This document shows positions 1-64,000 of a DNA stretch of 64,000 nucleotides, in pieces (within the stretch, counting starts at the first letter, position 1; every line of letters begins with the position of its first letter). The stretch is from a virus. The notes beneath the pieces are model-generated. The model had not been told where the DNA came from, did no database searches, and was given only the letters and a program-made list of their open reading frames with translations. A program made the translations under genes and the position numbers. The stretch is taken from the IMG/VR virus record IMGVR_UViG_3300021420_000001, positions 47,481 to 111,480 of that record; one strand, given 5' to 3'.

Positions 1-45
1 GGTGCCTCCTCTGGTTGAGGGTGGGAAGGTCTGCAAATCAACCAT
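1..45 (-). CDS. Partial CDS, start of next leftward gene
   Basis: An ATG on the minus strand opens a frame that runs off the left edge after 15 codons (MVDLQTFPPSTRGG...). It overlaps the stop of the TPP beta-type gene by eight bases, the same tight coupling used throughout this arm, so it is probably the next gene of the same leftward operon. Too little is visible to assign a function. Confidence 0.45.
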   Translation of the reverse strand, partial: MVDLQTFPPSTRGGT

Positions 46-601
46 ACTGAGAAAGTTGCTCGATGCACAACGTAGAGCCCTCTCGATTTAACGCATCTCG
101 ATACAAAGGCATGACATCCTGCGCATGGTCGATATTGACGACCACTATGGTCTGTAACATAGCGCGGAATGCTGCAGAAAAGTCTCCCAAATGCTGGTGC
201 CCAGGATCGAGAGGTCTGTCCGTTGCGATTGCGGTACGGATGATGACTTTGGGACGATAGGCTGAGTAGCGTGGGATGGCATCTAGGTGAAGTACAAGTT
301 GACTCATTGCCAATAGCAAAAAGTTCACGCGCGGATAGATACAAATGGGCAGGTCACCATTCAGGGAGGCCCCAATTGCAGCACCAAGTTGCATATCCTC
401 AGCGACGGGCCACTCGATTCGCCTATGCATTGGAACATTACGCAAAGCGTTGAACATCGCAGTACCCGGAAATTGTACCGCCTGACCCAGAAAGACAGAA
501 CGCGGATGCTGAGACAGCATCTCCATTGCTTTACAGAGTTCAGAGAAGTATGCCGTCTCCGGCTGCTGCGTAGGGGCGACGCGGACGCTTGGCACTGACA
601 A
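38..601 (-). CDS. TPP-dependent enzyme, pyrimidine-binding (E1 beta/transketolase-like) subunit
   Basis: 187 residues resembling the pyrimidine-binding domain of transketolase or 2-oxoacid dehydrogenase E1 beta. The segment around residues 61-80 (RIEWPVAEDMQLGAAIGASL) matches the E1 beta block with the cofactor-activating glutamate, here E68. Classical E1 beta chains are about 325 residues with a C-terminal transketolase domain; this one stops after the first domain. It lies 9 bp downstream of the diphosphate-binding partner, so the pair likely forms a heteromeric active site. Substrate unknown: no lipoyl E2 or E3 gene is visible, so a carboligase, decarboxylase or transketolase-like role in sugar chemistry is as likely as a dehydrogenase. 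Family call is fairly secure; reaction is inference. Confidence 0.75.
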   Translation of the reverse strand: MSVPSVRVAPTQQPETAYFSELCKAMEMLSQHPRSVFLGQAVQFPGTAMFNALRNVPMHRRIEWPVAEDMQLGAAIGASLNGDLPICIYPRVNFLLLAMSQLVLHLDAIPRYSAYRPKVIIRTAIATDRPLDPGHQHLGDFSAAFRAMLQTIVVVNIDHAQDVMPLYRDALNREGSTLCIEQLSQYG

Positions 602-610
602 GGGTTGATC

Positions 611-1201
611 CTAGAAGTTGACGCGGACGCCAGCCCCACTATGGGGCCAAGGCAATTTGTAGTGGAACGCAAGCACACCAGGAGCGTCAGCCTTGAACGG
701 GTCGCCCCAAGTTTCCTGGGTTGGGGTACACACCGACTTGCCATTGTCCTCGATCACAAAGTCAAGGGGTAAATTGTGTCCTTGCGAATAGACAACGCAC
801 TCAGTGAACATCCCAGTAGCGGAAGTCATGTCCCCAACGAAGCACCAGACCCGATTCTTGCCGCCCGCTCGTTTGATGGACCAGGCAATCCCAAGAGCAA
901 TCGGCAAAATGCCTCCGACAATTGCGGAGGATATTATGCGACGTTCAGGATAACAAAGCGTAATAGACTTTCCCGCGAGGATGTCTCGCTTAAGTATTTC
1001 AGGCGGGACGCCGTGCAGTAAACATTTGTAGTGACTTCTCCAGGAGCAACAAACCCAATCGTCCGGGTAGACCTGTTTGAAGATTTTGATGAGTTGTTCT
1101 TCATTCCCCCCATCCAAATGTATTGGGGCTCTAATATGCCCCGCATTGAATTCGGCAGCGATGTCTTTTTCGAACGCGATGAGCTCTTCAGCGGAAAGCA
1201 T
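611..1201 (-). CDS. TPP-dependent enzyme, diphosphate-binding (E1 alpha-like) subunit
   Basis: 196 residues of the E1 alpha/PP-domain type. The thiamine-diphosphate motif is visible as GDM at 123-125 followed about 30 residues later by EDN (151-153), with the conserved ATGMFTE helix between. Upstream SHYKCLLHG (56-64) matches the E1 alpha segment contacting the cofactor. It is much shorter than E1 alpha of pyruvate dehydrogenase (about 330 residues). Transcribed immediately before the pyrimidine-domain subunit, in an island of glycosyltransferases, methyltransferases and an oxygenase, which suggests synthesis of an unusual sugar or glycan substituent. The exact reaction cannot be read from the sequence. 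Confidence 0.78.
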   Translation of the reverse strand: MLSAEELIAFEKDIAAEFNAGHIRAPIHLDGGNEEQLIKIFKQVYPDDWVCCSWRSHYKCLLHGVPPEILKRDILAGKSITLCYPERRIISSAIVGGILPIALGIAWSIKRAGGKNRVWCFVGDMTSATGMFTECVVYSQGHNLPLDFVIEDNGKSVCTPTQETWGDPFKADAPGVLAFHYKLPWPHSGAGVRVNF

Positions 1202-1364
1202 AAACCACCAATCCAGTAATAACCGACAAAACCAAACCCCAGATAAAACCCGTTCTAAGTCCCTCTATGTAACCCGATAGCCTAGCCGTAGAACGTAGAT
1301 TACAAGGACAATGTTCCCAATTTGGATAAGGGCAACGACCGCCAACAACGCATTCTTTCTGCAT
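1188..1364 (-). CDS. Small Cys-rich, single-TM hypothetical protein
   Basis: A 58-codon frame starting at an ATG directly abutting the preceding stop codon and ending 14 bases inside the next gene. The N-terminal third has four cysteines (C5, C11, C19, C21); the C-terminal third is a plausible membrane helix (about residues 38-56: TGFIWGLVLSVITGLVV). The junctions fit the coupled style of the operon. Another frame here also encodes a hydrophobic stretch but has only TTG starts. No function assigned. Confidence 0.45.
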   Translation of the reverse strand: MQKECVVGGRCPYPNWEHCPCNLRSTARLSGYIEGLRTGFIWGLVLSVITGLVVYAFR

Positions 1365-1694
1365 TCAATTCAACTTATCGAATTTGACGACCGTCGGCTT
1401 CGGCTTATTCTCAGGATCAGACTTGAAAAGCCAAGTCGTATAAGCATCCAGGTCTTCGCGGGTCAGAAAGAATTCCCATTGACCATCAAAACTTCCGTCC
1501 CCGTTAATCTCCGTAAGCATATCCGCAACGTCAAAAGCCATCAGTGCGGGCGGAAGGTTCTCAGCCTTGAGTTCGTCACTCCGATCGATCTTGATCAAAA
1601 GTATACCGGGTTCGAGGAACTCTACGATCTCACCCCACTGGCTGTACTCGTTACCGCAATGAAAAACAAACTTGCCGACGAAGCTGTTGTTCAT
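1365..1694 (-). CDS. Hypothetical protein, 109 aa
   Basis: The start is taken at the ATG at 1694 because it overlaps the preceding TGA as ATGA; upstream in-frame codons would extend into the previous gene. The product begins MNNSFVGKFVFHCGN and is acidic, with no transmembrane segment, signal peptide or recognised catalytic motif. It sits between a helical conserved protein and the TPP enzyme genes, so it may serve the glycan island, but this is context only. Confidence 0.65.
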   Translation of the reverse strand: MNNSFVGKFVFHCGNEYSQWGEIVEFLEPGILLIKIDRSDELKAENLPPALMAFDVADMLTEINGDGSFDGQWEFFLTREDLDAYTTWLFKSDPENKPKPTVVKFDKLN

Positions 1695-2245
1695 GAAAAT
1701 ACATTCCAATTGCCAAAGTCCTCGACAAGTTCTGCTGCAAAACAATCTACTTTGTAGTCTTTGCGCCCACCCGCTTCCTCGGCAAGGATATTCTTTGCCG
1801 AATTCCTGACGCCATTGATGCTATGCGTCAATTTGAGAAGCTTGTCCTGCTCGGGACCACCTTCCCGCGCGTGCGCCTCATTCTCCCAAATATATCGATT
1901 CGTAAGTTGTATTAATGTGATCGCCATAATCGCACGGGCAGTCAACTTGTGGTCAAGCTCATTTAGGATGATGTCAATGTCATGAAGGATATCCGCGCGC
2001 TCTTGCAGATAGTGATCACGTTGTTTCGGGATGAACACCATTTTCTGTTGTGTGATCGTCAAGCGGTCGACCAAATCACTTAATGTCGGAAGATACCGGC
2101 GCTGCGGGATCTGATTTGGAATAGAAACTACTGCAGCCGCTTGACGTGGTCGCTGGGATGGAAGGTCTCGTGTTTGGAATCCCGGAATTCCGGTCGTCAC
2201 ATCCTCAGGCACGTCGGCTCCAAATTCATCCACGATTGACCCCAC
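1691..2245 (-). CDS. Conserved helical protein of glycan-gene clusters
   Basis: About 184 residues from a GTG at 2245 that overlaps the upstream TAG by one base; a longer GTG start at 2269 is possible. The central part reads as amphipathic helices: LPTLSDLVDRLTITQQK, then HDIDIILNEL, then LTNRYIWENEAHAREGG. This order resembles small helical proteins found beside glycosyltransferases in phage and polysaccharide clusters, with some similarity to DUF4254-type sequences, but the match is by eye only. No catalytic motif is obvious. It directly follows the first GT-B-like gene. Confidence 0.6.
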   Translation of the reverse strand: MGSIVDEFGADVPEDVTTGIPGFQTRDLPSQRPRQAAAVVSIPNQIPQRRYLPTLSDLVDRLTITQQKMVFIPKQRDHYLQERADILHDIDIILNELDHKLTARAIMAITLIQLTNRYIWENEAHAREGGPEQDKLLKLTHSINGVRNSAKNILAEEAGGRKDYKVDCFAAELVEDFGNWNVFS

Positions 2246-3201
2246 TATGCAACTGCCTTCTGCTTCCACGCCTCTATCGGTCTATTCATACCATCCAAAA
2301 TACCGATCTGCTGGAGTGCCTTACCCACACAGTTTTCAGGAGAGAGCTTTTCCATGAACGCTTTCATCTGCGCAGCATGGACACCCTTCCAGGCCGTACG
2401 GGTAAGTATACACTGATCGTAAAAGCTTTCGATCGATGGCGCAAACCGTACGATCTCATCCCAAGGCTTACTGAGGAAGTGAGGTTCGGCGACAACTGGA
2501 CGACCAAGACAAAGTGCGGTATTGCAACGCGAAGAACTGACAAGCCCCATCTCCTCGAACTTCCTGATCTGTACGATGACCTTGGCCTGACGCATAATCC
2601 GATCGCGTTCGGTCTGATCCTTGAAGTCGGCGATGATACGTACACCCTTCTCGGAAAGATTAGCACGACGGGCGAGCATCTTCAATATCTTCAGGCGGCG
2701 CTTGGTCAACGACCCGTAGAAGCCGAAGTCATACGTCGGGGCGAAGTCTCCAGTACGCACGAGGGAAGGTGCGTAACCGAGTTCACAAGGTGCGGCAGGA
2801 CAGAACTGACCATACCACTTGGTAACATGATCACCGGGAACGAGATGGATAATGCCCTCGGCATATTTGGCGGCTTCCGGGAAGGTCTTCTGGCGAAAGA
2901 CCATCTCCTTTTGGGTACCTTGATTGAAACCCTTCTCGGAAGGTTCCTCAGTCGCCAGGATGATGAAGCGTGCGCCAGATTCATAGCCGTGCGCTAGAAG
3001 CTTTATGGCGTCGGGGGTGAAGCCTTCCACCACTATGTTCATGCCCTGACCTGCCAGGGTATTCAGGAACATGTGATTACGTTGATCCCAAACTATTTCG
3101 TGACCTAGAGCCCTGCAAGCATGTCCGAAAATACCAACGACGTCTTCAAGTGATCGCTGCCCTAAATCACTGTGGTTGGCCATATTTACGAGGAAGTTCA
3201 A
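2245..3201 (-). CDS. Glycosyltransferase, GT-B fold (CgeB-like)
   Basis: 318 residues in the style of GT-B glycosyltransferases that lack a clear DXD. There is a nucleotide-fold-like N-terminus, a linker with FGFYGSLTKRRLKIL (about 160-175), and a C-terminal half with RCNTALCLGRPVVAE, the acceptor/donor-loop segment typical of CgeB or GT1/4 proteins. The start used is TTG at 3201, which overlaps the upstream TGA as TTGA; an ATG 18 bases later is the alternative. Likely transfers a sugar to a phage- or host-surface glycan. Distantly similar to the two longer paralogues at 7879-8775 and 9730-10629. Confidence 0.7.
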   Translation of the reverse strand: MNFLVNMANHSDLGQRSLEDVVGIFGHACRALGHEIVWDQRNHMFLNTLAGQGMNIVVEGFTPDAIKLLAHGYESGARFIILATEEPSEKGFNQGTQKEMVFRQKTFPEAAKYAEGIIHLVPGDHVTKWYGQFCPAAPCELGYAPSLVRTGDFAPTYDFGFYGSLTKRRLKILKMLARRANLSEKGVRIIADFKDQTERDRIMRQAKVIVQIRKFEEMGLVSSSRCNTALCLGRPVVAEPHFLSKPWDEIVRFAPSIESFYDQCILTRTAWKGVHAAQMKAFMEKLSPENCVGKALQQIGILDGMNRPIEAWKQKAVA

Positions 3202-3380
3202 GACAGAACTTCCTTCTTAAATTCCTCCAAAGAAACTAATTCCCCCTCAGTCAACCTCTTCCTACCTTCCCGCACATCAGAAATACGTTCGCATTCAGAA
3301 CAGTACGCAAAGTGATCAAAAATCGAATGCTTACGCATAAAACCGTAGCCATGGATCAGGCACCAATCATCGTCACACAT
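3198..3380 (-). CDS. Small Cys-containing hypothetical protein, 60 aa
   Basis: 60 residues with C2, C7 and a YCSEC pair near residue 28, which may bind a metal, followed by a charged C-terminal helix. It starts ATG two bases after the upstream stop and its own TGA overlaps the next start. No known family recognised. Confidence 0.6.
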   Translation of the reverse strand: MCDDDWCLIHGYGFMRKHSIFDHFAYCSECERISDVREGRKRLTEGELVSLEEFKKEVLS

Positions 3381-3382
3381 TT

Positions 3383-3874
3383 TTACTCTACGACCTCGTA
3401 GGCTACGGCCCGCATCATATCACCGGTTCTAATCAGAGGTTTAGCGCCAAAAGTTTTTGGATTGCTTGGATCGTATTTCGTATTCCCTGCTACGCCTCTG
3501 GCTCTAAGGGTAGCTGGCTTCAGTGGTGGCGTATTTGTGTCTTTAATTGATTGCCGTAACTGCTCAGCAATAAGAACTCCGGCTTCTCCTAAAGCTAGGT
3601 TTGTATCATAATTATGCTTCTTCAAAAGCCCTGCAAGTCCCGCAGGCCACTCGGGACTCTTTGCCTTCACCATATTACTGAAGAAAGGTCGTGGAGGAAT
3701 TCCTGCTCTCGGTGCACCATAATTCTGGATAGCGGCGATAAGCGCCACAGAAGTCCCGTTCGGATAGCGCGCACCGGCCAGAAAACCAACATGAAGCGTA
3801 GCATACTTATCTAATTTGGCCGTAATCTCGACCAGGGCCCTCTGGAGTTTGTCGCCGCCACGGATTTCGGCCAA
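3383..3874 (-). CDS. Phage minor head/tail-completion protein (gp10-like)
   Basis: 163 residues beginning at a TTG. The block LHVGFLAGARYPNGTSVA followed by IQNYGAPRAGIPPRPFF (about 27-65) is the signature of HK97 gp10-type or related phage virion morphogenesis proteins, in which the protein sits at the head-tail joint or caps tail completion. The rest is helical, ending TGDMMRAVAYEVVE, also common in that family. It lies downstream of the surface-glycan genes, an odd place for a joining protein, implying that more virion genes lie to the left. Weakest point is the TTG start. Confidence 0.65.
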   Translation of the reverse strand: MAEIRGGDKLQRALVEITAKLDKYATLHVGFLAGARYPNGTSVALIAAIQNYGAPRAGIPPRPFFSNMVKAKSPEWPAGLAGLLKKHNYDTNLALGEAGVLIAEQLRQSIKDTNTPPLKPATLRARGVAGNTKYDPSNPKTFGAKPLIRTGDMMRAVAYEVVE

Positions 3875-3880
3875 AGTCGA

Positions 3881-4201
3881 CTAGCCCCCAGAAGGGCCAG
3901 GGGCGGTCGCTGGGACGGGTTCCGCCGGAGGGGTGGGTGGGTGCCCATGAGCCCCGAGAGCCGCCTCCACGCCCGCTAGAACCCCGCTGGTATCGTTTAC
4001 CTTGGCCTCTAGGGCTGTGATCTGGGCTTCAAGGGCCGAAATCGTCCCTTTGAGGGCCGCAATATCGGCCCGATCGGCCGCACTCAGGTCGGAACTGAGG
4101 ACGGGGCCGGCTGACGCTGGGTTGGATTCCAATGCGGCAAGGCGGGCTTCCACCTTGGGTTGCCACTGGCGGAAGGCGATTGCGTCTTCGTCAATACCCA
4201 T
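3881..4201 (-). CDS. Coiled-coil hypothetical protein, 106 aa
   Basis: Start chosen at ATG 4201 (MGIDEDAIAF), which overlaps the upstream gene by 11 bases. Residues about 50-85 form a short alanine/leucine heptad coiled coil (ALKGTISALEAQITALEAKV), followed by a low-complexity Pro/Ala tail (PPTPPAEPVPATAPGP). Likely a small structural or assembly protein, but nothing specific can be said. Confidence 0.6.
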   Translation of the reverse strand: MGIDEDAIAFRQWQPKVEARLAALESNPASAGPVLSSDLSAADRADIAALKGTISALEAQITALEAKVNDTSGVLAGVEAALGAHGHPPTPPAEPVPATAPGPSGG

Positions 4202-4445
4202 TGGGTTTCTCCATATCCGCAAACATTTGCGAAAACGTATTGTACATATACAGGTTAAAAGCCTGCTCTTGCAAATAAGCAGTTGCTTCCAATACAGCCC
4301 GTCTCTTATTTTCCCAAACCCAATAAGGTTTTGACTGCAATAAATGTGCGGGAATAGAAAACGCCTTAACTATCTCAGCCTGAATTTGATCGTAAATCTC
4401 CTTGGCTTCAGCCGAAGACCAAACAATTTCAACTACCGGTTCCAT
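4191..4445 (-). CDS. Hypothetical protein, 84 aa
   Basis: Begins at ATG 4445, one base after the stop of the methyltransferase gene, and reads MEPVVEIVWSSAEAKEIY. Mostly helical and aromatic-rich at the C-terminus (YLQEQAFNLYMYNTF). No recognised domain. Confidence 0.6.
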   Translation of the reverse strand: MEPVVEIVWSSAEAKEIYDQIQAEIVKAFSIPAHLLQSKPYWVWENKRRAVLEATAYLQEQAFNLYMYNTFSQMFADMEKPNGY

Positions 4446-4446
4446 T

Positions 4447-5187
4447 TCAGAACTCGATCTGGTGCCAAGCACCGTTACGCTTTTGCATCGCCCAGAGCCG
4501 GTCAGCGGTGGAAACCTGGCCGAAGACCTCCACTATAGCCTGGGTCACACCGGGATGATAGCTACGACCCGCGTCGTGGGCATCGGACTGGCCTTCGCTG
4601 ATCATTTGCTGATGATGAGCATGGTCTTGAAGTTCGTGGTACTGAAGCTGGAGATCATCCCCACAAAGGACGCCGCCATCACGAACTAAATGCGCAGCAC
4701 CCACAATATCAAATTTAGCGGTTTGATAGCGATGATCGCCGTCAATAAAAACAATGTCAAAACTTTCATAGGTCAAATCCAACTTTATCAAAGCAGTAGC
4801 AGAAGCCTCTTTGATCACCTTCAGCCGCTTGTCGATCCCGAGTACCTTCATATTGTGCCAGAACAACTGCTCGATCTGGCCAGACCGCGCCGCCTCGTCC
4901 ATGATCCTGTGGGTCTCGGAAACGTTGTTATTGAAGTAGGGAGCCCACTGGTCGATGGCGATGAAATTAGCTCCAGAATAGGCGGCTTGGTCCCAAGTGT
5001 GAAGGGACGCTCCGGCCCAAGAACCAACCTCAAGAACGGTTAATGAATTAGAATGAGGTGCAGATTGGTCCGCTATCTTGAGCAAACTACGGAAATGCGG
5101 CAGGTACTTTTCATATGGTCCCTGCTCCGAGATCAGGAACTCGCCGAAGTAGGGCTGGCCGCTTTGGAGGATTTCGTCGAGGGTCAT
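4447..5187 (-). CDS. Class I SAM-dependent methyltransferase
   Basis: 246 residues of the methyltransferase family 24 type. Motif I is LTVLEVGSWAGASLHTW (about 48-64), the acidic post-I residue lies in ANFIAIDQWAP, and the motif IV/V region is FDIVFIDGDHRYQTAKFD followed by LVRDGGVLCGDD. The FIDGDH signature is typical of enzymes acting on sugars and small metabolites in polysaccharide clusters. One of three such genes in this island (others at 6422 and 9041). Most likely methylates a sugar or its attached group; substrate unknown. Confidence 0.8.
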   Translation of the reverse strand: MTLDEILQSGQPYFGEFLISEQGPYEKYLPHFRSLLKIADQSAPHSNSLTVLEVGSWAGASLHTWDQAAYSGANFIAIDQWAPYFNNNVSETHRIMDEAARSGQIEQLFWHNMKVLGIDKRLKVIKEASATALIKLDLTYESFDIVFIDGDHRYQTAKFDIVGAAHLVRDGGVLCGDDLQLQYHELQDHAHHQQMISEGQSDAHDAGRSYHPGVTQAIVEVFGQVSTADRLWAMQKRNGAWHQIEF

Positions 5188-5188
5188 A

Positions 5189-5296
5189 CTATCTGATTGC
5201 CCCTAACTTTATGCCGGTATCGAGAATGATGTAGCCACAAATAAATAGTGCACAACTTGCAGCCATTATCCGAATGAAAAGTTCAAATGAACTCAT
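5189..5296 (-). CDS. Tiny single-TM protein, 35 aa
   Basis: Opens at ATG 5296, overlapping the stop of the previous 26-codon frame as ATGA. The peptide has one hydrophobic span (about residues 8-26: IRIMAASCALFICGYIIL). It lies in a run of four coupled tiny genes. An in-frame GTG farther upstream would add 25 residues but collides with the other TM peptide. Could be a membrane effector or one half of a two-component membrane pair; unproven. Confidence 0.45.
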   Translation of the reverse strand: MSSFELFIRIMAASCALFICGYIILDTGIKLGAIR

Positions 5297-5373
5297 GTAA
5301 TTGCCAATACAAGAACGCAAATCAGAAAGGTCAGCGACCCAATTACGATCCAATCTGTGAACGTTAGACACAT
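5293..5373 (-). CDS. Tiny single-TM protein, 26 aa
   Basis: 26 codons starting MCLTFTDWIVIG, almost entirely a single membrane helix (TDWIVIGSLTFLICVLVLAI). It begins one base after the upstream stop and ends in an ATGA overlap with the next tiny TM gene. Too short for standard gene callers; supported only by junctions and hydropathy. Confidence 0.4.
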   Translation of the reverse strand: MCLTFTDWIVIGSLTFLICVLVLAIT

Positions 5374-5374
5374 T

Positions 5375-5476
5375 TTACTTCTTCGGGATCTGTTTCAGGA
5401 CCTTGACCAGATCGTCCACGAGCTTGCCGACGAAGAACGTATCGGCTGGAACTGGAATTCGCCCGTCTTTGCTCAT
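5375..5476 (-). CDS. Tiny basic/helical protein, 33 aa
   Basis: Starts at ATG 5476 in an ATGA overlap with the upstream 56-codon gene, preceded by an AAGG that could serve as a ribosome site. Sequence MSKDGRIPVPADTFFVGK continues into a lysine-rich amphipathic helix. An alternative ATG at 5503 would add nine residues. Function unknown. Confidence 0.45.
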   Translation of the reverse strand: MSKDGRIPVPADTFFVGKLVDDLVKVLKQIPKK

Positions 5477-5643
5477 GACAACCTTGGCTTGATCTTTGGC
5501 CATACGAGAGCTAGCACATTACGTGCTTGCAACTTAAGGAGCAACTCAGGATCAAGATCAGTGACGCTATTATTATGTCCCGCAGACGCCCGCTGGATAG
5601 CAGCCTTGATTTCCTCTTCCAATTGCTGTGCTTCTAAGTTCAC
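5473..5643 (-). CDS. Small helical protein, 56 aa
   Basis: Starts at a GTG overlapping the oxygenase stop as GTGA and ends in an ATGA overlap with the next gene. Residues 1-25 (MNLEAQQLEEEIKAAIQ...) form an acidic helix and the C-terminus is basic (WPKIKPRLS). No recognised family. Confidence 0.5.
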   Translation of the reverse strand: MNLEAQQLEEEIKAAIQRASAGHNNSVTDLDPELLLKLQARNVLALVWPKIKPRLS

Positions 5644-6425
5644 GTACACACCAGATGAATTGCCTGTTGCAGAACTGGATCTTTCGGATAACGATCCCCG
5701 ATCAGAGCCTTATCGACCGGGGAAAGCTTATCCCAACCATACGAGACGGGTGGATCACTAACTCCAAACCGTGCCCAGGCCAACATACGTGGTCTCCGGG
5801 GTCTCGGGGCCATGTGCATCCCACGTGGATCGGTCAGGAAGATCGTACCGGCCTTACCCGTCATAGCCGTAACGACGTTATCGGGTGGGGCCTCGTAATT
5901 GTAACCCAGGTTCTGATTGCTAGGATTCGGATAGAACTTCTGCGAACCGCGCTGATACAGATGAGCGCCGTCTTCCTTCATCTCGATGTCCGTCCCCATG
6001 AAGAACACGACCAACTGTTGCCGGTCGTCGCCATCGATATGCCACCAATGTGTATCCGCGTACTTGGGCACGTTAGGCGGGACGGGCTGGGTCCAGAACG
6101 CATTCATGGAGTAGAGGAGCGGTGGCTCACCATCAAAATATTGTTGGACAAGTGGGTAAAGGCCAAGAGCCGTTTCCAGGATGTGGGGCGCGGTCACAAC
6201 GTCCTGCATCGAGTGGCAGAACATCGGCCAAGCTTGATGCCCCAGATAAACGCTCTTGAACGTGTCTCTAGCCGTAGCCTTAGCCGCCACGTGGGCGTTA
6301 TAGACTTCAGTTTTGTACAGATGCTCAATAACATCCTGGACCGGAAACGTAGTCGGTATCTTCGCGATGCCGTCCCGACGCATATCACCGAGGACAAGGG
6401 CTTGCCACTGGAGAGCGATGTTCAC
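5640..6425 (-). CDS. Phytanoyl-CoA dioxygenase-like 2-oxoglutarate/Fe(II) oxygenase
   Basis: 261 residues with the double-stranded beta-helix oxygenase pattern. The iron-binding HxD is in HWWHIDGDDRQQ (H129, D131), the distal histidine in DPRGMHMAPRP (H204), and an arginine (R208 or R210) follows at the position that binds 2-oxoglutarate. Such enzymes hydroxylate or oxidatively trim small molecules, sugars or nucleobases. Flanked by two methyltransferase genes, it likely modifies a sugar or glycan intermediate. It could instead modify DNA bases, but nothing nearby supports that. Stop overlaps the next small gene as GTGA. Confidence 0.78.
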   Translation of the reverse strand: MNIALQWQALVLGDMRRDGIAKIPTTFPVQDVIEHLYKTEVYNAHVAAKATARDTFKSVYLGHQAWPMFCHSMQDVVTAPHILETALGLYPLVQQYFDGEPPLLYSMNAFWTQPVPPNVPKYADTHWWHIDGDDRQQLVVFFMGTDIEMKEDGAHLYQRGSQKFYPNPSNQNLGYNYEAPPDNVVTAMTGKAGTIFLTDPRGMHMAPRPRRPRMLAWARFGVSDPPVSYGWDKLSPVDKALIGDRYPKDPVLQQAIHLVCT

Positions 6426-6982
6426 AATGAAGGTTCCTTATAGCAGTAGGCAATGCCGAGAAGGGTGCCAATCGTAGTGAATTGCTTCCCTTTAGCCTTC
6501 AACTCCTCGACAAACTCGTAAGCAATAATTGTGGACTGATTACCCGCGTAAGGGATGACATCATGAAACGCAATAACACCACCTTCGCTCACTAGAGGCT
6601 CGTAATTGTAGTAATCAGCACGAAGTCCGTCGTAGCTTTTGTCGCCATCGATAAATAGTAGATCGAAGGGAGACAAATAGACGCAGCGGCCTACAGTATA
6701 GCGAGCGTGACTGTCACCCCAAATAATCCCCTCTCCTTTGTAGGGAGAGCCGTCCTCAAGTTCGACCGTCCACGCATGCTTGAACAGATTAGCAAAGACA
6801 AACTGAGAAGCACCGGGGACACCAAGCCCAATCTGTAGGCAACGATCCCGCTTATTCAGCTTTGAGACAAACTCGGTAAACTCTTCCCGGACTTGTTGGA
6901 TGGCAGACATTTCATTGCCATCACCTAGCCAACCACTCCAAGGCAAGAAACGAGAGTCGTTTACGAGAGCGTCCAGGTCCAT
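6422..6982 (-). CDS. Class I SAM-dependent methyltransferase (family 24-like)
   Basis: 186 residues. The cofactor-binding strand is CLQIGLGVPGASQFVF (about 47-62), and the metal/substrate segment FDLLFIDGDKSYDGLRADY is followed by VSEGGVIAFHDVIPY, a pattern typical of family 24 or cephalosporin hydroxylase-like methyltransferases. Coupled by ATGA-type overlaps to the GT-A gene upstream and the oxygenase downstream, so the three are probably co-translated. Predicted to methylate a sugar in the same pathway. Confidence 0.78.
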   Translation of the reverse strand: MDLDALVNDSRFLPWSGWLGDGNEMSAIQQVREEFTEFVSKLNKRDRCLQIGLGVPGASQFVFANLFKHAWTVELEDGSPYKGEGIIWGDSHARYTVGRCVYLSPFDLLFIDGDKSYDGLRADYYNYEPLVSEGGVIAFHDVIPYAGNQSTIIAYEFVEELKAKGKQFTTIGTLLGIAYCYKEPSL

Positions 6983-7653
6983 TAGAGAGGAATTTCCTTA
7001 TCTACGTTCCACTGACTCGTGTGCTCGATTACCACAGCGGGGTAGTCATGCCGCCACCGCTCCAGGAAGAGGGCCTCGTCGGCGGAGTTGGGGGCGGTAC
7101 TAACATGGAAGTGTCCATGAAGCTCAATGACTGCATGAGGGTCAGTAGCCACAGCGCCACCGGCACGCCAGCAACGTAGGCTAAGGTCCACATCACCATA
7201 GTGAGCAACATATGACTCGTCAAAGAAACCACCAATCGCGTCAATTGTCTTACGGGAAAGCATACCCCAGCGCGCGTATTGTTTGCCTTTGATCGTACAG
7301 ATCCTGTAATGACCCTCAGTCACGGGCGGATGGGTGCGGAACTCGGCAATGAAGGGCTCTACCTGGCGGTCAAGAAACCCAGCCATAATATCCAGAGCAT
7401 GAGGCCAAGGAAAACATATGTCGGAAAGCCAGCAGATGTGCGTCGCCGTAGGATCAGTCTGGCCGTAAGCAAACCCAAGAACCCGGGCACTGCCCAGATG
7501 ATCGTCCCTGACACACTTGGCTCCGGTTACGTCAAAATCAAAGTGCGGGGATGCGACGATGACTTCTTGCACCCGATCGTTCATCCACAACCGATCGACA
7601 ACTTGTTGGGCTTGTTCCTGTAAGCGCGCGGCGGGGAGGATGACAGAGATCAC
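6982..7653 (-). CDS. GT-A (family 2-like) glycosyltransferase
   Basis: 223 residues. The N-terminus MISVILPAARLQEQAQQVVD matches the GT2 nucleotide-binding strand. ICWLSDICFPWP (about 73-84) occupies the position of the DXD-like motif, and FFDESYVAHYGDVDLSLRCW (about 140-159) is the ED-type acceptor motif of GT2 enzymes. Short for the family, so a single catalytic domain without a membrane segment. Shares one base with the downstream methyltransferase. Likely adds a sugar to a surface glycan or nucleotide-linked substrate. Confidence 0.75.
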   Translation of the reverse strand: MISVILPAARLQEQAQQVVDRLWMNDRVQEVIVASPHFDFDVTGAKCVRDDHLGSARVLGFAYGQTDPTATHICWLSDICFPWPHALDIMAGFLDRQVEPFIAEFRTHPPVTEGHYRICTIKGKQYARWGMLSRKTIDAIGGFFDESYVAHYGDVDLSLRCWRAGGAVATDPHAVIELHGHFHVSTAPNSADEALFLERWRHDYPAVVIEHTSQWNVDKEIPL

Positions 7654-7886
7654 GCGCTATTTCCATTCCTCGCGTAACCTTTAGCAACCAGAACTTGCGC
7701 AATATGCGCAAATTTCTGGCGCGTCACCGACATTGCATCCTTCCAAGCGTCGTCAAACATCTTCCCAGCCAGTTCCGGGGAATAAGCCATAACGCCTGAC
7801 TCGCCAAAGTCCCAGATAAAATCCGCTTCAGCTATATCTCGCGCGAGTTCAGCTATATCTCGCGCGAGTTTCTCTATATCAGACAT
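7650..7886 (-). CDS. Hypothetical protein with N-terminal duplicated heptad, 78 aa
   Basis: 78 residues beginning MSDIEKLARDIAELARDIAE. The LARDIAE unit is repeated because of a 21-bp exact tandem duplication in the DNA. The rest is helical. Overlaps both neighbours by a few bases. No family recognised. Confidence 0.6.
   Translation of the reverse strand: MSDIEKLARDIAELARDIAEADFIWDFGESGVMAYSPELAGKMFDDAWKDAMSVTRQKFAHIAQVLVAKGYARNGNSA
7827..7868. repeat. 21-bp exact tandem duplication
   Basis: The unit TTCAGCTATATCTCGCGCGAG occurs twice in immediate succession inside the gene at 7650-7886, keeping the reading frame and duplicating seven residues of an N-terminal helix. Looks like recent slippage. 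Confidence 0.9.
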
Positions 7887-8775
7887 GTAAGCCTGCCTTG
7901 GTCAGAACCTTGCCCCAAAAAACTTCAGGACTATGTTCTGTAACCATCTTCTTGTGGAACTTCTCGGCCACAGCCTTTATCGCAAAGTCTGGTACGTCTC
8001 GGTTCAGGTTCAAGATATCTTCAAGGGAATCATACTCGATGTAATCTTCGCCTGGACTGAACCATTTGTTGAGCGGCGAATTACGAACCTCTAGTACAGC
8101 AGAGCCAGCAAAACCTGCCTCGATCACGCGACCCTTGACGTGAAGATGAGCGCCCGTACCTGTCTCTGCGCAATTCAGCGTCAGCTTAGTCTGATCCATG
8201 ATCTGAGCGAAGTCGTTATAGGAACGTCCAACTGGACCCTGACGGAAGTCGATTAAGCTGCGTGACTGAAGCTCCCGGATCAGTTTATCGCGATGCCCAG
8301 TACCGCCAATCATCCCAAGCTTGATAGTGCGTTGGTCCCAAGGCAGAGGATTGAACGAGCGCGGGTCTGTGGGCGTTAGGAGTGTGATGCCCTCAGCGAA
8401 AGAAGCAATCGGCGTTTCAAAGCTGCCGTCGATTGCCACCATCGTCGTAAAGCATTCTTTTGCATGATACTCCTCAAGGACCGGCCACCAGGGATAGTCC
8501 GCTGCGTCACCACAAATGAGAATAAGCGGCGCTACGGCTCGCAATCGTTGCAGGGTGGGAGGACTGGGAACCGGGCGTCCGTGGGAAGGCTCGTAAGCAC
8601 CCACGTAAACCATGAAATCAGGCTTGGAAACTCTTGCAAGCTCGATGAGCTCGTCATGACGATCATGAGGGCGATCATCGTACTGAGCAACTTGAACTTC
8701 ATGTCCTATAGCCTCTAGCGAACGCCAGAAGGGTTCGCAATTGCTGGTATGAGTGACGAATACAAGTACCCTCAT
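7879..8775 (-). CDS. GT-B glycosyltransferase, CgeB-like (copy 1)
   Basis: 298 residues beginning MRVLVFVTHTSNCEPFWRSL. Landmarks are HGRPVPSPPTLQRL, CGDAADYPWWPVL (residues about 100), IKLGMIGGTGHRDKL and the C-terminal donor-site region HLHVKGRVIEAGFAGSAVLE followed by WFSPGEDYIEYDSLEDI. These match the CgeB/Glyco_trans_1_2 type. It is a clear paralogue of the gene at 9730-10629, sharing these motifs in the same order and length (298 versus 299 residues), so the island has undergone gene duplication. Probably transfers a sugar with slightly different specificity from its twin. Confidence 0.78.
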   Translation of the reverse strand: MRVLVFVTHTSNCEPFWRSLEAIGHEVQVAQYDDRPHDRHDELIELARVSKPDFMVYVGAYEPSHGRPVPSPPTLQRLRAVAPLILICGDAADYPWWPVLEEYHAKECFTTMVAIDGSFETPIASFAEGITLLTPTDPRSFNPLPWDQRTIKLGMIGGTGHRDKLIRELQSRSLIDFRQGPVGRSYNDFAQIMDQTKLTLNCAETGTGAHLHVKGRVIEAGFAGSAVLEVRNSPLNKWFSPGEDYIEYDSLEDILNLNRDVPDFAIKAVAEKFHKKMVTEHSPEVFWGKVLTKAGLHV

Positions 8776-9044
8776 TGAGAATTTGCCGCCGTCCAGGCTT
8801 TCATATTCTCCATTCCTTGAGGGCTAATAAGCAGTTGACCCCGCGTTGATCCGTCCGGATAAGACGCTCGGGTAAGCCAACGAACCTCTTCCGTACCAAC
8901 GATACCTAAGAACTTTTCCATAGCGTCAGGTGTCATTCGGGGAAGGTCTCGGTAGACCCAACCGTCAGCCCGTAAAGTTTCGCCAGGGAACGGTTCACCT
9001 TCAGGTAGAGGCCAACTATCCATCCAATCTTTCAGTGCACTCAT
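8772..9044 (-). CDS. Hypothetical protein, 90 aa
   Basis: 90 residues, MSALKDWMDSWPLPEG, with no recognised motif. It lies between a methyltransferase-like gene and a glycosyltransferase with four-base overlaps on both sides, so it is translated as part of the glycan operon. Confidence 0.6.
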   Translation of the reverse strand: MSALKDWMDSWPLPEGEPFPGETLRADGWVYRDLPRMTPDAMEKFLGIVGTEEVRWLTRASYPDGSTRGQLLISPQGMENMKAWTAANSQ

Positions 9045-9622
9045 GCCGGGAACACAAAGCAGAAGCCACGCTTGGAACCACTCACCGCCTTAGCATACTC
9101 GATGCGGTAGGTCGGGCTCCACTTGAGCAATTCAGGACGGATGAAGGCTTCGTTCATCTCGTGATAAACGCCATTCACGATCATGTGGTCCCAACCGAAG
9201 TCGTTCTCGTGGCCGGGGACCTGGAAATCATGGAAGACGAGGATGCCTTTGCCAGGAGTAATTGCACGGATTTCATCCAGGGTCGGGCATTCACCGTCCC
9301 AGTGCGCATCGATGAAGAAGATCGTATTACTTGGAAGATCGTACATAATGGAAGTAAGCACTTCCGGGGAATGCCCCGTCAAGAATTTGAAGTTGGGCAT
9401 ACCAGCCAAGGCTAGACGCTGATTGGCAACCTCGACGCACTTAGGGTCGTGATCAATCCCAATGTAGTTCGGCACCATCTTGGAAAATGCGAGAGAAGAT
9501 TGACCATCGTTCAGGCCGGTTTCTACGACGGTGTCAATGGCATGCTCCGCAATGATCTCTGCCAAGCGATCCCGCAGGTTGAAATCGTCAAGTGCGTAAT
9601 TCGGACCGGGCCAGTAACCCAT
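9041..9622 (-). CDS. Class I methyltransferase-like protein
   Basis: 193 residues. TVVETGLNDGQSSLAFSKM (about 31-49) is a modified SAM-binding loop with IGIDHDPKCVEVA after it; IFFIDAHWDGECPTLDEI and KGILVFHDFQVPG follow. The pattern is that of methyltransferase family 24 or CmcI-like enzymes in which a metal-binding acidic/His cluster (IDAHWD) acts on sugars. Third methyltransferase-like gene of the island. Confidence 0.72.
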   Translation of the reverse strand: MGYWPGPNYALDDFNLRDRLAEIIAEHAIDTVVETGLNDGQSSLAFSKMVPNYIGIDHDPKCVEVANQRLALAGMPNFKFLTGHSPEVLTSIMYDLPSNTIFFIDAHWDGECPTLDEIRAITPGKGILVFHDFQVPGHENDFGWDHMIVNGVYHEMNEAFIRPELLKWSPTYRIEYAKAVSGSKRGFCFVFPA

Positions 9623-9628
9623 AATAAT

Positions 9629-9730
9629 TTACCACTGATGTCCGCACTTGGCACAATATCCGTGGGCCTTTGTACCTGGAGCTCGGGCATGCCGAAAGTG
9701 AAATCTTCTATGAAACAACCAACACCACAT
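9629..9730 (-). CDS. Zinc-ribbon-like microprotein, 33 aa
   Basis: 33 codons beginning MWCWLFHRRFHF, rich in His and Arg, ending HGYCAKCGHQW, a CxxC knuckle. Start overlaps the upstream stop as TAATG and the stop lies six bases before the next ATG, which supports translation. Probably a small nucleic-acid- or protein-binding peptide. Confidence 0.5.
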   Translation of the reverse strand: MWCWLFHRRFHFRHARAPGTKAHGYCAKCGHQW

Positions 9731-10629
9731 TACGATCGCCCCAAAGCCTTTGTCAGTACCCGCTGCCAGAATAAAAGCGGGTGGTGCCGCGTGAACACCT
9801 TACAATGGAACCTAGCCGCCATCTGCCGTAAATGATCATCGTCCGTGATTTCGACAATCTGAGCAGCTTCCTCGGCGTTATCGAACTCCAAATAGTCAAC
9901 GCCAGGCTCGAACCAGTTCTTGGTCGGGGAACCGCGCTTCTCCAAAAGGACTGAACCTGCAAAGCCGGTCTCCACAACCCGACCCTTGACATGCATACTC
10001 TGAGTCGAACCCGTGATCCCGTAATTGTACGTGATCTTGGTATTACACATGATCGCACCCATCTCATCGTAGGTACGACCAATAGGACCTTGCCGAAAGT
10101 CAATAAGACCCTTCTGTTGGAGAGCCTCGGTCGTGGCCTTACGCTCTGAGTGGCCTAAGCCACCAACCATACCGAGCTTGATTGTCTTCTGCTCCCAAGG
10201 GACGGGCTTGAAGGAGCGCCAATCAATCGGCGTCAGCTCCAGCATCCCATTCTCGAAGCGGTCAATGGGTGTTCCAGGAGCGCCATCGATACTTACCTGG
10301 ACCGTGAAGCACTTTTCCTTTTCGTAGACTTCTAGCATCGGCCACCAAGGCGGGTCTCCGGCGTCGTCACACATGTGCACCATTGGTGCCACAGAGTTGA
10401 GGGCACGAAGAACGTCTGGCTGGGGCACGGGACGACCATGATATTGTTCGATGGCCCCGATAAATAGAATGAAATCCGGACGCCAAGATCTAGCGGTATC
10501 CACGAGTTCGTGGTGCTGTTCATGCGGGCGGTTGTCATATTGCTGCGTGAAGACTTCGTGTCCGATAGACTGAAGGGAACGGTATTTATTTTCGCAGTCC
10601 GTGTAAGTTATCAGGCACAAAACTCTCAT
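9730..10629 (-). CDS. GT-B glycosyltransferase, CgeB-like (copy 2)
   Basis: 299 residues, paralogous along its whole length to the gene at 7879-8775: MRVLCLITYTDCENKYRSLQ, HGRPVPQPDVLRAL, CDDAGDPPWWPML, IKLGMVGGLGHSERK, MHVKGRVVETGFAGSVLLE and WFEPGVDYLEFDNAEE occur in the same order. The DNA has clearly diverged, so the duplication is not recent. Likely a glycosyltransferase for the same glycan, with altered donor or acceptor. Confidence 0.78.
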   Translation of the reverse strand: MRVLCLITYTDCENKYRSLQSIGHEVFTQQYDNRPHEQHHELVDTARSWRPDFILFIGAIEQYHGRPVPQPDVLRALNSVAPMVHMCDDAGDPPWWPMLEVYEKEKCFTVQVSIDGAPGTPIDRFENGMLELTPIDWRSFKPVPWEQKTIKLGMVGGLGHSERKATTEALQQKGLIDFRQGPIGRTYDEMGAIMCNTKITYNYGITGSTQSMHVKGRVVETGFAGSVLLEKRGSPTKNWFEPGVDYLEFDNAEEAAQIVEITDDDHLRQMAARFHCKVFTRHHPLLFWQRVLTKALGRS

Positions 10630-10817
10630 TTCTTTTCAACCGCAAACGCAAGATTCAAATACCCTTTTGCCAAAGACTCCTTGAGCTCATCAAAAAGTAT
10701 AGCAGACTCGTATTTCGTTTTGCAACGTAATGTAATTCGCACAGATCCATCCGACATGAGATCTAATTCAAAGTTCTGGGCAGCAACCAATTCCGATTTA
10801 ACGGCTACAACACCCAC
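10626..10817 (-). CDS. Hypothetical protein, 63 aa
   Basis: Small mixed alpha/beta protein (MGVVAVKSELVAAQNFELDL) coupled by a four-base overlap to the second CgeB-like glycosyltransferase. No family recognised. Confidence 0.55.
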   Translation of the reverse strand: MGVVAVKSELVAAQNFELDLMSDGSVRITLRCKTKYESAILFDELKESLAKGYLNLAFAVEKK

Positions 10818-11027
10818 CTATTCCTTCCTCTCAATGTACTTGGCCGGACCCTGCTTCAACCGTTCCGCCCTGGACATACGCACGCGCTTGGTATTCTTCA
10901 GAGCATTACGACGATAGCCCCGATAAGTGGAAGCAGCGCGAGGCGGTTTGCGCTTAGGCGGAGCCTGAACGACGACACGACCTGGAATGTAGCGTTCGAT
11001 CACGGCAACCAATCCTTCAACATCCAA
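10818..11027 (-). CDS. Basic hypothetical protein, 69 aa
   Basis: 69 residues with an acidic/hydrophobic start (MDVEGLVAVIERYIPG) and a very basic middle and end (PPKRKPPRA, RGYRRNALKNTKRVRMSRAE), suggesting nucleic-acid or polyanion binding. Ends one base before the next gene. Function unknown. Confidence 0.55.
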   Translation of the reverse strand: MDVEGLVAVIERYIPGRVVVQAPPKRKPPRAASTYRGYRRNALKNTKRVRMSRAERLKQGPAKYIERKE

Positions 11028-11098
11028 GCCAAACTAAATCCAACACCAAATGCCCCACAAGACATCAGCAGTGGCGCGTAACGATCACGATTCGACAT
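11000..11098 (-). CDS. Possible tiny TM protein, 32 aa
   Basis: An ATG-initiated 32-codon frame (MSNRDRYAPLLMSCGAFGVG) with one hydrophobic helix fills the gap between the hydrolase and the basic-protein gene, overlapping the latter by 28 bases. No clear ribosome site, so this is tentative. Confidence 0.3.
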   Translation of the reverse strand: MSNRDRYAPLLMSCGAFGVGFSLAWMLKDWLP

Positions 11099-11118
11099 TT
11101 GCCCCCAACGAGTACGAA

Positions 11119-11739
11119 TCAACTCAGTAACTCCCTTAGAGCACCTGAGTCACGCATACCACGAGCTAGGTCACCGTGCGAGAATCCAGGCACAACAGTT
11201 GGCTTGACGCCAATCCGCTCGATCATCTGCCGGTCCAGTCGCGTATCAGGGCCGTCACTGATGAACGCTTTCACAACTGGGATTGGACCGTCCTTGAAGT
11301 AGGGAAGAAGTTCCACGTCCGGGTTGGCGGGGTCCACGATGAAGGGATGGTCAACCGGGTCGAACCCATTAGGCTGGCGCGAGGTCAGAGCTGATATTGC
11401 AATGACTTCGTCCGCATGCCCCAATTGTCCGTATAGTAGTGCTGCATAAGCTCCAGAAGACACGCCGATAGTAATGACGTACTTGTCATAATGGTCCCAA
11501 AAATTGGCGATATAGTCTCCAACCTCCCCTTGGTCACCAATTCCCTGAACACCGTAATGATGATAGCGCTGGGTTGAGTCCCGCATCAGGACGTAAGAGC
11601 AATCCAATTGCTCCAGCGTCTTTCCGAATTGATAGACATTCTGTGGTCCGCCGGCAAAGGCGATGACCAATCGATCAGAAGGCTTCAGATGTTCTTCGTA
11701 ATCCACCAAGCGCAACTCGACCCGTTTACCATTGACCAT
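11119..11739 (-). CDS. Alpha/beta-hydrolase-fold esterase-like protein
   Basis: 206 residues. The nucleophile elbow is GVSSGAYAALLYG (serine near residue 93), a candidate acidic residue lies in FISDGPDTRLD, and the catalytic histidine in PGFSHGDLARG near the C-terminus, giving the expected Ser-Asp-His order. No signal peptide. It sits between the giant fibre gene and the glycosyltransferases and could remove acyl groups from a surface polysaccharide or from a glycan made by the neighbouring enzymes. Confidence 0.65.
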   Translation of the reverse strand: MVNGKRVELRLVDYEEHLKPSDRLVIAFAGGPQNVYQFGKTLEQLDCSYVLMRDSTQRYHHYGVQGIGDQGEVGDYIANFWDHYDKYVITIGVSSGAYAALLYGQLGHADEVIAISALTSRQPNGFDPVDHPFIVDPANPDVELLPYFKDGPIPVVKAFISDGPDTRLDRQMIERIGVKPTVVPGFSHGDLARGMRDSGALRELLS

Positions 11740-11754
11740 GACCTAACCATACGC

Positions 11755-14691
11755 TCAGTTCAATTGCGCGCAAGGCAGGTGGGTAGCAAGGTTGAGTTCC
11801 TGATTGTCCGAAGTCAGAACCGTACACTGCAACAGGTACGTCACGTTGGCCACGCAACCCGCGAACTGCTGCAGGACAGCCCGACCGAAGACCCCCGCAG
11901 GAACCCCAGGGAAGGCCGGAGGGACGGGTCCGATCTGGGAGGCCCCAAAGACTATCCCCTGTGGGTTAGGGTCCTGGGTGAGGCTTACACCCGCGTTGGC
12001 GACCGTTATCCCGACAATCGAGGCGATCGTGACGCCAGACCCGAGCCAAGGGTCGAAATTGAACGTGACAGTTACCTTCTCCACGGTGGGATCGATAACC
12101 GAGAGATCATTACCATAAGGCATGCCCATAACCCTTGGCGTTGTCACAAAGGTGCGGGCGGAGCCCTGTTTGGATGGCAGCGTAGAATTCGGCGCGTTCG
12201 GATTACAGACAAAGCGTGGGTCTGTAATGAGCAGCGCTGTCGGGAATAGGATTGCGCCATTGCGCCAGTAGAAGCCTTGCCACGCGGGAATGTCGGCCGG
12301 AACGCTACTACCGTAATTCCAATTCTGTATTGGCGGAGTTACGACCGTTGGCCGGTTCGTGACGTTGGCGTTGACTTGACCCAACCACTGCCAGAATGGT
12401 TCATCAAATGGACGGGTCTGGAATTTCCACAGTGGTGCAGAAGGCTGACCACCAGCTGTTACAATTGGCGTAAGTAGGGTATTACTCTTTGGCCCGAACT
12501 GCCAACCACTGGAATCATCTTGCCCAAACTTCCAAGGAATGTAGATGAAAGGTTCGTTGACGACAGGAACAAGGTTGATGTTCCTTGGCTTGGAACCTGA
12601 CTGCCAACTAGAAGAGTCATCGAAACCGTAACACCACGGCGAATACGTAAACGGCAGCGTTGGTACAAACGGAGTTAGATTTATGTTACGAGGTTTAGAC
12701 CCAGACTGCCAATAGCTTGAATCGTCCTGACCGAACTGCCACGGCGTATAAATGAAAGGCTCTACAACAACGACGGGAATAAGATTAACGTTCTTAGCCT
12801 TAGTCTTCAGTTGCCAAACGTCATCATCAAAAGGACGCGTTGAATAGAAAGCCGGACGTAGAACGGTCTTGGGTCCGGGAGGTAACGTTATCAGTGCAGC
12901 GGCTGTTCCCGTCCAATTCCAATTACTCGAATCATCAAAGCCGTAGCGCCAGGGGGAATAAGTGAAAGGTAAGGTCGTAACTGATGCAACCAGATTTATG
13001 TTCTTGGCGACAGGAAGCCTTTGCCAAACGGGCATGTCGTCTGGAGGACTATAATACCAAGTAGAAATTGATGGGAATTGAACACTCGCGGCTGCGTTCA
13101 GATTGTACGGGGCTTTGAACTGCCAAGTGCTTGAATCGTCAACGCCAAATTTCCAAGGGGGGCTAACGGTGGGGGTATTCCCCGATGCAATTAAATTAGC
13201 ATTACGCTCTATTGCCGGTTGCCAGATAAAATCATCTGAAGGACGTGAAGCGTAAAAGGGCGGACGTAGAACAGTTTTATTTGTAGGCGCATTCAACAGC
13301 GTGTAGAACGTCGCTGAACCTACCGCATTGGATTGCTGCCAATTAGGCTGATCATAATTGGCAAATGAATATGCCCAATTCTGCTTGAATGGATTCGTAG
13401 CCGCAACTGTAAGAAGGCTGCGGTTATTCGTAGAGGGCTGTCTCCACGCAGAAGAATCATCTAGGAGGTAATCCCAACGCTTTGTCAGAACTTGACCAGG
13501 AGCCCCAAAGAATTTAGTCCCGGTAAGGATCTCAAGAATGCCGGAATTGTAATTCTCGGGAGTGCCTTGCCAAGCAGATTCGGCGATATCGTAATCAAAC
13601 TTCCACAACCAAGGGATGTTAACAAACGCCTCAGAGACTTGAAGCGGGCTACGGCCTTGTGAACTAAATTGCCACCCCGAAGAGTCATCGTAATTGTATA
13701 GCGGTCCCCACCTTTTAGTTGGAGGTTGTCCACCAACATCCAATAGCACAAGAGTATTTGCATTACGATTGTCGGCCGTCGGAGCCCAAATGAAATCGTC
13801 CGATGGTCGTGGCGCAAAGAAAGCTGGACGCAGGACCGTCTTAGGTAAAATACTTGCAGCTAAGCTACGGTTGTATGGTGCAGAAGCGAATGACCAAAGG
13901 GAAGAATCATCAATACCATTCAAGAAAGATCGAGCGGGTTTCTTGTTGACAAAAGCAGAGACATAATTGATGACGATAAGACCGTTAGCACCTACGCCCG
14001 CAGTACCTCCAGTAGTAGCCCCGCCACCGCCGGCGCCGTAATTACCGCCAGCACCGGCTGTGCCCGTTGTACAGCCACCGCCACCGCCACCAGACCCATG
14101 AGAAGCATCATACTCCGTGCCGGGATTTCCTGCAGTACCACTCGTTGTCCCACCGGCGCCGCCTGTGCCTCCTGAAGTACCGTCTCCCTGACCACCAATA
14201 CCACCGTTACCCACAGTACCATTGGCGCCAACATTGCCAGCTCCGTTAGGGCCACCTGCACCGCCACCGCCTCCAGCATCGGTCGAGACTGATCCGCCGT
14301 TACCGCCATTATTTGCAGAGGTACCTACGCTAGCAGCGGCAGTCCCACCGAGTCCGCCAGTTCCCCCACCTCCAGTGACAGCAGCAGCGCCCGCAGCTGC
14401 GCAACTGACTGTATTACCATTCGCAACAGCATTAGCTAATGAAGTAGCATTAAACCAAGTGTCGTTACCCTTTTGTCCTGTTGCTCCACCAGCACCAATC
14501 CCAACGTTGAGAACGGCGCGTGGTGTAACAGTGAGAATACTCCGTGCCCAGGCGCCACCTCCGCCACCGCCACCTGCGCCGGCTCCGCCAGCACCACCAG
14601 AACCAGAGCCAAGGCAATCAACAACAACCTGAACGCAATCGTCAGGAACCGTCCAGGTCGTCGTACCGTTCAGTAGGAAAATCTGAGGCAT
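11755..14691 (-). CDS. Giant glycine-rich tail-fibre/adhesin protein with W-DDSS repeats
   Basis: 978 residues in three parts. Residues 1-20 (MPQIFLLNGTTTWTVPDDCV) are the WTVP motif that begins many phage glycine-rich adhesin domains; about 30-250 is polyglycine sandwich sequence. About 265-840 is a long run of roughly 40-60-residue repeats built on a tryptophan, a DDSS.W or RPSDDFIW core and an N.NL/NRSL turn, about fifteen copies. The last 110 residues (VEKVTVTFNFDPWLGSG to the end) form a separate beta-rich domain. Domain order suggests a virion-anchored fibre or decoration protein displaying a repetitive binding surface. Position among spike and virion genes supports a receptor-binding role. 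Confidence 0.7.
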   Translation of the reverse strand: MPQIFLLNGTTTWTVPDDCVQVVVDCLGSGSGGAGGAGAGGGGGGGAWARSILTVTPRAVLNVGIGAGGATGQKGNDTWFNATSLANAVANGNTVSCAAAGAAAVTGGGGTGGLGGTAAASVGTSANNGGNGGSVSTDAGGGGGAGGPNGAGNVGANGTVGNGGIGGQGDGTSGGTGGAGGTTSGTAGNPGTEYDASHGSGGGGGGCTTGTAGAGGNYGAGGGGATTGGTAGVGANGLIVINYVSAFVNKKPARSFLNGIDDSSLWSFASAPYNRSLAASILPKTVLRPAFFAPRPSDDFIWAPTADNRNANTLVLLDVGGQPPTKRWGPLYNYDDSSGWQFSSQGRSPLQVSEAFVNIPWLWKFDYDIAESAWQGTPENYNSGILEILTGTKFFGAPGQVLTKRWDYLLDDSSAWRQPSTNNRSLLTVAATNPFKQNWAYSFANYDQPNWQQSNAVGSATFYTLLNAPTNKTVLRPPFYASRPSDDFIWQPAIERNANLIASGNTPTVSPPWKFGVDDSSTWQFKAPYNLNAAASVQFPSISTWYYSPPDDMPVWQRLPVAKNINLVASVTTLPFTYSPWRYGFDDSSNWNWTGTAAALITLPPGPKTVLRPAFYSTRPFDDDVWQLKTKAKNVNLIPVVVVEPFIYTPWQFGQDDSSYWQSGSKPRNINLTPFVPTLPFTYSPWCYGFDDSSSWQSGSKPRNINLVPVVNEPFIYIPWKFGQDDSSGWQFGPKSNTLLTPIVTAGGQPSAPLWKFQTRPFDEPFWQWLGQVNANVTNRPTVVTPPIQNWNYGSSVPADIPAWQGFYWRNGAILFPTALLITDPRFVCNPNAPNSTLPSKQGSARTFVTTPRVMGMPYGNDLSVIDPTVEKVTVTFNFDPWLGSGVTIASIVGITVANAGVSLTQDPNPQGIVFGASQIGPVPPAFPGVPAGVFGRAVLQQFAGCVANVTYLLQCTVLTSDNQELNLATHLPCAQLN

Positions 14692-14717
14692 AGATGCTCA
14701 CGCCCCTAAATTTTCCA

Positions 14718-14960
14718 TTAACGAAGAAGCATGTTCGGGAAACCAAGCGAGGTCTTTGGTGGAACTTCACCTACGACTTCTTCAGGAGGTACTGCCGACC
14801 CCACAACGCCTCGATAGCAACCATCACAAATAGGTGGGTCGAACGGAGTCGTCATTGGTATCTGTAGGATACGGCGAAGTGCCTCGACCTCTGCAAGCGA
14901 TCGACGTTCTCGCTCGAAAGGTTCGAGGCACCAACCACAAAGCAGTGTCTGCTTAGCCAT
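14718..14960 (-). CDS. Small zinc-binding hypothetical protein, 80 aa
   Basis: CGWC at residues 8-11 and CDGC near residue 45 form two CxxC knuckles expected to bind one zinc ion, separated by a helical ERERRSLAEVEALRRIL segment. Between fibre and virion genes. Possibly a folding helper or DNA/RNA-binding peptide; unknown. Confidence 0.6.
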   Translation of the reverse strand: MAKQTLLCGWCLEPFERERRSLAEVEALRRILQIPMTTPFDPPICDGCYRGVVGSAVPPEEVVGEVPPKTSLGFPNMLLR

Positions 14961-14987
14961 TTGTACGTCCCAGAAAAGTATACTACG

Positions 14988-15497
14988 TCAGAGCGACTCG
15001 TACACCATATGACTTCCGACCAATCCGGGAGTACCGCCTGTGAAGGCCGAGAGTGAGACCTCCCCAAGCGAGGCCGTATTGCCCAAGACGCTGAAGCACT
15101 CCTCTAGGCGGTTGGCGCGCCAGAAGTAGACGCCACCAAAAGCATTGAGCGAGCAGTTCGCCAAGTGCAATGTAGACGATCGCTGAGGTGGTGTCGCATT
15201 GATATTACCCGTCAGGGCCGGAGCGGCAAGCGCGGCAGTGGCCGGATCAATCGCGGCGTCGGTCACACCCGTACCGTTCGAGTTGGTAACACCGACCGTG
15301 GAGTCCCTGGAGAGTAGCATGATCGTCGGGGACGAGGACGAAGGGGCCTGGCCCGCAATCGAGATTTCCCATACCTTGTTCAGCTGGGTAGCCGTACCAC
15401 CCTGTAGGATGAACGGATAGGTGCCACTCGTCATACCAGTCGTGTCGGCAAAGGCAGTCGGGGTCAGGGTCGTATTGGAAACAATGCGTCTAGCCAT
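14988..15497 (-). CDS. Putative virion surface protein, 169 aa
   Basis: Ser/Thr/Gly-rich, beta-strand-prone sequence with no cytoplasmic enzyme motifs (MARRIVSNTTLTPTAFADTT; DPATAALAAPALTG). Similar in composition to its neighbours at 15925 and 16741, so probably a small structural or decoration protein of the virion. An SD-like GAGG precedes the ATG. Confidence 0.6.
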   Translation of the reverse strand: MARRIVSNTTLTPTAFADTTGMTSGTYPFILQGGTATQLNKVWEISIAGQAPSSSSPTIMLLSRDSTVGVTNSNGTGVTDAAIDPATAALAAPALTGNINATPPQRSSTLHLANCSLNAFGGVYFWRANRLEECFSVLGNTASLGEVSLSAFTGGTPGLVGSHMVYESL

Positions 15498-15564
15498 AGT
15501 TCACTCCTCTTGGCTTTTCTGCCGGCCGTCATGGCTAGGGCAGGTTGAATTCCGGGGTTTGACG

Positions 15565-15921
15565 TTATCGAAGAAGACGCGGGGGGATAGAAGGGGGTTG
15601 CCCCTTGGCAACAGCATCCACAAATTCATCGATGACCTGCTTCATGGGCTTGAGCTCTACGCCAAGCTTGCGCAGCAAATCGCAATTGTCGCAGATGTAT
15701 CGGTCCAACTTACGACAATAAGCTCGCTCACGCTCCCGTAGTGGATTGCGTACAATAAGACTCTCACAATACGGACAATTATACGTCGCTGCCTGAAGAC
15801 GCTTACCGGCTTCGACTGGAATTGTGCCATGACCGACCTTAGCCGCAAGCTCTGGGGAAACGCCAGGGCTCTCGCGGTGGTCGATCTCAAGGTAACCTTC
15901 GAGCTCGCGTTTGGAGAACAT
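15565..15921 (-). CDS. Zinc-ribbon hypothetical protein, 118 aa
   Basis: Two CxxC pairs (NCPYCESL near residue 50 and ICDNCDLL near residue 77) suggest a zinc ribbon; the flanks are charged helices. Located among virion-surface genes. Could be a structural zinc protein or an assembly factor; no family recognised. Confidence 0.6.
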   Translation of the reverse strand: MFSKRELEGYLEIDHRESPGVSPELAAKVGHGTIPVEAGKRLQAATYNCPYCESLIVRNPLRERERAYCRKLDRYICDNCDLLRKLGVELKPMKQVIDEFVDAVAKGQPPSIPPRLLR

Positions 15922-15924
15922 TGC

Positions 15925-16740
15925 CTACATCATGATCATGGGTTGAGCACCAAAAAGGGTGTCCGGAGAGATTCCTGAGCTCGTAACCCCTGAGAAAAAA
16001 CTCTGTTGTGAAATAGGAGGATACCAAAAAGACCAAGGATCGGATGCTGCTTGTATTAATTCTGGGAGTAGGTTAAATCTACCAACAGAAAACATTGCAG
16101 CACTATTATTACCGATTCCTACAAGGGTGTCTCTATTGCCGAATACGTAAGTACCGTTACTAGGGGAGGCAACGCTTGCCTGCGTTCCGGTAGCGGTTTG
16201 GATTTGCCCGGTCGCCAGATTTCTGACCGCCGCGTTCCACGTAGTAGTACCCTGGTGAAACGAAATGGCAAAGAAGTAAGGTAATCCAACAGTGGGAACT
16301 ATTCCGGTCGTTACCGATGTATCTCCACCAAGTGTGAGGGCAAATGCCGTTACACCGCTAGTAAACAGTCCTGGTCCGATGCCGGTACCGCTTCCAGAAG
16401 AATTACAAGCGTAGAAAGCCGTACCTGAAACAGTAGATGGGCGAACAATTGCGGCCACTGTATAAATCGTCTCAGTTGTTGCCGGCCGCGAAGACCACGT
16501 AAAAGCGTCCGTCGACGCAGCAAATTTAATTGCTGGCCCAAGCGCGCCATCGATCAGAGCAGAAGGACCGCCGACAACTATACCAGGCTTTGCCCCATTA
16601 ACTAAATCTACAGCTCCACCACTTGACGTCGCCACAAAAGAAAACCGGGTCTTAACTCCAGCTAAGACGTGGGTAGGGTCAAACCCGGATAGACGTCCTG
16701 CCGGGTAAGTAAGCGGATTATATGGACGAAGAAGACGCAT
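15925..16740 (-). CDS. Putative virion protein, concanavalin/LamG-like, 271 aa
   Basis: 271 residues, beta-rich. The sequence around FSFVATSSGGAVDLVNG, IKFAASTDAFTWSS and PYFFAISFHQGTTTWNAAVR reads like a LamG/concanavalin-type sandwich common in phage tail and appendage proteins. N-terminal RPYNPLTYPAGRLSGFD and C-terminal WSFWYPP recall small appendage proteins. Likely binds carbohydrate or decorates the virion; assignment by composition and pattern only. Confidence 0.55.
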   Translation of the reverse strand: MRLLRPYNPLTYPAGRLSGFDPTHVLAGVKTRFSFVATSSGGAVDLVNGAKPGIVVGGPSALIDGALGPAIKFAASTDAFTWSSRPATTETIYTVAAIVRPSTVSGTAFYACNSSGSGTGIGPGLFTSGVTAFALTLGGDTSVTTGIVPTVGLPYFFAISFHQGTTTWNAAVRNLATGQIQTATGTQASVASPSNGTYVFGNRDTLVGIGNNSAAMFSVGRFNLLPELIQAASDPWSFWYPPISQQSFFSGVTSSGISPDTLFGAQPMIMM

Positions 16741-17238
16741 TTAAGCGTTCAGATTTTGGTTGTAGGTACGATACTTCACAGTCTGAGTACCAGCCGAAAG
16801 TGCCGTTGATGGTAGTAAATTGTTGACAAGCGCGAATCGGAAGGAGCCAGGAGGTAGAACCAACCCCTGTACAAAGTACACAAGTGATGTTAGAGTAGCT
16901 ACGCGAAAGTTTACCGGTACTGGGGGAAGCGCAGGAGTGCCTACCGTTTGCGTACCGGGTGTCGCATAAAGTCCATCACCATAAGTAGTACCATCATCAA
17001 GCAAAGGATAAAGATACAAAGCAACACCGGCACCAGCTGTCAATGTCGTAGAAGCAATGGCAAGTCGGATGGAAATATCCATATACTGATCAAGTGATGT
17101 TCCATTGGTAATGTCACCCACCGACGAAAGAACCCCGCTACCGTTTGGTAGGCTGACAAGATCGGATGAATTGATCAAGGTTGCAAAGCCAAGACCGGGG
17201 CCAAGCCGTCCGCCAATCCATGCTGTGTTATTCGCCAT
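16741..17238 (-). CDS. Putative virion structural protein, 165 aa
   Basis: 165 residues beginning MANNTAWIGGRLGPGLGFAT. The central LDQYMDISIRLAIA and C-terminal PPGSFRFALVNNL segments look like a jelly-roll structural protein. No enzyme motif. Immediately precedes the LamG-like gene with no gap, consistent with a virion appendage cluster. Confidence 0.6.
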   Translation of the reverse strand: MANNTAWIGGRLGPGLGFATLINSSDLVSLPNGSGVLSSVGDITNGTSLDQYMDISIRLAIASTTLTAGAGVALYLYPLLDDGTTYGDGLYATPGTQTVGTPALPPVPVNFRVATLTSLVYFVQGLVLPPGSFRFALVNNLLPSTALSAGTQTVKYRTYNQNLNA

Positions 17239-17250
17239 ATGTTAACCCTC

Positions 17251-19314
17251 TTAGCTGCTTCCGTTTGCAATCGCAAACGCCGGAAAGGATTGATAAGGAG
17301 AACTGTAAATATCTCCAGGATACATGCTCCAGGGGAGGTTTCCAGCCAGGGTGAAGTACGCACCCATAGAACCCGCTGGAAGACCGGGTGTAGTCTTAAA
17401 TTGAGATATCAAATCTTGGATAATCTGGTTAAAGGTAGAACTGTACTTGTACCCAGTCAACATGACATCGATCTTGCCGCCAGAGCCGCCGTAGGTTGTG
17501 CTAATACCGATGCTCGTACATTGCGCCGTTGTAGGCGCTTGCGCTTCATAACCACCCTCGTATAGCACAAATGGCAAGCCGTAGGTAGCACCCTGCGAAA
17601 CCCACCCAGGGTAAAATATTCCTGAATGCGTAGCCAAAGTCTCTCCTCCAGCCACGCTATTCTTTTTTCCGTTACGGACATCTGCGTTTATCCAAGCAAA
17701 TGCAGCATCATTATTGCCATTAGCGTAATTATCCGCTGCTCCAGTCAACCCAGCAAGATCTCCCGCTCCATAAGTTCCACCGTACGCCGGACCAGCGCAT
17801 AAGATCGCACCAGCAAAGTAATTAGCGAACGAGAAAACATCCGCGTAATCGATGGGACGACCATTACCCCCCGCACCCACTGTCTGATTGTAACTTACGC
17901 CGATGATGCTGGCATAGTTTGGGAACGTAGCAGTGTTTAAATCGGTCCCTTGCCAGCGGTAGATGTCGGTGGCTACAGGATCATTGACTTCCCCCTGCGC
18001 CATAACTCTCTTGAAGTTTTTCTGACCGCCGTAAGCCGTAGTTATCAAGGCCATCGTCAGTCTAAATCGAAGCCCATAAGTGGAAAAAATATATCTGGCA
18101 TTACTGCTCGGGAAACCCAACGCAGTGCCTACTGCACCGGCCCAGGATGATTGCTCGAATCCACTGGAAATGTTCCAAATCTCATTTGAGTATTCATAGT
18201 AACAATTCAGATCTTTCCGTAGATTGTTTTTTATGTAGGTCGCATCAGCCGTGATGTAGGCATCAGTTGCATGGACCGGAATGTGATACCACATATCCAT
18301 CCCAAGCTCGTTGCACATTTCCACCATTGCGAAAACAGGAAGACATTTGATACCTAAAGCACTTCCACTACCCAACCAGGCCCCCAAAATACTATCATAT
18401 ACCAAAGTCCAACAACTACCTGCCGAAATGGCGCCAGACCCCAAATTCTGGGCACTCATATTGAAAACCGGAACCCCTACTGTTCCATTTAGGGTTAGAG
18501 TTACATTGCCAGTGTTTGCTGCATTAAACTGAAGTTGTATCGTCTGTCCTTGCGTGAGTGTAGCTCCACTCACTGTTACTGAATATGTATTCCCGGAGTT
18601 TGTTGTTGAGCCCCCCCAAACTGTCGGCTCCCAACGGTTGGTGTAGCAAATTGCCGTAGATAGGCAATTCATTCCAACACCAGCTAAATTGTTGTTACTG
18701 TCGCAGTTATCAATCGTCGGCATACGGACGATCTTTGGATTCAACCTTTTCATAATGCTAAGAAAATCGGGATTGAACATGAGACCGGCATTCAAAGCCG
18801 GTCCATCAGCTTTTCGATAAAGTCGCAATTGCGTCAGATTGATAGTAGCTCCAGAAATAAATCCAGCCTCACAACCACTAAGCGTGCTCGGAGGAACGTT
18901 AAAGGTAAACTCTACAGATCCATCAGTACCAAATACTCCCAGATCAAATTGGGTAGTATACACAAAAGAATTACCAGCATAGACAGTAACTCCCGTACCA
19001 AGGCTAATTACCATCCCGTGGTTGCTAGAATTACCAAGCACGCCTTTCCAATCAAGAACCCAATGTCCGGTATATGATGAAATCGGCTGGATCAGGAAAT
19101 TTATACTCGAAGATAAAGTGCCAGTCGGAAAGTTATTGTTGTCCAACATTCCAGGAAAAGCAGTGGTACCATTGTTAGTAAAAGTCCCCATCAAGAACAT
19201 GTTCATGTAAGGGTACGGATAAGGCATGTAGTCAATATTCAAGACATTCGAGCCTGCGGGTAATGCCGCAGAACTAAAGAAATTTCTAACCGCTCCCCCA
19301 CCGCCAAGCAGCAC
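17251..19314 (-). CDS. Glycoside-hydrolase-like tailspike with inserted beta domain
   Basis: 687 residues from a GTG directly after the connector gene. Residues 180-235 and 320-590 look like a clan GH-A TIM barrel: NPKIVRMPTID, CNELGMDMWYHIPVHATD, then YEYSNEIWN with E378 as probable acid/base, and LPFVLYEGGYEA with E586 as probable nucleophile. Residues about 235-322 interrupt the barrel with a beta domain (NTGNVTLTLNGTVGVPVFNM; CWTLVYDS) of the type found in phage fibres. The N-terminal 170 residues are beta-rich and probably bind the virion. Predicted to cleave host capsule or exopolysaccharide during adsorption. Family call is moderate, substrate unknown. Confidence 0.68.
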   Translation of the reverse strand: MLLGGGGAVRNFFSSAALPAGSNVLNIDYMPYPYPYMNMFLMGTFTNNGTTAFPGMLDNNNFPTGTLSSSINFLIQPISSYTGHWVLDWKGVLGNSSNHGMVISLGTGVTVYAGNSFVYTTQFDLGVFGTDGSVEFTFNVPPSTLSGCEAGFISGATINLTQLRLYRKADGPALNAGLMFNPDFLSIMKRLNPKIVRMPTIDNCDSNNNLAGVGMNCLSTAICYTNRWEPTVWGGSTTNSGNTYSVTVSGATLTQGQTIQLQFNAANTGNVTLTLNGTVGVPVFNMSAQNLGSGAISAGSCWTLVYDSILGAWLGSGSALGIKCLPVFAMVEMCNELGMDMWYHIPVHATDAYITADATYIKNNLRKDLNCYYEYSNEIWNISSGFEQSSWAGAVGTALGFPSSNARYIFSTYGLRFRLTMALITTAYGGQKNFKRVMAQGEVNDPVATDIYRWQGTDLNTATFPNYASIIGVSYNQTVGAGGNGRPIDYADVFSFANYFAGAILCAGPAYGGTYGAGDLAGLTGAADNYANGNNDAAFAWINADVRNGKKNSVAGGETLATHSGIFYPGWVSQGATYGLPFVLYEGGYEAQAPTTAQCTSIGISTTYGGSGGKIDVMLTGYKYSSTFNQIIQDLISQFKTTPGLPAGSMGAYFTLAGNLPWSMYPGDIYSSPYQSFPAFAIANGSS

Positions 19315-19794
19315 CTAGAAGTTCCCCCACCAACCGCCAGGACCCCACCCCCCAAAAACGGGCCAGGGGTTTGCGGGTTTTGGTGCTCCAGGCAAATATC
19401 GCATAGTACGGAAAGGACTACTTGCTAACCAGTACATCGATCCGAAAGTAGTCTGGTTCCACCAGCTAGCGTTCGCGTTGACCGGCATCGGCATTTCAGT
19501 CGCTACACTGACCGAGCCTTCTGATGCATTCGTAATACGCCCAACCACATTTGGATCACGATTGGGTTGGCCTGTATTGTCCGGCTTAGGCGCAAACAAC
19601 TGCACGATATGTGCCGTCGCCAGATTGAGGAGATTGGTCTGCGTCGTAGCATCCTGCACAGGACCACCACCGTCATTACGATGTACCTGGGTTGCCAAAT
19701 TCCAGTACATCGTGGCCTGAGCAGAACTCAAATACGAAAACTGGGGAAATAATTGAACCCAGCTGTCGTACGAGAAGGGTACAATAACACCCAC
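19315..19794 (-). CDS. Head-tail connector, DUF4054-like
   Basis: 159 residues. YDSWVQLFPQFSYLSSAQATM, LLNLATAHIVQLFAP and VVGRITNASEGSVSVATEM match the DUF4054 pattern found directly after major capsid genes in many tailed phages, where the protein joins head to tail. The C-terminus is Pro/Gly/Trp-rich. Located a few genes from the capsid gene, which supports the role. Confidence 0.72.
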   Translation of the reverse strand: MGVIVPFSYDSWVQLFPQFSYLSSAQATMYWNLATQVHRNDGGGPVQDATTQTNLLNLATAHIVQLFAPKPDNTGQPNRDPNVVGRITNASEGSVSVATEMPMPVNANASWWNQTTFGSMYWLASSPFRTMRYLPGAPKPANPWPVFGGWGPGGWWGNF

Positions 19795-19804
19795 GTCGGT
19801 CTAC

Positions 19805-20263
19805 TCAGTTCGCGGTCTGGCTGTAAGGTGTGATCTTCATCCCCACCTTGGGTGGGTTCTTGGGATCGATCGGCTCCAGCCCCGATTTGACCTTCTCGAC
19901 ATGTTGTTCCTGCGCCTGCTTGGACGCTGCGTCAAAGGTTGGGTGCGCAAAGATGATACGATTCAACAACACATCCGCATCCTGATTCTGTGCCACCCAC
20001 TCTTCCCAGAAGTCGGCCGGAACCTGGGTCAGGGCATAGCCGCCAGGCATGGGAACCTCTGGAACCTGCCCGAACTTGAGCGCGCATCCGGCCAGCTTGA
20101 CGGGCTCGCCTTTCTTGCGCGCCTTCTGGATAGTGCGGGTACCAGTCGGAGACGCTTCATGCTGATCCTGCATCTCCCAGAGCTGGAGAATGAGCCCATT
20201 AGGTAGCTTACAGGCAACAGTGACAGTAGACACAGACTTCTTCGTAGTGACGCGCTCGACCAT
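19805..20263 (-). CDS. Head-region protein, paralogue of next gene, 152 aa
   Basis: 152 residues. VACKLPNGLILQLW, the central GGYALTQVPADFWEEWV and NQDADVLLNRIIFAHPT recur in the 96-residue protein encoded directly upstream (20281-20571), so the two are paralogues. Small beta-rich proteins beside the capsid gene are often head-fibre or decoration proteins; no direct evidence here. Confidence 0.6.
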   Translation of the reverse strand: MVERVTTKKSVSTVTVACKLPNGLILQLWEMQDQHEASPTGTRTIQKARKKGEPVKLAGCALKFGQVPEVPMPGGYALTQVPADFWEEWVAQNQDADVLLNRIIFAHPTFDAASKQAQEQHVEKVKSGLEPIDPKNPPKVGMKITPYSQTAN

Positions 20264-20280
20264 TGTAACAAACTCCTCTT

Positions 20281-20571
20281 TCAGCCCATTTTGAATGTGG
20301 GGTTATTAAACCCTTGTACCTTGTTCCGACTCCAGGCCCGACCCTTCAGAACGTTAAGATCTTCCTCAGCGAAGACAATATTGTTCCGTACGGCGTCAGA
20401 GTCGGCATTGGCCTTGAGCCAAGCCGCCCAGAGCTCTCCGTCCACGCCTTCGGTTATGGCATAGCCACCAGCCCTATCCTGAACCTGGACTTTGTTAGGG
20501 CCGAGGAGAGTTACCTGCCTACCAGCACCGCTGATAAGCATCCCATTTGGTACCTTGCAAGCTACGAACAT
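20281..20571 (-). CDS. Head-region protein, short paralogue, 96 aa
   Basis: 96 residues: VACKVPNGMLISGAG, GGYAITEGVDGELWAAWL and AVRNNIVFAEED parallel the 152-residue neighbour, but without its insertion and C-terminal extension. Directly follows the major capsid gene, so a head decoration or stabilising role is plausible. Confidence 0.6.
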   Translation of the reverse strand: MFVACKVPNGMLISGAGRQVTLLGPNKVQVQDRAGGYAITEGVDGELWAAWLKANADSDAVRNNIVFAEEDLNVLKGRAWSRNKVQGFNNPTFKMG

Positions 20572-20589
20572 TGGGCCGCCCCTAAAGTG

Positions 20590-21687
20590 TTATACGCCCA
20601 AGAGGCCTGCGACTGCGGCGGGAACCTTAATTATCGCGCCCCAGGTACCACCAGTGACCTTCTGACGATAGGACGAAATCTCACGAATGATAGGGTGCGC
20701 ACGCATCTTTTCGTTGAAGGCGCAGTAGCCGGTCGTCTGACCTTCAAGTGCGGGTGCGAACAACTGGACGAAGTTGCCGGCTGCGATGCCTTGTGGGTTG
20801 GACGCAGTCGTGACCGCGTACTGGATCGCCGTCTTGATCTCGATCTTCGGGAAGTTCTTCTTCAACAGGTCATGCACGTTGACGTTGAAGGTATTGGTCG
20901 CGGTCAAGGCGACTTCCGACTGCGGGGACATCGCCAGGATCAACTTGTCCTCGGCAGAGACCAGACCGTTGGTCTGTTGGACCAGCTGAAAAAAGAGCGA
21001 CTGAATGTCGGTGAAGACCTCGTTCGCTGTGGCCTGGACCACACCGCCAGAAATCCACTTCGTACCGCCGTACGCCTTGGAAGCCGGTGAGATGGAAGCC
21101 GGCAGCGCCGGATCATTCAGCAGGCCGTAATTCTGAAGTCCACCCACACCAAAGAAGTAGGTGAAGTTCAGGAACTTGCCCATGACGGTCGCAGCGGCCT
21201 GATCCTTCTCGGACACCCAGTTGAGCTTGGCGAGGCCCATACGTGCCAGTTCGAGTTCACCGTACTCCTTGACGCCCTGGAACAGATAGGCCTGACGGTT
21301 CGGAAAGTCGGTGTTGACGCCGATCTCACCGTTGCCGGAGTAGTCGCCATAGCTGGAGACTTCACCCGTATGCTCGACGACCGGGAAGATTCTGGTCTGG
21401 TCGAGCCAGGTGCCGGCTCTCCGTTCCCCGAAGATTTCCGCCGCCTTGTTGGGCGTAAAGAGAATACGCACGACTTCCGGATCGATGGAGGTCGTAAGCA
21501 GCGCCGGAATACCGGCATTGGGATCGGTCGTCAGCGTCGGCTGGGCGTCCATTGCGAGGCCCCAATTGTGGCGCCACTCATCCGGGAGATACTGCCGGAC
21601 TTCTGCTCCAGGCTCGAACGAGATGCCTCGAGCCTCAAGGTGAGGACGGTCAGCCCGCCACTGCGTGATGGCTTCTTGCAAATTCAT
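20590..21687 (-). CDS. Major capsid protein, DUF2184-like
   Basis: 365 residues. TWLDQTRIFPVVEHTGEVSS, VQGVKEYGELELARMGLAKL-like central strands, GGLQNYGLLNDPALPA (about 180-195) and AHPIIREISSYRQKVTGGTW near the end match the DUF2184 capsid family, which adopts the HK97 fold. A good AGGAG ribosome site lies 10 bases before the ATG. It is preceded by protease, scaffold and cement genes in the classical order. Expected to form the icosahedral shell after proteolytic maturation. Confidence 0.82.
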   Translation of the reverse strand: MNLQEAITQWRADRPHLEARGISFEPGAEVRQYLPDEWRHNWGLAMDAQPTLTTDPNAGIPALLTTSIDPEVVRILFTPNKAAEIFGERRAGTWLDQTRIFPVVEHTGEVSSYGDYSGNGEIGVNTDFPNRQAYLFQGVKEYGELELARMGLAKLNWVSEKDQAAATVMGKFLNFTYFFGVGGLQNYGLLNDPALPASISPASKAYGGTKWISGGVVQATANEVFTDIQSLFFQLVQQTNGLVSAEDKLILAMSPQSEVALTATNTFNVNVHDLLKKNFPKIEIKTAIQYAVTTASNPQGIAAGNFVQLFAPALEGQTTGYCAFNEKMRAHPIIREISSYRQKVTGGTWGAIIKVPAAVAGLLGV

Positions 21688-21770
21688 TTTGATTTGCTCC
21701 TGTTAGTCGGCCATCGTCTCAGCGGTGGGCCGAGCATTGAGTTTGAGGGGAGTTTTAGCGATGGCTAAGG

Positions 21771-22862
21771 TTAGCCGAGATGCTCAGAGCTCATTTTCAC
21801 AAGCTCACCGACGAGGCCGTTGCTCATGGCCTGCCACTTGGTTTCGATCGAACCCAGGAAGAGCATCGTCTGGACAGCAGCCTCAGTCTGGGAAGGATAG
21901 ACGTAGTAGGTTCCCGTACCACCCGTGCCGGTGCCGAGTGCAGTGATATACGTTCCCGCAGCCGCACCGGTGCCGCTAATCGTTGCCCCAACACCCAGCG
22001 TACCAGAGACCAGGGTTGCGGCCGTCAGCAACCCGGCCGATCCGTTGATCGTAGCGGACGTATACGTCTGCTCCGGGATGTTGAGGGTATAGATACCAAC
22101 CTGACCCGTAGAGCCAGAAAGCTGGCCGGTGATAGTCGTGCCGGTCGCGATGGTCCCACCGCCCGTACCGGTCAGCGTGGTACCGGGGGTCAAAGTGCCA
22201 GAGGCCAGCGCCGTGACCGTCAGGATGTTGCCGGCGATCGAAGCCGTGATGGTCGAAAGTGCGGGGGCAATCGAGCCCGTGATGTTGGCGGACTGTATCG
22301 GGTTGCCGGAATTCGCGAAGTAGATGGAACCGTCCGCGAAGTTGGCGTAGGCCTTCTGACCAATCTGTGCCGTCGTCGTACCGCGGTTTTTAGCCCAGAA
22401 GTCGCCCCCGGTGGCCACGGTGATCGGAAAGCCTTGCGGGACCACAAGCGTGGCATCGGACAGGAACACCGTAATGAGCGCTTGCTGCTCGCGGTGGATG
22501 AAGCCTACCACCATCTGCGAGCTGGATCCCGGACCAGGGAACGTACCGCCACCCGCGATGAGCTGAGCACCAGTGAAGGACGTACTGACCTGAGTCGGCG
22601 TACCATCAGAATCGACAACTCCCGAGTACCAAGCGAAGCGGCCAACGGTTGCTCCATTGGGACCGGTCACAAGCCCGCCTGGGCCTACGTTGACGAAGTT
22701 ACGGGTGCCGGAGTTGAAGGAGCAAAAATCACCTTCGACCCCAGGCGCAGGCTGCACATTGACCTGACCCTGGAAGCCCGTGATAAAGCAGTACCGGAAA
22801 AGTTCCGGGTCGCGAATTGCCGTCTGGCCCAAAAGCCAGTTCTTACGGATGTCTCCGTTCAT
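21771..22862 (-). CDS. Head decoration/cement-like structural protein
   Basis: 363 residues from the ATG at 22862, which has GAGGAG upstream; the longer frame lacks one. The N-terminal half ([53 protein letters not shown]) resembles phage structural cement proteins found next to DUF2184 capsid genes. Residues about 205-345 are a low-complexity Thr/Gly/Ser insertion ([19 protein letters not shown] and similar), the kind of strand repeat seen in surface-exposed domains. Probably binds the outside of the capsid. Confidence 0.65.
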
Positions 22863-23028
22863 GGGGAGAACTCCTCTGTTAGAGAGAATTTCGGGTTGCG
22901 GGAGCCCCACGACCTAGGAGACGACCCTAGGACGGCCAGAGAGCGGCTGGATTGGGTGGGGAGGGGAAAAGGTAGGGGAAGGCCGAAGGACGCGCCAGCG
23001 GCCGTTTCTGCGGGTTCTAGCGGGATTC

Positions 23029-24189
23029 CTAGGCGAATCCGATCTTCGCGGCGTCCGGATACCGCTTATTGAAGTCCGAAACCGAGGACGAATCCATCCC
23101 CAGGCTATCATCCTGGGCCTGCTGGCGTTGCTTACCGGGCTGGGGAATACGCTCCAAGATGACTTTGAAGGCCGAAGGATGTACGCCCTTCGTATCCACG
23201 CCAAGCGCCGTCAGGGCCGTCTTGTAAACACCCTCGGCAGAGTCATGGGCCATGGCGAGGTCACCAACCCAGGGCCGCACGAAGCGTTCGGCATCGCGGG
23301 TTGCCTTGGTGGCTTCCCGCATATCGGCGATCTTCTTGTCGGCGCTATCGTTCGCCACCTTGACGGCACGCGCGATAGCCGCGTGCACCTGATCTCCAGA
23401 CATCTTGCCTCCTACTTCCGGCTTGCCTTTGAACGGCGGAGGCTCATCCTTCGCCTTCTTGTCCTTCGCCTTGGCGAACTTGGCCCCATCCTCCTCATCG
23501 ACCTCGTCCTCACCTTCCTCGGCGGCCTTCTCGGAGCCGAGTTTGGACTTGGGGACGCCCTCAGGCTCGTTCTCCTGATCTTCGCCTTCCTCGGCCTTGG
23601 GGCCGAAACCGGCGGCGTCGACGGCGCCCGCGATATCATCCTCGGACATGCCCTTACTGGACAGATAGCCCTTCAGCTTCTCGCCGGGATCCTCATCCAT
23701 GGTCTCGTCTTCGTCCTCCTCCGACATCTCTGCCTTCATCGGCATGCCGGAATTGGGGTCAGTTTCGAGAGCATCAGCGTCACCATGCTCCAGGGACTCG
23801 ACCTTCTCCAGGCCGTCCAGGAGTTCGACGAGACCATCAACGGAAGCGTCCTTGGCGAGCCTGCCCTTGGTCTGCTCCTTGATGCCGGCGACGATAGCAC
23901 CCTTCTTGCTGGCAAAGTTCTTGTGCGTCACGCTACCGAGGATTTTACCCCAGTCAAGCGGTTTGGCATCCTTCGCCATCTTCGGCTTCAGCCAGGTCAT
24001 CAGAGCCCCCTGAGCCGTAGCAGCCTTACGAGTCAAAATTCTCTTCGTGCTCATGTTGAGCTCCTTCTGGTTTAATTTACTATCGCCGACTACGGCGGAT
24101 TTCAACAAAGATGCATCCAGCCCGAGAGCTTCAACAGCAGCCTCAGGCGTCTTATACTTTCTCTTCAATGCCTCAGTCAATTTTGACAT
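23029..24189 (-). CDS. Scaffold-like head assembly protein
   Basis: 386 residues, strongly helical and charged, with an acidic middle (MSEEDEDETMDEDPGEKL; EDEVDEEDGAKF) and a conserved C-terminal segment ending SVSDFNKRYPDAAKIGFA. This composition between the DUF2213 protease and the capsid gene is typical of scaffolds removed during head maturation; in relatives the scaffold can be fused to DUF2213. About 165 bases without a clear gene separate it from the cement gene. Confidence 0.65.
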   Translation of the reverse strand: MSKLTEALKRKYKTPEAAVEALGLDASLLKSAVVGDSKLNQKELNMSTKRILTRKAATAQGALMTWLKPKMAKDAKPLDWGKILGSVTHKNFASKKGAIVAGIKEQTKGRLAKDASVDGLVELLDGLEKVESLEHGDADALETDPNSGMPMKAEMSEEDEDETMDEDPGEKLKGYLSSKGMSEDDIAGAVDAAGFGPKAEEGEDQENEPEGVPKSKLGSEKAAEEGEDEVDEEDGAKFAKAKDKKAKDEPPPFKGKPEVGGKMSGDQVHAAIARAVKVANDSADKKIADMREATKATRDAERFVRPWVGDLAMAHDSAEGVYKTALTALGVDTKGVHPSAFKVILERIPQPGKQRQQAQDDSLGMDSSSVSDFNKRYPDAAKIGFA

Positions 24190-24198
24190 TTGAAATCC

Positions 24199-26631
24199 TC
24201 AAACTCGGGCAACCTTCATCGAGTCATCCATGCCGAGCTTTCGGACGGCATCCTCGATTGCAGCCCAACGGAGTTCTTCCGGAACCTTATCACCAATCCT
24301 AACGTCAGTACCAGCGCGACCCTCTTGGCAAACAGCAAGATGATTTGCGATGATGTCCACCATCTTCCCATCGTAAGGTACGCCCTTATACTCGCCCGGC
24401 TCCATTAGGGCCTTGTATCTGTAACCACAGCTCAGTTCGCGTTTCTCCCCCGACTTGATTGCGTCAATATCGTCCTGAGACCAAATGACCAATGAATTAC
24501 GCAAATAAGGATCATCAAACTCTGCATCTGTACCCGTAGCACCAATCACTTCATCTGGTTGATGATCATCCGCCGAAACTGGGATGTGCTCACGTAGAAC
24601 CGGGATGCCGTTGAAGGTGGGGGCGGCTTTAGCGAGTTCGTCCGGGTCGCGCAGGAGTTGATACACCTTGTCAGGGTCCAATTTGAGCGTACCGTCCTCG
24701 TCCGGTATCTCTTTGCCCAAGTACGGGCAAACGTTGGCCTTACTAATATTCGCAACAGTTACATGCAATCGACCATCAGCATCGTACTCACGCACGGACT
24801 TATCGAGGGCAAGTACCAGCTTATCGTCAGAGGCCCGAATGCTTCTATCTAGCGCGGCCCACTTGGCTTCGTCCTGTACCACCTTAGTATCTTCAGCACC
24901 ACTTTCCTTCAATACATCTACGCCATCAATCTTTGCAGACCAAATCTTGTCGGCCCCATCTCCATCGAAATTTGACTTGAACGGGTTCTCGTCCTCCTCG
25001 ACGACTACATTTCGAGAAGACCCTTGCGCCCCCAACCGCCAGATAGAACGTAGAAACCCAGCCATGTTGAAATCGCCATCGTACTCGATCTCAACCTTAT
25101 GCTCAGGTTCCTGCTTACTGTCCATCGTGACTTCAAGATCACCATGGTGGTGCGGAATAGGCTTGACGTCAGCATCCTTGGGTGGATTGCGTGGCGTCAG
25201 CTTCTCGATCCTGGACTCTTGACCACGGAACCAGGCGCAGAGCGCATCCCAATCAATGCCTTGTTCCTTACAATATTGTCGTTCGCTGGGCGTTCCAGCG
25301 GCATTGTGGGACTGAAGATAGATTTGCTTCTTTTCTTCGGTCTTGGGCTTACGTCCATGCTCTTCTTCGAACTTCTCAATGCGCGTTCGAATCTCGTCCA
25401 GTTCCGGTACTTCATGATGGACTAGGTCTTCGACAACATCGACAATCTTGCCATTGATCTCTACAGTCTCCGGCAGGTTGCGATTGACGTACATGGTCTC
25501 GCCGTCTTTCGACATGCAAGAGACCCAAGGACCATCATGAGTGTGGTCAATCTTTACGGCGTAGGTATTCTTGGGCGTGAAAAGCTTGCACCAACCGTTC
25601 GGATCGATAGGGTCCTCAACGAGTTGGCAGTGCGAAATACCACCTTCCTTGAAATCGTATTTGCAGATCGAGCAGTGAGACTCTGGCTTGCCGTTGCCGT
25701 AATCGACTTCTTGTTGAGAGAGCTTGGCGTCATAGGCTTCACAATCTTTGGCCTGCTTCGCCGCCTTTTTAGCTTCTCGATACGCAACGGCTTCAGCATT
25801 TTGGCGCTTAGTAAGATTGAATTCCTGCAAATCGTAAGGATAAACAGCGATAACTTTTCCAGACGAATCAACAACCTCGTACTTTCCAGGGGAAAATTTA
25901 ACAGTTGCGGCATCCTCCGCATGCTCGTCTTCCTGTTCCTCCTCGGACAGGAACTTCATCAGCCCGTCTTTGAGTCCAGCCCAATCCTCAGGCGTCATAT
26001 CTTCACCCGCCTCGGAACCAAGTTTGGTCTTAAGCGTCTTGGCTACAGCGGGATGAAGAGGTTGCGGCAACTGGTCCAAACTCGACCAGCAAAACCCACT
26101 ATGCTCACCGTTCAGCTTAGGGACGAACTTGGCCGCTACAGGCTGAGCAAACGTATGGAACGCCATTCCTGTCGGAGTCGTAACCTTGTCCAGCAGCTTT
26201 TTCTCGCCGCTGGGCTTGCCGCCAATTTCCTCACGTGACTCGCGGTCAGCGGCTTGTTCTGGGGTCTCACCCTCCTCGGCATTACCACCAGGGAGCGCCC
26301 AATGGCCCGCGTAGTTCTCTTCCTGGGAACCACGACGGAGAAGTAGGACCTCGCCATCAGGTGCGACAAATAGTATACCAGCGGCAATACCACCCTCGTT
26401 AGATTCTTCGTCCTTACCCTGTGCAGCACGACGCTTTGCCTCAAGCCGCGTCTTCTTCTCCCACTCTTTCCATTTACGCTCGCCCTCAGTTTCTGGCAAG
26501 TCGTAACGCCCCTTCATCTGCTCGCGAGACTTAAGCGCCTCGCTCTCATCTTTACGATAGCCCTTGTAAGGTTGCTTCTCGCGCTTGGGGGCGTCTTCAG
26601 CGAGACTCTTGGGTACATAGCGTTCTACCAC
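24199..26631 (-). CDS. Multidomain Nudix / Cys4 / HHE / DUF2213 prohead-protease fusion
   Basis: 810 residues from a GTG with AAGGAGG upstream. Residues about 80-205 are a Nudix domain whose box at 115-137 fits GX5EX7REUXEEXG (GGNAEEGETPEQAADRESRE). Residues 320-351 hold C320, C323, C335 and C348 in a HiPIP-like CSICKYDF...GWCKLF arrangement. About 395-480 is a domain with VEDLVHHEVPE, possibly a metal site. About 575-785 is DUF2213, the head-maturation protease: GEKRELSCGYRY with S734 and IIANHLAVCQEGRAGTDV with H764. Such proteases cleave scaffold and capsid during maturation; the role of the added domains is unknown. The N-terminus MVERYVPK echoes the portal N-terminus MVARYIPK. Confidence 0.75.
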   Translation of the reverse strand: MVERYVPKSLAEDAPKREKQPYKGYRKDESEALKSREQMKGRYDLPETEGERKWKEWEKKTRLEAKRRAAQGKDEESNEGGIAAGILFVAPDGEVLLLRRGSQEENYAGHWALPGGNAEEGETPEQAADRESREEIGGKPSGEKKLLDKVTTPTGMAFHTFAQPVAAKFVPKLNGEHSGFCWSSLDQLPQPLHPAVAKTLKTKLGSEAGEDMTPEDWAGLKDGLMKFLSEEEQEDEHAEDAATVKFSPGKYEVVDSSGKVIAVYPYDLQEFNLTKRQNAEAVAYREAKKAAKQAKDCEAYDAKLSQQEVDYGNGKPESHCSICKYDFKEGGISHCQLVEDPIDPNGWCKLFTPKNTYAVKIDHTHDGPWVSCMSKDGETMYVNRNLPETVEINGKIVDVVEDLVHHEVPELDEIRTRIEKFEEEHGRKPKTEEKKQIYLQSHNAAGTPSERQYCKEQGIDWDALCAWFRGQESRIEKLTPRNPPKDADVKPIPHHHGDLEVTMDSKQEPEHKVEIEYDGDFNMAGFLRSIWRLGAQGSSRNVVVEEDENPFKSNFDGDGADKIWSAKIDGVDVLKESGAEDTKVVQDEAKWAALDRSIRASDDKLVLALDKSVREYDADGRLHVTVANISKANVCPYLGKEIPDEDGTLKLDPDKVYQLLRDPDELAKAAPTFNGIPVLREHIPVSADDHQPDEVIGATGTDAEFDDPYLRNSLVIWSQDDIDAIKSGEKRELSCGYRYKALMEPGEYKGVPYDGKMVDIIANHLAVCQEGRAGTDVRIGDKVPEELRWAAIEDAVRKLGMDDSMKVARV

Positions 26632-26648
26632 AAGAGCCTCCTTAGATG

Positions 26649-26734
26649 CTCCGCCCGCTGACTAGGGGCGACGTGAGAGTCAGCGGGCGGAGGCCCTCAG
26701 CCCCAAGGATCGAATGCTGGGGAGCATCCTTGGG
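26649..26734 (-). other. Two strong intergenic hairpins upstream of protease gene
   Basis: Between the outer-membrane-protein gene and the protease gene lie two inverted repeats: a perfect 15-bp stem (26649-26663 with 26678-26692) and a second stem CCCAAGGAT/ATCCTTGGG (26702-26710 with 26726-26734) with an inner ATGCT/AGCAT pair. No U-tract follows either, so they may stop or protect transcripts rather than act as standard terminators. Confidence 0.6.
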
Positions 26735-26745
26735 CGGAGATCGCT

Positions 26746-27555
26746 TTAGAACAGGATCTTGCCGAAGACTTCGTACTTGCGGCCAGAGGTCAGACTCCCG
26801 AAGACCGGAGCACCAGCGCCAAAGCCGGTGATACCTACGCCCTTGTCCGCGAAGACAACCTGAGCACCGACATCCAGAACACCGCCCGTGAGCTTGCCAG
26901 TCGTATCGACGATCTGGTTCATGACGCCAGCGCCCACGAGCGCGGCAATACCAACGCCATTACTACTGGCGCCAGCAAATCCCGCATTGAAACCCCACTC
27001 TTCGATTCCGGCCATCAGGTAAGGATGGCCGTTAGGAAGAATGGTAATGCCCGGAATGGTGGGCGCCGTCGGCAGGGTCGGGAAACCCCCAAAACCAAGA
27101 TTGCCGATCAGCGCCAGCGGGTTGAAGCCGTAGACCTTTACGACCTGGTCGGCACTCCATCGGGTAGCGAATGAAGCCGGAGCAACCGTACCATTTGCTC
27201 CAACCGCAGGGGCGGATGCCGTCACATTACTCCAGTAGCCATTGCCCTCGAAGGCGACCGCTTGCGCGCTTCCGGAAGCATTGACGCCCATGCTGCGCAT
27301 ATAGCCGAACGTAAGGCCCAGGCTTCCACCAAGGGCATTCGCATTCCCGGTGGCGAGCGAAGATGCAAGAAAAGTGCCAGAGGCGCTGTCCTGCTCGACG
27401 CCGCCCTTACTGGCAAAGCCCCAGTAAGGACCAGAGCCATTGTACGGGAATGCGAGAAGGTTGGATGCCGGCGCCTTCACTAGCATATCAGCCGCCTGAG
27501 CCGAGGTAGCGATTGCTGCCACAGCCAGGATAGATACAAACAAAGATTTGTACAT
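26746..27555 (-). CDS. Outer-membrane beta-barrel-like protein (moron candidate)
   Basis: 269 residues from ATG 27555, chosen because it begins a classical signal peptide (MYKSLFVSILAVAAIATSAQ-A) with cleavage before ADMLVKAP, the mature start typical of rhizobial Omp25/31-type proteins. The rest is Gly/Ala/Phe-rich beta sequence ending in GRKYEVFGKILF, with phenylalanine as last residue as expected for an outer-membrane barrel. No hydrophobic helix beyond the signal. It sits in the middle of head genes and is flanked on both sides by hairpins, which suggests an acquired host gene. Possible roles are altering the host surface or blocking superinfection. Confidence 0.7.
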   Translation of the reverse strand: MYKSLFVSILAVAAIATSAQAADMLVKAPASNLLAFPYNGSGPYWGFASKGGVEQDSASGTFLASSLATGNANALGGSLGLTFGYMRSMGVNASGSAQAVAFEGNGYWSNVTASAPAVGANGTVAPASFATRWSADQVVKVYGFNPLALIGNLGFGGFPTLPTAPTIPGITILPNGHPYLMAGIEEWGFNAGFAGASSNGVGIAALVGAGVMNQIVDTTGKLTGGVLDVGAQVVFADKGVGITGFGAGAPVFGSLTSGRKYEVFGKILF

Positions 27556-27588
27556 GTTACGATCCCCACTTTGTACAGAGCCTATTGA

Positions 27589-27652
27589 ACAGGGACAGGC
27601 CCCTGTAGTCCCCCCTTCATGACGACTTGGATTCTCTTTTCCCCGAATCCAA
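27589..27652 (-). other. Hairpins in outer-membrane-protein gene leader
   Basis: Two perfect inverted repeats precede the gene: ACAGGG/CCCTGT (27589-27594 with 27601-27606) and TTGGATTC/GAATCCAA (27627-27634 with 27645-27652). The latter could end upstream transcription in part or fold in the leader. No clear promoter was found between them. Confidence 0.5.
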
Positions 27653-27672
27653 ATTCGCCTCACTGAACAATC

Positions 27673-27801
27673 TTATTCGTGCAAGAGTAACTGTTTACAA
27701 ACATCGCAGCATTGCTCTTCGGGGCATGTAGCTAGTGGCTTAATCGGCCAAGGGTTATTGCCATACCCGGAATAGGGTTGCTGACAAATTACGCAAATCA
27801 T
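27673..27801 (-). CDS. Small phage zinc-binding protein, 42 aa
   Basis: 42 codons, MICVICQQPYSGYGNNPWPI, followed by CPEEQCCDVC. The CxxC, SGYGNN and QCCDxC order matches a recurrent tiny phage protein family of unknown function. The start overlaps the preceding stop as ATGA. Expected to bind one zinc. Confidence 0.65.
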   Translation of the reverse strand: MICVICQQPYSGYGNNPWPIKPLATCPEEQCCDVCKQLLLHE

Positions 27802-28136
27802 TTTACCTTTACCTTGTCAAGTAACGCAATATGCTTTGCCCCCAACCGTGGAGACAACTGTCGATCCAGATACTTGGAAATGATAATGCCTGTCGCCTCA
27901 AATTTCTCGCGCAGATACTTACTACGCCCATGAGAAGCCTGACTGGCGTAATGCTCACCACCCAACAGCGCATTCTCTTTTGCCAAATCTTCGGCGTCAG
28001 CGTCATCAAGCTTCTGAAGCTTCTCTTCCTCCAAATCAGATAGGAGGATTTGCACTTCAGGAATGACGACCTCTTTGGTCCTAATTTCCTGACCGTGATG
28101 CTCAACTTCTTCCACGCGAAATACAAATTTCAACAT
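27798..28136 (-). CDS. Hypothetical protein, 112 aa
   Basis: 112 residues, charged and helical (LLSDLEEEKLQKLDDADAED), with SHGRSKYLREKFEATG in the second half. No signal, membrane segment or known motif. Coupled to the zinc microprotein downstream by ATGA. Confidence 0.6.
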   Translation of the reverse strand: MLKFVFRVEEVEHHGQEIRTKEVVIPEVQILLSDLEEEKLQKLDDADAEDLAKENALLGGEHYASQASHGRSKYLREKFEATGIIISKYLDRQLSPRLGAKHIALLDKVKVK

Positions 28137-28523
28137 TTACGCAACCTTTCGGGTAACGAAGTCTCGATTGATCTGATCCTTGCCATGCACCTTGATCAAC
28201 CGTTGCAGATAAGGATCACCATCTGGTACACGGAAGACGTAGAACCCGCTGATGATTGGTTCGCCATCAGCAGAAATCTTCTCTCGTGCGAACGTATTAT
28301 TGTTCATCTTGGCACGTGGGTTGGGCTTACCTTCCTGATCACGTAGATGATTGACCCAACGCGCCTGACAGGCCGACACGGAACGGCCTGGAATTACGTC
28401 GGCAATATCGCACCAGGGAAGGCATTTATGTACGAAAGCGCGCAAGAGCGCGTCTTCCTTGTCGGACCAACCCTGACAAGATCGGCCGGTGCCTGTATAT
28501 CCGCGTCCGAAAGGAGAAGTCAT
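28137..28523 (-). CDS. Myb/SANT-like DNA-binding protein, 128 aa
   Basis: Residues about 18-62 (GWSDKEDALLRAFVHK, then IADVIPGRSVSACQARWVNH) have the WS..ED..L and GRS..AC..RW spacing of a Myb/SANT helix-turn-helix repeat. The C-terminal half (GEPIISGFYVFRVPDGDPYL) is beta-like and unassigned. Probably binds DNA; a regulatory role inside the head-gene operon is unusual. Confidence 0.55.
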   Translation of the reverse strand: MTSPFGRGYTGTGRSCQGWSDKEDALLRAFVHKCLPWCDIADVIPGRSVSACQARWVNHLRDQEGKPNPRAKMNNNTFAREKISADGEPIISGFYVFRVPDGDPYLQRLIKVHGKDQINRDFVTRKVA

Positions 28524-28765
28524 TGCAAACCTTTTTCGGGTCTGAAAAGTTCTTCATGGTAGGAAACAAAAGGCTCGTCAATTTCCTTTACTTGAAACAG
28601 ATGACCATCGAACCAATCCCAGATACCACTAATTGTGTAGACCTTACCGCATTCCGGCCAAGGGTATTCAGAAATTGGTGCGGCAATAGAGGCATCAGGG
28701 TGACGCTGATCGCAAACAAGATCGCGTGTTCTGACGCAAACGACCTTTTGCCCAACATACCACAT
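28520..28765 (-). CDS. Conserved hypothetical protein, 81 aa
   Basis: 81 residues, SH3-like in pattern: MWYVGQKVVCVRTRD at the start, GKVYTISGIWDWFDGHLFQV in the middle, FVSYHEELFRP at the end. Similar small proteins are common in alphaproteobacteria and their phages with no known role. Overlaps both neighbours. Confidence 0.6.
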   Translation of the reverse strand: MWYVGQKVVCVRTRDLVCDQRHPDASIAAPISEYPWPECGKVYTISGIWDWFDGHLFQVKEIDEPFVSYHEELFRPEKGLQ

Positions 28766-29832
28766 TACGAGAATCCTGCGACAACCGATCTACTTACGCA
28801 GCGGCAGTTTACCTCAGTGCCGGGGAAGATGTATTTTTTTACAGCTGGGTCCCACCATCCCTTAACAATATCATACGGCTTGCCATTTTGGCGCACATGA
28901 GTCGGTCTTGGATGTTTTCCAGCCCCAGAATGAACCCAGATCGCAGTCGTAATTCCAAGCTCCAATTGCCGCGCTCTGGTAATATTTGCAGTAATCTTGT
29001 TCGATTGATCCCGACTAATCAACTCAGCCCTTTTACGAGTGGTGTGAAATTGCCTCTGCAAATCAGTCGTCAGCTGGTGCAGGTCACGCCCCGTCTGCAC
29101 GGATCGCATGACCATACCCTCGATCTGGGTAAAGTATTGGGATGGGATGCTTTTGATGAGGCTGACGTTCTCTTGGATCGATGCGGCCAAGATGTCACGC
29201 TGCGCCTTTGTCATCTGCATCTCGACAGTCCAGCCCCCCTTCTTGAGGATTGACTGCAACTGTTTCGTAGAACGCTGATGGACCTTGAGTGAGAACCATT
29301 TGGCAAGATCAAGAGAGGCTTCGTTAAAGCCTTTCTGCCATCTACGAGAGAGTTTGCGGATTGCTCTACGTAGTTCGATAGCGGGTAGGGCGTCTTGCGC
29401 TAAAGTAGCATTAAGCCGATCGCGCTCTTTCTCAGCTTCACGATAATTACTGCGAGTTGCTACAATCTTACGATCTTTCATTATCCGCCAGTAATGGGCA
29501 ACCAACTCAATGTAATACTTTGACTGAGCATCCTGCGCTAAGGCCGTGACCTCGGGCTCGTTCGCCTTAAATGCCGCCTTGAGCCAATATACCACCGACT
29601 TTTGCATATCATCGATTAGGCACTCAAGCTTGCGACGATATTCGATCTCTAATGCAAAGCTTGGATGCACAGGACGTAAGACGCGGTCTTTTTTAGGCTT
29701 TGCGTCGATCGCGATACGATGTTGCAGAGAACGGAGCTTTTGGTCTTGCGCCTGGATGATCTGCTGGGCTTGTTCCAGCTGCTTACGCAGAACTTGATTG
29801 TCAATTTTGGACTTAGCGGAAACGGGAAGCAT
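28765..29832 (-). CDS. Head morphogenesis protein, Mu F-like
   Basis: 355 residues. The N-terminal 230 are long charged helices; the C-terminal 120 hold the Phage_Mu_F domain: RKRAELISRDQSNKITA, TAIWVHSGAGKHPRPTHV and YIFPGTEVNCRCVSRSVV, with the PG..NCRC motif diagnostic of the family. Mu F-type proteins are minor capsid components near the portal, needed for head assembly. Its position between portal and capsid genes agrees. Confidence 0.82.
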   Translation of the reverse strand: MLPVSAKSKIDNQVLRKQLEQAQQIIQAQDQKLRSLQHRIAIDAKPKKDRVLRPVHPSFALEIEYRRKLECLIDDMQKSVVYWLKAAFKANEPEVTALAQDAQSKYYIELVAHYWRIMKDRKIVATRSNYREAEKERDRLNATLAQDALPAIELRRAIRKLSRRWQKGFNEASLDLAKWFSLKVHQRSTKQLQSILKKGGWTVEMQMTKAQRDILAASIQENVSLIKSIPSQYFTQIEGMVMRSVQTGRDLHQLTTDLQRQFHTTRKRAELISRDQSNKITANITRARQLELGITTAIWVHSGAGKHPRPTHVRQNGKPYDIVKGWWDPAVKKYIFPGTEVNCRCVSRSVVAGFS

Positions 29833-29835
29833 ATA

Positions 29836-30786
29836 TCAATCGTAAATATTAGGAGCGGCTTTACCAGTCAATTCTCGGTAAGTTTTCGCCCAACGCTCGT
29901 AGGCATCCTTTGTATTTTGCCCATAACTACCGTAACGATTTTCACCTTGTTTGAAAGTGTTGCGCAATCTTGACATAGCTCCCAAAGCTTCTTGAACACG
30001 CTTTTGATCAGCAGGCCCAGCAACATCTTTACCTTTCTTTGGGGGCTTGTTCCCATACTTTGTATTTGTCAAATCATCGGTGGGACCAGAGCCTGGCGCT
30101 CTAGTATCAGTTGGTCTTGCATTCCTGCTAGCAGGCTTCCCCTGAGCCGCTTTTGCGGCAGCCGTCAAAGGCTCAGGCTTGGTATACACCACGTTAGCCT
30201 TCTCGATGTCCATGCCCTCAAACATACCATCCATCGCATATTCGATATAGTCCAAAGCCTCCTGCTTCACCCCAAACATGCGCGGACCGCCAGGACCATT
30301 AGCGAACCAGCGACCAGAGTCCAGCGCCATACCTTCCAACAAGACGAAGTCACCAATCCGGTCTACGATCTGCGCTTGACAGTCTGGCAATGAATCACAG
30401 GCGAACCGGAGGGGCATTTGATCTTTTGCTCCTACGGTGAGAAGACCACGAGAGGCATCCATCGCTTCCTCCTCGTCTCCCCGTGCCTTAATCGGCCCGC
30501 TCACCTGACCATGAGCAACAACTCCTTCCGACTTGTAACCAGGGTTTTCCTTCTCTGCTGTGTTTACCGCCTCTTGTCTAGAAGAGGCTCTGAGACGAAC
30601 TCCACGTCGACGCCCACCTTCTCCCACTAGATTGACTTGCCACTCCATATCTGCGTCCTCAGCCTCATCCCCGCGTGCCTTACTATACGCAATTGCCGCT
30701 GCCTGCTTCGGGTCCTTGCCGGCGTTGATCTCAGTGCCGATATTGCTACTGATGGTCTCTTTGCTGGAACCTGATTTCAGCGGCAT
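29836..30786 (-). CDS. Head-module protein with TRAPGSGP module, 316 aa
   Basis: 316 residues. The N-terminal MPLKSGSSKETISSNIGTEI...AAAIAYSKARGDE segment is a recurring phage N-terminal motif of unknown role. Near residue 230 there is a linker (RPTDTRAPGSGPTDDLTNTK) repeated almost exactly in the gene at 33266. The C-terminal 60 residues are basic and helical. No enzyme motif. Located between portal and Mu F genes; likely an assembly factor or minor head protein. Confidence 0.6.
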   Translation of the reverse strand: MPLKSGSSKETISSNIGTEINAGKDPKQAAAIAYSKARGDEAEDADMEWQVNLVGEGGRRRGVRLRASSRQEAVNTAEKENPGYKSEGVVAHGQVSGPIKARGDEEEAMDASRGLLTVGAKDQMPLRFACDSLPDCQAQIVDRIGDFVLLEGMALDSGRWFANGPGGPRMFGVKQEALDYIEYAMDGMFEGMDIEKANVVYTKPEPLTAAAKAAQGKPASRNARPTDTRAPGSGPTDDLTNTKYGNKPPKKGKDVAGPADQKRVQEALGAMSRLRNTFKQGENRYGSYGQNTKDAYERWAKTYRELTGKAAPNIYD

Positions 30787-30798
30787 CAGCGTTTCTCC

Positions 30799-31218
30799 TC
30801 AGGCAGTCGGTGAATTCGGCGGCATCGGGTGGGGGGCGTGGTCTTCAGTCTTGGCTGCTTGACCATTTACAGAAGTCCCTGCAGCCGAAGACTTCTTATC
30901 CTGAAAGGCAGCATCCATGACTGCAGCAGCGTTACCGAATGCAGGCAAGGCAGCATCGAGAGCCTTGCGCCGCTCGTCGATTGCAGCAACGCCCGCCATG
31001 AACCGCCTGAATGAGATTTCATATGCGTCGAGGACAGGACCAGCAATCTGGTCTCCTTGAGCAGTATCCTCCATTAGTTTACCAGCACGCTCAGCGTGAG
31101 CTGTAATCCGGTCAATGGCTGATGGCGTGGTCATTTGTACTGTCCTGTTACGGTCTGCTTCAATCCAGAGCGTGAGCAAGCGGTCGAATTGCCTCGGAGC
31201 AGAGAGCCATGAATTCAC
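30799..31218 (-). CDS. Hypothetical head-module protein, 139 aa
   Basis: The GTG at 31218 overlaps the upstream stop as GTGA; an ATG at 31134 with AGGAC upstream would give a shorter form starting MTTPSAIDRITAHAERAG. Helical, with a Pro/His-rich tail. No family recognised. Confidence 0.55.
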   Translation of the reverse strand: MNSWLSAPRQFDRLLTLWIEADRNRTVQMTTPSAIDRITAHAERAGKLMEDTAQGDQIAGPVLDAYEISFRRFMAGVAAIDERRKALDAALPAFGNAAAVMDAAFQDKKSSAAGTSVNGQAAKTEDHAPHPMPPNSPTA

Positions 31219-31487
31219 ATCGCGCCGCCACCTTCAAACCTGTATGGAAAGCCTAGCCGATTCCGAAGCCACGTCCAATTCCATATGGGCTGAGACGTGC
31301 CGCCTATTTTGCGGTCGCCTAAGAGCGGCCACGCTACCCCCCAATTTTGCAAAGCAAATTGCCACAGCATCCAGCCTCGGTAGCCGCGTGGCCTATGCGC
31401 GTCGATGAATGGACGCCATGACTTTACGAACGGCGCTAGACCAAACTTGTGGCCCCATAACCATTCGACAAAAGTCAGCGCACTCAT
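31215..31487 (-). CDS. Trp-rich hypothetical protein, 90 aa
   Basis: 90 residues with eleven tryptophans (MSALTFVEWLWGHKFGLAPF; GYRGWMLWQFALQNWGVAW). Not clearly membrane-spanning. Coupled to the portal gene by an ATGA overlap. Function unknown. Confidence 0.55.
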   Translation of the reverse strand: MSALTFVEWLWGHKFGLAPFVKSWRPFIDAHRPRGYRGWMLWQFALQNWGVAWPLLGDRKIGGTSQPIWNWTWLRNRLGFPYRFEGGGAM

Positions 31488-33265
31488 TCCGCAGCCTCGC
31501 TTGGCAAAAGCTTCTTCAGCTTAGTCATACGCTCAGCCCGCTCGGGATGGGGCTTAGGCTGGCTGTGCATCAACCTTACCAGCTTACCCGTCCGGGCCGT
31601 GCGATGGCTCATATCGGGTTCGGACCCATCTAGATCGGGTTCTAAGCCCCCTAGAGCGTCTTCGGACCCATCCTCAGGATTTTCCCCCTCATCCCGTTCG
31701 GACGCGCCTGCGACCGTTTCTGCGGGTTCCTCGCCCTCTCCTAGCTCGGCCTTGACCCCACCACCGCCACCCTTGGGTATGAGGCCGGCTTCGATCTCGC
31801 CCTTGAGGTCAGGCATCGTAGTCTTATCCAAGCCCTGGTAGGGCGATTCGGCATCATCGGCGAGACGGATACGGACCTCTTCCTGACTGATGACACCCAT
31901 ATCAACGTAGATCTGATCGGTACGGGCCTGGACCTCGCCGACCTCAGAATGTTCTTTCTCATCCATAGACCAGAGCGGCTCGAAGGCGAACGTAATGGCA
32001 GGATCAACTTGGCCCCAGAGGTCTAGCATCGTGAAATGCATCAGACGTGTCAGGTTCTTACGAAGAAAGGTTTCCTGCCGATCATGGATGGTGTCGTAGA
32101 ATGCCCTGATCTCGCCTTCGGAGCTCGCATTCAGTCCCGTCGGCTGCAAACCCGTGAACTTGACAGCCGGGATGCGCGCTACCGACATCATGTGTTCTTG
32201 GGCTTGGGCCTGTAAGGCATCGAGCGTACCAAGAGGCGCAACAGTATTTGTGAACTCCTCGGTGTCCTTGTCGGTCAACATGATGCCGCGATTGTCGCGG
32301 AACCGATTGAAGAGTTCTGCTCGCTTGAAGAGTAGGTCACCACCCTCCATCAGGGACTCAGCTAAGTTTGTCTTCAAACCCCAAACGACGAAGGCGTGGA
32401 TCAGGTCATTGACGGATTGCCGGGTTATCAGCCAGTTATCTACGTAGGGCTTCATGATCTGACTGAGTGACAGACCACCAAAGCTATACGCAGGCTTCAG
32501 GATGTCGGGAACTTCACGTCCTACGAAAGTAAGGAAGCGGGAAACATGCAACTCTTTACCCATTACGAACCAGTGTTGGGGGTTGTACCAATCTGGTGCC
32601 AAAGGATCATTGGAGTTGTAATTGGTCGGGTAGGCCCAGATGGCCTCTACGGTCGTAAGACGTTTCAGTGATCCACGCTTGACCTTGGCCCGACTGATCT
32701 TGTTCTGACCATCACCAATCGGCATGCGGAGTTCGTTAGCATCATCCTTGGAACCAAAATCCAGATGTAGATGGGATCGACCGAAGTAACCATCCTGCTC
32801 GATCAGAGTACGGCAACGATCCTGGACTTCGAGTTCCTTCCACTTGTCCTCGAGTTCCTTGATCTCCTTACCCTTGTCTGCCTTACCGACAGCTTCGAAC
32901 TTGATCCATTTACGGCACATCTCACCGGCTATTGTTTCGACCGGGATGCGATATTCAGGTCTCTGAGCGAGCTGCGCGAGATAAGGATAGCCTAGGAACT
33001 GTAGGCCTTCATGGAACGATTGCCCAATAACAGATGAAGCCCAAGAGAAATCGCTATTGAAGCCGGAGTTGTCATCCATCGCCATCTTTGCGGCTTTGAC
33101 AGCGCGCATGAGGCGGGGCGGATGGGCCGGGAACTGGAAAGTCTGGACGGATTGTGATGCATTACGTGACGGACCGGCTCTGGCTATGGCCTGATCGTAG
33201 GCAAAGCTCAAGTCCTGACGAGTGGGCTTAGCCTTCTTGCGCTTAGGGATGTAACGGGCGACCAT
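31484..33265 (-). CDS. Portal protein, DUF1073-like
   Basis: 593 residues. The DUF1073 portal pattern is visible as YPYLAQLAQRPEYRIPVETI, KLEDKW-like helices, the HVSRFLTFVGREVPDIL segment, QSVNDLIHAFVVWGLKTNL and RIPAVKFTGLQPTGLNASSE (about 345-365). The C-terminal 110 residues are low-complexity and acidic, then basic. Portals form the dodecameric ring through which DNA enters and leaves. Order TerL, small genes, portal, Mu F, protease, capsid is standard. Confidence 0.82.
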   Translation of the reverse strand: MVARYIPKRKKAKPTRQDLSFAYDQAIARAGPSRNASQSVQTFQFPAHPPRLMRAVKAAKMAMDDNSGFNSDFSWASSVIGQSFHEGLQFLGYPYLAQLAQRPEYRIPVETIAGEMCRKWIKFEAVGKADKGKEIKELEDKWKELEVQDRCRTLIEQDGYFGRSHLHLDFGSKDDANELRMPIGDGQNKISRAKVKRGSLKRLTTVEAIWAYPTNYNSNDPLAPDWYNPQHWFVMGKELHVSRFLTFVGREVPDILKPAYSFGGLSLSQIMKPYVDNWLITRQSVNDLIHAFVVWGLKTNLAESLMEGGDLLFKRAELFNRFRDNRGIMLTDKDTEEFTNTVAPLGTLDALQAQAQEHMMSVARIPAVKFTGLQPTGLNASSEGEIRAFYDTIHDRQETFLRKNLTRLMHFTMLDLWGQVDPAITFAFEPLWSMDEKEHSEVGEVQARTDQIYVDMGVISQEEVRIRLADDAESPYQGLDKTTMPDLKGEIEAGLIPKGGGGGVKAELGEGEEPAETVAGASERDEGENPEDGSEDALGGLEPDLDGSEPDMSHRTARTGKLVRLMHSQPKPHPERAERMTKLKKLLPSEAAE

Positions 33266-33730
33266 TTAACGTTGCCAAGAAGACCCAGTTGCTTCCCAAG
33301 GACCATATTTCTTGTGCTCAGGGTCTGCGTTAACCTGATTTTCAACTTGTTTACGAATTCCGTTTTCCTGCGCAGTACTTCGTGGCCCTGACGTTCGCAT
33401 TGAAACTGTTAAACGCTTTCCATCTTTTGCTTTAAGCGAAATTTGCAAACTATGTTCTTCAGCATCTGTTGAAGGCTTCGGCTTTGGAGGAGGTTTACCT
33501 TGCCCATACTTCGTATTTGTCAAATCCTCGATAGGCCCAGAACCAGGGGCTCTAGTATCTAGAGGTCTTGCATCCAACGCTATTCCCTTAACCTCACTCC
33601 GCGCAATCCCCACATCCATTGCCATCCGGCCCGCGTAAGCGACGGCTTCCTGCTGCGTCACGAACTGAATAGAGCGCGAGCCACCATGCTTGAATTCGAG
33701 ATCGACGGTGAACCAATTATCATCACTCAT
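33266..33730 (-). CDS. Hypothetical head-module protein, 154 aa
   Basis: The N-terminal 50 residues form a small mixed domain (WFTVDLEFKHGGSRSIQFV; QEAVAYAGRMAMD). Then comes the linker RPLDTRAPGSGPIEDLTNTK shared with the 316-residue protein at 29836, then a second beta-like domain (HSLQISLKAKDGKRLTVSM). The shared linker suggests module exchange between two proteins of the same complex. Directly upstream of the portal gene. Confidence 0.6.
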   Translation of the reverse strand: MSDDNWFTVDLEFKHGGSRSIQFVTQQEAVAYAGRMAMDVGIARSEVKGIALDARPLDTRAPGSGPIEDLTNTKYGQGKPPPKPKPSTDAEEHSLQISLKAKDGKRLTVSMRTSGPRSTAQENGIRKQVENQVNADPEHKKYGPWEATGSSWQR

Positions 33731-34005
33731 TTGCGCCCTCGCTCTGCTACCGCAAACTGATCAGTCGTAGCGTCCTGACTCAGGACCACGGACTTAGCGT
33801 CAGCCGTACCGGCAACCTTGTACTGGTCCTTGGGCTCGACTTCGCTACGCTGCAAAGGCGGACCAACCCGACCCAGGACCTCATCCGTGATCAGGTTCCA
33901 ATCAATGCCTTTACGCTCCCGATCAGACATTATCTGGACCGGAGCCATGATGTGGAACAGGTCGACCTTCGTCAGGACCATAGACCCGAAGCCACTGACC
34001 GCCAC
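33727..34005 (-). CDS. Hypothetical protein, 92 aa (5' end uncertain)
   Basis: Annotated from a GTG at 34005, but the same frame stays open upstream for about 40 more codons with protein-like sequence (DPQELAQACILRERVCADQL) and no start codon. A short ATG frame (MSETKTPDWQ) on the same strand ends at the G5 run near 34077-34081. A single-base change there would join them into one gene of about 130 codons. So either the true protein is longer and the sequence has a frameshift, or the gene decayed. Function unknown. Confidence 0.5.
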   Translation of the reverse strand: MAVSGFGSMVLTKVDLFHIMAPVQIMSDRERKGIDWNLITDEVLGRVGPPLQRSEVEPKDQYKVAGTADAKSVVLSQDATTDQFAVAERGRK

Positions 34006-34100
34006 AGACTTCCCAAAGCAGGCCAGTTGATCCGCGCATACGCGTTCCCTCAGGATACACGCTTGCGCTAGCTCTTGGGGGTCACTGCCAATCGGGTGTC

Positions 34101-34295
34101 TTAGTTTCGGACATTGACGAAGGCCCCATGTCCCGCCGCGAGTCGGGCAAGGTAGTGCTCATGGCTCAAACCAAAAGACCAGGCCTCGTAACGACGGATT
34201 TGCTCAGACTCATACTTCCAGGGGGGACGAGGCTGATCTCTCACAGCAGGATCGGCCATGTCATTGGTTCTGTCGACGGCATAAGAGTCAGTCAT
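34101..34295 (-). CDS. Hypothetical protein, 64 aa
   Basis: 64 residues, MTDSYAVDRTNDMADPAVRD, with a charged middle (WKYESEQIRRYEAW) and helical end. Overlaps its upstream neighbour by eight bases. No family recognised. Confidence 0.5.
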   Translation of the reverse strand: MTDSYAVDRTNDMADPAVRDQPRPPWKYESEQIRRYEAWSFGLSHEHYLARLAAGHGAFVNVRN

Positions 34296-34554
34296 GCTTT
34301 GTACCGGCTATACGCTTGGCCATTTCATTGGACAAGGTCGTAGCGTCGGCAAGCGAGAGTCCAGCCTTCTGGGCATTTGCCAATACTGCCGAAGGAGCGT
34401 GCGTTGGTACCTGAGAATCAACAAACCGAAACGGCATACCCGCAAGTAGGTGCAACTCGGCATCGCCCTTGAGGGGCGTACCCAACTGCTTGTTGAGTAC
34501 GACCGGGATGGTGTCGACGTTCAGGTGTGCGGGGAGAGGTGCCATAATATTCAT
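34288..34554 (-). CDS. Hypothetical protein, 88 aa
   Basis: 88 residues, MNIMAPLPAHLNVDTIPVVL, with a C-terminal helix rich in Ala and Asn (SAVLANAQKAGLSLADATTL). Sits between TerL and portal genes. No family recognised. Confidence 0.5.
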   Translation of the reverse strand: MNIMAPLPAHLNVDTIPVVLNKQLGTPLKGDAELHLLAGMPFRFVDSQVPTHAPSAVLANAQKAGLSLADATTLSNEMAKRIAGTKHD

Positions 34555-34557
34555 ATC

Positions 34558-34761
34558 CTATTTCTGAGAAGAAGGTTTCCGCACCCAAGCACCTTGCCAA
34601 TTGGCCCCTTCCTCCAACCGCAGGAAACCTATTGCATCAGCGGTGGGACCAGAAGATTTCTGCGCCTGAAGGCGGGGCGTGACATAGCCAGACAAAGGTA
34701 TACGCCAGACCGGCATTGGAGTCTTCTTGGAAATCTGATTACGCGTAGGACGTTTATTCAT
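34558..34761 (-). CDS. Basic hypothetical protein, 67 aa
   Basis: 67 residues, basic N-terminus (MNKRPTRNQISKKTPMPVWR) and a Ser/Gln-rich remainder. Four-base overlap with the TerL gene. Unknown role. Confidence 0.5.
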   Translation of the reverse strand: MNKRPTRNQISKKTPMPVWRIPLSGYVTPRLQAQKSSGPTADAIGFLRLEEGANWQGAWVRKPSSQK

Positions 34762-36416
34762 ATCCTTGCCAATACTTGATCAGAGATTCGCATGACGGCC
34801 TTAGGTGGAACAGGCCAGTAGCACATGACGACGGAATCAGCCAAATTAGGGGATTTGGAACCATCAGGCTGCTTGTTGACCAGTAGCTTCAGCTTCGAAG
34901 ACTGACCCATCGTAGGCTGGCTCAATTCTTTCTGCAGCTTACGTATAAGCGGTATGCGCGAATCGAAACTGATCAATTCCTCGACCTTGTAGGTAAACCC
35001 GAGCTCGGTACGGGCTCTATGGGTCTGCTCGCAACATCGCGCCAACTGCCACCAGGCTTGCGCCTTCAGGTTCTGGTAGAAGTCCGAGTTGATCGGAGAA
35101 TCCTTGTCCCTCGGAATGACGTTCTTGTCGGGATAGAGAACCTCGGCGCCAGCGTTCCACGGACAGAGGCGGATATTCCTGGGCATGAAGCCTTCGGCAC
35201 TTAGGCGATTGCCCTCTGATTTGACGTTGGTACCTACACCTATAACATCGTACTGAAGATTGATCGGACCTAACCCCTTACAGGCGGCTATGGCACGACG
35301 CGCCGTGACGCCGGGGTCTGGTGCACCCCACTCATCCAGGGTTCTAAGAACCCTACCTTTGCGTAACGCCAAAGCGTTGGTATCACCACCCTCGTCAGCT
35401 ACGTCAAGAGCACCGCACCACAGCCCATCGTCATTGAAACCGGGAATGTGTAGATGGGCATCGACGCAGGAGTCGAACCATTCCGGCTTGATGATGACCC
35501 CGACAACCGAGGCCCCATAATTACGATCGACCTCTTGCGCGAAGATATGCTCCAAGCCCTCGGCTACCGCCTTGGACTTACGTCCATCGTACCACTCCTG
35601 GGTCTTACCCGGATGGTCGCGCCAGTCCATGACGAAGACGTTGACGCGGTCTTTGTGGATTGATTGACCGGGAGCCCAATCTACTCCAGATTCTCTTTTA
35701 CGGTGGAAGACCGTTCCCATTCCGTAGACGGAACTGAAGTCAATCTGCACTTTGGCGTTGTCGGAGAGTGCCGCCTCGATCAGCTCAGGTCTTTCGTACT
35801 TTGCAGCCTCATCCTTGAAGTAGATAAGTGAGCGACCGCCTCGTCCGATTTCATCACCGGACTCACCTGTAATGGCCCCGCCACCACTCGGGTTGATGAT
35901 CTTCAGGGAGCCCATATGGTCGCGTAAATTGAATCCGGGTGGGTAGAATTCTACGGGCAGACGTTCGATAGCCCTACGAATCTTCTCGAAGATCGAGTTC
36001 ATGTCGCCGATACGATCGACGAGGTCAGATTTGCGGGAGCCCCACCCGATCGCAGCACCGTCCCAGAACCGCCAGAGATGGATGGAGATCGCGCAGCAGA
36101 GCCAGGTGACCCCCATGTCCCTGGATTTCTCGATGAGCCCAGAGCCCCCTTCTTTCAGGCAGGCATAAATGAAGTTGACGGCTTCGCGCTGACGCTTGAA
36201 GAGTTTGAATGGGAGATACGTAAGCTGATCCGTGCCCGCATTGCGGGGATCGTAAGTGTCAATCCAATGCTCGATGAATTCTACTGGATGATCTTTGTAG
36301 TACTCAATTGCACCGGCTAAGAGTCGTGGCTCCTTGCGAAGGCGTATGAGCTGCTCTTGGCGCCAGGCAAAATGCTTTGTGTAATTAGGTGGCCAGGGAA
36401 CTATACGCTGGAGCAT
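34758..36416 (-). CDS. terL: Terminase large subunit
   Basis: About 552 residues; ATG 36416 preferred over the GTG one codon earlier. The ATPase has GLIEKSRDMGVTWLCC (about 95-110) as the variant Walker A and RSLIYFKDEAAKYE (about 195-208) as Walker B plus catalytic Glu. The nuclease half has GALDVADEGGDTNALAL with the first metal-binding Asp and SPNLADSVVMCYWP near the C-terminus with the last. These define a T4/lambda-type packaging motor. Followed downstream by the portal module, as usual. Confidence 0.88.
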   Translation of the reverse strand: MLQRIVPWPPNYTKHFAWRQEQLIRLRKEPRLLAGAIEYYKDHPVEFIEHWIDTYDPRNAGTDQLTYLPFKLFKRQREAVNFIYACLKEGGSGLIEKSRDMGVTWLCCAISIHLWRFWDGAAIGWGSRKSDLVDRIGDMNSIFEKIRRAIERLPVEFYPPGFNLRDHMGSLKIINPSGGGAITGESGDEIGRGGRSLIYFKDEAAKYERPELIEAALSDNAKVQIDFSSVYGMGTVFHRKRESGVDWAPGQSIHKDRVNVFVMDWRDHPGKTQEWYDGRKSKAVAEGLEHIFAQEVDRNYGASVVGVIIKPEWFDSCVDAHLHIPGFNDDGLWCGALDVADEGGDTNALALRKGRVLRTLDEWGAPDPGVTARRAIAACKGLGPINLQYDVIGVGTNVKSEGNRLSAEGFMPRNIRLCPWNAGAEVLYPDKNVIPRDKDSPINSDFYQNLKAQAWWQLARCCEQTHRARTELGFTYKVEELISFDSRIPLIRKLQKELSQPTMGQSSKLKLLVNKQPDGSKSPNLADSVVMCYWPVPPKAVMRISDQVLARI

Positions 36417-36428
36417 CACACAACGACG

Positions 36429-36668
36429 CTAACCCACCTTCACGTTGATCGCACGAGCACCCTTCTTGACCAACTCGACCTGAAAAGAGATGGGCTGACC
36501 CTCTTTCAACTCCGTAACACCCTCAGGCAGAGCATTGATGTGTAGAAACACATCCTTATCACCCTCGACATCCTTGGGCTTGTTGATGAAGCCATATCCC
36601 TTCTCAGTGTTGAACCACTTAATGGTGCTGGTGTAGCGTTCACTTACGTTTCCGTTGACTTCACTCAC
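36429..36668 (-). CDS. Cold-shock domain protein (CspA-like)
   Basis: 79 residues. TIKWFNTEKGYGFINKPKDV contains the RNP1-like KGYGFI motif, and DVFLHINAL the RNP2-like motif; the end GARAINVKVG closes the five-stranded barrel. An RNA/ssDNA chaperone that can relieve mRNA structure. Lies just before TerL with a 12-base gap, an uncommon place for a Csp gene. Confidence 0.88.
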   Translation of the reverse strand: MSEVNGNVSERYTSTIKWFNTEKGYGFINKPKDVEGDKDVFLHINALPEGVTELKEGQPISFQVELVKKGARAINVKVG

Positions 36669-36868
36669 GATGACGTACTTTCCTTCTCAGGGATGATAGT
36701 CGTGTTCTGCAGGTAGTTGTAGATATTGACCTGCATCTGCTCCAGCATCAAGACCCAACCCGGGACGTTCGGATCAGTACCAGACAACTTGTTGGAAGTT
36801 CGGTACTGGCTCGTAGCCTCTGACATAGCCGCAGAGGAGTCGATGAGCAATTGACGTTCAGGAGTCAT
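36665..36868 (-). CDS. Hypothetical protein, 67 aa
   Basis: 67 residues, MTPERQLLIDSSAAMSEATS, helical with SGTDPNVPGWVLMLEQMQVN. Overlaps both neighbours by four bases. No family recognised. Confidence 0.55.
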   Translation of the reverse strand: MTPERQLLIDSSAAMSEATSQYRTSNKLSGTDPNVPGWVLMLEQMQVNIYNYLQNTTIIPEKESTSS

Positions 36869-37092
36869 AGCTTTACAATAATACCTGTACAGAGCAGCGT
36901 TAGAAACTCATAAGGATCCTGAAGCGCGCAATGCCTCCAGTACTCTCGATTACATATTTCACAGAGGCATTGACCAGAAGCGCGGTGATAATCTCCACGC
37001 TCAATCCTAGCTTCAATATCCTCAGTAACTTCAGCCCGATGACCAAATGCTTTACGTAGCACGTTCTGTCTCCGCCTGGGTCTTGTGCTCAC
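36865..37092 (-). CDS. Cys-containing conserved phage protein, 75 aa
   Basis: 75 residues. The C-terminal half ASGQCLCEICNREYWRHCAL followed by FLTLLCTGIIVKL is a pattern seen in small phage proteins, likely binding zinc through its clustered cysteines; the N-terminal half is basic and helical. Role unknown. Confidence 0.6.
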   Translation of the reverse strand: MSTRPRRRQNVLRKAFGHRAEVTEDIEARIERGDYHRASGQCLCEICNREYWRHCALQDPYEFLTLLCTGIIVKL

Positions 37093-37321
37093 GTGACGTC
37101 ACAATCTTCAGCGTACCTGTGAATGGTTTCTGCTCAGGAGTATAGAACCTCGCCATATCCCTGAGCTCCATACGCATACGCAGGTCAGAGTGCTTGGTAG
37201 GTTCCGGATGGCGGCTACCAGAGAGAACCTGATTACGGGGATCCCAGGGCTTGCTGGTATCAAGGGTAAGCATCTTTTCGAGCAACGCTTCATTAGCACG
37301 AATGGATTCAGGAGAGGACAT
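37052..37321 (-). CDS. Hypothetical protein, 89 aa
   Basis: 89 residues, charged (MSSPESIRANEALLEKMLTL; SDLRMRMELRDMARFY). Overlaps the downstream gene by 41 bases, more than usual here, so its end or the neighbour start may be misplaced. Unknown role. Confidence 0.5.
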   Translation of the reverse strand: MSSPESIRANEALLEKMLTLDTSKPWDPRNQVLSGSRHPEPTKHSDLRMRMELRDMARFYTPEQKPFTGTLKIVTSREHKTQAETERAT

Positions 37322-37611
37322 TAAATTTTCTCGAATGGCTTATTAGGATCAGACGGGATTTCATTCCGCGTAAGCCAACTCATAACCTTGTACTTCAAGA
37401 AATTACCCATTTGAGCCGCAACGTCACAGTTAGCTTTGTCCTTACCGTAGGTTGTTACATGCTCAGCAATTTGGTCTGGTCCGGCTCCAACCTTACGAGC
37501 AATAATTACAACCTGATCGAAACCATACTTCTTAGAAATTGCTTCAGCGGCGCTAACAGGAATGGGCTTAGCACTCTCATCAGAACTCAAGTACGAAGAT
37601 CGACCACCCAC
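37321..37611 (-). CDS. Conserved phage protein, 96 aa
   Basis: 96 residues. AISKKYGFDQVVIIARKVG and TTYGKDKANCDVAAQMGNFL match a small conserved family found in many phages next to packaging or replication genes, function unknown. Mixed alpha/beta, cytoplasmic. Confidence 0.65.
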   Translation of the reverse strand: MGGRSSYLSSDESAKPIPVSAAEAISKKYGFDQVVIIARKVGAGPDQIAEHVTTYGKDKANCDVAAQMGNFLKYKVMSWLTRNEIPSDPNKPFEKI

Positions 37612-37623
37612 AATACGCTGTCC

Positions 37624-37992
37624 CTATTTCGATGCGATCAACTTGGGTTTGAACTCAACCCGGCTATGCAACGTCTCCTCGTACAACTTTGCTGCCTCCT
37701 GCGGGGTGATGTCCTTCACTTCATGAATCATACGGTGGGTGTGTTCGACAGTACCCTGATGCGTCATGTTTGCTGTTATCGCAATTGGCATCTTGGAATG
37801 CTGATAAGGGAGAGCCTGGGCAGCGGCATAATCCCTACGCTCATCCGGCATCTTGGGATCACGATATATTCTGACAAAATACTCGAGAGGGGTTTCACCC
37901 GTAGAAGCAACATGCTCCCGTAATGCCTTAGTAACCTTATTCGGAATTCCCTTTTTCCGACCACCACCAGGACGCGCACCACCTCTCGGCAT
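37624..37992 (-). CDS. Candidate terminase small subunit
   Basis: 122 residues. The N-terminus MPRGGARPGGGRKKGIPNKV is the basic start often seen on small terminase-like phage proteins, followed by TPLEYFVRIYRDPKMPDERR and AAAQALPYQHSKMPI, also common to that group. No classical HTH is visible. Its place a few genes upstream of TerL fits. The neighbouring HTH protein at 38239 is the competing TerS candidate. Confidence 0.5.
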   Translation of the reverse strand: MPRGGARPGGGRKKGIPNKVTKALREHVASTGETPLEYFVRIYRDPKMPDERRDYAAAQALPYQHSKMPIAITANMTHQGTVEHTHRMIHEVKDITPQEAAKLYEETLHSRVEFKPKLIASK

Positions 37993-38039
37993 CAGACCTA
38001 CTCAAACTTTGTTAATTTTCCAAAGTAAAACTACTACTA

Positions 38040-38237
38040 CTACTTATCGACCACATTACGTCGTTCTTGCTCAGCAATTGTAGCGACTCGGATGATCCTA
38101 TCTAGGTAATCTATTTCAATAGATTGAGGGGCCGTTGCATTATTCTGGCAACGCCAGAAATCTGCCAAGGTCACAACAGTCGAATATGGAACACCTAACT
38201 GCCTTGCAATCGTCAGGAACGGATACGAAGAGGACAT
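38040..38237 (-). CDS. HTH-like hypothetical protein, 65 aa
   Basis: 65 residues, beginning MSSSYPFLTIARQLGVPYST, where IARQLGVPYSTVVTLADFW looks like a helix-turn-helix. May regulate or recognise DNA in packaging. Low-level evidence only. Confidence 0.5.
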   Translation of the reverse strand: MSSSYPFLTIARQLGVPYSTVVTLADFWRCQNNATAPQSIEIDYLDRIIRVATIAEQERRNVVDK

Positions 38238-38238
38238 T

Positions 38239-38421
38239 TCAAAATCCTTGGTATGGTCGACGTTCCTTGGGAAGCTTTCCGGCCTTCCTTGCCCTACACC
38301 AGATCATGTATATCGTGATGGGTTTGAGATTGAACCACTCGGCAATTTCCTTACCGGTAAAGGAACTCTTCCAGAGACGTATAATTTTTTCATGGAAACC
38401 GGGAGGCGGATGAGTCTGCAT
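38239..38421 (-). CDS. Helix-turn-helix protein, 60 aa
   Basis: 60 residues: HEKIIRLWKSSFTGKEIAEW followed by FNLKPITIYMIWCRARKAG is a clean HTH with recognition helix, in the style of homeodomain-like or TerS DNA-binding domains. No effector domain. Its position before the packaging genes suggests pac-site recognition, or it is a small regulator. Confidence 0.6.
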   Translation of the reverse strand: MQTHPPPGFHEKIIRLWKSSFTGKEIAEWFNLKPITIYMIWCRARKAGKLPKERRPYQGF

Positions 38422-38428
38422 TCTCTAA

Positions 38429-39166
38429 TCATACCTTATCGAGACTTAACTCAACCGCACTGCATAAGAAATCACAAGAAGGAACAATTGGATTGGTAGT
38501 GGGGTAATCAAGAGGGATTTCATCAATGAAACAACGTTCGCCTTTAATAATTGTCAATCGCACATCCAATTCTCGGGAAAGTTTCACCATGCGCTGAAAT
38601 TTGTCAGGAAACTCTTTTCGGACTAACGCCCAATACCCTGGAGCCGACGCCTTTACGCAAGGCATGCAATTGTTGTTTTGAAACCCTAATCCGTAAAGAA
38701 TGGGAAGTTGAATTCCCGCTCGTTTGACTATCGCTAGGCATTCCGCCTTGGTCACATAACGCTGAATCAAAGGGGTCTGAACAGTCAATTCTGGATAATT
38801 GGTCCGAAAGGCTCTTGCCCTTTTTCGATCAGCGCCGTCATAAGTATACCCAAATACATGAATGTCGGTCGGTCTTTGGTACTCGAGCCTGGGTCCTATC
38901 TTCAACGTTCTCGTACAAGGGGCACCATGAATCCCCGAAAGGTAGCGTTCCTTAGTCCAGACATCCCAAGTATCGACATACTGATCAGATCTCAATTTTA
39001 CGACTTTACGACCAAACCATTTTTCGCAATCTCGCAGGAAACGTTTATTATCTGGATGCTCGGCTCCAGTATCACAATACACCGGAATGGACTTAGGAGT
39101 AAGTTTCGTCGCCAGTGCCGAGGCTGCTCCGCAAGAAAACCAGCTTATGATCCGGGGTTCGGGCAT
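38429..39166 (-). CDS. PAPS-reductase-family / adenine nucleotide alpha-hydrolase protein
   Basis: 245 residues. SWFSCGAASALATKL (about 6-20) is a PP-loop of the SGGxDS type with conserved Ser and Cys, followed by PVYCDTGAEHPDNKRF, the acidic/His strand of PAPS-reductase-like proteins. NNNCMPCVKASAPGYWALVR near residue 170 is a Cys pair that may hold a metal or cluster. Such proteins activate substrates with ATP, for example in sulfur transfer; in phages they are common but mostly uncharacterised. Close to the QueF gene but not clearly QueC. Confidence 0.65.
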   Translation of the reverse strand: MPEPRIISWFSCGAASALATKLTPKSIPVYCDTGAEHPDNKRFLRDCEKWFGRKVVKLRSDQYVDTWDVWTKERYLSGIHGAPCTRTLKIGPRLEYQRPTDIHVFGYTYDGADRKRARAFRTNYPELTVQTPLIQRYVTKAECLAIVKRAGIQLPILYGLGFQNNNCMPCVKASAPGYWALVRKEFPDKFQRMVKLSRELDVRLTIIKGERCFIDEIPLDYPTTNPIVPSCDFLCSAVELSLDKV

Positions 39167-39256
39167 CCAAAGCAATCATACCCTGAAAAAACGGCTACCG
39201 CACTGCTAGATCAATCTCGATCTTACAGCAAGAAATAAACAAAACTGATTGTACGC

Positions 39257-39751
39257 TTAGGCGGCTTCCAAAAGATCTGTACTCAATAACGTGGGGGTCA
39301 TACGTCCAAGGAAACTCAGGAGGACGCGTTCCCTTTGTTTCGCATCCTGTCCCTGGTAGATCCCCGTATATCCTGAGAAGACCCCGCCCTTGACCCGGAT
39401 CTCTTGACCTTCCTTGAATCTATTAGCCTGGTCGAGTTCGGGTAGGGCAACGAAACCATTGACTTCTCTTTGTTTCAATTTGATGATTTCGCCATCGGGA
39501 ATGGTCGCGGGGGTATCCAGGAAAGTGACCACAGTCGAAATGCCGAACGTATTGAGAAGAAAATGCCAATTGGAAGGGAGAGTGTGGACAAAAAGGTAGT
39601 TGGCAAATAAGGGTTGGGCGACGATATGCTTTTTACGCGTGGTCAATGTCTTTGGTAAGTAGAAGTCATGCCCTTGACGGTGAACGTTTTCCGCCGCCCA
39701 TTCCTCGCGTTGGGGTTTCGTCCGCGCTACGATCCAACTCATGCCCTTCAT
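39257..39751 (-). CDS. NusG/RfaH-like transcription elongation factor
   Basis: 164 residues. The N-terminal NGN-like domain has MSWIVARTKPQREEWAAENV, the RfaH-type YLPK (residues about 31-34) and QPLFANYLFVHTL. The C-terminal KOW has FKEGQEIRVKGGVFSGYTGI and a RVLLSFLG strand. This is the domain order of NusG/RfaH proteins, which bind RNA polymerase and suppress pausing or termination. Start at 39751 or the in-frame ATG at 39742. It probably lets polymerase read through the long leftward operons, as specialised NusG paralogues do in capsule operons. Confidence 0.8.
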   Translation of the reverse strand: MKGMSWIVARTKPQREEWAAENVHRQGHDFYLPKTLTTRKKHIVAQPLFANYLFVHTLPSNWHFLLNTFGISTVVTFLDTPATIPDGEIIKLKQREVNGFVALPELDQANRFKEGQEIRVKGGVFSGYTGIYQGQDAKQRERVLLSFLGRMTPTLLSTDLLEAA

Positions 39752-40403
39752 GGGTTTGATGTTTTAATGTAGTCGGAGGAACTTTGCAAGAGGTAAGTTT
39801 GTTGTGGGTCAGGTAAGTCGCTAGATTCCTTGAAGCGTTATATACTAATTCCATTACGTCCTGGAATTGCTTTGACTGATATGGGAAGAAAGCGGGGTCC
39901 GGAATTTTGGGAACAGGAGGACTGACAAATTCCCCTAGACAGAATACGTGGCGATCTTTAAGATGACCGCAGGCCTTCTCTTCCAGTCTACGTTTATTGC
40001 CCTTGTCCATGTAAATAATTACGTCAGCCCAGATCAGATCATTGGTTGTCAGACAAACGCTACGATGTTCGGAAAGGTCCAGTCCGATTTTCTTCCTAGC
40101 GTATTCTCTTACCGGCTTGGCTGCTGGCTTATTATCGTCATCCCGGAATCCTCGCGATCGGATATGTAGCTTTGTATTGAACTTTTGCACGATAGCGTGA
40201 CACAGAGGGCTACGATAACGATTTCCATGACACAGAATCAAAACATTCATTTGCGACCCACTCTCTTGCCCAAGACCATTCAGCCTGTCGGCCGCACGCT
40301 TCGCAGCATTACGGCTGGGATAAGCCGCGACAAAGTGCTTCTCTCCGGACGAATAGCGCCAAGCGACCGCCCATTGTTTGTTTCTATAGTAGACGATATA
40401 CAT
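39666..40403 (-). CDS. LMW protein-tyrosine-phosphatase-like protein with N-terminal extension
   Basis: 245 residues from ATG 40403. Residues about 52-180 carry the low-molecular-weight phosphatase signature: NVLILCHGNRYRSPLCHAIV holds CX5RS, and VPKIPDPAFF the DP acid loop. The first 50 residues (MYIVYYRNKQWAVAW; AAYPSRNAAKRAADRLNG) look like a separate small domain. ATG 40250 would give the phosphatase alone. The C-terminal 28 residues overlap the NusG-like gene by 86 bases and are low-complexity, so the true end may be a later decay. May dephosphorylate a host capsule tyrosine kinase. Confidence 0.65.
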   Translation of the reverse strand: MYIVYYRNKQWAVAWRYSSGEKHFVAAYPSRNAAKRAADRLNGLGQESGSQMNVLILCHGNRYRSPLCHAIVQKFNTKLHIRSRGFRDDDNKPAAKPVREYARKKIGLDLSEHRSVCLTTNDLIWADVIIYMDKGNKRRLEEKACGHLKDRHVFCLGEFVSPPVPKIPDPAFFPYQSKQFQDVMELVYNASRNLATYLTHNKLTSCKVPPTTLKHQTHEGHELDRSADETPTRGMGGGKRSPSRA

Positions 40404-40487
40404 CGCCGCCTCTTCGCTTAGCATCGGTCCCGCCTATCGGCTACGCGGCATTTATCCGGCTCCCGACACGGCGCGCCCCCACCTACG

Positions 40488-40784
40488 CTACGGGCTCTCG
40501 CCCGGCCGGACTCGAACCGGTGACTCGGATTCAGTGGCCGGAACAGTTTCCGCGGTCGCCTTGGCCCTTTCTAGTGCCATCTCGAATTTTGCCTGCGCAT
40601 ACCCTTCGGCCCTGCCGGCAGCCCGCGCGGCCCCCAGCAATTCCTCTAGCTCGTTCTGACTAATTGCATTTTTCATGATCCGCTTCACGGCCCACGAAAC
40701 AACGGCTATTGCCACCGATTCTCTGCTTGAGAGCAGTTGAGCACGGTTTGGGACGAGATTCCACCTCGCTTGGTCCTGCCTCAC
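40488..40784 (-). CDS. Ala/Glu-rich helical hypothetical protein
   Basis: Up to 98 residues; the best-supported start is ATG 40676 with AAGCGGA upstream, giving MKNAISQNELEELLGAARAA. Helical, rich in Ala and Glu. The last 15 codons coincide with two stem-loops. Translation there gives a VRVRPGE string often produced by reading tRNA-like DNA, so the C-terminus may be non-functional. Confidence 0.45.
   Translation of the reverse strand: MRQDQARWNLVPNRAQLLSSRESVAIAVVSWAVKRIMKNAISQNELEELLGAARAAGRAEGYAQAKFEMALERAKATAETVPATESESPVRVRPGESP
40491..40520 (-). other. Tandem stem-loops resembling a tRNA T-arm
   Basis: Two perfect stem-loops lie back to back: CGGGC/GCCCG with a 4-base loop (40491-40504), and CCGG/CCGG with the 7-base loop ACTCGAA (40506-40520), which on the minus strand is a T-arm-like TTCGAGT loop. 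No acceptor or anticodon stem completes a tRNA. Could be a regulatory structure, or the remnant 3' end of a tRNA. Confidence 0.45.
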
Positions 40785-40823
40785 GTCACCCTCCAGCTTC
40801 CCTATCCGTCCGAATCGCCCAGG

Positions 40824-41045
40824 TCATAGGTCTCTCGTCTCGGTGTGGGACAGCTCAGTCGGCGTGTGCGACGTGAGCCAAAAAACCTCGTTTCCAATCT
40901 GCATCCACCACTGCCTATCGGTCATCTGCTCAATGTGCACATCGCAACCTTTCGCCACGATCTCATCGACCGAACCATCTTCGTTGCGGCGGATTTCGAC
41001 GGTCACGGCTGCAACAGGAGGTCCATCTGTGCATAGTTCGGCCAT
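40824..41045 (-). CDS. Hypothetical protein, 73 aa
   Basis: 73 residues, MAELCTDGPPVAAVTVEIRR, with a WWMQIGNEVFWLTS strand. It follows a 59-codon gene directly. No family recognised. Confidence 0.6.
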   Translation of the reverse strand: MAELCTDGPPVAAVTVEIRRNEDGSVDEIVAKGCDVHIEQMTDRQWWMQIGNEVFWLTSHTPTELSHTETRDL

Positions 41046-41225
41046 CTATCCCTCCTTCGCGCCGACACCCTCACCGAGAGCGGCCTTCATCGCCTCAAGA
41101 ACCGGTGCGGTGGTTGATCCGCGCTCGATTGCCTCGATCGTGGCTTCTGCGGCGCTTTCGATCCGTTTTAGCCGCAGATACCGATGCGTCAAGATCGTGA
41201 TGGTGTCTGTCGCGGAGTCTGTCAT
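41046..41225 (-). CDS. Small helical protein, 59 aa
   Basis: 59 codons, MTDSATDTITILTHRYLRLK, then AAEATIEAIERGSTTAPVLE, an alpha-helical protein. Starts in an ATGA overlap with the TM gene upstream and stops just before the next ATG. Unknown role. Confidence 0.6.
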   Translation of the reverse strand: MTDSATDTITILTHRYLRLKRIESAAEATIEAIERGSTTAPVLEAMKAALGEGVGAKEG

Positions 41226-41365
41226 CGAATGTGCGCCTCCCTACGATCTTCGGGGTCAGGCCCTTGGATCGCGTACATAACCATGCACGCGATCATCAGT
41301 GGGACCAGGAAGATGGCGACAGCCATTCCGGCAATAGAATTGATCTTCAAGGGTTCAGCTCGCAT
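41222..41365 (-). CDS. Small single-TM protein with strong RBS, 47 aa
   Basis: From ATG 41365, preceded by AAAGGAGGAGACA, one of the best ribosome sites in the window. It encodes MRAEPLKINSIAGMAVAIFL followed by a membrane helix and a charged tail. The same frame continues upstream to ATG 41527, which would add a second hydrophobic segment (WLILEYSIGWSGVVLAS). Dual starts of this kind occur in phage holins, but size and context are not enough to call one. Confidence 0.5.
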   Translation of the reverse strand: MRAEPLKINSIAGMAVAIFLVPLMIACMVMYAIQGPDPEDRREAHIR

Positions 41366-41513
41366 TGTCTCCTCCTCCTTTGATAGGTGCTGCCGGCTGC
41401 GCGCCGCCATCCTTCGCTTTTGACACTTAAATCCGATCCAAGTAAGAGCTGCGCCAGGCGATGCCAAAACAACACCAGACCACCCTATTGAGTACTCTAG
41501 GATCAACCAAAAT

Positions 41514-42431
41514 CTATAGCGCAGCATAGTAAGCATTGAAACCTTCAAAGCGTCCCTCCAGGATTGCCTTTATATTATTCGCAATCACCTCTTTCTGCAA
41601 TGATCCATCATGCACAGTGGCGCGATACCCAATCTCCTGCCAATGAACGTATTTCGGAAACTTGGGAAAACACCATCGCGGATATGATTTGGGTTCCAGG
41701 GGGATATCTTCAAGGGCATGAACCAGGAACGTCTTACAGTAATCGATACAGGATTCCAATTCATCGCTATTCAACGTGCCTGGAAAATGGCGCCATTCGA
41801 TGGTGTCACTCTCCAATAATTGACGCAGACTGACGCAGCACCGCGGTTGTAGATGCCAGCAAGGAGTTCCGTTGGGACGATGTGGAACCTCAGCCTCGAA
41901 GAATTGGTCAACTGTCTTTGCCGCTAACTGTCCTTGTACCCGCTTTGCAGACAACAACGTATGGTGACTGACCTTACGCCGTTTGTAACGCCGCATTGCG
42001 CCTTCGTATTCCCTTCCCTTGTATTCCCATGCCGATGGACAAGGGATGGGTTCGATACTCTCTAACAGCTTTGGCATGCGCTGGTGGATATATTGCTGTA
42101 CCCGTTTCAGGGATTGTAGATCATCCCTGAGTCCGGGCACGCGGATATGAACATGCAAATTACTACGATAATTAACCTTGACTTCGGGAAAGAGTTTACA
42201 AATCTTTTCCAGGCATTCGACCTGTCCATCGATCGTATCTGTCGGCGGGGTGTTGACCTCACCTCCATGATGATACAACTTATCCAATGGATCGTTAGCG
42301 ATACCCGAACTGTTAACTATCGTGTGATCCTTACGATTATTTTCGCAATGCTTGGGTAAGGGCTTGGTACGATCGTAATCGGCGAATTCGAACTCTGCGC
42401 CATAGGTCCAGTTTTTGGGATGGTATTTCAC
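41514..42431 (-). CDS. Amidoligase-family (ATP-dependent COOH-NH2 ligase) protein
   Basis: 305 residues from a GTG overlapping the upstream stop as GTGA. Family landmarks are YGAEFEFADYD near residue 10 (GxExE metal site), SNLHVHIRVPGLRDD near residue 91 (HxH) and ESDTIEWRHFPGTLN near residue 210 (E-x-R). These match the amidoligase group proposed to make amide bonds like glutamine synthetase relatives. In phages they are thought to modify peptides or cell-wall components. Substrate unknown; neighbours give no clear pathway. Confidence 0.68.
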   Translation of the reverse strand: MKYHPKNWTYGAEFEFADYDRTKPLPKHCENNRKDHTIVNSSGIANDPLDKLYHHGGEVNTPPTDTIDGQVECLEKICKLFPEVKVNYRSNLHVHIRVPGLRDDLQSLKRVQQYIHQRMPKLLESIEPIPCPSAWEYKGREYEGAMRRYKRRKVSHHTLLSAKRVQGQLAAKTVDQFFEAEVPHRPNGTPCWHLQPRCCVSLRQLLESDTIEWRHFPGTLNSDELESCIDYCKTFLVHALEDIPLEPKSYPRWCFPKFPKYVHWQEIGYRATVHDGSLQKEVIANNIKAILEGRFEGFNAYYAAL

Positions 42432-42583
42432 AGCTTGACTTTACCTTTGGTCCGAACAGCTATCATTGGCATATAGCATTTCTCACACATCGGTACGCTA
42501 TTGTCACGACTCAGGCGCTCAGATTCGATCTCATCAATTTCCCGCTTGGTTTTGCAACCAATACATTGCGCCGTAATTTTCAT
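42428..42583 (-). CDS. Zinc-ribbon microprotein, 51 aa
   Basis: 51 codons with QCIGCKTKRE and MCEKCYMPM forming two CxxC knuckles. The start overlaps the upstream stop as TGATG and the stop overlaps the amidoligase GTG, so it is locked into the operon. Likely binds zinc; role unknown. Confidence 0.6.
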   Translation of the reverse strand: MKITAQCIGCKTKREIDEIESERLSRDNSVPMCEKCYMPMIAVRTKGKVKL

Positions 42584-42795
42584 CACAGACCCTTTATGGT
42601 AATTTCCACCGGCTGACCTTCGTAGAGTTCCGGTTTCTCGTTACCGAGATGGAGGTGTTCCCAGGAACCTTCGAAACATACGAACCAACCCAGGTCTTCT
42701 TCCGTCAGCTCGGCTTTACCACCTACCATACGTCCACGCACGGTACGTTTGAGGAATTCGACCGATTTGACCTTTGTCTTGATCCGGTATCTCAT
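42583..42795 (-). CDS. Beta-barrel-like hypothetical protein, 70 aa
   Basis: Start at ATG 42795 in an ATGA overlap. MRYRIKTKVKSVEFLKRTV...LGWFVCFEGSWEHLHLG...GQPVEITIKGL reads like a small five-stranded barrel. No known family. Confidence 0.6.
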   Translation of the reverse strand: MRYRIKTKVKSVEFLKRTVRGRMVGGKAELTEEDLGWFVCFEGSWEHLHLGNEKPELYEGQPVEITIKGL

Positions 42796-43031
42796 TTTGC
42801 TACAAACCAACGACCTTCCCTACCACAAACATTTAATACTCTGGCCCAAAACCAATCGTAGTGTCTGTGGGTAGCGCAGTATTTAGTTTCGTGAACAGGC
42901 TTGGGGTTGATCCCAGTCACAAAATCCCGCTGTGGCTTTCCCAAAGGATTTTGTGGCGCATTGCACTTAGCGTACTCTGGACTAGACCCGTCATTCAAAC
43001 ACCACTTGCAATTGATACAGAGCCTTTGCAT
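42792..43031 (-). CDS. Cys-rich hypothetical protein, 79 aa
   Basis: 79 residues: LCINCKWCLND, YAKCNAPQNP and TKYCATHRHYDWF give five cysteines in a CxxCxxC...C...C layout, similar to small phage proteins that may carry zinc or an Fe-S cluster. It directly follows QueF. Function unknown. Confidence 0.65.
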   Translation of the reverse strand: MQRLCINCKWCLNDGSSPEYAKCNAPQNPLGKPQRDFVTGINPKPVHETKYCATHRHYDWFWARVLNVCGREGRWFVAK

Positions 43032-43033
43032 AT

Positions 43034-43474
43034 TTAACGTCCTCGGTAAGCACGGGAATCGAGATCGGGAATGGTTGCCACGCGGGCCCCATCCTCGTAG
43101 AAGACATCAATCGGAATTCCACCTCTTGCGTTGAAGTAGCCGGCAATGCGGAACCAAATAGGTTGAACGCACTCGATGATATGGCGTCCAATCTGGATGA
43201 CACAGGCTTCATGAAAGGCTTGATGATTACGATATGAGCCCAAGTACAACTTCAAGGATTTGGACTCGACCAGATACTTACCCGGGATGTAATCGATCAC
43301 CATCGTTGCGAAATCAGGCTGCGACGTTACCGGACACAACGAGGAAAATTCTGGACAGGTGAACCGAGCCACGTACTTGATTTCAGGATAGGGGTTCGAG
43401 ACCGGATCAAGAATGAAACTTGTCGGTACAGTCGGCAGTTCGGACTTCTGACCAAGGTGGCGGGGTTCCTGCAT
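43034..43474 (-). CDS. queF: QueF, NADPH-dependent preQ0 reductase
   Basis: 146 residues from ATG 43474 with AAGGGAAG upstream. FTCPEFSSLCPVTSQPDFAT holds the catalytic Cys47 and Asp54; LVESKSLKLYLGSYRNH holds the QueF E(S)K(S)xK motif, and AFHEACV the His/Glu pair. Matches unimodular QueF of about 150 residues, which reduces preQ0 to preQ1. In this phage, with QueE and a DpdA homologue, it points to preQ1 (or a derivative) placed in DNA rather than only tRNA. Good confidence in family. Confidence 0.88.
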   Translation of the reverse strand: MQEPRHLGQKSELPTVPTSFILDPVSNPYPEIKYVARFTCPEFSSLCPVTSQPDFATMVIDYIPGKYLVESKSLKLYLGSYRNHQAFHEACVIQIGRHIIECVQPIWFRIAGYFNARGGIPIDVFYEDGARVATIPDLDSRAYRGR

Positions 43475-43475
43475 A

Positions 43476-43991
43476 TTACTTCCCTTTGTTGTACAGATCG
43501 AGAATGATCTTGGCCCGTTTCCACAACTCGGCATTGCCCTCAGTTAGAAGAGGCAGCAAGAGTTCCTTTTCCCGCATATAGGTTACCGCGAAATGCGGGT
43601 CGTGGGCAACGATGTCCTTGCTGTTCGAGATCAGGTCGGCAAGCTTGATCGTCTTGCCTTCGGGCGATGCGTTGGCATTATGAAGTCGGTCAAGTTCCTT
43701 ACGCTTTGCCCGCTTGCCATCTTCGGGACGCGATCGATCAGTCACTTCGTCGACCAGTCTGGCAACCTCATACCCGAACAGCTCACGTAATTGGATATCA
43801 GTGACGGCCTGATCTTCCTTACAATCATGGAGCCAGGCGGCGGCGATGACCTCGTCCCGGCATCCGACCTCTTGACAGAGTCCGGCGACCTCCTGCAAAT
43901 GAACGGCGTAAGGCAAGCCCGTATACTTGCGGACCTGAGTCCTGTGAACCCGTTGGGCAAAGTTCTTGGCCCTGTATGAGAGTTTTGTCAT
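43476..43991 (-). CDS. HD-domain (p)ppGpp hydrolase-like protein
   Basis: 171 residues from ATG 43991. RKYTGLPYAVHLQEVAG (H31), AAWLHDCKEDQAVTD (HD at 55-56, ED at 59-60) and GKTIKLADLISNSKDIV (D119) reproduce the SpoT/MESH1 hydrolase metal and substrate motifs. No synthetase or ACT domain, so it is a small alarmone hydrolase type. It would lower stringent-response alarmone levels during infection. Alternative: another HD phosphohydrolase. Confidence 0.75.
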   Translation of the reverse strand: MTKLSYRAKNFAQRVHRTQVRKYTGLPYAVHLQEVAGLCQEVGCRDEVIAAAWLHDCKEDQAVTDIQLRELFGYEVARLVDEVTDRSRPEDGKRAKRKELDRLHNANASPEGKTIKLADLISNSKDIVAHDPHFAVTYMREKELLLPLLTEGNAELWKRAKIILDLYNKGK

Positions 43992-43992
43992 A

Positions 43993-44253
43993 TTAGTTAT
44001 CTGCATCAAAAAGATTATGCCGCGACCTACCAAAACGTATAGTTCCCGGTGCGGTACGCCGCAAGGACGCTAAACCGCGATTAATGCAGTATCGAACTAC
44101 AGCTGGGAGAGGTCCACTAATTGTTGCCTTTGCCACACCCTTACCCCAGAACCCGTAAGGGTTAACACCAACAGGTTGACGGGGCATTCGTGTTCGCAGC
44201 CCACGAATGAAGGCATAGGCTCGATCACGCTTTTTATGCTTATCCTTACTCAT
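43993..44253 (-). CDS. Basic hypothetical protein, 86 aa
   Basis: From ATG 44253 (MSKDKHKKRDRAYAFIRGLR), very basic, with GVNPYGFWGKGVAKATISGP in the middle. No known family. Ends one base before the HD-domain gene. Confidence 0.55.
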   Translation of the reverse strand: MSKDKHKKRDRAYAFIRGLRTRMPRQPVGVNPYGFWGKGVAKATISGPLPAVVRYCINRGLASLRRTAPGTIRFGRSRHNLFDADN

Positions 44254-45226
44254 GACATATCGCATCCCTGTAAACACGTGCGACGAAATCGTCAATCCAT
44301 TGGTAGTCCGGTTTATCAGGCAGGGACGATTTCGTCGCAGCTACTTCGACATCGACCAACAGTTGCTCGATCTCGGCACTGACCTCCTGATAGGGCAACT
44401 GTCCCAATTTGATTGCCAAGATGTGTGCAGCGTTGGGAAGAGGAAACGTCACATTGGCTGTCGCCAGGAACTCAAGGGCTTGCGCCCCAACCCGGACAGC
44501 GTGCGACAATGCCTTCCAGTCTACGCCCTGCTGACTCTCGGCTTGTAGAGCCCGTTGGCCGTACTCGTCAACCAACCGCTGGACAATACCATATGCGTTC
44601 TTGATCGAAGACGTAAAAGGCAACTTACGATTACAGACATCCCAGTGGCGGATCATTGTACCGTTCGCCAATGGAATATCTATGAGTAGCATATGCTCGA
44701 CACCAGAAATACCCTGAGCTATTACTCCCTCAAATTGAGCAAGCTTCGGGGTCGTTCCATACTTCTCGATCAAATCATTTAGAGTTTTCAGGGCTAACCG
44801 AGCTGCAGCAACCCGAGACCCTTTGATCCCATATTTGTTGGCCTGCTGACGACAGTAGCCGACAAAGGCCGTGGATTTCCGGGTCAGGAGTCGATGACTT
44901 TGCACCAGGAGTTGTGCCCATTCAATCGAACAGTTTTCGTTGATCCAGGACCATTGAGGAGCAAAGAGCATATCCAGGGCGACCGTCTGTCCCTCGGATA
45001 GCAACTCGAGATAGCGTTGGAGGCTGTAGCTTTCTTCCTCGATTTCTCCAGGCAGATTCTTTTCCTTCTCCGCCTTGGGACGTGATTTGTTGATCGAACC
45101 CTTGACGCGCTGGAGAAGGATATCCTGCGGGTCCGGGATGTATACCGATTTGAAATCCAGATCAGAGTTCGGCGTCGTCGTCCCGTAGAGATGACTACCA
45201 AACTTTATGGTGACAATGTTACGCAT
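44246..45226 (-). CDS. Nucleotidyltransferase (pol beta superfamily, COG3541-like)
   Basis: 326 residues. IKFGSHLYGTTTPNSDLDFK (about 7-26) is the GS-x10-DxD core of minimal nucleotidyltransferases; the long helical remainder (SLQRYLELLSEGQTVALDML; FVGYCRQQANKYGIKGSRV) resembles the family found in many phages and attributed to RNA repair or nucleotide transfer. Substrate unknown. Eight-base overlap with the small gene upstream. Confidence 0.7.
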   Translation of the reverse strand: MRNIVTIKFGSHLYGTTTPNSDLDFKSVYIPDPQDILLQRVKGSINKSRPKAEKEKNLPGEIEEESYSLQRYLELLSEGQTVALDMLFAPQWSWINENCSIEWAQLLVQSHRLLTRKSTAFVGYCRQQANKYGIKGSRVAAARLALKTLNDLIEKYGTTPKLAQFEGVIAQGISGVEHMLLIDIPLANGTMIRHWDVCNRKLPFTSSIKNAYGIVQRLVDEYGQRALQAESQQGVDWKALSHAVRVGAQALEFLATANVTFPLPNAAHILAIKLGQLPYQEVSAEIEQLLVDVEVAATKSSLPDKPDYQWIDDFVARVYRDAICHE

Positions 45227-45398
45227 CCATTTCCTTGATGATCAACGCGAGTAGCTTGATGCAATGACTGAGTCCGACAGCCCGTTCCATATCTCCGATG
45301 GAAAGGGCGGCATCACGGAGTTCGATCAACAATTCCCGCATACCATCGACATCCCTCAGATCGTAGACGTCATCGCCTGAAACGTATCTCTTGGTCAT
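45219..45398 (-). CDS. Small helical protein, 59 aa
   Basis: 59 codons, MTKRYVSGDDVYDLRDVDGM then LLIELRDAALSIGDMERAVG, helical. Overlaps the nucleotidyltransferase start by eight bases. Unknown role. Confidence 0.6.
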   Translation of the reverse strand: MTKRYVSGDDVYDLRDVDGMRELLIELRDAALSIGDMERAVGLSHCIKLLALIIKEMDA

Positions 45399-45407
45399 TT
45401 ATTTTTC

Positions 45408-45728
45408 CTAGAAGGGGCAGTCTTCGTCATCATACGGGGCAAGTTGTTCCTTGATCGCCTCGAGTCTTTGACTCTCCTGTCCACGTTGTTTTTCCTTCCA
45501 GACTCGATATCGTTCAGGCATTATTAACGTAGTCCTGCATCTAGGATTTATGCAATTAAACCACCGAGTATAATAGTAAGGCTGACGCAAATGTTTGCTC
45601 GTAATCTCCCCATGTTCCCTAATCTCAGTAGATTGCCCGCATCGGGGACAGGGATCACCATCTAAGCTTACTACTACTCTATTCTTTTTACGCATTACTT
45701 TACGCTTCCTATATATACTTCTATTCAT
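45408..45728 (-). CDS. Zinc-ribbon-like protein, about 106 aa
   Basis: Start at ATG 45728 (GGAG upstream) or 45695 (AGGAAG upstream). DPCPRCGQSTEIREHGE and NCINPRCRTTL give CxxC plus Cx4C, a zinc ribbon, followed by a charged C-terminal helix. Probably the first gene of the operon downstream of the gene-poor region at 45.8-46.3 kb. Confidence 0.6.
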   Translation of the reverse strand: MNRSIYRKRKVMRKKNRVVVSLDGDPCPRCGQSTEIREHGEITSKHLRQPYYYTRWFNCINPRCRTTLIMPERYRVWKEKQRGQESQRLEAIKEQLAPYDDEDCPF

Positions 45729-45860
45729 ACAACCTACTCCATCAAGACACAGGTAACCCTTTCCGCAGAGGAGGAGCATATCACGTTGCTCCCCCTCTTT
45801 CCCTGATCAGAGGAAGTCACAGTCTAGGAAGAACTGTAACCGCGTACTTGTTAATCCTCG

Positions 45861-46028
45861 CTACGTAGAGCTGAACCTCGTAGCACCAATGGTGTTCCCA
45901 TTGGCTCGCATGACCCCACTCTGGGCTGGAGCCTTGCCGGACCAGACGTATACGTTATCACAACGATCTACGTCCAGCTTCTGCACGCCGGGTGGGATGA
46001 TCAATTCCCCTGACGAACGTGCCGACAT
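45861..46028 (-). CDS. Possible small protein, 55 aa
   Basis: A 55-codon ATG frame with plausible composition (MSARSSGELIIPPGVQKLDV; NVYVWSGKAPAQSGVM) lies alone in the otherwise gene-poor stretch between 45.73 and 46.34 kb. No strong ribosome site seen; tentative. Confidence 0.4.
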   Translation of the reverse strand: MSARSSGELIIPPGVQKLDVDRCDNVYVWSGKAPAQSGVMRANGNTIGATRFSST

Positions 46029-46221
46029 CGGATACCCTTACCACGGTTTCTTAGGCCGTAGGTTTTCGTAAATGCGCCGGGACGTAAGCAGCACACCGGA
46101 GCCCGGACCACTACCTGCGTTATTTAACCAGGTACAGGCAAACCTGTATTCCTTGCATTACTGGGCAAGTGCAGGGTTTTGGATGCAAGCTCAATCGGAA
46201 AATAATCCGGGCCGAGCGCGA

Positions 46222-46260
46222 TTGCTTTCTGTCAGAAAACTTGGTATAAATCTTTCTGAC
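46222..46260 (+). promoter_or_regulatory. Promoter with 8-bp inverted-repeat operator
   Basis: TTGCTT (46222-46227) and TATAAA (46245-46250) are separated by exactly 17 bases. A perfect inverted repeat GTCAGAAA (46231-46238) and TTTCTGAC (46253-46260) brackets the -10 element, the layout of a repressor or activator site. It points toward the candidate small RNA and terminator that follow. Sequence only; the binding protein is unknown. Confidence 0.55.
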
Positions 46261-46343
46261 GCTTATTCCGGATGTGCGCTCCACATCAATCCATCCGAAA
46301 AGCAGCCCTGCGGTGCAACCAACATCGCCGGGCTTTTTCTTTT
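46257..46343 (+). ncRNA. Candidate ~85-nt small RNA
   Basis: Starting just after the promoter and ending in a terminator-like hairpin, this stretch has no convincing reading frame. It can fold as a first hairpin (TTCCGGATG pairing with CATCCGAA) and the terminator hairpin. Placed convergent with the ProQ gene, whose family binds small RNAs. It may regulate by base-pairing; targets unknown. Confidence 0.45.
46304..46343 (+). terminator. Rho-independent terminator
   Basis: AGCCCTGCG (46304-46312) pairs with CGCCGGGCT (46326-46334) with one mismatch, loop of 13 bases, followed by TTTTTCTTTT. Classical rightward terminator; may also act, less well, on leftward ProQ transcripts. Confidence 0.65.
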
Positions 46344-46881
46344 ATGCTGATTTCTTTTTTGAAGCAACCTTTGGCTTCTTTGGAACTGGAAGCGGATTCA
46401 AGAGTTCGATTAGTTCGAGCGCTTGGCATAGTTCGTAATGGGGGTCGGACTTATCTTCGGACTCAAGAACAATCAATCCTTGCGGCGTTGTACGTAAACC
46501 TTCCTTGATCAGGCGCCGCGCCGCTCGTTCCACTTCTTTCAGCTTCCATAACTTGGTTCTCATTTTACGGGCTTCGGAAACACCCAAAGCGCGCCAAGCG
46601 GCCTGTTTGGCCTCCTCTGTCGTAACTCTTCCTACGACTTTTCCGAGGAGATCGATCCGTTCTGCGCCTGTAATCACAGAAGCTAAGTAGCTAGTCTCAT
46701 CGGTATATAAACGTAGAATAGTCCGAACCTTGTTCCGTGCTATATCAGGAGCACATGCAAACAAATCCTCTTTGATCCCAATCTTGAGGGGGCGTTTAGA
46801 TATCATAAAACACAACGGAAATCGCTTGTAGAGTTCTTCTTTAGTGTCTTGTATGGTTTTCAGGTTGGTAACAAACGCCAT
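46342..46881 (-). CDS. ProQ/FinO-family RNA chaperone
   Basis: 179 residues from ATG 46881, which has GGAG seven bases upstream; an earlier ATG at 46908 is possible. RFPLCFMISKRPLKIGIKED, VRTILRLYTDETSYLASV and GAERIDLLGKVVGRVT follow the ProQ/FinO domain from start to end (about residues 18-120), then a charged C-terminal tail. These proteins bind structured RNAs and promote or block base pairing. First gene leftward of the divergent region, so probably early. Its 3' end abuts a candidate small-RNA gene. Confidence 0.82.
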   Translation of the reverse strand: MAFVTNLKTIQDTKEELYKRFPLCFMISKRPLKIGIKEDLFACAPDIARNKVRTILRLYTDETSYLASVITGAERIDLLGKVVGRVTTEEAKQAAWRALGVSEARKMRTKLWKLKEVERAARRLIKEGLRTTPQGLIVLESEDKSDPHYELCQALELIELLNPLPVPKKPKVASKKKSA

Positions 46882-46911
46882 CGCATTACTCCAAGTTTCC
46901 TTAATCATACG

Positions 46912-46929
46912 ACAAAAGGCATCTTTTGT
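46912..46929. promoter_or_regulatory. Palindrome between divergent gene sets
   Basis: ACAAAAG-GCAT-CTTTTGT, a perfect 7-bp inverted repeat, lies just upstream of the ProQ gene in the switch region between leftward and rightward transcription. Possible operator; no clear promoter boxes could be assigned around it. Confidence 0.4.
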
Positions 46930-47020
46930 GGGGGTATGTCTTGGTCAGCGGAACCTACCCGGCACAGAGGCGCATCGCGCATAGTCTGGCGATACCGGGA
47001 CGGCATAGGGAAAGCTGGGA

Positions 47021-47059
47021 GACCGGATCAGCGAAGGGATGCCGCCCTGAGATCCGGTC
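47021..47059 (+). other. Leader hairpin of rightward operon
   Basis: GACCGGATC (47021-47029) and GATCCGGTC (47051-47059) form a perfect 9-bp stem with a 21-base loop, 25 bases before the first rightward gene. No U-tract. May structure the 5' leader of the rightward transcript. Confidence 0.5.
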
Positions 47060-47084
47060 CCCATATCTCTTTCTGGGGTTCCCC

Positions 47085-47321
47085 ATGACAAAACGTCCTA
47101 CTACTAGAAAACCCATCCCCAAGGATGATAACGTTCCCGACTTCTACATCAAAATAAAACCCAAGGACAGGGATCGAACCGGCTGGTCAACCGTCGGGGT
47201 CGGTTGGCAGGGTGATAACGGAATCAAAATTCAATTGCAGCGCGGCATACATCTAGACTGGAAGGATTTCCATGGCGACTACATGGACAACTTCATTCTG
47301 ATGCTGGTTCCCAATAACTGA
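47085..47321 (+). CDS. Hypothetical protein, 78 aa
   Basis: 78 residues from ATG 47085, MTKRPTTRKPIPKDDNVPDF, then beta-like WSTVGVGWQGDNGIKIQL. First rightward gene. Longer upstream starts would run through the leader hairpin and are unlikely. Unknown role. Confidence 0.6.
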   Translation: MTKRPTTRKPIPKDDNVPDFYIKIKPKDRDRTGWSTVGVGWQGDNGIKIQLQRGIHLDWKDFHGDYMDNFILMLVPNN

Positions 47322-47322
47322 C

Positions 47323-47811
47323 ATGTCCCATTTCCAGACCATTATCGACTTGTTACCTTCACTCACGAACGAAGAGCTCAATCAACTGTTGATCCGTACC
47401 AAATTCCTTTTCAGCCCCATCGCCAATAACCAATCCGATGAATCCTGGGTCCTGCAATGTATTTGTGACTGCCTTTCCAGTAAAGGCGTAGAATTTGCTT
47501 CGGTTCCCTTTCTCCTGAAATCCCCTGACATTGGTTCCTTTCGTGATAAATTGCCTGGCGTATTACGTTATCTGGAAGGTTCCGGATTGCAACGTAATGA
47601 ACGCAAAGCGGTCCTGACCCTGGGAATACAAGGTCTTTACGACAATCTGGTGGAAATGGGTATGCTGGTCTCGGTCCGGGTCGTCCTCCGTCATTTCCAC
47701 AGGATACCTTCGGTGCTGAGCAAGGAGTATCCGGGCTATGCAAAGGCGGGCGTACTCCACAAACTCGTCCAAAGGGAACGTATGAATACTGGCAATGGAC
47801 ATTCACGCTAG
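47323..47811 (+). CDS. Hypothetical protein, 162 aa
   Basis: 162 residues, helical (SLTNEELNQLLIRTKFLF; RYLEGSGLQRNERKAVLTLG; VLRHFHRIPSVLSKEYPGYA). One base after the previous stop. No recognised motif. Confidence 0.65.
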   Translation: MSHFQTIIDLLPSLTNEELNQLLIRTKFLFSPIANNQSDESWVLQCICDCLSSKGVEFASVPFLLKSPDIGSFRDKLPGVLRYLEGSGLQRNERKAVLTLGIQGLYDNLVEMGMLVSVRVVLRHFHRIPSVLSKEYPGYAKAGVLHKLVQRERMNTGNGHSR

Positions 47812-47820
47812 GAGATCTCA

Positions 47821-48105
47821 ATGCTTTACAATTCAAAATGGGATGCGAAAGTCAAGCAGAACATCTACGCGCTGCCTACTCTGATCGCGTGGTTGGAGAC
47901 GATGCCGGCTGACCGTACCTACAACTTCACGGATTGCCTCGGCGGCACATGCCTGTTTGGTCAGTATCTGGAAGCCCACGAGGTCGCGTGGAGCCGCGGT
48001 GCGACCTATGTCAAGTTGATAGGTACGGAGTTGGAGGCAATCGCGGCCGAAAAGCCGTGGACCTTTGGTGCCGCTCTTGTCCGTGCCCGCGAGTTGGTTG
48101 AGTAA
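47821..48105 (+). CDS. Hypothetical protein, 94 aa
   Basis: 94 residues, MLYNSKWDAKVKQNIYALPT, helical with FTDCLGGTCLFGQYLEAHE. Lies directly before queE. An AGGAG occurs 9 bases before the ATG. Unknown role. Confidence 0.6.
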   Translation: MLYNSKWDAKVKQNIYALPTLIAWLETMPADRTYNFTDCLGGTCLFGQYLEAHEVAWSRGATYVKLIGTELEAIAAEKPWTFGAALVRARELVE

Positions 48106-48110
48106 GGGGA

Positions 48111-48917
48111 ATGACTATTGTCTTCAATCAGGACCGCAACGTTCGTCAGAGCGATTACAAACCGCCATCCGAAGGCGCGGTCCTAGTCGTAAAAGCCCCC
48201 TGGGTTACCCTTCAGGGCGAAGGCCCTTATGTTGGTTATCCCGCTATTTTCATTCGATTGGCGGGCTGCAATCTCGGAAAAAAGGACAGCTGTAGTTTCT
48301 GCGATTCCCAGTTCGCTTTCGATAAAGGTACGTGGCGAACGCCGGGAGAATTGGTACTGGCTGTCTACGAAATTGCCAAAGGATATACTTTCCGCGATCG
48401 GCTTGTCGTCCTGACGGGCGGGGAGCCTTTCCTCCAGGAAGTGGCTCCGTTGATTGATCACCTTATTGATGCTGGGTGGACTGTCCAAGCCGAGACGAAT
48501 GGTTTTTTCTGGAACAGTCGTCTCAGTAATCTTTTGACCAAATATCCCAATTCCTTTAAGATCGTAGTTTCTCCCAAGGTCAATCAACGTAAGATCTACC
48601 CGGAATTCAAAGAGGATCTCTTCTACTCTTCGACCTGCCTCAAAATCCTAATAGAGGATGATCCTGGTTCTCCCTACTATCGCATCCCACCATTTGCCTT
48701 TACTTACGCAGACAATTTACGGAAACCGGTGTACATATCTCCGATCAACGCGTATCGTAGAGAGCCCCACCCTAACCAGGAAGTGGTATCATTCTGGGGC
48801 GATAGCCCGCTCGATCCTGAACAGTCTGCACGAAATTACATGTGGGCAGCACATCTCTGTCAGTTGTCCGGATTTCGTCTATCGCTTCAAACCCATCTTT
48901 TCGCCACGGTGGAGTAG
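48111..48917 (+). CDS. queE: QueE, 7-carboxy-7-deazaguanine synthase
   Basis: 268 residues. VTLQGEGPYVGYPAIFIRLA followed by GCNLGKKDSCSFCDSQFAF holds the radical-SAM cysteines C53, C61 and C64 in a CX7CX2C spacing, within the unusual range known for QueE. LVVLTGGEPFLQEVAPL is the SAM-binding GGE strand and SLQTHLFATVE is the usual C-terminus. Converts 6-carboxytetrahydropterin to 7-carboxy-7-deazaguanine. Partners QueD, QueC and FolE are not in the window and may be host-supplied. Confidence 0.88.
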   Translation: MTIVFNQDRNVRQSDYKPPSEGAVLVVKAPWVTLQGEGPYVGYPAIFIRLAGCNLGKKDSCSFCDSQFAFDKGTWRTPGELVLAVYEIAKGYTFRDRLVVLTGGEPFLQEVAPLIDHLIDAGWTVQAETNGFFWNSRLSNLLTKYPNSFKIVVSPKVNQRKIYPEFKEDLFYSSTCLKILIEDDPGSPYYRIPPFAFTYADNLRKPVYISPINAYRREPHPNQEVVSFWGDSPLDPEQSARNYMWAAHLCQLSGFRLSLQTHLFATVE

Positions 48918-48919
48918 TC

Positions 48920-49405
48920 ATGCCTCCATGCGTTTTTCAGGACTGGATGCTTCGACTGACTATGCAGCAGCAGTCAATGCTCGTACTTGCCTGTCGCGGG
49001 CCGGATGGCGTGGGTAAGTTTCACCCGACTAAACAAATTGTTGCTAGATATCGAGCAACAGTCCTCAAGGCCGCGTACCTTGGTCGCCCTATGAAAATTG
49101 ATGAAGGCGATGATACAACTTTTATGACTCTTATTCGATTCAGCGAAGATAGTTTTTGGGGCGTAATTGTTCGGGCGTTTTTTGATCACGTCGATGAACT
49201 CCCACATCATTACTATATGCACCTGATGCATGGAGCACAGATCGCCGGCTACAAGCATGACAACCCCCTCATGCGACAAAGATGGCGGTCCTTCTACCTA
49301 CAGTGCTGTCACGATCTTCATCTCTACCCTGAGGGCGAATCTCACATGGACGAACGCCTAGGAGATTGGGGGCATAAATTCTGGGACTCAGAAAGTCTTG
49401 TCTAA
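48920..49405 (+). CDS. Hypothetical protein, 161 aa
   Basis: From ATG 48920, two bases after queE, chosen over an upstream start overlapping queE. MPPCVFQDWMLRLTMQQQSM, then ARYRATVLKAAYLGRPMKID and MHGAQIAGYKHDNPLMRQRW. Rich in Trp, His and Asp at the end. Not recognised. Confidence 0.6.
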   Translation: MPPCVFQDWMLRLTMQQQSMLVLACRGPDGVGKFHPTKQIVARYRATVLKAAYLGRPMKIDEGDDTTFMTLIRFSEDSFWGVIVRAFFDHVDELPHHYYMHLMHGAQIAGYKHDNPLMRQRWRSFYLQCCHDLHLYPEGESHMDERLGDWGHKFWDSESLV

Positions 49406-49571
49406 TTCGCTTATTCTCCAAATCTACTACAAATACAAGGGCGATGTTCAAAGAGTCGCCGATCGCCTTGGCGTTGATTACATGCGGGCAATCCATCTCG
49501 TTGATCAGGCATTGAACGAAACGACCAAAGGTATGGATTTCAGCAAGTATCGTGAGAGGTTGCCGAAATGA
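49398..49571 (+). CDS. Small HTH (Fis-like) protein, 57 aa
   Basis: 57 codons from a TTG overlapping the upstream stop. YYKYKGDVQRVADRLGVDYM followed by RAIHLVDQAL has the length and spacing of a Fis-type helix-turn-helix. Ends in an ATGA overlap with the next gene. Likely DNA-binding. The TTG start makes it moderately certain. Confidence 0.5.
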   Translation: MSNSLILQIYYKYKGDVQRVADRLGVDYMRAIHLVDQALNETTKGMDFSKYRERLPK

Positions 49572-49852
49572 GTGGCGGAAGTTTCAACTATCTTTATTCT
49601 GCGGACGCGACGGAACTTTTCTCGTTTCAAAAAGAGTTACGAGAAATGGCAGATGAGTTGACCAATCGAGGCTTCAAAGACGCAGCAACAGAAACCGAAA
49701 GAATACTTGCATATCTCGAACATGCCGAACGTCAAATTCAAGTACGTGCCGATCGTCTAAGTGATATATGGAAAGCAGTCGAATGGCATTGTAGTAATGA
49801 CTATGGGTCCGCTCAGGTCGAGGAAGCTATCAAGAAGTACCGCGCGGAATGA
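49568..49852 (+). CDS. Conserved phage hypothetical protein, 94 aa
   Basis: 94 residues. MSGGSFNYLYSADATELFSF is a recurring start of small phage proteins. The rest is amphipathic helix (EMADELTNRGFKDAATETER). Overlaps the helicase gene by four bases. Function unknown. Confidence 0.65.
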   Translation: MSGGSFNYLYSADATELFSFQKELREMADELTNRGFKDAATETERILAYLEHAERQIQVRADRLSDIWKAVEWHCSNDYGSAQVEEAIKKYRAE

Positions 49853-51288
49853 TTCCCGACAAGCCCCATTCCTACTTGCAACAGAATCTTCTTGCCCTTC
49901 TCTGCCACAACGAGGAATACGGCAAGATCGTTGCCAACCTTGTCGATGCCGCGCTTTACGAAGGGGACTATCGCCTCATAGCGGAACGGGCGATCGAATA
50001 CTGGCGGCTCCATAACGAAGCCCCGAAGATGCACACCGCCGATCTCCTCGGCGACATCCTGACCGACCCGAAAAACAGTCGGGCCCAGACCTTTCGACGC
50101 ATCCTGATTTCCCTACTCGAACTCAATGAATCCATCAATCACACCTACGTCCTGGATTCCATCCAGAACTTCATCGAGACCCAGAAGATCAAGGGCGCCA
50201 TCCTCGACTCGGCCAATCGGATCAATGCCAACCAGGAACTGGCCGTCACCGAGGTCAAGGAGATTTGGTACGATCTCCTCCGTACCCGAGAGGTCAATTT
50301 CGATCCTGGATTACGTCTGAGTCATTACGACAAGGTCATTGCCTACTTCGAACAGAACCAGAATGAGTTCAAGACGGGCGTAAGAGAACTCGATCAACGC
50401 TACATCGTCCCGAGTCGGGGCACGGTCTTTCTGGTCCTGGCACCAGCCGGGTATGGAAAGAGTTGGAGCCTCGTCAATACTGGCGAACAGGCCCTGCAAT
50501 CACGAAAGAAGGTTTGCCACATCTCACTCGAAATGTCGGCCGAAGAAGTCATCCAGCGTTACTACCAGAGACTCTTCGCCGTCCCGAAACGTGACGTCCC
50601 GTCCAATATCACCACATTTCAATTCGAGAATAGTAAATTGACGGGATTCACGGAAATTGCCAACCATCCCGACTTTGCCTTTGATAGTCCTTACGTCCGT
50701 GATGAGCTTAGGAGTCGGATCGACTGGTTGGGGACGCGATGCGATAACATCGTGGTCAAAAGGTTTCCAGGGCGGTCCCTGACCTCCAATGGATTACGCG
50801 CCTATCTGGACAATCTCGAACTCGTCGAACATTTCATCCCGGATATGCTCGTTCTGGATTATATTGGGATCATGGCGACCGACCCCAAGAACCATCGACT
50901 CCATCTAGGACGTAATATGGAGGACTTTCGCGCCATCTGCGTCGAACGCAATATGGCGGGCGTGACCGCGCATCAGATATCACGCGAAGGGGCGCGGTCG
51001 CGGTATTCGCGCGGAACCCATGTTGCGGAGGATTGGTCCTTGATCGCAACCTCGGATAATGTCGTGACCTACTCGCAGACCCAGGGGGAACGTCGTTTCG
51101 GGTTGGCGAGACTGCTCGTCGATAAAGCCCGGTCCGAACAATCCGGCTTCAGCATCTTAATCACGCAATCCTATCATTCGGGCCAGTTCGCACTCGAATC
51201 GGTTTTACTTGAGTCGCGATACGAAGAACTTGTAGAGGAACTGACGAAAGGCGAACGCGAGGACGATGTAGAGTCCGACGATGACTAA
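49849..51288 (+). CDS. DnaB-like replicative helicase
   Basis: 479 residues. The N-terminal 150 resemble the DnaB helical domain. FKTGVRELDQRYIVPSRG leads to VLAPAGYGKSWSLVN (Walker A, 197-210), CHISLEMSAEEVIQRYY (H1a/E region) and DMLVLDYIGIM (Walker B, about 300-310). VTAHQISREGARS carries the H3-type Gln. Unwinds DNA at the phage fork. No DNA polymerase is visible in the window. Confidence 0.82.
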   Translation: MIPDKPHSYLQQNLLALLCHNEEYGKIVANLVDAALYEGDYRLIAERAIEYWRLHNEAPKMHTADLLGDILTDPKNSRAQTFRRILISLLELNESINHTYVLDSIQNFIETQKIKGAILDSANRINANQELAVTEVKEIWYDLLRTREVNFDPGLRLSHYDKVIAYFEQNQNEFKTGVRELDQRYIVPSRGTVFLVLAPAGYGKSWSLVNTGEQALQSRKKVCHISLEMSAEEVIQRYYQRLFAVPKRDVPSNITTFQFENSKLTGFTEIANHPDFAFDSPYVRDELRSRIDWLGTRCDNIVVKRFPGRSLTSNGLRAYLDNLELVEHFIPDMLVLDYIGIMATDPKNHRLHLGRNMEDFRAICVERNMAGVTAHQISREGARSRYSRGTHVAEDWSLIATSDNVVTYSQTQGERRFGLARLLVDKARSEQSGFSILITQSYHSGQFALESVLLESRYEELVEELTKGEREDDVESDDD

Positions 51289-51673
51289 AAAACCGGACCC
51301 CGAACTTCTCAAAGGGATTCGACACTTAGTCGAACTAGGCTATACTGCTTCCCAGATCGCTATCGAACTCCATATGGTCTCGCGTAATGCCGTCATCGGT
51401 ATGTGCCATCGCAATGGCATTGATCTGGGAGGAAAGAAACGCGGAGCTTATACCCGGAAACTGAAACCAGCCCCCAAACCCGTCAAGCTGGCTTTGGTCA
51501 AAGAGTTCGTGACCATACCCAATCCTGAACCGCCAGAACCCGTCGAGATTATGCCTCCAACACCATCCAGACGTAGACAAATGTCGACGTGCTGCTGGTC
51601 GGGCTGTATGAATGAAACAGTGAGAGGAAAGCCCTACTGCGTAATCCACAGTAAAGTAAGTGTCAACCGATAG
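51281..51673 (+). CDS. GcrA-family regulator
   Basis: 130 residues. HLVELGYTASQIAIELHMVS followed by RNAVIGMCHRNGIDLG (about 15-50) is the GcrA DNA-binding helix-turn-helix; SRNAVIG and HR are its hallmark. The C-terminal CCWSGCMNETVRGKPYCVIH is the GcrA-type Cys/His end. Host GcrA binds sigma-70 and methylated DNA to run cell-cycle genes. A phage copy could hijack host promoters or mimic the host regulator. It overlaps the helicase end by eight bases. Confidence 0.82.
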   Translation: MTKKPDPELLKGIRHLVELGYTASQIAIELHMVSRNAVIGMCHRNGIDLGGKKRGAYTRKLKPAPKPVKLALVKEFVTIPNPEPPEPVEIMPPTPSRRRQMSTCCWSGCMNETVRGKPYCVIHSKVSVNR

Positions 51674-51875
51674 CCCTGCGCCACTCTTTGACATCGTTGG
51701 CAACAAACCGGATCGTCGCCCGACTATCGCCATTGATGATAATTGTGGGCATGCCGCGCTTACGCCAATTGTGGACGGTCATGGTCGTCACCTCGAAATG
51801 ACGTGCGACCCGATGGACAGTCCACAGCTTCTTGAGTTCCCGTTGTATGTTCTTGGTGGCAGCAGCTTCTTGCAT
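51663..51875 (-). CDS. MerR/excisionase-type HTH protein
   Basis: 70 residues from ATG 51875, chosen because GGAAG precedes it and a promoter lies behind. LWTVHRVARHFEVTTMTVHN followed by WRKRGMPTIIINGDSRATIR is the winged-helix signature of MerR/Xis/AlpA-like proteins. One of two genes on the minus strand in the right arm; it converges with gcrA, overlapping its last 11 bases. May be a local repressor. Confidence 0.72.
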   Translation of the reverse strand: MQEAAATKNIQRELKKLWTVHRVARHFEVTTMTVHNWRKRGMPTIIINGDSRATIRFVANDVKEWRRAIG

Positions 51876-51897
51876 CTCGATCTTCCTTTCGCGCGAT

Positions 51898-51926
51898 GAT
51901 ATAATTTTCAAATTAGAGTTTTTCAA
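51898..51926 (-). promoter_or_regulatory. Promoter for MerR-type gene
   Basis: On the minus strand TTGAAA (51926-51921) and TATATC (51903-51898) are separated by 17 bases, placing the transcription start about 15 bases before the ATG at 51875. AT-rich against a GC-richer surrounding. Partially overlaps the leader of the rightward dpdA gene, which could couple the two. Confidence 0.6.
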
Positions 51927-51936
51927 GGAAAGGTTA

Positions 51937-52686
51937 ATGCAACATTTCTACGTTGGTATTCACCAACTGCCGCTGGCACAACATTTTGATCTATGTTTTA
52001 TTTCAGCAAATATATTGCAAGGGAGAAAGAGTGATTTCAAAGTAAAACGTTGGATTATGGATTCAGGTGCGTTCAGTGAAATCAGTACCTATGGTGAATA
52101 TCGATCCGACGTAGCTACATACGCAAAACTGATTGAACGCTGGGCACAATGCCCAACCCTGGAAGCCGCGGTCGCTCAGGATTACATGTGCGAACCCTTC
52201 ATTCTGAAACGAACCGGACTTGCCGTAAAAGATCATCAACGCATGACGGTAGAACGTTATGATAGACTTCTGCAGCATAATCCCCCTTGTTACATCTTGC
52301 CCGTCATCCAAGGTTGGTTAGCCCACGACTATTTACGGCACCTTGATCAGTACGGAGACCGCTTCAAGAAGGGGATGTATATTGGCATAGGCTCGGTCTG
52401 CAAACGTAACTCGACTGTCCAAAGTGTTGTCTCAATTCTTTCTCTCGTAAAGAATCATCGACCCGATTTACGAATTCATGCCTTTGGTTTGAAGACAACA
52501 GCACTACAAAATACCAACGTCCGACATCTAATTCATTCCGCTGATTCAATGGCCTGGAGTTTCGCTGCGCGGAAAGCGGGCCGCGATGCCAACAGTTGGC
52601 GGGAAGCCAAATCCTTTGAACAGAAAATTCAACTACTAGTTGATCGACCCAGTAGCTATACCGCGCCTATTTGGTTGGTGCGATGA
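51937..52686 (+). CDS. dpdA: DpdA-like DNA 7-deazaguanine transglycosylase
   Basis: 249 residues from ATG 51937 with AAGGAAAGG upstream. RWIMDSGAFSEISTYGEYRS (D42), EAAVAQDYMCEPF (D82), YILPVIQGWLAHDYLRH, YIGIGSVCKRN, HAFGLKTTAL and SADSMAWSFAARKAG (D203) reproduce the tRNA-guanine-transglycosylase-derived DpdA family of phages. These enzymes exchange guanine in DNA for a 7-deazaguanine base. With QueE and QueF in the same genome, preQ1 is the simplest predicted base. Good confidence in family, moderate in product. Confidence 0.82.
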   Translation: MQHFYVGIHQLPLAQHFDLCFISANILQGRKSDFKVKRWIMDSGAFSEISTYGEYRSDVATYAKLIERWAQCPTLEAAVAQDYMCEPFILKRTGLAVKDHQRMTVERYDRLLQHNPPCYILPVIQGWLAHDYLRHLDQYGDRFKKGMYIGIGSVCKRNSTVQSVVSILSLVKNHRPDLRIHAFGLKTTALQNTNVRHLIHSADSMAWSFAARKAGRDANSWREAKSFEQKIQLLVDRPSSYTAPIWLVR

Positions 52687-54233
52687 TACCGAAACGGAAG
52701 ATCAAGGCATTTCTTACGCAGCCCCGCGATGATTTGCGAACGTATAAAAAGCTAACGCTATCTCAGCTCGAAGCGTTGAAGGCCCAACTTCCAGTCCAGC
52801 CTCCGATCTGGAACAAGCTCAAGATTCATCAGAAGGTCGGGTTTCTACTCGGCGCCAAGTACGGGCGTATAGCACTTTGGCTAGACACGGGAACTGGCAA
52901 AAGTTGTTTAAGCATTGCCTTGGCTCGTTATTTCCGGAAACTCAAAACCATCAAGCGATGCCTCATTCTGGTCCCAAACAACATCAATAAATACGAATGG
53001 AAGCGGGAGATCAAAAAGCATTCCCCTGAAACCTCTCACGTCATCCTATCGGGATCATCCTTACAGAAATGGGATCAGCTTCGCAGCAATCAATCGTTCC
53101 TGGTCATCGCGACCTACGCAGGCCTAGTCCGAATGGCCTGCAAGATCGTAAAGAACAAAAAAGGCAAGAACAAACTGGCACCTGATCCCAAACTGGTCCG
53201 AGAACTGGCAAAGGCCTTTGATGGTCTCGTAAACGACGAGTCGACCAGCCTTGGATCGCGATCATCATTAGCGTTCCGCATCTGTCGGCAGATAGGAAAG
53301 AAGGCGCCATTCGTTGCCAACCTATCGGGAACGCCTTTCGGAAGAGACCCGACGCCTCTCTGGGCGCAGATGTTCCTGATCGATGGTGGCGAGTCCCTGG
53401 GTAAGAACCTGGGTCTGTTCCGCGCCGCTTTCTTTACGGCCCAGGAAAACATCTGGTCCGGCTATCCCGAATATACGTTCGACAAGCGCAAGAAGGGTTT
53501 ACTCAACCGTTGCCTGGCCCATCGTTCGATCCGCTATGAAGCTGACAAGGCCGATCTGCCCCCGGTCGTTTCCATCGTCAAATACATTCGTTTGCCTTCT
53601 GACGCCAAGACCTACTATGAGAAGGCAAAGGAACGTTTAATCGCCGCCCACGGTAATTATCAGGAACAGAAGAACTCCTTCTTACGCCTCAGGCAAATAT
53701 CATCAGGCTTCCTTGGTTACAAAGATGACGAGCGCGGCGTAAAGGCGCAAGTCGAGTTCAATCCCAATCCCAAATTGGAAATGCTCCTGAGTATCATCCA
53801 GGCTGCTCAGGCTTCGTATAAAATCTGCGTAATGCATGACTTCATCTTTTCCGGTACAATGATCGCCCGCGAGCTCAAAAAGCTCGGCATCGGTTACGCT
53901 CGAGTTTATGGAAAGACGAAGAAGGAGGCGCCCGAGCAGTTACGTAAATTTGACGAGGACGAGGACTGCCGGGTGTTCATCATCAACTCGGCAGGCGCGT
54001 TCGGGCTAAATCTTCAGCGCGCAAAAGCCATGATTTTTTTTGAGAGTCCGGTCAGCCCGATGATTCGTACCCAAATGGAGCGTCGCGTCGAACGTCAAGG
54101 CTCGACCCACAACAAAGTTTTCCGATACGATCTTCTGACTGAGCACACCGTAGACCAACAAATCCGGGATATGCATGCAGAAGGTAAATCTTTGTTGGAA
54201 GCAATCGTTAATGGGGTTATAATCCCCAAATGA
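52683..54233 (+). CDS. SNF2/SF2-type helicase
   Basis: 516 residues from ATG 52683, in an ATGA overlap with dpdA. IALWLDTGTGKSCLSIAL (motif I), LVNDESTSLGSRSS (motif II, a DES variant), VANLSGTPFGRDPTPLW (motif III), INSAGAFGLNLQRA (motif V) and MERRVERQGSTHNKVFRYDL (motif VI, Q-G variant) define the SNF2 group common in phage replication modules. The C-terminus HTVDQQIRDMHAEGKSLLEA has a duplicate just after the following HNH gene. Probably remodels DNA in replication or packaging. Confidence 0.82.
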   Translation: MIPKRKIKAFLTQPRDDLRTYKKLTLSQLEALKAQLPVQPPIWNKLKIHQKVGFLLGAKYGRIALWLDTGTGKSCLSIALARYFRKLKTIKRCLILVPNNINKYEWKREIKKHSPETSHVILSGSSLQKWDQLRSNQSFLVIATYAGLVRMACKIVKNKKGKNKLAPDPKLVRELAKAFDGLVNDESTSLGSRSSLAFRICRQIGKKAPFVANLSGTPFGRDPTPLWAQMFLIDGGESLGKNLGLFRAAFFTAQENIWSGYPEYTFDKRKKGLLNRCLAHRSIRYEADKADLPPVVSIVKYIRLPSDAKTYYEKAKERLIAAHGNYQEQKNSFLRLRQISSGFLGYKDDERGVKAQVEFNPNPKLEMLLSIIQAAQASYKICVMHDFIFSGTMIARELKKLGIGYARVYGKTKKEAPEQLRKFDEDEDCRVFIINSAGAFGLNLQRAKAMIFFESPVSPMIRTQMERRVERQGSTHNKVFRYDLLTEHTVDQQIRDMHAEGKSLLEAIVNGVIIPK

Positions 54234-54871
54234 AAATAAACCAGACGGACTTTACTAATGAGCGCTTCGGTCGCCTAGTGGTTATAAAACGAGCGCCCAA
54301 TGAACGCAAATACGTTACTACATGGGTTTGTCACTGTGATTGTGGTAGCAAAGTAAATGTTTCTATTTACCGCTTGCTTTCAAAGGAAACGCGAAGCTGT
54401 GGTTGTTTGCATAAAGAGCAATTAATTAAACGATCGACAACCCATAACCATGCCTACACAAAAACGTATACGACATGGGTAAATATGAGAGCGAGGTGCT
54501 TTGATCCGAATAATCCCTCTTACCATCGTTACGGTGGGCGTGGAATCACGGTTTGCCCGCGATGGCTTACTTTTGAAAATTTCTTGGCTGATATGGGTGA
54601 TCGCCCTTCGGGCACATCCATAGAACGCAAAAACAATAACGGCAGTTATGAACCCGAAAATTGTTGCTGGGCCTCCTCGGAAGAACAAGCACGAAACCAT
54701 GGTCTTAGAAAAGATAATAAATCAGGGCACTGTGGGGTTAGAAAATGTTGGAGTAAATGGTTAGCAATTATCAGCGTTAATCAAACGCAAATTATTCTAG
54801 GGCGGTTCAAAAGTAAAGCAGAAGCTATCATTGCTCGAAAGAATGCGGAACATTTCTACTGGAGAAAATAA
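54230..54871 (+). CDS. HNH/AP2-type homing endonuclease-like protein
   Basis: 213 residues. FTNERFGRLVVIKRAP, WVCHCDCGSKVNVS and TRSCGCLHKEQL form the zinc-ribbon head typical of this phage endonuclease group. YHRYGGRGITVCPRWLTFEN, MGDRPSGTSIERKNNNGSYE and NCCWASSEEQARNH form the nuclease core (ERKNNNGSYEPEN replacing the usual DR.DN). An AP2-like end (GVRKCWSKWLAII) follows. AT-rich compared with its neighbours. Placed exactly at the 3' end of the SNF2 gene, with leftover helicase sequence after it, so it is probably a mobile insertion. Confidence 0.75.
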   Translation: MKINQTDFTNERFGRLVVIKRAPNERKYVTTWVCHCDCGSKVNVSIYRLLSKETRSCGCLHKEQLIKRSTTHNHAYTKTYTTWVNMRARCFDPNNPSYHRYGGRGITVCPRWLTFENFLADMGDRPSGTSIERKNNNGSYEPENCCWASSEEQARNHGLRKDNKSGHCGVRKCWSKWLAIISVNQTQIILGRFKSKAEAIIARKNAEHFYWRK

Positions 54872-54872
54872 T

Positions 54873-55027
54873 ACAGTGGACGTCCAGATTTGGAGCTAAC
54901 CACAAAGACGGGGGCCGACCTTCTCAAGGCTGTGATCGAGGGGACGGTCGATACCCAGATCAGGCAATTCCACGTAGAGGGTTCGGACCTCCTCCAGGCA
55001 ATCATCAACGGGACAGCCCCAATTTGA
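54873..55027 (+). pseudogene. Remnant of SNF2 helicase C-terminus
   Basis: Directly after the HNH stop, the DNA encodes TVDVQIW in one frame, then from 54893 in another ELTTKTGADLLKAVIEGTVD and IRQFHVEGSDLLQAIINGT. The intact helicase upstream ends TVDQQIRDMHAEGKSLLEAIVNG. The alignment of TVD.QI and EG..LL.AI.NG is clear. A one-base loss near 54890-54895 separates the frames. Best explained as the former end of the helicase gene, displaced by insertion of the HNH gene. Confidence 0.7.
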
Positions 55028-55161
55028 GCCCTCTGGGAACCCGCAGAAAGGGTCGTGGACGCGTTCCTTGCCCCTGGACCCTATCTGGGTAGCCCTCTGC
55101 CCCGAAAACGCGTCCTGGACCGTCCCCTGGACTCCCATAAGCATTGCTTATGCCCCATAAA

Positions 55162-55190
55162 CCCAGGAAAAGCTACGTTTCCGGGGCTTT
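55162..55190 (+). terminator. Weak terminator candidate
   Basis: Stem CCCAGGAAA with TTTCCGGGG, one mismatch, followed by CTTT. It lies beyond the helicase remnant and before the small-gene array, a reasonable place to end the replication operon. Confidence 0.35.
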
Positions 55191-55684
55191 ACCTATGTAT
55201 AAAAAGGAGTTGTTCCGGGAACGGGAAAGGTCCATATTACGTATAGGATCTGAGTTGGGAATGGGACAGCGCCACCGATATTAGGGGCCAGAGCCCGAGC
55301 GAGAAAAGTCGCGAACCTGAACTTGACCTGTCTCTCAAAATGGGCATCCTGGAACGCGGCGAGATCAATTTTCATTGACACCGCGCGACCGACTCGACCA
55401 ACCGCCATGCATTTTGCGAATGCCCTTCGCGGCCGTAGTAGCAACTCAATGCAGACGGTGTCAGAAAATTGACGACCTCATCCCTACCACTTTCGAGCAT
55501 CGAAACATGACAGTAGCCTTGGTCGGCGAAAATGCCTGACCTGTTGTGCTCATGCCTCGGTTCCTCGTCACGCAGCTTCAGTGCCGAACCGAGCTTCACG
55601 CAAACCCCGAGATCGCTAGTGGCGGATGTTGTATCTCTCTCTTCTCCTAAAACAGAAAGTGGTCCGCAGTGATGCGCGCCACTC

Positions 55685-55735
55685 GTTGCACTTGAGCAAT
55701 GCAACCTGATGACGAGCTCACATAGGAGAGAGATC
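55685..55735 (+). promoter_or_regulatory. Cassette leader 1: hairpin plus ATAGGAGAGAGA block
   Basis: Hairpin GTTGCA/TGCAAC (55685-55705), then CATAGGAGAGAGA (55721-55733) immediately before the ATG at 55736. First of ten copies of this ribosome-binding leader. Confidence 0.8.
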
Positions 55736-55954
55736 ATGGCTAAGGCCTTTGAAGTTCAGAAGTCCAACTATGATGCAGCCCGGCCGTTTGCGGTAGTCGC
55801 AACGTTCCGTAGCTTCAACAAGATCATGGGACGATACGCAGATGAAGCCTCCGCCAAGCGTCGGGCGCGCGTTCTCAACAAACGCAACGCCGATTTGGAT
55901 TATCTCAGCGAACGCCGGACGGTGGTTTTCGCGCTGCCGGAAGTCAATTACTGA
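55736..55954 (+). CDS. Array protein 1, 72 aa
   Basis: 72 residues from ATG 55736, right behind the leader. MAKAFEVQKSNYDAARPFAV, then EASAKRRARVLNKRNADLDY. Small, basic, likely cytoplasmic. No known family. First gene of the array of small proteins that share the hairpin-plus-leader layout. Confidence 0.65.
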   Translation: MAKAFEVQKSNYDAARPFAVVATFRSFNKIMGRYADEASAKRRARVLNKRNADLDYLSERRTVVFALPEVNY

Positions 55955-55955
55955 G

Positions 55956-56135
55956 ATGGCTAATTGTTGTGATTGTGGGGTTCGGCTTAGCGGCTGGACC
56001 CCACCTCCGCCATTCCGGCCCTTGTGCATGGATTGCGGAAACCGGATGCTGGCTCAAAAATATCTCGCACATCGTTGCGAGCCTGAGCCTGAAGCTAAAC
56101 CTGAGCCGGAGGTTGACGATCGTTATATTTTCTGA
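55956..56135 (+). CDS. Small zinc-finger-like protein, 59 aa
   Basis: 59 residues from ATG 55956, one base after the previous stop. CCDCGVRLSGW and LCMDCGNRMLAQKYLAHRC form two CxxC knuckles, followed by an acidic tail (EPEPEAKPEPEVDD). Has no leader block of its own and is translated with its upstream partner. Confidence 0.65.
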   Translation: MANCCDCGVRLSGWTPPPPFRPLCMDCGNRMLAQKYLAHRCEPEPEAKPEPEVDDRYIF

Positions 56136-56145
56136 ACGCAGCTAG

Positions 56146-56201
56146 GAAGGTTCTTCGGAACCTTCTCAGGGTGCGTTTATGCACTACATAGGAGAGAGAA
56201 C
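56146..56201 (+). promoter_or_regulatory. Cassette leader 2: UUCG hairpin plus leader block
   Basis: Perfect 8-bp stem GAAGGTTC-TTCG-GAACCTTC (56146-56165) closed by a stable UUCG-type loop, then ACATAGGAGAGAGAA (56186-56200) before ATG 56202. Confidence 0.85.
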
Positions 56202-56396
56202 ATGGACAAACAAACTATGGAAGAGTTTGCAATAGCCGCTGCTCACGGTATAAACGAATTTTTACAATCAATCCGAGGGGCACGAACCCACGCCGACGTG
56301 GTTGTGGAAACGCAACCCGCTATCAGGTTAATAATCAAGTTACCTGATGATACATATTTGGAAATGCCCATCAACGGGCCCCATCATACCTTGTAG
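56202..56396 (+). CDS. Array protein 2, 64 aa
   Basis: 64 residues, MDKQTMEEFAIAAAHGINEF, ending DTYLEMPINGPHHTL. Mixed alpha/beta; no recognised domain. Preceded by leader copy 2. Confidence 0.6.
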   Translation: MDKQTMEEFAIAAAHGINEFLQSIRGARTHADVVVETQPAIRLIIKLPDDTYLEMPINGPHHTL

Positions 56397-56407
56397 TGGT
56401 ATCGAAG

Positions 56408-56468
56408 CAGGCATTTTCGGATGCCTGTCACGATGCCCTTCTTAAGGGTGTCTACATAGGAGAGAGAA
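56408..56468 (+). promoter_or_regulatory. Cassette leader 3: two hairpins plus leader block
   Basis: CAGGCAT/ATGCCTG (56408-56427), then CCCTT/AAGGG (56436-56448), then ACATAGGAGAGAGAA (56454-56468) before ATG 56469. The GCAGGCAT...TGCCTGTCA stem recurs in leaders 5 and 8. Confidence 0.85.
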
Positions 56469-56924
56469 ATGACTGATGACAATACGTCACCATTTGTTCC
56501 TGGTGCGCGCGTTGCAATCCAGAGTAAATACACGACTCACGGCTACACCGAAGGGTTCGTGGACAAGGTCCACAAGCCGCGCGGTAAATACTCCGACTAC
56601 GGGAACATCACGCTGAAGGGTTCTGCCCAACAATACCGGGTCAGCCGTTCGCGGGGTTTCGGGGATGACGTTGGCATGCGTTGGGGTGCATCCTCGACCG
56701 GGGATGAATGGCGGCACACCTTCATCTATCCCTGGGATGCGAAAATTGAAAAGGAGATCGCCGAACAGCGCGAGTCCAATAAGCGCCAACGTCGGATCAA
56801 CCGATTGGAGCAAGCCGTCAAGGCCATGCACCGCGACAACAAACTGCTCGATGGATTCCTCGATACGATCGAAGAGTTCGAGTTGTACGACCAACTCGCG
56901 CCTGTCGAGACGAAGGTTGCGTAA
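56469..56924 (+). CDS. Array protein 3, 151 aa
   Basis: 151 residues. The N-terminal half is SH3-like (PFVPGARVAIQSKYTTHGYT; DKVHKPRGKYSDYGNITL), the C-terminal half a charged coiled coil (KEIAEQRESNKRQRRINRLE). No enzyme motif. Preceded by leader copy 3. Confidence 0.65.
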   Translation: MTDDNTSPFVPGARVAIQSKYTTHGYTEGFVDKVHKPRGKYSDYGNITLKGSAQQYRVSRSRGFGDDVGMRWGASSTGDEWRHTFIYPWDAKIEKEIAEQRESNKRQRRINRLEQAVKAMHRDNKLLDGFLDTIEEFELYDQLAPVETKVA

Positions 56925-56938
56925 ACTGATCCAGCGCA

Positions 56939-57000
56939 GAGGGCTTCACGGAGCCCTCGACGGTGGATGGTTTTTGTTCACCAAAACATAGGAGAGAGAA
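56939..57000 (+). promoter_or_regulatory. Cassette leader 4: hairpin plus leader block
   Basis: GAGGGCT/AGCCCTC (56939-56958) then ACATAGGAGAGAGAA (56986-57000) directly abutting ATG 57001. Confidence 0.85.
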
Positions 57001-57990
57001 ATGACAGACGCAGTTGAAACGATGGCGTTCGCAGGAACTACGCCATGGCATGGTAAGGGGTTCCCAGTCAACAGCAATATGACGCCCCAAGAGATGCTGG
57101 TGGCGAGTAAGACCAATTGGACCGTATCCAAGAAGCCGATCTACTTCGAAAAGGCCGGCAAGATGGAGATCGTGCCCGATCGGTTCGCTCTCATCCGCGA
57201 TTCGGATGAGTCCTGCCTGTCGCTCGTCGGCAGCAAATGGAAAGTCAACCAGAACGAAAAGACGTTCGACTTCTTCTCCAAATACGTCAAGGAAGGCAAG
57301 ATGGGGATGGAGACGGCGGGTTCGCTCTGGTCCGGCCGATACGTCTGGGCGCTCGCGCGGCTCGGTTCCGATTTCGCAATCGGAAAGGACGAGGTCCGCG
57401 GTTACGTCTTATTGGCATCCCCGCACGTCTTTGGGCGGTCGATGCTGATCCAGACCACCGCGATCCGGGTCGTATGTTGGAATACGTTCTCGGCCGCTGT
57501 CGGTTCCAATCTGAAGGGCAAGGGCGGTAACGTGTTCCGCATCCCACATTCCCAGGAGTTCAATGATACGGCCAAGGCAGCCGCCGCATTGACCCTGGGT
57601 CTGGCAACCGAGCAGATGGTCGAGTTCAAGGAGGTCGCGACGTTGCTTTCCAGGAAGAAGGCGACGGCTCCCAAGACCGAGGAGTTCTTCTGCGAGGTCC
57701 TCAAGTTCGATCCCAAGGACGCCGTCAAGAAGAAGGATGGTGAGGACAAGGAGCCCCGCATGTTGTCCAAGTTCCGGGCGGCCCTGACCCATGCTCCGGG
57801 CCAGGAAATGCCCTCGGCTTTGGGCACGTGGTGGGGCAATTTCAATGCGATTACGCACGTGATCGATCATGAGGTCGGCCGCGATCGTGACACCGCGTTG
57901 AAGGCGGCCTGGGTCGGTGGTCACGCCAACCTGAAGCGTGATGCCCTGAAGCTCGCAATCGACTACGCGACCAAGAGTAAGGCGGCGTGA
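57001..57990 (+). CDS. DUF932 / TIGR03299-like phage-plasmid protein
   Basis: 329 residues. FAGTTPWHGKGFPVNSNMTP at the start, LVGSKWKVNQNEKTFDFFSK, GYVLLASPHVFGRSMLIQTT, IRVVCWNTFSAAVG and GNVFRIPHSQEFNDTAKAAA follow the DUF932 family in order. Conserved in phages and plasmids, function unknown, often among early or replication genes. The longest gene of the leader-block array. Confidence 0.8.
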   Translation: MTDAVETMAFAGTTPWHGKGFPVNSNMTPQEMLVASKTNWTVSKKPIYFEKAGKMEIVPDRFALIRDSDESCLSLVGSKWKVNQNEKTFDFFSKYVKEGKMGMETAGSLWSGRYVWALARLGSDFAIGKDEVRGYVLLASPHVFGRSMLIQTTAIRVVCWNTFSAAVGSNLKGKGGNVFRIPHSQEFNDTAKAAAALTLGLATEQMVEFKEVATLLSRKKATAPKTEEFFCEVLKFDPKDAVKKKDGEDKEPRMLSKFRAALTHAPGQEMPSALGTWWGNFNAITHVIDHEVGRDRDTALKAAWVGGHANLKRDALKLAIDYATKSKAA

Positions 57991-57991
57991 T

Positions 57992-58075
57992 ATGAACCGC
58001 TTTATGATCTCGGTCGAGTTGGTGCTGTTCTGGGCTTCGACCATAATGATCGGAGCCATTCTTTTTCTACGCTAA
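57992..58075 (+). CDS. Tiny TM protein, 27 aa
   Basis: 27 codons, MNRFMISVELVLFWASTIMI followed by GAILFLR, a single membrane helix. ATG one base after the DUF932 stop, so translation may be coupled. Function unknown. Confidence 0.45.
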   Translation: MNRFMISVELVLFWASTIMIGAILFLR

Positions 58076-58088
58076 GTCACAAGCACAG

Positions 58089-58151
58089 CAGGCATCTAAG
58101 TCGGTGCCTGTCATGGTTGTGTACTTGCAACCAAAACATAGGAGAGAGAAA
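58089..58151 (+). promoter_or_regulatory. Cassette leader 5: two hairpins plus leader block
   Basis: CAGGCA/TGCCTG (58089-58110), GGTTG/CAACC (58115-58132), then ACATAGGAGAGAGAA (58136-58150) before ATG 58152. First stem nearly identical to that of leader 8. Confidence 0.85.
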
Positions 58152-58370
58152 ATGCAGTACTATACGTTTTCAGGACCGGCCGACATGAAGTTCGGAAAGA
58201 CGTCGGTCAAGGCGGAAACCGAGAAGGATGCCCGACACCTCGCCATGGTCGCGCGATGGGGGCGTCCCAACGGAAAGCCCCATCCCGGCGATACCGGCCC
58301 AGACGGGCGGTATCTGAGTCACGGGCTCGAGTTGCTCGATATCAGCGACAAACCTCCGGTGGAGGAATAG
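58152..58370 (+). CDS. Array protein 5, 72 aa
   Basis: 72 residues, MQYYTFSGPADMKFGKTSVK, then ARHLAMVARWGRPNGKPHPG. Charged and small. No known family. Preceded by leader copy 5 and followed without a gap by the next gene. Confidence 0.6.
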   Translation: MQYYTFSGPADMKFGKTSVKAETEKDARHLAMVARWGRPNGKPHPGDTGPDGRYLSHGLELLDISDKPPVEE

Positions 58371-58541
58371 ATGCTATACGAGATCAAGGTCTACGAGTCC
58401 TGGGTCAAGGTCAGTGAATGGATTTTCCGTTCCTGGGGCGGACCGCGACGTCTAAATGGTAAACGCTATCGCGGTCCGGTCTACTACCTTGGAACGGAGA
58501 ACTTCACCAAGAAACCTCCAGCGCCGAGTGTGCGCCGATGA
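58371..58541 (+). CDS. Basic hypothetical protein, 56 aa
   Basis: 56 codons from an ATG adjoining the previous stop, MLYEIKVYESWVKVSEWIFR, then GPRRLNGKRYRGPVYYLG. Basic and aromatic. Ends in an ATGA overlap. Unknown. Confidence 0.6.
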   Translation: MLYEIKVYESWVKVSEWIFRSWGGPRRLNGKRYRGPVYYLGTENFTKKPPAPSVRR

Positions 58542-58930
58542 GCACCAAATACCGACCCGGGTCCCGGGTCCAACAGGTGTGGGAGGTCTACGAGAAGGAG
58601 GGTGCCGACGGTGCCACAGCCTTTGGAAAAGGGCTTGGGCTCGCCGATGGCACCCTCAAGGGTTGGATGCGGATGTGGTCGACAGGGATTGACAAGAAGG
58701 CGAAAATGCCTTCTCCGCCCATCTCTACCAAGCCTCCGACCAAGGTGATCCGGACGTCCCGATCCATGCTCGGAAAGGAACGTATCCGGGTCATCGGGAT
58801 TGAAGGTGAGGCCTACCTGATCGCACAGGGGCCTGACCAAAGTGAGATTCGTTGGGTGCATAATGGCAACCAGGTTGTCATACCCAACGATTGGATCGAG
58901 GCAGAGTCCAGCGAAGTGCCCTCCGCGTAG
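58538..58930 (+). CDS. HTH-containing hypothetical protein, 130 aa
   Basis: 130 residues. The N-terminal VQQVWEVYEKEGADGATAFG followed by LADGTLKGWMRMW resembles a helix-turn-helix for DNA binding. The C-terminal half (KERIRVIGIEGEAYLIAQGP; IRWVHNGNQVVIPNDWIE) is a beta domain. Could be a small regulator. Translated with its two upstream partners. Confidence 0.6.
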   Translation: MSTKYRPGSRVQQVWEVYEKEGADGATAFGKGLGLADGTLKGWMRMWSTGIDKKAKMPSPPISTKPPTKVIRTSRSMLGKERIRVIGIEGEAYLIAQGPDQSEIRWVHNGNQVVIPNDWIEAESSEVPSA

Positions 58931-58941
58931 GAGGGCATCAC

Positions 58942-58972
58942 GCTGCACTTACGCAGCATAGGAGAGAGAACC
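58942..58972 (+). promoter_or_regulatory. Cassette leader 6: hairpin plus leader block
   Basis: GCTGC/GCAGC (58942-58957) touches CATAGGAGAGAGAA (58957-58970), then ATG 58973. Shortest spacing of the set. Confidence 0.8.
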
Positions 58973-59317
58973 ATGAACGGACTAGGTATCAATCCCAAGC
59001 ATGTTTGGATTATGCACAACCAAGTCGAGCGTTGTCTGCTCTGTGGAAACACAGCGGCAACTCTTGATCACGTCAAGTTCGTCCGGGAACAGAACGCTCT
59101 GCAACCCCAACGCGAGGCCCTTTTCGCATTGGTCCGCGACCCGGATGATTGGAAGGCGCCGATCGAAGCCTTCATCAAATACGCGTGGAACATCCCCGTC
59201 GAAGACATGGATGATGCTATCGTCCATTTCACCGGCGTGGAAAATACGATCGTCCACGATACCTTCGGATATACGATCAAGTCCGTCGGTTATCGCAACG
59301 GTCCGTGTGGTCCCTAA
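58973..59317 (+). CDS. Array protein 6, 114 aa
   Basis: 114 residues. MNGLGINPKHVWIMHNQVER, then CLLCGNTAATLDHVKFVREQ with one CxxC and an HxxF segment, then helices. No HNH core is complete. Preceded by leader copy 6. Unknown. Confidence 0.6.
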   Translation: MNGLGINPKHVWIMHNQVERCLLCGNTAATLDHVKFVREQNALQPQREALFALVRDPDDWKAPIEAFIKYAWNIPVEDMDDAIVHFTGVENTIVHDTFGYTIKSVGYRNGPCGP

Positions 59318-59333
59318 GTCCCTACCGGCCGGG

Positions 59334-59392
59334 CGGCTCCTTCGGGAGCCGTCTCCCGGTGCGGATTGACCGTACCAACATAGGAGAGAGAA
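59334..59392 (+). promoter_or_regulatory. Cassette leader 7: UUCG hairpin plus leader block
   Basis: Perfect 7-bp stem CGGCTCC-TTCG-GGAGCCG (59334-59351), then ACATAGGAGAGAGAA (59378-59392) abutting ATG 59393. Confidence 0.85.
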
Positions 59393-59602
59393 ATGGCTAA
59401 AGCATCTTTGGGACAGCGTCGCGCTCTTCGACTCGTCGACGAGAACCAAGCCTGTCTGAACGAGCGAATCTACCGCCATGGCGTGGACGATCCGAACAAG
59501 CTCAGGCTCGAGTTGGAAGGGCTCCGCAATGCCTGGTTGCATTCGGGGGCCTTGCCCTACACGGAGAACCTGACCATCGTCGACGTCGAAGCGACGCGGT
59601 GA
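59393..59602 (+). CDS. Array protein 7, 69 aa
   Basis: 69 residues, MAKASLGQRRALRLVDENQA, helical, ending NLTIVDVEATR. Preceded by leader copy 7; overlaps the next gene by four bases. Unknown. Confidence 0.6.
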   Translation: MAKASLGQRRALRLVDENQACLNERIYRHGVDDPNKLRLELEGLRNAWLHSGALPYTENLTIVDVEATR

Positions 59603-59790
59603 TTGACGTGATCAGGAAAACGAAAAAGCCCGGCGGGCCCGTCCGATATGATGTCGTTCTTTACGACATCGACCAGAACGGAACTACGATGACCTGGTAT
59701 GTATACTCGGAGGAAGGGGCACAAAGACATGCCACCGACCTCCGCGTACAGCACCCCGGAAAGAAGGTCGAAATTCGGGTCGGAGCATAG
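59599..59790 (+). CDS. Hypothetical protein, 63 aa
   Basis: 63 residues, MIDVIRKTKKPGGPVRYDVV, with WYVYSEEGAQRHATDLRVQH, a small alpha/beta protein. Coupled by ATGA to array protein 7. Unknown. Confidence 0.6.
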   Translation: MIDVIRKTKKPGGPVRYDVVLYDIDQNGTTMTWYVYSEEGAQRHATDLRVQHPGKKVEIRVGA

Positions 59791-59802
59791 AGTTCAGCGC
59801 AG

Positions 59803-59866
59803 CAGGCATCTCAGACGGTGCCTGTCACGCTGTACTACTTACGTATGGCAAACATAGGAGAGAGAA
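59803..59866 (+). promoter_or_regulatory. Cassette leader 8: hairpin plus leader block
   Basis: CAGGCA/TGCCTG (59803-59824) with the same flanks as leader 5, then ACATAGGAGAGAGAA (59852-59866) before ATG 59867. Confidence 0.85.
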
Positions 59867-60172
59867 ATGAGTTTCAAGAACATTCGCAATATCGGGCGTC
59901 CATGGCAGTTCAAATTCGCTATGCGCGATCTACTGAACGATGATACGTCGAGCGAGAATGCTCGACGGGTAGCGGAAGCACTTGCTGCTCGCATCAAAAG
60001 CTTTCTGAAACAAACCAATCTACTGGAACCGGCTGCAGCCAAACAAGGTCGGCTTCTTGCAGAACGGTTGGATCGTGCTGCCAAGAATACGGACTACGAC
60101 GTGGACTACTTCAACCATGATCTCGATGTGTTCTGGGATTGGGCAGACGATGCCCGCATCCTAGTTGAATAA
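59867..60172 (+). CDS. Array protein 8, 101 aa
   Basis: 101 residues, MSFKNIRNIGRPWQFKFAMR, helical, with an acidic end (DYDVDYFNHDLDVFWDWADD). Preceded by leader copy 8. No family recognised. Confidence 0.6.
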   Translation: MSFKNIRNIGRPWQFKFAMRDLLNDDTSSENARRVAEALAARIKSFLKQTNLLEPAAAKQGRLLAERLDRAAKNTDYDVDYFNHDLDVFWDWADDARILVE

Positions 60173-60187
60173 AAGTTCGTAGCGAAG

Positions 60188-60207
60188 GCAGGCTTTGCGG
60201 AGCCTGC
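60188..60207 (+). other. Orphan cassette hairpin
   Basis: GCAGGCT/AGCCTGC, of the same type as the other intergenic stems, but followed by the minus-strand gene at 60215 instead of a leader block. Confidence 0.7.
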
Positions 60208-60214
60208 TCACTTC

Positions 60215-60745
60215 TTAAATAAATCTTCCATCTGTACTTCGAGTCCGCGCTTTAGCATATATAGAATGTTTAAACCTCCTTTCCGTAGTTTGTTTCCGAG
60301 GTTGGATTTTATTTCCTAACATAAGTCTTCGCAATTCTGCCCGACGTTCTGGAGAGCACTTTCTTTCTCGATCATTCTCCAACTTAGTTATAATTCGAAC
60401 ATTTCCGACAGCGTAGGGACCTTTATCACCAAAGCGGGCCATGCAATATTGATCTGCGCGTTTACCACGTTCTTCCCAATGCCCCGAGTCCTGCCAAATC
60501 TTCCACCATTCTTCAAATGTAAACAAAAAAGGAATTTTCCGCCCTCTGGCTGAGCCGATATGTTCACAAAACTTTTGATAAGGTATTGTGGGGTAATTAT
60601 GCTTTGGTGGTTTTGGTTTTCGTGGTTTACGCGGCGATTTAGATCGTTTACGAGTTCCGCTAGCCCAGCTATCTAAAGCAGCCAAACGTATGTTTTCGCA
60701 ATGTTCTGGAGTTCGCGGTTTGCGCTTGTAGATACCACGCGGCAT
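60215..60745 (-). CDS. Putative homing-endonuclease-like protein
   Basis: 176 residues on the opposite strand to its neighbours. The N-terminus is very basic (MPRGIYKRKPRTPEHCENIR). The middle block FLFTFEEWWKIWQDSGHWEE, QYCMARFGDKGPYAVGNVRI and TKLENDRERK matches a recurrent group of phage proteins associated with HNH or NUMOD-type mobile genes. The C-terminus is basic. AT-rich compared with neighbours. It occupies the spacer between an orphan hairpin and leader 9, which suggests insertion into the array. Confidence 0.6.
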   Translation of the reverse strand: MPRGIYKRKPRTPEHCENIRLAALDSWASGTRKRSKSPRKPRKPKPPKHNYPTIPYQKFCEHIGSARGRKIPFLFTFEEWWKIWQDSGHWEERGKRADQYCMARFGDKGPYAVGNVRIITKLENDRERKCSPERRAELRRLMLGNKIQPRKQTTERRFKHSIYAKARTRSTDGRFI

Positions 60746-60766
60746 GTTGCTTCTCCCAAAGGTTCT

Positions 60767-60890
60767 CTGACGATCGGGGAACCCTTGGGAGGAACACCCG
60801 ATCGTCAGGACAACTGCCCGGAGCTACCGAGCGGTTGCTATCCTAAAGGGTTTTCCTCAAAACTGCAAATTTACAACATAGGAGAGAGAA
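60767..60890 (+). promoter_or_regulatory. Cassette leader 9: long hairpin plus leader block
   Basis: Perfect 12-bp stem CTGACGATCGGG/CCCGATCGTCAG (60767-60778 with 60797-60808), then ACATAGGAGAGAGAA (60876-60890) abutting ATG 60891. Confidence 0.85.
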
Positions 60891-61646
60891 ATGAACGATT
60901 CACTGAAGGAAAAATTGATCGAGAAGATTCGCAAGTTGCTTGCGCTTGCGGGTTCATCGAACGAGCATGAAGCGGCTCTGGCCGCCGAAAAGGCTCAAGC
61001 CATGCTTGCCGAGTATAATCTTTCGCTCGCCGACATCGATGACGACAAAGAGTCGGACGACTTCGTCATCGACAAAGAGTTGGAAAATGATTCGTTCCCA
61101 TGGAAGCGCCAGGTCGCCGTCATGGTCGCGAAACTCTACTTCTGCACCTACTTCTTTACGCAGTTCAAGCGTTTCGTCAACCAGCGCATCGTCCGACTCG
61201 ATCGTCATAATTTCGTTGGTGCGCAACACAACATCGCCGTGACCAAGGCGATGTTCGTCTATCTGGTCGCGACGGTGGAACGGTTGGCGCAAGAAGGCGG
61301 TCGGCAGGTTCCGTCCTCCGAACGCGAAGCCTACCGGCGGGCGTTCATGTGGGCCTGTACCCATCGACTCAGTCGGCGCATTGCCGAACGGATCGCGGCG
61401 GCACGTGCCGGCATGGGAATCAAGACCGAATCCGGCAATACGTTGCCCGCACTCGCCAACCTCTACGATCAGGCCGAACAGTCCCTGAAGAACTTTCTGG
61501 ATGGGAATGTCGGCAAGTTGAAGACGGCCAAACGTGGCGGCAAGATCAGTTCCGCGCAGGGTGCCGAAGATGGGCGCGCTGCCGGTGACCGCATCGGCCT
61601 TGACACCCAGTTGACGGGCAAGGCTGCTGCGCATTTGCTGCGTTAA
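60891..61646 (+). CDS. DUF2786-like protein
   Basis: 251 residues. LKEKLIEKIRKLLALAGSSN followed by EHEAALAAEKAQAMLAEYNL is the DUF2786 motif (residues about 5-45). The remainder is a helical domain with AYRRAFMWACTHRLSRRIAE. This pair is common in phages and function is unknown. Preceded by leader copy 9. Confidence 0.78.
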   Translation: MNDSLKEKLIEKIRKLLALAGSSNEHEAALAAEKAQAMLAEYNLSLADIDDDKESDDFVIDKELENDSFPWKRQVAVMVAKLYFCTYFFTQFKRFVNQRIVRLDRHNFVGAQHNIAVTKAMFVYLVATVERLAQEGGRQVPSSEREAYRRAFMWACTHRLSRRIAERIAAARAGMGIKTESGNTLPALANLYDQAEQSLKNFLDGNVGKLKTAKRGGKISSAQGAEDGRAAGDRIGLDTQLTGKAAAHLLR

Positions 61647-61658
61647 TAGGAGAGGGAA
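61645..61658 (+). promoter_or_regulatory. Cassette leader 10 (variant, no hairpin)
   Basis: AATAGGAGAGGGAA directly before ATG 61659, overlapping the previous stop. A degenerate copy of the leader without an intervening stem. Confidence 0.7.
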
Positions 61659-61916
61659 ATGAGCAAAACTACTTTCAACATTCGCGTTGCCGATGGGCCC
61701 GTGCAAAAAATCGAGGTTAAGACGGGTATCTACCGCGATGCAGCGGCAGCTGTGCCTGCGCTCTTAGGCTTAGCACTGCCGATCGTGGTGGAAATTTGGC
61801 ATCCTAAGCTGGTCCCAGAATACGGACCATACCTCTATCGTATCAAAGAGAATGCATTTGGTGGCCTCGTAACTGAGCATTGCATACGCACGCATGGTAC
61901 TGGAGCCCGGAAATGA
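61659..61916 (+). CDS. Array protein 10, 85 aa
   Basis: 85 residues, MSKTTFNIRVADGPVQKIEV, then AAAAVPALLGLALPIVVEIW. Last gene with a leader block; coupled by ATGA to the next. Unknown. Confidence 0.6.
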   Translation: MSKTTFNIRVADGPVQKIEVKTGIYRDAAAAVPALLGLALPIVVEIWHPKLVPEYGPYLYRIKENAFGGLVTEHCIRTHGTGARK

Positions 61917-62218
61917 AGCCCCGCATCGTACGTAAGTACACACAACCTCCAGGGGAGGCATTCGTGCCACCCTCCATCGAACAGAACGACGAGAACGTCT
62001 TTCGGCAGGCGGATTACTTTACCGTCAGCCGAAGGTTTGGGATCGGGGCACCGACGACCATAGCGTATGATGACTTCGCGGAAGCCTGTCTCATCGCATG
62101 GCCGGACGAGAATGCCCTGGTCTACGCCGTGACTGCCATGGGACGATCGACTTGTCTCATTCGGTCCCGGTGGGCCGAATATCTCGCTATCTGGAAACAG
62201 ATGCATGGATTGGCCTAA
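61913..62218 (+). CDS. Hypothetical protein, 101 aa
   Basis: From ATG 61913 in an ATGA overlap. MKPRIVRKYTQPPGEAFVPP, then IAYDDFAEACLIAWPDENAL. Overlaps the primase gene by 14 bases. No family recognised. Confidence 0.6.
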   Translation: MKPRIVRKYTQPPGEAFVPPSIEQNDENVFRQADYFTVSRRFGIGAPTTIAYDDFAEACLIAWPDENALVYAVTAMGRSTCLIRSRWAEYLAIWKQMHGLA

Positions 62219-63221
62219 CTTCCTCGACCAGTACCACATCGCATACAACACCACGGGACCTAACACGTCCCGTGGTAACATCGCCGTGCGCTGTCCACTA
62301 TGTGCGTCCGATGAGGATGAACCGCAATATCGGTATATGAGCATTTCCCTTGATGGGAACGGCTATCGGTGCTGGCGTAGACCCAATCAACATTACGGCA
62401 AGAACCCTGCCCGCCTGATCCAGGCACTCATCAAATGCACGTGGGAACAGGCCCAGCGCATCGCAGGTATTGCCGTCCATCTCCCCAATGACTTTGCTGC
62501 ACAGGTCCGCAACACACTGGAACCTCCTCCTACGCGATCTGTCCCTCCCCTCAAACTCCTTCCCGAATTCAAGCCTTTGTCAACCCTTCCCTCATGCCGC
62601 CCTTTCATTTCGTATCTGGAACAACGACGTGGTTTTACCCTTCCCCAGATCACCCAATTCAGCGCCACCTACGGAATCCAATACTGTACCCGAGGTCCGT
62701 TCAAAGGTCGGATTATTTTCCCGATCTTGGCCGTCAACAAACTAGTGACCTGGACCGGACGTAGCATTCATCAATCCGTCGAGCTGCGATACAAGACATT
62801 GAGTTCCGACTACGAGAAAAGCAAGGAGTCAGGACTGCCACAAGCCGTTGCCCCGATCAATCATTACCTTCTCTGGCAGGACGAACTCAAACGCGGGGGT
62901 AGAAGTATCTACTTATGCGAAGGCCCTTTCGATGCGCTCCGCGTCCGTGTCCTGGGTAGTCGCCATGACATAACTGCAACATGTTTTTTCACAGCACAAC
63001 CAAGCGCCCGACAGATTGATTTGCTGCATAATCTACTTCCAAAATTCGAACGTCGTTACCTACTACTCGATCGCGGAACGATGGCGACATCATTACATCT
63101 CGGCTCCTTGTTACAGAGTTTGAACATAGGTATAAAACAGTTACCACCACATAGGAAGGATCCGGGTGAATTATCCGAAAAAGAACTTTTAACCCTTGAT
63201 GCCGACCGATCTTCGGATTAG
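62205..63221 (+). CDS. DNA primase (DnaG/Toprim-like)
   Basis: 338 residues. The N-terminal zinc site is NIAVRCPLCASDEDEPQ (C30, C33) with GYRCWRR (C56) and a nearby His. GRIIFPILAVNKLVTWTGRS is the start of the catalytic core, and SIYLCEGPFDALRVRVLG (about 235-252) the Toprim EG motif. RRYLLLDRGTMATSL holds the second Toprim acid. Matches short phage primases that lay down primers at the fork with the DnaB-like helicase. Confidence 0.8.
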   Translation: MDWPNFLDQYHIAYNTTGPNTSRGNIAVRCPLCASDEDEPQYRYMSISLDGNGYRCWRRPNQHYGKNPARLIQALIKCTWEQAQRIAGIAVHLPNDFAAQVRNTLEPPPTRSVPPLKLLPEFKPLSTLPSCRPFISYLEQRRGFTLPQITQFSATYGIQYCTRGPFKGRIIFPILAVNKLVTWTGRSIHQSVELRYKTLSSDYEKSKESGLPQAVAPINHYLLWQDELKRGGRSIYLCEGPFDALRVRVLGSRHDITATCFFTAQPSARQIDLLHNLLPKFERRYLLLDRGTMATSLHLGSLLQSLNIGIKQLPPHRKDPGELSEKELLTLDADRSSD

Positions 63222-63259
63222 GTTGGGTCAAGAAGGTTTGGTCAAGTCTGGTGATCAAT

Positions 63260-63295
63260 CGCGAACAACATTCAGGTCCAGCTTAGTTGTTCGCG
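63260..63295 (+). other. Perfect 10-bp hairpin between primase and sigma-like gene
   Basis: CGCGAACAAC (63260-63269) and GTTGTTCGCG (63286-63295) with a 16-base loop, followed by a smaller CTCTG/CAGAG stem. No U-tract. May delimit or protect transcripts; possibly also a binding site. Confidence 0.6.
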
Positions 63296-63378
63296 GATCT
63301 CTCCTAGCTCTGCGGCGGGGCAGAGTCATCCAGGCACCCCGTCCCACCTTTCCTTTCTCGAGTCTGAGGGGACTTGAT

Positions 63379-63927
63379 ATGACAAAGAAAACCGCAAGCG
63401 TAGTGCCGGTCTCGCTGCGTGTGATGGACAAGGGCGCAGTCGGTTGGATGGTCAGTTATGCCAAGAAGAACTATTGGCGCGTTGCGGCGCACTTTGACTT
63501 CGATGATCTCCTACAGGAAGGTCGGGAATGTTACTACTACGTGTTAGCACACTATCCGAACGTCACCGATCGTCCTCATATCATGTCCCTTTTCCAACGC
63601 ACATTCTTTTCCCGCATCCAGGATTTGGCCAACAAGAAGACCAAACAGATCGACCAATGCGAAGGTGATCTGACCTACGACAACGAATTGTATATCGCGG
63701 TCCCTGAACTGGCGACGTTGACGGCCCTCCTTTCGCAGGCGCCTCCCGCCATCAAAAAGGTACTGGAACTCTTTACGACCGAAGCCGGATGCAAAAGGTT
63801 GCGTTCGGAACTCCGCATTGATCGGAGCGGGCACAAGGAAACGCTCAACGAGCGACTCTGTCGGCTCGCCGGGCTCGATCCCGAAGCCCATGACATGGTC
63901 GAAACTTTCCAGAATTACTTCTCCTAA
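63379..63927 (+). CDS. Sigma-factor-like protein
   Basis: 182 residues from ATG 63379 with GAGGGGA upstream. VGWMVSYAKKNYWRVAAHFD followed by FDDLLQEGRECYYYVLAHYP matches sigma region 2, including the DLLQEG core; the next helix is LFQRTFFSRIQDLANKKTK. Region 4 is not clear; the C-terminus (PPAIKKVLELFTTEAGCKRL; NERLCRLAGLD) is helical. Could direct polymerase to phage late promoters, or be a divergent sigma-like regulator. Confidence 0.65.
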   Translation: MTKKTASVVPVSLRVMDKGAVGWMVSYAKKNYWRVAAHFDFDDLLQEGRECYYYVLAHYPNVTDRPHIMSLFQRTFFSRIQDLANKKTKQIDQCEGDLTYDNELYIAVPELATLTALLSQAPPAIKKVLELFTTEAGCKRLRSELRIDRSGHKETLNERLCRLAGLDPEAHDMVETFQNYFS

Positions 63928-63946
63928 AGTCACGTATGTCCTAGTT

Positions 63947-64000
63947 ATGCCTTTCCCTACCCGTGACGATATCATCTACCAATCCACCAAGACCTACGTC
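63947..64000 (+). CDS. Partial CDS, right edge
   Basis: An ATG at 63947 opens a frame (MPFPTRDDIIYQSTKTYV) running off the end of the window, 19 bases after the sigma-like gene. Too short to identify. Confidence 0.5.
   Translation, partial: MPFPTRDDIIYQSTKTYV

Follow-up and report, generated by a model that had tools for sequence, protein, structure and literature searches.

The window analysed here, a stretch of 64,000 nucleotides that forms part of a virus record of 111,480 bases, carries on its minus strand (24199-26631) an open reading frame of 810 residues in which a Nudix domain, a HiPIP-like four-cysteine module, an HExxE domain and an unnamed small module stand in this order before a DUF2213 protease. 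Its start codon is GTG, with AAGGAGG five bases upstream, at about 26637-26643. A sequence-only reading had described a single fused protein at this place, which is borne out by this start, by the Pfam matches to NUDIX and DUF2213, and by a protein from another sample (locus L023) where the order is repeated. A search of genome contigs with the whole protein gave nothing beyond a remote Nudix.

The gene lies in a head module, all of whose members named here are on the minus strand. The next gene downstream encodes a separate scaffold of 386 residues, rich in A-x-D[ASD] (23029-24189; phrog_2229 positions 267-425, E 6e-24), whereas in 31/50 relatives the scaffold is part of the same open reading frame as the protease. 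Farther downstream are a minor head or decoration-like protein (21771-22910; Pfam XM1_gp53, E 2.3e-11) and the major capsid protein (20590-21687; phrog_264, E 8.5e-61), in which residues 45-48 (21544-21555) read AMD↓A, the arrow marking the candidate cut. Upstream of the gene are a MuF-like head morphogenesis protein recognized by Pfam, with three A-x-D-A motifs (28765-29832), and the portal protein (31484-33265; Pfam Phage_portal_3, E 2.7e-71), with AMDD in its N-terminal region. The portal and the polyprotein have similar starts (MVARYIPK and VVERYVPK, respectively; MERYKPK in L023), and from this resemblance the common start is perhaps a shared head-targeting peptide.

Several other genes of the region are worth recording. 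A protein of 305 residues with a signal-peptide-like segment (26746-27663, minus strand), encoded between the protease gene and the MuF cluster, is odd for a head module, and no Pfam or PHROG family was found for it. The proteins encoded at 29836-30786 and 33266-33730 (minus strand) have the stretch TRAPGSGP.(D/E)DLTNTKYG... in common; the first contains four A-x-D-[AS] motifs and may be a processed head protein. At 39257-39751 and 39666-40424 (minus strand), a NusG-like protein (Pfam E 1.6e-12) adjoins a low-molecular-weight phosphotyrosine phosphatase domain (E 3.6e-14). Also, among related loci, an intein interrupts the MuF-like head proteins of L001 (175-1968, plus strand), L002, L025 and L055 (653-2254), the Pfam Intein_splicing match being under the cut-off in L001 (E 5.6e-6) and 9.7e-12 in L055. 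Across the intein of L001, the opposite strand holds an open reading frame of 365 residues with a weak HTH match (976-2073, minus strand).

Domains of the polyprotein and their relatives

The Nudix domain spans residues 82-202 (26026-26388, minus strand; Pfam NUDIX, PF00293, residues 82-199, E 3.2e-19). Its Nudix box at residues 116-138 (26218-26286, minus strand), GNAEEGETPEQAADRESREEIG, is complete, as the sequence-only reading held, and agrees with GX5EX7REUXEEXG, Ser taking the place of U. The catalytic Arg and Glu of the box are invariant in 36/36 fusions, and dN/dS is 0.05-0.06 in pairs whose dS shows the least saturation. Taken together, this conservation suggests that the Nudix enzyme of the fusions is probably kept catalytically active. 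Compared with subfamily models, the window domain gave many weak matches and none above its cut-off, so that a cap or NAD substrate would be a guess. Other fusions join a Nudix to the portal (Bcep1) or to MuF (L129), and Bm1 has a stand-alone Nudix gene beside its head genes, a few genes before the protease.

The four-cysteine module follows at residues 312-352 (25576-25698, minus strand), with related modules in L023, L055, L106 and L168. Its cysteines are spaced C-x2-C-x11-C-x12-C, the last one in GWC, which gives the pattern CxxC...C...GWC. The stretch matches PioC with E 0.02 and an NCBIfam iron oxidase model with E 3.8e-6 (27 bits against a cut-off of 100). The Pfam HiPIP family (PF01355) has no match in the window protein and reaches 13.6 bits in L023, under the cut-off of 22. 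The motif proposed earlier is present, and its resemblance to HiPIP-type proteins is weak but repeated.

Residues 353-500 (25132-25575, minus strand) form the HExxE domain, supported by alignment, an AF2 model and a BFVD match. It had been proposed as an 'HHE' domain; the conserved domain is there, but its signature is wider, with H-E-x-x-E present in 10/10 aligned sequences together with an invariant His93 and Glu101 (model numbering). The AF2 model of residues 350-500 has a pLDDT of 86.6. Its best viral structure match in BFVD is a protein named as bearing polyvalent domains (E 1.8e-10, TM 0.73, 29% identity), and a Foldseek search against the PDB gave nothing under E 1. With VIA, the best nine entries all have a metallopeptidase fold, the similarity being weak (selecase, Z 5.9 over 89 residues at 3.2 Å). 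A zincin metallopeptidase was considered and not called, as the HExxH motif is absent. The domain stands alone in Mesorhizobium plasmid proteins and in viral contigs; with the HiPIP-like and HExxE region as query, cultured phages gave no matches, and plasmids gave two Mesorhizobium proteins carrying the HExxE domain and nothing more.

Between this domain and the protease, the sequence-only reading overlooked a conserved small module (EHxLxIxYDGDF...GASR...DGDGADKI) at about residues 512-588 (24868-25098, minus strand), which is common to L023, L036 and L047. A search with this GWDGDGADKI module returned no matches.

The DUF2213 domain occupies residues 608-782 (24286-24810, minus strand), supported by Pfam, PHROG, an AlphaFold model and alignment. 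Its earlier identification as a prohead protease agrees with Pfam (PF09979, residues 614-782, E 4.2e-47, 160.7 bits against a cut-off of 22) and with the PHROG profile for head maturation protease (phrog_2229, E 7e-84). His682, Ser734 and His764 (positions 83, 135 and 165 of the segment starting at residue 600) are invariant in 26 sequences, an invariant Ser and two His being as expected for the Ser-His-His triad of herpesvirus-type proteases. Moreover, the AlphaFold model of the domain (pLDDT 88.9) finds the EBV and KSHV proteases with Foldseek (E 3e-4 to 5e-4), and with VIA-align its best match is T4 gp21 (Z 10.2, 130 residues, 3.0 Å), with herpesvirus proteases at Z 6-8.5. The model thus supports a serine protease with the fold of T4 gp21 and the herpesvirus proteases.

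Profile scans with Nudix and with DUF2213 show that the fusion is recurrent. After removal of redundancy, 50 proteins have a Nudix before DUF2213 within one open reading frame, 31 of them running on into the scaffold. In a sample of 80 loci drawn by DUF2213 alone, a Nudix lies in the same open reading frame in 18/80. The L023 protein (978 residues) has the Nudix, HiPIP-like, HExxE, GWDGDGADKI and DUF2213 modules in the same order, with 55% identity to the window protein over residues 81-588 and 80% over 575-796. Two cultured phages, PdC23 and vB_YenM_29.18, also have the Nudix-DUF2213 combination above the Pfam cut-off, and Shewanella phage vB_Sb_QDWS has the same fusion, with a DUF2213 match under the cut-off. 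As the window is a contig from a viral metagenome collection, two genes could have been joined by sequencing or assembly, an outcome that the sequence-only reading had itself named as fatal to its proposal; the order in L023, from a different sample, the 50 non-redundant fusions and the two cultured phages refute this, and we regard such an artefact as practically ruled out.

A candidate cleavage motif and a variable slot

A candidate cutting motif was derived from the capsid proteins first, and it was then tested as A-x-D[AS] on 36 fusions against shuffled sequences. The capsid proteins of these loci have a common A-M-D-[A/S] near residue 27-72, and A-x-D[ASD] occurs within the first 85 residues in 87/93 of them, against about 14.5 in shuffles; in some, the N-arm contains AMDD. 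In E217, AMDS is found at residues 62-65 of the capsid protein and at 70-73 of the portal, and the cryo-EM model of the E217 capsid protein begins at residue 66 (PMC10329688). The capsid protein of Pa193 is likewise ordered from residue 66, and residues 1-93 of its portal are unseen in the structure and undetected by LC-MS (PMC11042391).

In the 36 fusions, A-x-D[AS] is enriched 3-4 fold in leaders (11 observed, 2.5-3.0 shuffled), in Nudix-protease linkers (26 against 5.6 expected) and in the C-terminal scaffold part (108 against 25.5). No enrichment is seen in the cores of the Nudix (3 against 3.1) and the protease (8 against 5.4). In a larger set, 50 linkers contain 29 motifs against 8.5, the strict A-x-D[AS] being present in 22/50 and the relaxed form in 26/50, and the motif is slightly depleted in the other open reading frames of the loci (65 against 97, 0.7-fold). 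This distribution suggests that A-x-D[AS] marks likely cutting places, the folded Nudix not being enriched in them; from these sequence comparisons, A-x-D↓[A/S] is the probable cleavage consensus, with the cut after Asp. Since the strict motif occurs in only 22 of these linkers, some fusions may lack a cut that separates the Nudix from the protease.

The window protein has A-x-D[ASD] with P1 at residues 13, 240, 301 and 602, four out of four lying outside the domains (p about 0.01, a post hoc value that depends on boundaries drawn by the authors). The candidate sites, all on the minus strand, are AED↓A in the leader (residues 11-14, 26590-26601), where the family shows leader enrichment; AED↓A after the Nudix (residues 238-241, 25909-25920), where it shows linker enrichment; AYD↓A before the four-cysteine module (residues 299-302, 25726-25737); and ASD↓D directly before the protease (residues 600-603, 24823-24834). 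Weaker look-alikes occur at residues 504 and 802, the first being TMD↓S at residues 502-505 (25117-25128), which is not a strict A-x-D; in L023, the stretch after HExxE contains ALDA and ARDS. The earlier proposal that the maturation protease cuts off the front domains inside the head thus gains support from a cleavage-like motif between the domains and from linker enrichment across the family.

Two short elements recur near these motifs. The segment DMTPEDW...EEE.E.EHA, at residues 211-235 of the window protein (25927-26001, minus strand), is found near cleavage motifs in relatives; it precedes the Nudix in L131 and occurs without any Nudix in L107 and L133. A linker HPR...GKF is likewise found beside cleavage motifs, with or without a Nudix. 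Both may serve for docking or as linkers.

Nudix and protease are separated by a median of 34 residues, the gap exceeding 100 residues in 9/50 fusions, where it holds differing modules. An ADP-ribosyltransferase domain accompanies the Nudix upstream in L043 (Pfam E 2e-22) and L054 (5e-16), and in L152 the polyvalent-protein domain LPD3 precedes DUF2213 without a Nudix. Judged by these sequence comparisons, the gap is a variable slot, and the modules other than the Nudix would be exchangeable passengers. In L036 and L055, some of the slot looked kinase-like by eye; Pfam gave no support, and no kinase is claimed.

Proposed processing and alternative explanations

We propose from these data that the 810-residue product is a head-module polyprotein of cargo and protease which processes itself, and whose Nudix would be freed in the prohead and is probably carried by the virion; we give this reading a probability of about 0.6. 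The polyprotein would join the scaffold inside the prohead through its C-terminal DUF2213, a co-assembly suggested by Pa193 gp24 and by the single open reading frames that contain Nudix, protease and scaffold. Pa193 gp24 is a DUF2213 relative found in mature virions (PMC11042391), which supports entry of the polyprotein into the prohead. Once activated, the protease would cut after Asp in A-x-D↓[A/S], trim the N-arms of capsid and portal, break up the scaffold and free itself, its own front being cut into the Nudix (about 14-240), a HiPIP-like/HExxE fragment (about 302-504), the small module and the protease. With few motif sites in their cores, Nudix and protease should both survive scaffold breakup. 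The Nudix would then probably stay in the head and enter the next cell with the DNA, where it may hydrolyse some nucleoside-diphosphate-linked molecule. In SPN3US, freed propeptides mostly exit the head (PMC10052503), so release does not imply retention, and retention of the Nudix in the virion after release is taken here as probable. Searches of open-access papers turned up neither biochemical nor proteomic work on a Nudix-DUF2213 protein, nor virion proteomics of PdC23 or Chronis.

That tendency of propeptides to exit heads would also suit an enzyme that acts late in the cytoplasm of the producing cell, in nucleotide housekeeping or RNA decapping, the fusion serving only to tie its expression to the head genes and the share in the prohead being lost after cleavage. 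Many phages have stand-alone Nudix genes, one of them by the head genes of Bm1. However, a cytoplasmic enzyme would not need fusion to a capsid protein, and the Nudix is repeatedly fused to capsid-bound proteins, namely the protease (50 cases), the portal and MuF, which makes this explanation unlikely. Less probable still is a structural function of the front domains within the scaffold core, for spacing, size control or inhibition of the protease until assembly, with enzyme activity being incidental. It is indeed the scaffold/protease to which they are fused, and in T4 the propeptides of head proteins serve in targeting and assembly (discussed in PMC10052503). Against this, most DUF2213 relatives do without a large front domain (more than 100 residues before the protease in just 25/80), unrelated modules fill the slot, and the catalytic residues of the Nudix are invariant.

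A further possibility extends the cargo-polyprotein explanation and does not exclude it: on entry, the freed Nudix would destroy immune signals of the ADP-ribose or NAD type or modify RNA ends, and the other modules would be host-specific effectors. The pairing of Nudix with ADP-ribosyltransferase in L043 and L054 and the LPD3 of L152 are in line with it, and passages of PMC9503650 argue that phage Nudix enzymes counter ADP-ribose-derived signals. Given that the substrate of the Nudix is not assignable by sequence, we consider this extension rather unlikely as it stands, if more credible than a cytoplasmic enzyme. A broader form of the cargo-polyprotein reading would make the prohead protease a general, swappable cargo carrier, with unrelated enzymes and modules that bind metal held as a cassette at its front, each excised at A-x-D↓[A/S], the folded modules spared, the scaffold broken up, and the virion loaded without a separate packaging signal. 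This generalization is put forward tentatively, at somewhat less than even odds.

Relation to known systems and meaning

The core of the proposal is not new. In its passages on Nudix fusions, PMC9503650 describes fusions of Nudix domains with MuF, with the portal and with a capsid-processing serine peptidase, and predicts packaging and injection of these domains; the type of fusion and the packaging and injection proposal are the same as here. Relative to those passages, where the domains are called T4 NudE-like, the cleavage sites, the slot and the extra modules are added by this analysis; T4 is absent from the 60 tblastn records listed here. In the open-access literature other than bioRxiv preprints, we found neither the cleavage consensus nor the protease slot nor the HExxE and HiPIP-like passengers. 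Open-access searches likewise found no work linking DUF2213 with protease and capsid, Nudix with a capsid maturation protease, or Bcep781 with Nudix and portal; for a Nudix fused to a prohead protease, a single paper came up, the one on polyvalent proteins (PMC5512222).

In phage T4, the internal proteins and Alt are processed by gp21 in the head and injected; these cargo proteins are encoded by separate genes, and the T4 protease cuts after Glu. The likeness lies in cargo handled inside the head by a gp21-type protease, whereas here the cargo is fused to the protease and the cut would be after Asp. Injection of T4 Alt is discussed in PMC5512222, which also treats the polyvalent proteins of phages and conjugative elements. 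Like the window protein, these combine several dissimilar domains within a single polypeptide of the head module, and the HExxE domain is similar to part of a polyvalent-domain protein, with L152 carrying LPD3. In polyvalent proteins the processing is ascribed to zincin-like metallopeptidases, whereas here it is the serine prohead protease that bears the cargo, and Pfam finds no LPD domain in the window protein. The SPN3US prohead protease gp245 has an AXE consensus with Ser preferred at P1' (PMC10052503); it shares an A-x-acidic consensus and Ser at P1' with our candidate, but differs in the acidic residue, and it cuts separate head proteins. Pa193 gp24 and E217 gp23 (PMC11042391) have a homologous DUF2213 without front cargo and are described as a scaffolding protein, with protease unmentioned. 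The MuF polymorphic toxins of temperate phages (PMC5576092) also place exchangeable effector domains on a head protein, the carrier being MuF there and the protease here, where the window MuF is a separate gene.

The proposed consensus predicts exactly which fragments lie in the virions of a widespread phage group that includes cultured Pantoea and Yersinia phages, and the HExxE, HiPIP-like and GWDGDGADKI modules become candidate effectors of early infection. If the proposal is true, it would provide a self-releasing cargo design for the protein loading of capsids, and for the phages themselves it would be a simple way of loading the head with enzymes, by fusion to a protease whose entry into the prohead is required in any case.

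Follow-up and report, generated by a model that had tools for sequence, protein, structure and literature searches.

In a 6-kb interval in the genome of an uncultured phage, nine near-identical leaders and one weak copy, all on the plus strand, head successive small genes or short operons, and seven of them are preceded by a covarying internal-loop hairpin that is a new RNA motif absent from Rfam. In sister phages the same slot is occupied by type II hammerhead ribozymes. We consider it probable that both kinds of element are sites of RNA cleavage between cistrons and that, with a start signal particular to each phage, they allow one polycistronic transcript to yield separate mRNAs. The window analysed is a stretch of 64,000 nucleotides (positions 47,481 to 111,480 of IMG/VR record IMGVR_UViG_3300021420_000001), and the features of the array are collected in Table 1.

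Table 1. Features of the array and its head, numbered from the first letter of the window
Feature	Position	Strand	Basis
Anti-leader TGTATCTCTCTCTTCTCCTA, complementary to leaders	55630-55649	+	complement search
Hammerhead-like core	55655-55712	+	own descriptor; missed by Rfam RF02276
Unit 1 leader, 1 mismatch	55720-55734	+	motif match
Unit 1 gene, 72 aa, no family	55736-55954	+	
Hairpin h2, UUCG loop	56134-56178	+	R1 E 1.9e-6 (training member)
Unit 2 leader; gene 56202-56396	56186-56200	+	motif match
Hairpin h3, UUCG loop	56396-56439	+	R1 E 8.6e-7 (training member)
Unit 3 leader; gene 56469-56924	56454-56468	+	motif match
Hairpin h4	56927-56970	+	R1 E 6e-6 (training member)
Unit 4 leader; gene 57001-57990, DUF932	56986-57000	+	motif match
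Hairpin h5	58076-58123	+	R1 E 1.2e-7 (training member)
Unit 5 leader; genes 58152-58370, 58371-58541, 58538-58930	58136-58150	+	motif match
Hairpin h6, overlaps preceding gene's end	58905-58949	+	R1 E 1.3e-7 (training member)
Unit 6 leader, 1 mismatch; gene 58973-59317	58956-58970	+	motif match
Hairpin h7, UUCG loop, divergent core	59321-59364	+	R1 E 0.14 despite training membership; fold -36 kcal/mol
Unit 7 leader; genes 59393-59602, 59599-59790	59378-59392	+	motif match
Hairpin h8	59791-59836	+	R1 E 1e-8 (training member)
Unit 8 leader; gene 59867-60172	59852-59866	+	motif match
Hairpin h9, truncated: core and inner stem, without 3' outer arm	60180-60211	+	sequence and fold
Inserted gene that parts h9 from the unit 9 leader; phrog_16521, no known function	60215-60745	-	
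Unit 9 leader; gene 60891-61646, DUF2786/DUF7168	60876-60890	+	motif match
Unit 10 weak leader; gene 61659-61916; no hairpin	61644-61658	+	motif match, 3 mismatches

The leader, ACATAGGAGAGAGAA, contains GGAG and occurs as seven exact copies, two with one mismatch and a weak one with three, which bears out a preliminary description of a near-identical leader of about 15 bases in ten small genes. At up to three mismatches there are 11 matches against 1.3 expected from shuffles, and 0 of 100 shuffles reach 11. Its confinement to the array was upheld as well: a motif search of the whole 111,480-base record found no other copy at two mismatches or fewer. The leader heads transcription units, not each gene, the genes starting at 58371, 58538 and 59599 lying inside units without a leader of their own. 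A search of IMG/VR for the exact 18-mer of leader plus ATG returned 10 contigs with one exact match apiece, which we judged to be chance. Repeated leaders are found in about ten relatives, each phage-specific and homogenised within its phage. The preliminary description had named leaders not conserved in relatives as an outcome that would speak against it. To the letter this is what we found, because the leader sequence differs from phage to phage; the arrangement as a device is nevertheless conserved.

In the element preceding units 2 to 8, a 2x2 internal loop (conserved core AGCNNAG / UCANGGU) separates an outer stem from an inner one, the latter running without interruption for 8-10 bp. Perfect hairpins had been reported before eight of the ten genes, two of them with UUCG loops. 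Seven are intact and of one type, but they are not perfect, since the conserved 2x2 (or 1x2/2x1) internal loop, usually with a 1x1 mismatch, breaks the full stem; UUCG loops number three. What had been taken for a hairpin before the first leader is really a hammerhead-like three-way junction. The eighth hairpin, h9, keeps the core and inner stem but is missing the 3' outer arm, and the minus-strand gene at 60215-60745 separates it from its leader. A proposed ninth stem (60767-60808) does not match the hairpin model. Folding z-scores are -3.0 to -4.0 for the three elements tested. Covariation is pronounced: 13 of the 17 base pairs show two-sided changes, with a score of 0.581 versus 0.231 when shuffled (0/500) and at most 0.287 in slid controls. 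A G-U pair closes 12 of 13 element copies, and the plus strand scores far above its complement under the covariance model (49 versus 24 bits and 45 versus 20 bits).

This covariance model (R1, of which h2 to h8 are the training members) superseded a generic folding scan, which was far too permissive, and a strict ungapped descriptor, which gave chance matches. It finds no site beyond the array in the phage's own genome, and independent copies in relative L046 (E 4e-7 to 2e-5); more copies occur in L097/L102/L112 and L108, those of the L097 type immediately 5' of a ribosome site and ATG. Against Rfam, hairpin and array gave weak, meaningless matches and no described family. The hairpins h2 to h8 have neither a CUGAUGA ... 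GAAA core nor a three-way junction, and RF02276 has 0 matches in this phage. No U-tract directly follows the stems and no terminator is called at any window element. Intrinsic terminators and sigma-70 promoters show no excess at the units: the intergenic elements lack a promoter-like site and the total is not above shuffles.

This phage has no DNA similarity to known phages, and DUF932 used as a probe found no relatives among viral contigs. Its cultured relatives (Edwardsiella phage ZHS and the Vibrio SSP002 group) are distant, at 25-36% identity; in ZHS the helicase and primase matches lie about 0.6 kb apart and therefore leave no space for such an array. Relatives sharing the flanking helicase and primase differ in the gene sets of the interval, and orthologues carry different 5' elements between phages, which supports the earlier suggestion of exchangeable cassettes. 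In relatives with the same flanking genes the slot is occupied by type II hammerheads (RF02276) above the family cut-off: 15 in G022, 11 in G051, 10 in G042, 7 in G044 and 5 each in G017 and G039; the 14 control genomes had none. Of 68 hammerhead cores, 66 have a ribosome site and start after them, mostly 21-35 nt downstream, compared with 12% of random positions. The DUF932 gene has a hairpin upstream here versus a hammerhead in L072, L076 and L068 (50-52% identity), while its orthologues in L044 and L074 have no 5' element whatever; the DUF2786 gene has a hammerhead upstream in L044 and L037. The array of L046 mixes both kinds of element. Hairpins of similar build also occur in the syntenic relative G011, which has no repeated leader; hairpin and leader are therefore separable. 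Among possible host or cellular carriers, four genome matches to the hammerhead-plus-leader pattern were rejected, as they were without hammerhead structure and those genomes gave no Rfam match.

The sequences show a structured, covarying element that shares its slot with hammerheads, leaders particular to each phage, and a complementary segment (the anti-leader) placed at the array head; co-transcription, cleavage, the identity of the cutting enzyme and antisense action are inferred. A unit would comprise an intercistronic RNA-cleavage element, a phage-specific extended ribosome-binding leader and a small gene or short operon. The whole array is probably one long plus-strand transcript, which would be cut at each element into separate mRNAs with folded, protected ends and a common strong start signal. 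Sister phages would rely for this on self-cleaving type II hammerheads; seven units here would depend on the conserved internal-loop hairpin, most likely cut by host RNase III, which we propose because a search with PF14622 found no RNase III gene among the 16 phage records examined. The hairpin core is more strongly conserved than a generic RNase III site needs, an observation that counts against this reading, as do the DUF932 orthologues of L044 and L074 that have no element and the hairpins of G011. RNase involvement, raised in the preliminary description, fits, but the cut would fall between cistrons, where sister phages have a self-cleaving ribozyme, and not in the leader.

The element at the array head has the order GAAA - stem III - UC - stem I (6 bp) - CUGAUGA, and the core nucleotides, stems I and III and the cleavage-site UH are all present; its loop I (UUGAGC) is able to pair with a downstream GCUCA. 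It has no ordinary stem II and no Rfam match above cut-off, which also counts against the cleavage reading. A helix between leader and anti-leader could close its junction. Elsewhere in the window our descriptor gave a single weak match (24824, minus strand), rejected as a second core. The anti-leader is the leader's best complement in the 8-kb interval, although by score alone it is within the range of shuffled queries, both here and in L044. Its computed duplexes with all ten leaders reach -15 to -17.6 kcal/mol (a shuffled anti-leader equals this in 11 of 200 cases), and its pairing with its own leaders is stronger than with other ribosome sites. A similar segment precedes the first ribozyme in four relatives (L037, L044, L072 and L076); in G051, an out-of-sample phage, the match ranks merely second or third. 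This shared arrangement possibly reflects antisense control. The anti-leader might fold back in cis and pair with the leader of the first gene, or be released and then pair in trans with the leaders of all units. The preliminary suggestion that a phage-modified ribosome or a repressor binds the leader gained no support; the leader's unusual length and uniformity may have an alternative account, because it would have to pair with the anti-leader.

Is the anti-leader merely the leader of a divergent minus-strand gene? We think this rather unlikely. A minus-strand ATG does follow in L044, L072 and L076, opening frames of 126, 71 and 79 codons, but this phage, L037 and L043 are without a start codon at a usable distance, leaving the idea unsupported in three of six phages, and L072 and L076 have identical anti-leaders while the minus-strand frame downstream is not kept. 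We give low probability to a more ambitious joint reading, in which the hairpin either cleaves itself as a new small ribozyme or is a dedicated cleavage module that can be exchanged for a hammerhead, and in which the first ribozyme also frees a non-coding anti-leader RNA that controls all units; one cleavage-born antisense RNA would then pair with every array leader and govern translation of the gene set.

The hairpins could also remain uncut, as stable 3'-end shields that block exonucleases or as translation insulators that keep ribosomes from reading through between cistrons, like the intercistronic UUCG hairpins of T4. UUCG loops in three of seven hairpins and strong inner stems in all are consistent with this, as are the plain GC hairpins or terminator-like stems that fill the slot in L070 and L056. 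However, a stable stem would then suffice, yet the internal-loop core is conserved while the stem sequences covary, and ribozymes occupy the slot in sister phages; we hold this explanation unlikely. Somewhat less likely still is that the hairpin is bound by an RNA-binding protein of phage or host origin (a translational repressor, activator or antiterminator) common to the array: protein-binding RNA motifs typically have a conserved noncanonical core within a covarying stem, as seen here (A-G-C..A-G / U-C-A..G-G-U), but such binding explains neither the hammerhead replacement at orthologous positions nor the coexistence of both elements in L046. A DNA-level explanation, in which recombination or cassette exchange has spread leaders and inverted repeats as homologous boundaries and only the ribosome site acts as RNA, is very improbable, for although the gene content of the interval is hypervariable and leaders are homogenised within each phage, the compensatory changes maintain RNA pairing, the G-U closing pair pairs only as RNA, and the strands score so differently.

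Little is known of what the hammerheads widespread in bacteria and phages do in nature, and these arrays suggest one role, the intercistronic processing of phage messages. In one phage clade, start codon after start codon is preceded at a fixed distance by a ribozyme or an exchangeable structured hairpin, and this placement makes such a role directly testable. A long uniform leader as the target of a common antisense segment is also a possible account of phage start-associated sequences. Elements of this kind could act as operon separators in synthetic biology.

Several known systems resemble the array in part. In the early genes of T7, RNase III sites are intercistronic internal-loop hairpins just 5' of the next ribosome site, and they split a polycistronic mRNA. 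The placement is alike; the sequence and loop geometry differ (T7 loops are asymmetric), the core of the window hairpins is stricter, and ribozymes replace these hairpins in relatives. The RegB nuclease of T4 cuts GGAG motifs in early ribosome sites, and GGAG is present in our leader, which is however a start signal for whole units.

Type II hammerheads are very common in bacteria, with scattered phage examples, and some lie in tandem groups, among them three around the Agrobacterium ardA gene that undergo cleavage in E. coli in vivo, according to the parts of Perreault et al. 2011 that we consulted (PMC3088659). The relatives' elements belong to this family, whereas the window hairpins do not. 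Those parts describe no arrays in which as many as 15 hammerheads in a phage each precede one transcription unit, set at a constant spacing from a start signal particular to that phage.

There is also a likeness in layout to the start-associated sequences (SAS) and extended SAS (ESAS) of cluster K mycobacteriophages. The SAS is a 13 bp asymmetric repeat with TAGGAG located just 5' of 11-19 starts in the non-structural arm; it is longer than Shine-Dalgarno pairing explains, and about half of the copies have an upstream 17-bp imperfect inverted repeat (PMC3203893; PMC11373665; PMC12699233). As in our array, a short start-adjacent repeat is found over many genes together with upstream inverted repeats. 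However, the 13-bp SAS consensus GGGATAGGAGCCC and our leader have only ATAGGAG in common, which sets the leader apart from SAS. The ESAS repeats have one common sequence, with changes that generally do not preserve pairing and with SigA-like promoters inside (PMC3203893; PMC11373665). The stems of the window, in contrast, share no such consensus, vary and yet covary as RNA, and contain no sigma-70/SigA-like promoter; and in relatives of this phage it is hammerheads that hold the slot.

The leader ACATAGGAGAGAGAA occurs in nine copies with at most one mismatch and in a tenth that is more divergent (see table), where 1.3 chance matches would be expected, and a scan of the rest of the record allowing two mismatches found no copy outside the array. 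A hairpin of one type precedes seven of the window's leaders. From its base upward it has an outer stem, a short stem and a 2x2 internal loop, topped by an inner stem of 8-10 bp that ends in a loop of 4-6 nt. The outer stem is often followed by a G.G or other 1x1 mismatch before the short stem, and the first pair of the inner stem is usually G.U. When the seven elements were aligned with six from a related phage, L043, two-sided changes appeared at 13 of 17 pairs, with 82% of alignment cells paired and a covariation score of 0.581, against 0.231 (sd 0.031) in shuffles and at most 0.287 in slid controls. The core sequence is kept (consensus AGCNNAG ... UCANGGU; the pair below the internal loop is C-G in 13/13 and the one above it G.U in 12/13). 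No Rfam family matches this hairpin, a new motif.

Our covariance model of the hairpin, R1, whose training set includes copies from the window, was run on 0.97 Mb from this phage and its relatives. It recovers its training copies (h7, one of the window's hairpins, only at E 0.14) and detects no further site in the window's genome; L046, another phage, yields matches at E 4e-7 to 2e-5. Two pattern scans of IMG/VR, in which the core was fixed and inner-stem pairing left free, followed by R1 scoring, gave more copies in L097, L102 and L112 and two in L108; in L097, AAGGAG...ATG lies directly 3' of the element. A long near-perfect palindrome (GAATTGCACCATGGGACGC..) stands ahead of a leader in L046; since R1 scores it on both strands, it could serve as a DNA operator or form an RNase III-type hairpin.

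The IMG/VR record (111,480 b, the window covering bases 47,481-111,480) is that of a tailed phage by gene content, with a terminase large subunit, DnaB- and SNF2-type helicases, a primase and a QueE-like gene, and a DNA polymerase encoded outside the window. The QueE-like gene, together with a gene recognized by eye as QueC-like (window 48111-48917 and L019:544-1260), hints at 7-deazaguanine DNA modification. The phage collection contains nothing similar to the window at the DNA level; the array-flanking SNF2 helicase and primase led to about 40 related uncultured phage loci, all genomes compared being metagenomic contigs with simple open reading frames as gene calls. The small-gene set between helicase and primase varies from phage to phage, as does the element ahead of the leader, and about ten of these phages each carry a repeated start-associated leader peculiar to them.

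Features of the window array and of related loci (window positions unless a locus is named)
Feature	Location	Strand	Details
Gene-poor stretch	54872-55629		~750 nt without convincing gene
Anti-leader	55,630-55,649		just upstream of head element; complementary to leaders
Head element	55,655-55,712		hammerhead-like core
Leader, nine copies	55,720 to 60,890	+	0-1 mismatch
Leader, tenth copy	61,644	+	3 mismatches
Minus-strand gene	60,215-60,745	-	inside one unit
Inverted-repeat region	60767-60838		upstream of minus-strand gene
Leader TGGAGAGAGACA	L037		type II hammerhead ribozymes before leader
Leader TCATAGGAGAGAGACA	L043		window-type hairpin before leader
Leader AAGGAGAGAGA	L044		type II hammerhead ribozymes before leader
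Leader TCTAGGAGGA	L056		stems then U-tracts before leader
Leader CACAGGAGAAGA	L070		plain GC hairpins before leader
Leader	L068, L072, L076, L163		type II hammerhead ribozymes before leader
Palindrome	L046 4529-4574		
Promoter-like site	L163 about 8960-9000		TTGACA-17-TATTAT

The relatives' ribozyme elements are members of the Rfam family RF02276 by score (15 in G022, 11 in G051, 10 in G042, 7 in G044, 5 each in G017 and G039), with no match in 14 control genomes. A ribosome site and start codon follow 66 of the 68 hammerheads found with a core descriptor in 12 records, almost all 21-35 nt downstream of the core; 12% of random positions pass the same test. L163 (IMGVR_UViG_3300019889_000009) has an array of 11 ribozymes, and the consensus-like promoter lies ~0.4 kb upstream of the first. 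In L056 (IMGVR_UViG_3300021168_000025), strong stems with U-tracts (CCCCGGC..GCCGGGGTTTTCTTTT) part the units after the SNF2 gene; the layout is the same, here in a form built on terminators. Loci L034-L036 (G014) carry about 8 copies of one leader of their own, CAGGAGTAAG, and 3 of another, GAGGAGTTAGCG, without hammerheads, and additional repeats GCGAGAACCC in a long stretch.

The preliminary description saw the units as cassettes that can be gained or lost. Gene content and element type differ between phages while the flanking genes stay constant, and exchange of cassettes is thus supported. Within the window, the minus-strand gene parts a leader from a hairpin that has lost its 3' arm. The region upstream of this gene holds a perfect 12-bp inverted repeat, CTGACGATCGGG, with an 18-nt spacer, then a second stem, CAACTGCCCGG..CCGAGCGGTTG; it gave no match to R1.

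Are hairpin and ribozyme equivalent? We treat them as such on several grounds. Among orthologous genes, DUF932 follows a hairpin in the window and a hammerhead in L072, L076 and L068 (50-52% identity), and DUF2786 follows a hammerhead in L044 and L037. Both element types occur within one array in L046; the window has a hammerhead-like core at its first unit and hairpins at others, and in L043 the head position is taken by an internal-loop hairpin. This shows that the two occupy a shared slot, that of a putative cleavage element. We consider it fairly probable that a single long transcript across the array would be cut at each element into short mRNAs whose ends are folded and which share one strong start signal. 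Host RNase III would be the first candidate for cutting the hairpin, since none of 16 phage records encodes this enzyme. The core is unusually strict, so the hairpin may instead be a protein site or, alternatively, a new ribozyme.

The head element comprises GAAA, stem III with a GUGA loop, UC, a 6-bp stem I and CUGAUGA. Its loop I could pair with a downstream GCUCA, and such a pseudoknot has been reported for type II hammerheads (PMC3088659); an ordinary stem II is absent and an Rfam search gives no match there. The order anti-leader, ribozyme, start is repeated in L037, L044, L072 and L076 (3-10 nt between anti-leader and GAAA), and in L043 the anti-leader accompanies a hairpin in place of the ribozyme. 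In all six phages compared, the anti-leader fits the adjacent leader no better than the leader common to its phage, and in five it fits the common one better. With array leaders the anti-leader gives mean duplex energies of about -16 to -20 kcal/mol, with other ribosome sites -11 to -14; shuffled anti-leaders did equally well in 11, 0, 1, 4, 0 and 0 of 200 trials. Folded in cis, a leader:anti-leader helix closes the head junction (z -2.6 in the window, -3.8 in L037). Predicted roles as a cis lock and as a trans antisense therefore both fit these energies and folds. The test in one further phage, G051, was only weakly positive. The gene-poor stretch that separates the head element from an HNH gene (54230-54871) could form the body of a non-coding RNA bearing the anti-leader; L043 has a comparable stretch of ~770 nt.

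The literature searched, limited in range, yielded no description of such arrays, of the equivalence with the new motif or of an anti-leader head. At the level of the leader, the window array resembles the SAS/ESAS described in cluster K mycobacteriophages, but it is set apart from them by the tests of sequence, of a shared repeat consensus without pairing and of promoter. In its presumed working, it would be analogous to the intercistronic processing of T7.
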